NCBI GenBank assembly: GCA_003695725.1 | Contig: RFHX01000090.1 | Location: 1-5,143, forward strand | Source: J061 sp003695725 [NCBI: Candidatus Schekmanbacteria bacterium] | GTDB lineage: Bacteria > Schekmanbacteria > GWA2-38-11 | Direction: 5' to 3' | Length of the DNA: 5,143 nucleotides | Translations under genes and position numbers: made by a program | Shown here: piece by piece, positions 1-5,143 of the stretch | Numbering within the stretch: position 1 is the stretch's first letter | How the letters are laid out: each line of letters begins with the position of its first letter | The notes under the pieces: generated by a model | Databases searched by the model: none | Told to the model about the DNA's origin: nothing | What the model saw: the letters and a program-made list of their open reading frames with translations, nothing else

Positions 1-358
1 TCAACGATGTTGTTAAAAAAAGCAAAAGAGAGGAGAGTGGATATAATAATATGGATAACATTCTTCCATATTTGGAATTTGTTCCGGTAAAGCGATAGAT
101 TATTGAAACGATATAAGGGAATAATGGAAATTCTGATTCGACATAACCACTGCTGTTTCCTCCCCAATCAATTTGAGGATAAAGAATTGATGTATTGTTT
201 TCGGAAAAGTTTTTAGCCATAGCGGCAGTATCACATTGTCTCCATTCCTGATGATCTGCCAGAGGGGCTCTTATGTGGTATAGACGAGCTCCTATACCGC
301 AGAAAATTATGAGGAGAAAGAAGATTGCTATTATTAAATTATTTCCTAACTTTTTCAT
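1..358 (-). CDS. ArnT/PMT-like (GT-C, GT39-type) membrane glycosyltransferase, N-terminal part only
   Basis: The first 119 codons of a gene that leaves the window at its left edge, read from an ATG at 358-356; the frame has no stop. Seen: residues 8-24 form a hydrophobic first membrane helix after a short basic start (MKKLGNN). A polar loop follows (about 28-76) with the pattern ADHQEWRQCDTA (34-45), then YPQIDWGG (60-67) and GYVESEFPLFPY (71-82). Hydrophobic stretches resume at about 83-90 and 101-115. Family knowledge: GT-C enzymes such as ArnT and protein mannosyltransferases transfer a sugar from a polyprenyl-phosphate donor on the outer face of the membrane. Their first extracytoplasmic loop carries the catalytic acidic residue; D35, E38 and D43 are candidates here. 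Full-length relatives have roughly 500 residues and many helices, so most of the gene is missing. It is divergent from the GT4 gene across an 83-nt gap. No clear Shine-Dalgarno precedes the ATG. The acceptor (lipid A, protein or other glycan) cannot be told. Confidence 0.82.
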   Translation of the reverse strand, partial: MKKLGNNLIIAIFFLLIIFCGIGARLYHIRAPLADHQEWRQCDTAAMAKNFSENNTSILYPQIDWGGNSSGYVESEFPLFPYIVSIIYRFTGTNSKYGRMLSILLYPLSSLLLFLTTSL

Positions 359-441
359 TCCAATTGATATTATATTAACCTGAATATTATATAATAACAG
401 ATAATACCCTGATTGTTTAAAAAAAAGGATTGTTCAGTGGA
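359..441. promoter_or_regulatory. Divergent intergenic region with overlapping candidate -10 boxes
   Basis: This very AT-rich 83-nt gap separates the two divergent operons. A perfect TATAAT lies at 390-395 on the plus strand, with TTGATA at 364-369 upstream, but the 20-nt spacer is longer than the usual 16-18. On the minus strand TATAAT occurs at 391-386, interlocked with the plus-strand box, and again at 374-369; no good -35 was found for either. If the 386-395 boxes are used, the leaders would be about 20 nt (minus gene) and 40 nt (plus gene), and the two polymerases would compete for the same DNA. The motifs are simple in AT-rich sequence, so chance matches are likely. No operator or riboswitch-like structure was seen. 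Confidence 0.35.
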
Positions 442-1593
442 ATGAAGGTTGCAATAGTAACACATGAAACATTCTTTCCTGTGAAGGGAGGAGGCACAAT
501 CAGAGTTTTGAAGATTGCCGAATCTTTTAAAAGAAGAGGCCATAATGTTAAAATCTTTGCACCTTATGGAAGCCAATATGATGGAGAGAATGAGGTAGAA
601 GGAGGCATAAACTTTTATGGAGTCTGCAATATTGAGAGATTTAAAACAAAGAATAAAGAGTTTGCTTATTTGAAATATATTTTAAAAACATCTGTCCGGC
701 TTGTTTTTGAAGATTATGATTTTCTGATGGCTCATATCGCGGTTGCAGGAATTTCTTCTATCCCTGCCCGAATTTTTAAACTTTCGCCATCACTGATTGA
801 CTTGGATGATATTATATCAGGACTTTCTTCATTTGGATTTATAAAGAAGGTAGCGCCTAAAATTGAGCGAATGATTCCACACTTTTATGATTCTGTAAGC
901 TGTATGTCAGAGGCATTGGCAGAAAAAGTGAGGGAAACAGGGAAGAAAAATGTTTTTGTTGTGCCTCATGGAGTTGATTTGAAATTGTTCAAACCTTCAA
1001 ATGAAGAAGAAAGAGAATTAGGACATTTTGTCTTTTCAGGAGGAATTGAAGCGCATGATGGTGTTGATATTATTTTGCGGGCAGTGGCTTTATTGAAGGA
1101 AAAATATCCTTTTATAAAACTTTCTGTAATAGGCGATGGGAGTAAGCTATCCGAATGTATTAATCTTTGTAAGGAATTAGGTTTAAGTGATAATGTAGTT
1201 TTTACTGGCTGGATTGACCACAGGGAAATTCCCAAATACCATCGAAAGGCAAGTGCAGGCATTATTTGCGATAGATATATGCCTGCAACGGAAATCGCTC
1301 TTGTTGTAAGAGGAGTTGAGTATATGGGTTCAGGACTTCCAATTATTGCATCTGACAACAAAGGAAATTTAGAGCTCATTGATGATGGAGAAAATGGGTT
1401 GATATTTGAAAAGGAAAATATCAAAGCGCTTGCGCAAAAGATGGAATGGGTAATAAATAATCCTAAAGGAGCTTTCGAAATGGGGATGAAGGGGAGGAAG
1501 ATAGCTGAAAATAAATATGATTGGGGCAAAAATGCGGAAGAAATAGTGAAGAGATGCGAGTCTATTTATTCAGATTATAAGAATAAATTTTGA
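442..1593 (+). CDS. GT4-type (GT-B fold) glycosyltransferase
   Basis: A cytoplasmic glycosyltransferase of about 383 residues, the usual length for GT4. The N-terminal Rossmann half starts MKVAIVTHE and has the glycine-rich donor/acceptor loop KGGGTIRVLKIAESFKRRGH (residues 15-34). The linker motif VVPHGVDLKLFKP (173-185) is typical of GT4. The C-terminal donor-binding half runs from FSGGIEAHDGVDI (198-210) through LSVIGDG (227-233), VVFTGWIDHREIPKYH (252-267) and VEYMGSGLPIIAS (292-304). Family knowledge: these are retaining transferases using nucleotide sugars. The strict EX7E motif is not conserved: E284 and E293 are nine apart. The second Glu, in EYM, is kept, as in the common 'KlfEYM' variant with R290 near the Lys position. 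Start: ATG 442 gives the classic MKVAIV beginning and has AAGGA at 425-429, rather far (12 nt). TTG at 430 would add four residues but has that same AAGGA directly abutting it. No membrane segment is visible. The sugar and acceptor cannot be predicted. It is the first gene of a plus-strand pair with the NodB-fold gene downstream. Confidence 0.9.
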   Translation: MKVAIVTHETFFPVKGGGTIRVLKIAESFKRRGHNVKIFAPYGSQYDGENEVEGGINFYGVCNIERFKTKNKEFAYLKYILKTSVRLVFEDYDFLMAHIAVAGISSIPARIFKLSPSLIDLDDIISGLSSFGFIKKVAPKIERMIPHFYDSVSCMSEALAEKVRETGKKNVFVVPHGVDLKLFKPSNEEERELGHFVFSGGIEAHDGVDIILRAVALLKEKYPFIKLSVIGDGSKLSECINLCKELGLSDNVVFTGWIDHREIPKYHRKASAGIICDRYMPATEIALVVRGVEYMGSGLPIIASDNKGNLELIDDGENGLIFEKENIKALAQKMEWVINNPKGAFEMGMKGRKIAENKYDWGKNAEEIVKRCESIYSDYKNKF

Positions 1594-1633
1594 ATAATTG
1601 ATTCAGTACTACAAAAAATTAAATGCAAAGAAA

Positions 1634-2593
1634 ATGTATGTGATATTTACTATAGACTGCGAAAGTCCTGATGACAGCATAGGATTCGAAGAATCTGTTA
1701 TTGCATCCTTTCAAGGTAAGGAATATGGAGTAGGGCTGATATGCGACATTCTGGAAGAAAAGGGCTTTTACGGGTCTTTTTTTATTGATACAGGCGCTGA
1801 GGAGATTTTTGGCGAAGATGCGGTAGTTGGCGCAGTCAATTATATTGCAAAGAGAAATCATGATGTGCAGCTTCATATTCATCCAAATGGGAATGAGTTT
1901 TGTTTTTTGGCTGATAATGAAAAAAGAGAAATGTTGAAAAAAGGATGTGAAATTATCGGGAAAGGAAGCGGCGAAAGCCCCAAGGCGTTTAGGGCTGGAA
2001 GTTATATGATGGACGAAAAAAGCATTCCTATTTTGCGAGACTTTGGAATAATTGCCGATTGCAGTAATTTTCTTTCTGTTTCCCCTCTTTCAATTACAAA
2101 AAATAGAGTTAAGATAGTCGATGGCATCTATGAAATTCCAGTCTCTTTTTATCGCCTCATTTTATCTCCTTTTATTAGTTTTTTTAATAGTGTATCCAAA
2201 AGAAATGCATTTTACGGTGGAAATTGTAAGATAGATATCAACTGGATGAACATCCACGGATTGAAGAGAGTTTGCAAAAAGTTTTTATTGGCAGGAAATT
2301 CCCTAATAGTGGTTTTCCTTCATAGTTTTAGTTTTATCAAATGGGAGATGATTAAGAATAATGCACCACTGCATTCTATCATAAGAGAAGATGTCATTGA
2401 AAGACTGAAAAGTTTTGTAAATTTTTTAAAAAATGAAAAGGGTGTTGAAGTCGTTACAGTAAAAGAATTTTTGAACTTGATTTCAAATAGTGAGGAAATT
2501 TCCAAAAAAGTTTTGTCTGCAGCGGATTATGTCCCAATTGATTTTTGGGGAATCGATGGGAAGCAATTAGTCTCTTCTCTTTTTTTTCGTTGA
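1634..2593 (+). CDS. NodB-fold polysaccharide deacetylase homologue (WalW-like, CE4-related)
   Basis: A protein of about 319 residues from ATG 1634. The first strand carries TIDCES (7-12), matching the TxDxE form of NodB motif 1 rather than TFDD. FYGSFFID (46-53) is the second strand. DVQLHIHPNG (77-86) gives the HxHP metal motif (H81, H83). FRAGSYMMDEKSIPILRDFGI (119-139) is the R-x-G-x-Y motif-3 block seen in deacetylases linked to polysaccharide loci. VVFLHSFSF (226-234) holds the late His (H230) corresponding to motif 5. Family knowledge: CE4 enzymes remove N- or O-acetyl groups from glycans with a divalent metal; the Asp-x-Glu plus HxHP pattern resembles the WalW group, whose activity is little studied. 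Start choice: TTG at 1598, only 4 nt after the preceding stop, would add 12 residues (MIQYYKKLNAKK) and permit translational coupling. ATG 1634 begins directly at the first core strand. Neither has a good ribosome binding site. No signal peptide or membrane segment is visible, so cytoplasmic action is inferred. Its last 27 nt overlap the convergent GT2 gene. Confidence 0.82.
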   Translation: MYVIFTIDCESPDDSIGFEESVIASFQGKEYGVGLICDILEEKGFYGSFFIDTGAEEIFGEDAVVGAVNYIAKRNHDVQLHIHPNGNEFCFLADNEKREMLKKGCEIIGKGSGESPKAFRAGSYMMDEKSIPILRDFGIIADCSNFLSVSPLSITKNRVKIVDGIYEIPVSFYRLILSPFISFFNSVSKRNAFYGGNCKIDINWMNIHGLKRVCKKFLLAGNSLIVVFLHSFSFIKWEMIKNNAPLHSIIREDVIERLKSFVNFLKNEKGVEVVTVKEFLNLISNSEEISKKVLSAADYVPIDFWGIDGKQLVSSLFFR

Positions 2594-3484
2594 GAATTGT
2601 TCTACTATCAGTTCTCCAAGAAAACCGAGAGAAATTATCTGAAAGCCCAAAATCATTAAGGAAACCCCAAGAATTACCATTGGAATATGCTCTTTTATGT
2701 CATATATTCTTAACAAATAATCTGATATTACCTGAAGAAGATTTATCGTAAATCCTGAAACAAAGAAAACAGCGCCAATGCCTCCAAAAAAATACATCGG
2801 CTTTTTCATAAAGGATAGGCGAAACTTTACCACGATCAAGTCTATAAATGCGGCAAACAATCTTCTAAACCCAAACTTTGAGTTTCCCGATTGGCGCGGA
2901 TACCAATTCGTTTCAACTTCTTTTACCGTGTAGCCTTCATTGCAGGCAATTGGGATGATATAGCGATGCCAATTTGCGCGAAGAGGTATATCTTCAATAA
3001 CTTCTCTCTTAAAAGCTTTTATCCAATTTTGGTCTTTTACATTTACATTGAACATAAGTTTGCAGAGAAAGTTATATATGCCTGAAGCAAAAATTTTGAA
3101 TTCCTTTCTTCCCTTTCTGCATCCTGCTGCTATATCATATCCCTCGAAGATTACAGAAAGAAGTTTTGGGATATCTTCTATTGGTTTAGATTGCAGGTCA
3201 GCAGGAAGAAAAATTATTATATCTCCTGAAACATTGGAAAAACCGGTTACAAGGGCTTCCGTGAGTCCCTTCCTTTTCCTATGATTTAGGAGTTTTAGGT
3301 TAGGTATTTCCTCTCTCAGTGATGAAACAATTTTCCCTGTATTGTCACGACTCCCGTCATTGATGACTATTATTTCTCCATCATAACCTTTTTTTTTGAG
3401 ATACTCATAAGATTGTCTTATCACTTCCTCGATGGTACCTTCTTCATCACAAGCGGGAAGTACGATACTTATCTTTTCATTCAT
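2567..3484 (-). CDS. GT2 glycosyltransferase, dolichol-/polyprenyl-phosphate mannose synthase (DPM1)-like, with two C-terminal membrane helices
   Basis: 305 residues. The GT-A domain opens with ISIVLPACDEEGTIEEVI (5-22). The nucleotide-binding INDGSRDNT is at 41-49, and RKGLTEALVTGF at 71-82. The metal-site block is IFLPADLQSKPIEDIPKLL (91-109). DQNWIKAFKREV (151-162) and HRYIIPIACNEGY (173-185) follow, then the motif NWYPRQSGNSKFGFRRL (193-209), the R-x-S/G-x-S-K signature of DPM1-like enzymes. Hydrophobic helices at about 229-252 and 267-290 end in a basic tail (KKKRRD), fitting the two-helix anchored polyprenyl-phosphate glycosyltransferases. Family knowledge: such enzymes move a sugar from a nucleotide donor to a polyprenyl phosphate on the cytoplasmic side. 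Odd: the usual DAD of DPM1 reads PAD here (D96 retained), a variant found in some bacterial members. Position: second gene of a minus-strand pair, 4 nt after the stop of the large NodB-fold gene, so co-transcription is likely. Its product could feed the divergent GT-C transferase at the left edge. Sugar identity is unknown. Confidence 0.9.
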   Translation of the reverse strand: MNEKISIVLPACDEEGTIEEVIRQSYEYLKKKGYDGEIIVINDGSRDNTGKIVSSLREEIPNLKLLNHRKRKGLTEALVTGFSNVSGDIIIFLPADLQSKPIEDIPKLLSVIFEGYDIAAGCRKGRKEFKIFASGIYNFLCKLMFNVNVKDQNWIKAFKREVIEDIPLRANWHRYIIPIACNEGYTVKEVETNWYPRQSGNSKFGFRRLFAAFIDLIVVKFRLSFMKKPMYFFGGIGAVFFVSGFTINLLQVISDYLLRIYDIKEHIPMVILGVSLMILGFQIISLGFLGELIVEQFSTKKKRRD

Positions 3485-3488
3485 TTCT

Positions 3489-5143
3489 TTATTCCACTTT
3501 AATCAGATGTTTCCCTTTTTTTAGACTTATCATTTCTCTACCTGAAATATTAACGGAAGAATAAGGATTTCCATCAACCTCTATTTTTGTTATCTCTCCC
3601 TTTGAAGGCAACATTAAAGTCAATCCATCATATTCTACATTGCATTCTATCTCAATCCTTTCTCCAATCCTTCGAAATGACAATTCGCTTTCAGCTCTCT
3701 TTTCATAAAAATCTATGAATTCTGAAATTGAAGTTTTCCAAAAGCCATCCTTTTCGTGTAAATATTTTATTATGGATTTAAATTTTTTAGAAGAATTGTC
3801 ATTACCAATGCAGAAGTGAGGGTGAAAAAGTATGACTGCAGGAGAATGATATTTGTTGAGAGAAGAGGAGAGTAGATTTCTTATTTCATCAAGGGAAAGA
3901 TTGCCTTGAGGTTCATGGACTATAAAGGGAAATTCATAGAGATTTGATATTTGCCCATTTTTTTCAGGCGAATGATAAGGAAATCCTGTGCCAAAGATAT
4001 ATCCACCCATATCTCTGCCGGGTCCCCAAGTAGAATCAACTCTTATATTAGCGCAATTTAGAAGATGAAATGTGTAGAAGGGATCATAATCACAGAGAAG
4101 ATAGTGAATTCTCGATGAATTGGAAAAGTTATTAGTACTCATCGATTCCAAAATTTCTTTTTGTAACAGGAGAGATTTATTTTTTTCATAATGAAAGCCA
4201 GCGGCTGTTATATGGAAGCGAAATCTGTTCCAATGAACGCCAATTTCTCCATTATTCTTTAATATTTCAGCAAATGTTTCTTTTGATGCTTTGGTAGAAG
4301 ACATAAAGAATATTGTAAATTTCAAATCTTCAGGAAAATCTTTCATTAAAAGTGTTTTTATTTCATCTCCACTATAATCTTCATCGAAGGTTAATATTAC
4401 TGCAGAGCGCGTACAATATGGATAGTACCACCATCTTGGAATAGATGAAATTTCAACTGCCTTGTCTATTATAAATCTTTCTAATACATCTAAAAATGGC
4501 ATATCTTCATATCTCCGCTCTTTTAAGAGACTTAAGTCGCAGGATTGAAAATGTTTGAGTTTTGAAATGCTTTTAAGCATTCTCGCAAGCATATCATCAT
4601 CATTGTCGATACCACTTGAAATTAGCCGTCTCCATTTTGAAAGAGGGAAAAAAATGCTTATTATGTTGCCTTTACCTAATCTTCTGAAAAACATCAGGCA
4701 TCTTCTGCCCAATGATAGATTGATATTGGAATCATCTGAAGTTGTGATAACACTTCTATAAGGAAGCATAACCTCAAGAGAGGGAAAAAATATTTTTTCT
4801 TCATTTTGACTGTGGATAAGAATCTCATCGATATTGAGATAGGATTCAGCGCCTGATACGACTCCTGTGATGAATTCATAGCTATTATCTGGAAATTCCA
4901 AAAAGAGAGTTGCACCTTTTTCTTCCGCCAAAAATTCAAGTTCTTTTATCAAGAGAGGTTTTAAAGAGATTTCATTAAGAGCCTCGCTTGAAAGAAATAA
5001 AAGTGGTGCATCTATATTTTTGAAAGAGAAATTATCATTAAGTTTTTCTACTGAAAAATATCCCAATTCTTTCTTCAAGATATTAATCCACTCGTATTCA
5101 TTGCTCTTTACGGCTGTATTTTTACCTGATGAAAGAATAAGCA
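3489..5143 (-). CDS. Large multidomain NodB-fold (polysaccharide deacetylase-like) protein, 5' end beyond the window
   Basis: 550 residues are visible; the start is outside the window. A TTG at 5078 is a possible start, but the frame stays open from there to base 5143. The added residues (LILSSGKNTAVKSNEYEWIN) look like a strand-loop-helix leading smoothly into LKKELGYFSVEKL. Domains in visible numbering: (a) about 1-215, alpha/beta, with APLLFLSSEALNE (45-57), a helix then GATLFLEF (76-83), and LGKGNIISIFFPL (155-167); this resembles the class I amidotransferase-like/beta-galactosidase-trimerisation type of fold (inference). (b) Linker FLDVLERFIIDKA (216-228), then PRWWYYP (235-241). (c) NodB-like domain, about 245-460: VILTFDEDY (248-256), EIGVHWNRF (299-307), WGPGRDMGGY (372-381) and AVILFHPHF (435-443). 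(d) C-terminal beta-sandwich, about 485-550, ending in a regular strand pattern (VDGNPYSSVNISG). Motif 2 lacks the usual second His (F307 in its place), so metal binding may differ and deacetylase activity is unproven. No membrane segment is visible. The GT2 gene follows 4 nt downstream. Confidence 0.75.
   Translation of the reverse strand, partial: LILSSGKNTAVKSNEYEWINILKKELGYFSVEKLNDNFSFKNIDAPLLFLSSEALNEISLKPLLIKELEFLAEEKGATLFLEFPDNSYEFITGVVSGAESYLNIDEILIHSQNEEKIFFPSLEVMLPYRSVITTSDDSNINLSLGRRCLMFFRRLGKGNIISIFFPLSKWRRLISSGIDNDDDMLARMLKSISKLKHFQSCDLSLLKERRYEDMPFLDVLERFIIDKAVEISSIPRWWYYPYCTRSAVILTFDEDYSGDEIKTLLMKDFPEDLKFTIFFMSSTKASKETFAEILKNNGEIGVHWNRFRFHITAAGFHYEKNKSLLLQKEILESMSTNNFSNSSRIHYLLCDYDPFYTFHLLNCANIRVDSTWGPGRDMGGYIFGTGFPYHSPEKNGQISNLYEFPFIVHEPQGNLSLDEIRNLLSSSLNKYHSPAVILFHPHFCIGNDNSSKKFKSIIKYLHEKDGFWKTSISEFIDFYEKRAESELSFRRIGERIEIECNVEYDGLTLMLPSKGEITKIEVDGNPYSSVNISGREMISLKKGKHLIKVE
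3493..3497 (-). promoter_or_regulatory. Candidate Shine-Dalgarno for the GT2 gene, inside the end of the upstream gene
   Basis: On the minus strand GTGGA ends 8 nt before the GT2 ATG at 3484. It sits within the last codons of the upstream NodB-fold gene, whose TAA stop is at 3491-3489. The spacing is good but the match is partial. Together with the 4-nt intergenic gap it suggests translational coupling of the two genes. Confidence 0.45.

What the first reader, a model, noticed from the sequence alone, without database searches (positions are those of the whole stretch)
3489..5143. Multidomain NodB-fold protein with divergent metal motifs between two non-catalytic-looking domains
Seen: a NodB-like core (TFDEDY at visible residues 251-256, HWNRF at 303-307, HPH at 440-442) is preceded by about 215 residues of alpha/beta sequence and followed by a beta-sandwich. 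In standard CE4 enzymes motif 1 is TFDDG and motif 2 is HxxxH. Here motif 1 has Glu in the second acidic position and motif 2 has Phe where the second His should be, although H310 lies nearby. The strongly patterned WGPGRDMGGYIFGTGFPYH block (372-390) looks like a conserved active-site loop peculiar to its own subfamily. Inference: either a different metal geometry and substrate, or a carbohydrate-binding, non-deacetylating NodB protein.
Basis: partly seen in the sequence, partly recalled or inferred. Interest (0 to 1): 0.6.

Follow-up and report, generated by a model that had tools for sequence, protein, structure and literature searches.

The report
Membrane-anchored three-domain NodB sugar deacylase
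This is a membrane-tethered bacterial protein with a sugar-deacylating (NodB) core that looks active rather than dead; its odd metal motifs are shared with a little-studied branch of that fold, so it is an uncommon variant of a known kind of enzyme.

Summary
The motifs are in the sequence as described, but two readings change. (1) The metal motifs are mostly not peculiar to this protein. Its NodB core is closest to a "[ST]HDxD ... GxH ... RxHYL ... G[FY]RxG ... H[NP]" branch, often preceded by Pfam DUF7033 (hhalign 99.4%, E 1.8e-21, 231 columns), where motif 1 is D-x-D, motif 2 has one His and motif 3 is R-x-H. In that register the second acid is D255 and E254 is the "x"; R344-H346 is motif 3; the "peculiar" loop is a variant of a branch-wide loop with Arg replaced by Ile. 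(2) The window is a whole contig that cuts the gene: four longer homologues from two families carry 73-82 more N-terminal residues with hydrophobic segments. D253, D255, H303, H310, H317, R344, H346, D369, E403 and H440 are invariant in 5 of 5, so an active metal-dependent deacylase is likelier than a dead binding protein. A GT2 glycosyltransferase is the neighbour in 5 of 5 genomes, ArnC-like in two. The layout resembles published PelADA (CE26/CBM114), without a sequence link. Structure prediction failed (pLDDT 39 and 37). New variant of a known kind; substrate unproven.

The parts
3489..5141 (-). Three-domain NodB protein, 550 codons visible, stop at 3489-3491, 5' end cut by the contig end (73 residues missing if like G001, including the hydrophobic segment)
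4512..5141 (-). Residues 1-210: alpha/beta N-domain, possibly class I amidotransferase-like, without a conserved Cys
   Evidence: weak
3687..4499 (-). Residues 215-485: NodB-fold esterase core
4374..4391 (-). Residues 251-256 TFDEDY: motif 1, D253 (proposed base), D255 (proposed metal ligand)
4221..4235 (-). Residues 303-307 HWNRF: motif 2 with one His, H303
4191..4214 (-). Residues 310-317: extra loop with invariant H310 and H317
4098..4112 (-). Residues 344-348 RIHYL: motif 3 equivalent, R344 and H346
3972..4028 (-). Residues 372-390 WGPGRDMGGYIFGTGFPYH: variant of the branch-wide G[FY]RxG loop (Arg replaced by Ile)
3816..3824 (-). Residues 440-442 HPH: motif 5 equivalent, H440 (proposed acid)
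3492..3710 (-). Residues 478-550: predicted C-terminal beta-sandwich
   Evidence: low-confidence model
2567..3484 (-). GT2 glycosyltransferase next to the NodB gene, 29% identical to E. coli ArnC over 306 columns; hydrophobic C-terminal segments

Best explanation
A membrane-anchored, three-domain carbohydrate esterase with a NodB core that removes an N-acyl group (acetyl or formyl) from an amino sugar. Most likely the sugar is attached to, or assembled on, a polyprenyl phosphate made by the neighbouring GT2, so the pair works like ArnC and ArnD. A divalent metal would be held by D255, H303 and a third ligand that is H346 (or H310) instead of the missing second His of motif 2; D253, oriented by R344, activates water; H440 is the acid. 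The N-domain and the beta-sandwich position the substrate. Shown here: sequence family, invariant residues, hydrophobic anchor in the homologues, GT2 neighbour. Inferred: NodB fold (strongly), activity (about 0.75), polyprenyl-linked substrate (about 0.45), third metal ligand (about 0.5 for H346).
For: NodB core matches the [ST]HDxD/DUF7033-linked branch at 99.4%, E 1.8e-21, against 79.3% for WbmS-like, 77.6% for a PuuE/XrtA-like set and 64.8% for a canonical TFDD set; median 0.2% over 336 single frames. D253, D255, H303, H310, H317, R344, H346, D369, E403 and H440 invariant in 5 of 5 members from two families. Four longer homologues have N-terminal hydrophobic segments. A GT2 lies directly beside it in 5 of 5 genomes: downstream in G000 and G001 (gap of 4 bases; overlap of 4), upstream in G182, G316 and G386; four of the five GT2s were called by Pfam and the fifth, of G182, is 91% identical to that of G316. 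The window and G001 GT2s match the ArnC model at E 4e-35 and 5e-34, well below its cut-off, and E. coli ArnC at 29% over about full length. In G001 the cluster also holds two PMT_2 transferases, a class that uses polyprenyl-phosphate sugars (recalled); the window keeps a fragment 67.5% identical to one over 80 residues.
Against: No relative of known activity: no meaningful PDB match to the protein or the profile. Core against ArnD by hhalign only 0.4%, so ArnD is an analogy. E. coli ArnT matches one G001 PMT_2 protein at E 0.005 only and the other not at all at E<=10. In the second family the GT2s are closest to several GT2 models, not to ArnC above the rest. Anchor topology is unclear: net charge after the hydrophobic segments is +4 to +5 in three members but -4 in G001 (segments chosen by hand), and the hydropathy scan gives one long segment in G001 and two overlapping windows in G386; an outward-facing enzyme on an exported polymer is possible. 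GT2 genes are common in glycan clusters. The window also holds another NodB gene (1598-2593) that could be the ArnD-like partner. PMT_2 genes were seen only on the G000/G001 side. BoPDA, with a His-Asp dyad, showed no detectable activity on the substrates tested (PMC11713874, passages read). The column under the sister motif 2 His is H303 by hhalign but H317 in MAFFT alignment A4.
Confidence: 0.45

Rival explanations
1. A deacetylase of an exported polysaccharide, anchored with its domains outside, like Bacillus cereus PelADA: the alpha/beta domain binds the polymer and the NodB core trims acetyl groups as it leaves the membrane.
For: Same order of parts as PelADA: membrane anchor, alpha/beta/alpha domain (shown there to bind sugar), CE domain, beta-sandwich (PMC13254593, sections 4 and 9 and passages read). 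The locus holds other glycan genes.
Against: No sequence link to the PelADA family: the DUF2194 protein L021, tied to that family by its match to 9zau (E 3.8e-42), scores 0.8% against the core and 0.1% against the N-domain, and Pfam finds no DUF2194 in the protein. PelADA has adjacent Asp residues and HxxxH (PMC13254593). No synthase-exporter pair caught my eye among the neighbours listed, but none was searched for.
Confidence: 0.3
2. A NodB pseudoenzyme that binds carbohydrate or metal without deacylating, a scaffold for the glycosyltransferase.
For: Second His of motif 2 absent in 5 of 5; catalytically inert NodB proteins are described (PMC4505593, abstract start in a search listing; PMC10967932, passages read).
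Against: The residues of the proposed base, metal site, Arg and acid are invariant over two families; the one-His motif 2 is the norm in the sister set (13 of 13). CtAxeA lacks a motif 2 metal-binding His and is active (PMC11713874, passages read).
Confidence: 0.13
3. A NodB-fold hydrolase of another amide, such as a metal-free PuuE-like allantoinase.
For: PuuE 3CL6 shares the fold and lacks the second motif 2 His (PMC10967932, passages read).
Against: 3CL6 lacks both motif 1 Asp residues (PMC10967932); here D253 and D255 are invariant, and the neighbours are glycan genes.
Confidence: 0.04

Closest known systems
NodB proteins of the [ST]HDxD branch, often preceded by Pfam DUF7033 (PF23019); no characterised member known to me
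   Same: D-x-D motif 1, single-His motif 2 (GxH), R-x-H, D before the G[FY] loop, E.P, motif 5 His; hhalign 99.4%, E 1.8e-21
   Different: No DUF7033 domain found here; G[FY]RxG Arg replaced by Ile in 5 of 5; extra loop with H310 and H317; different N-domain
WbmS-like polysaccharide deacetylase (PF22537; Bordetella WbmS, PDB 3hft)
   Same: TFD[VI]D, G[VI]HPN, R.H.L and FHP patterns parallel ours; hhalign 79.3%, E 1.6e-5, with a two-row set
   Different: Pfam does not call PF22537 in our protein; the WbmS-like proteins seen are short (234-258 aa)
Bacillus cereus PelADA (CE26 + CBM114; PDB 9ZAU; family DUF2194)
   Same: Membrane anchor, alpha/beta/alpha domain, CE domain, beta-sandwich in the same order and similar size (PMC13254593)
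   Different: No detectable sequence similarity; PelADA has adjacent Asp and HxxxH and belongs to a pel operon (PMC13254593)
ArnD (Und-P-Ara4FN deformylase) beside ArnC
   Same: In the same operon as the GT2 ArnC; E. coli ArnD has D-V-D as motif 1
   Different: ArnD keeps HxxxH, is 296 aa, and gives 0.4% by hhalign
BoPDA of Bacteroides ovatus (that it is PDB 4DWE is recalled)
   Same: CE4-like core lacking the second motif 2 His, metal held by a His-Asp dyad (PMC11713874, passages read)
   Different: TQDD motif 1; core inserted into the beta-sandwich; lipid attachment site (PMC11713874)

Membership tests
CE4 / Pfam Polysacc_deac_1 (PF01522) | Profile match above Pfam's cut-off | tested here: not met
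   0 Pfam families at E<=10 for the window protein; PF01522 not among the hits of the 5 members at E<=10
CE4 / Pfam Polysacc_deac_1 (PF01522) | Motif 1 TFDD with adjacent Asp | tested here: not met
   T[FH]DED in 5 of 5; aligned as D-x-D
CE4 / Pfam Polysacc_deac_1 (PF01522) | Motif 2 HxxxH | tested here: not met
   HWNRF in 5 of 5
CE4 / Pfam Polysacc_deac_1 (PF01522) | Motif 3 RxP | tested here: not met
   Arg kept, His where Pro is expected; the sister-branch profile aligns RxH with RAP of 3rxz, at weak score
CE4 / Pfam Polysacc_deac_1 (PF01522) | Motif 5 catalytic His | tested here: met
   H440 in 5 of 5, aligned with the motif 5 region
[ST]HDxD / DUF7033-linked NodB branch | Profile similarity of the core | tested here: met
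   99.4%, E 1.8e-21, 231 columns
[ST]HDxD / DUF7033-linked NodB branch | D-x-D, GxH, RxH, motif 5 His | tested here: met
   HDxD was the selection criterion for the 13 reference proteins, so only the other motifs are independent
[ST]HDxD / DUF7033-linked NodB branch | G[FY]RxG Arg | tested here: not met
   13 of 13 sisters have Arg, 0 of 5 here
[ST]HDxD / DUF7033-linked NodB branch | DUF7033 domain upstream of the core | tested here: not met
   one fetched sister (L012) also lacks a DUF7033 call
CE26 / PelADA (DUF2194, PF09960) | Sequence match to DUF2194 | tested here: not met
CE26 / PelADA (DUF2194, PF09960) | Anchor, alpha/beta/alpha, CE and beta-sandwich order | tested here: inconclusive
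   Order fits by sequence patterns and hydropathy; no usable model
ArnD | Sequence similarity to ArnD | tested here: not met
   0.4% by hhalign
ArnD | Deacylates a polyprenyl-phosphate-linked sugar | not testable with these tools
   GT2 neighbour only (5 of 5)
WbmS-like (PF22537) | Pfam match above cut-off | tested here: not met
   hhalign 79.3%

The most novel reading that the evidence does not exclude
A new carbohydrate esterase family whose metal is held by Asp (D-x-D), the single motif 2 His and the motif 3 His (R-x-H), working on a polyprenyl-phosphate amino sugar together with a GT2: a second, independent solution to the ArnC/ArnD step. (Whether these genomes also hold a true ArnD was not searched.)
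Probability: 0.2. Interest if true: 0.55.

Novelty: new variant of a known kind. Interest (0 to 1): 0.3.

Why it matters
It ties an unnamed protein to a NodB branch that is not rare (DUF7033 in 14 of 193 sampled genomes), for which a profile search of the PDB gave only remote NodB hits (best 3rxz, E 1.2e-4) and a paper search for the name DUF7033 gave none. It offers a testable idea of how that branch can hold its metal without the HxxxH motif. If the GT2 link is real, it would add another enzyme type to lipid-linked sugar deacylation, a step known to me from few examples such as ArnD (recalled).

Tried and rejected
Structure prediction: two single-sequence AlphaFold2 jobs (whole protein, NodB part) gave pLDDT 39.1 and 36.9, so no fold search was run.

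Scans that gave nothing: genome contigs with the protein and with A1 and viral contigs with A3 matched patterns but no relative by tblastn. PDB by sequence: nothing meaningful with the protein (best hits SH3 domains, E 0.87 up) or with A3 (best E 0.99).

Considered and set aside: canonical CE4 (motifs 1, 2 and 3 not met); CE26/PelADA membership (no sequence link); ArnD homology; DUF2334 (0.2%). Pfam on the isolated N-domains of five members: DUF4159 0.034, GH42M 0.06 and ThuA 0.24 in G386, all below cut-off, one irrelevant hit in G001, none in the other three. L050 (548 aa) aligns over 395 columns with the whole family alignment at only 65%; L013 and L050 match the core at 79.3% and 74.9% over 85 and 73 columns.

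Rows dropped: the sister set is 13 proteins chosen for [TS]HD[VIML]D from the DUF7033 loci L070-L085 plus L010-L012. L078 is L011 again. L079 was left out for its HDED; L070, L071, L084 and L085 show no [TS][HF]Dx[DE] in frames over 300 aa (L071 still has RxHFL and GFRCG, L070 GFRCG only), so not every DUF7033 protein fits the branch pattern. A later alignment, A5, has 12 rows: it leaves out L072 and L081 and adds L091. The canonical set is 15 frames with [TS][FI]DD[GA] from 20 loci named in the script, frames identical over a 100-residue stretch were counted once. Of the six weak hits, L126 and L128 show [ST]HDVD and RxH[YW]L, L129 neither; the others are loci seen before.

Register doubt: in MAFFT alignment A4 H317, not H303, falls under the sister motif 2 His, and HMMER did the same for L012; I follow hhalign (EIGVH under E.GLH).

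Full report
What is there. The frame 3489..5141 on the minus strand is open to the contig end, so its start is missing. Pfam finds no family at E<=10 in the protein, and NCBIfam gives one weak hit (PdaB, E 6e-4, 19.7 bits against 237.4).

Homologues. A search of 60 relatives matched 3 genomes: G000 itself, G001 (same family, 40% identical) and a marginal hit in G025 (E 5.6e-4, residues 28-96) that was not followed up. With the two-row alignment A1, 8 of 386 genomes matched: G000, G001, two new long homologues G182 and G316 (E 2.2e-46, 4.8e-50), and four weak hits. All 4 genomes held of the phylum of G182 were searched: 3 had it, adding G386. A further 385-genome sample around G182, which overlaps the first, matched 10: four known members and six weak hits, no new full-length member. 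The family stands at 5 sequences (A3), the others 23-40% identical to the window protein. The four longer ones (625-667 aa) have 73-82 residues before the point where the window protein begins, with hydrophobic segments: two in G182 and G316, two overlapping windows in G386, one long stretch in G001.

The core. Segments of A3 were compared by hhalign with reference sets. The NodB part matched the [ST]HDxD branch (13 proteins, largely DUF7033-linked) at 99.4%, E 1.8e-21; WbmS-like (2 rows) 79.3%; single protein L013 79.3% and L050 74.9% over short stretches; a PuuE/XrtA-like set (my label) 77.6%; canonical TFDD 64.8%; DUF2194 0.8%, the window's other NodB family 0.7%, ArnD 0.4%, DUF2334 0.2%. 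Larger sets give stronger profiles, so the ranking is not free of set size. As background, 336 distinct single frames gave a median of 0.2%; 24 exceeded 20%: 5 members and 19 others, which I judge to be NodB-type from how they were fetched and the motifs seen. The alignment puts D253 and D255 under the two Asp of HDxD, H303 under the His of GLH, R344 and H346 under RxH, D369 under the Asp before the loop, GYIFG (380-384) under GFRAG, E403 under the E of ELP, and H440 under WH.

What is shared and what is not. In the 13 sisters, the motif 2 stretch has one His with no second His at +4 in 13 of 13; RxH is in 13 of 13; D-x9-G[FY]RxG in 13 of 13; the motif 5 His in 13 of 13. HDxD was a selection criterion there and is not independent evidence; four of the sixteen DUF7033 loci show no such motif. 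In A3, 46 of 271 core positions are invariant, among them D253, E254, D255, H303, H310, H317, R344, H346, D369, E403, H440 and C444; the Arg of the loop is Ile in 5 of 5; H442 is Trp in 3 of 5. So the missing second His and the D-x-D belong to a branch, while Ile382, the HWNRF block and the insert with H310 and H317 mark this family. One DUF7033 protein, L079, also has HDED, so Glu in the middle is not unique. The sister profile aligns RxH with RAP of 3rxz at weak score, which places H346 at the CE4 motif 3 Pro; a metal role for it is inference. One register caveat: MAFFT and HMMER for one sister put H317 rather than H303 under the motif 2 His.

Other domains. The N-domain has no conserved Cys; weak hits of one member (DUF4159, GH42M, ThuA) are, from recalled knowledge, to amidotransferase-like folds. 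The N- and C-domains matched only their own family above 20% (5 of 336 each). The layout seems to recur outside the family: L055, one of three similar frames in one genome, shows an alpha/beta stretch (weak match to a beta-galactosidase, E 0.02), a canonical-like NodB and a C-terminal extension. It is published for PelADA: transmembrane helix, alpha/beta/alpha domain shown to bind GalNAc oligomers, CE domain, beta-sandwich (PMC13254593, sections 4 and 9 read, other passages). A DUF2194 protein matches that structure (9zau, E 3.8e-42). The likeness to our protein is one of layout only.

Neighbours. A GT2 touches the gene in 5 of 5 genomes, in opposite orders in the two families. Window and G001 GT2s are 67% identical to each other and 29% to E. 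coli ArnC; the other family's GT2s are 35-37% identical to G001's over 204 residues (27-29% to the window's) and 24-28% to ArnC over shorter stretches. G001's cluster also has a GT4, a second NodB gene and two PMT_2 genes, and the window keeps the GT4, the second NodB gene and a PMT_2 fragment. ArnT itself resembles these PMT_2 proteins hardly or not at all (E 0.005 and none). In the other family a Gfo/Idh dehydrogenase precedes the GT2 and a heptose-kinase-like gene follows on the other strand; both were tested by profile in G182 only and read by eye in G386; in G316 the kinase was read by eye and the dehydrogenase judged by position and length alone.

Mechanism. I commit to an active metal-dependent deacylase tied to the membrane and working with the GT2, as stated under Best explanation. 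Precedents for a missing motif 2 His: BoPDA holds metal by a His-Asp dyad, and CtAxeA is active without that His (PMC11713874, passages read). D-x-D is used by PelA (D528/D530; PMC12022489, passages read), and E. coli ArnD has D-V-D. Against: BoPDA showed no activity on tested substrates, the anchor topology is ambiguous, and the second NodB gene may be the real partner of the GT2.

Novelty. Not canonical CE4, not CE26 and not ArnD by the tests made. Searches for DUF7033 (no paper) and for NodB, 'polysaccharide deacetylase' and 'amidotransferase-like' (48 papers hold at least two of three terms, 12 listed, none of the 12 with the last) found no description of this protein type; only the held open-access library was searched. 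I rate it a new variant of a known kind.

Noticed in passing
window 1598-2593 (+); G001 L004:13575-14525: A second NodB gene (FTIDCES, LHIHP motifs in the window copy), 44% identical between the two genomes, convergent with the GT2; the G001 copy passes the Pfam cut-off for Polysacc_deac_1, the window copy has no such hit.
   Followed up: partly
window 2-358 (-): Fragment of a PMT_2-type membrane glycosyltransferase cut by the contig end, 67.5% identical to G001 L004:10885-12354 over 80 residues.
   Followed up: partly
L021 (G052:C10): A DUF2194 (PF09960) protein matches PelADA structure 9zau at E 3.8e-42, so this Pfam family of unknown function appears to be that of the published CE26/CBM114 enzyme.
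   Followed up: yes
L055 (G010:C29, about 15 to 19 kb): Three neighbouring 589-607 aa frames with NodB hits; the two read (one only in part) show an alpha/beta stretch followed by a NodB core, with a C-terminal extension in the complete one.
   Followed up: partly
L030 (G227:C8): The search reports an open frame of 14,061 aa at this weak hit: a giant gene or a repetitive stretch.
   Followed up: no
L079 (G101): A DUF7033 NodB protein with HDED as motif 1, the same middle Glu as here.
   Followed up: partly
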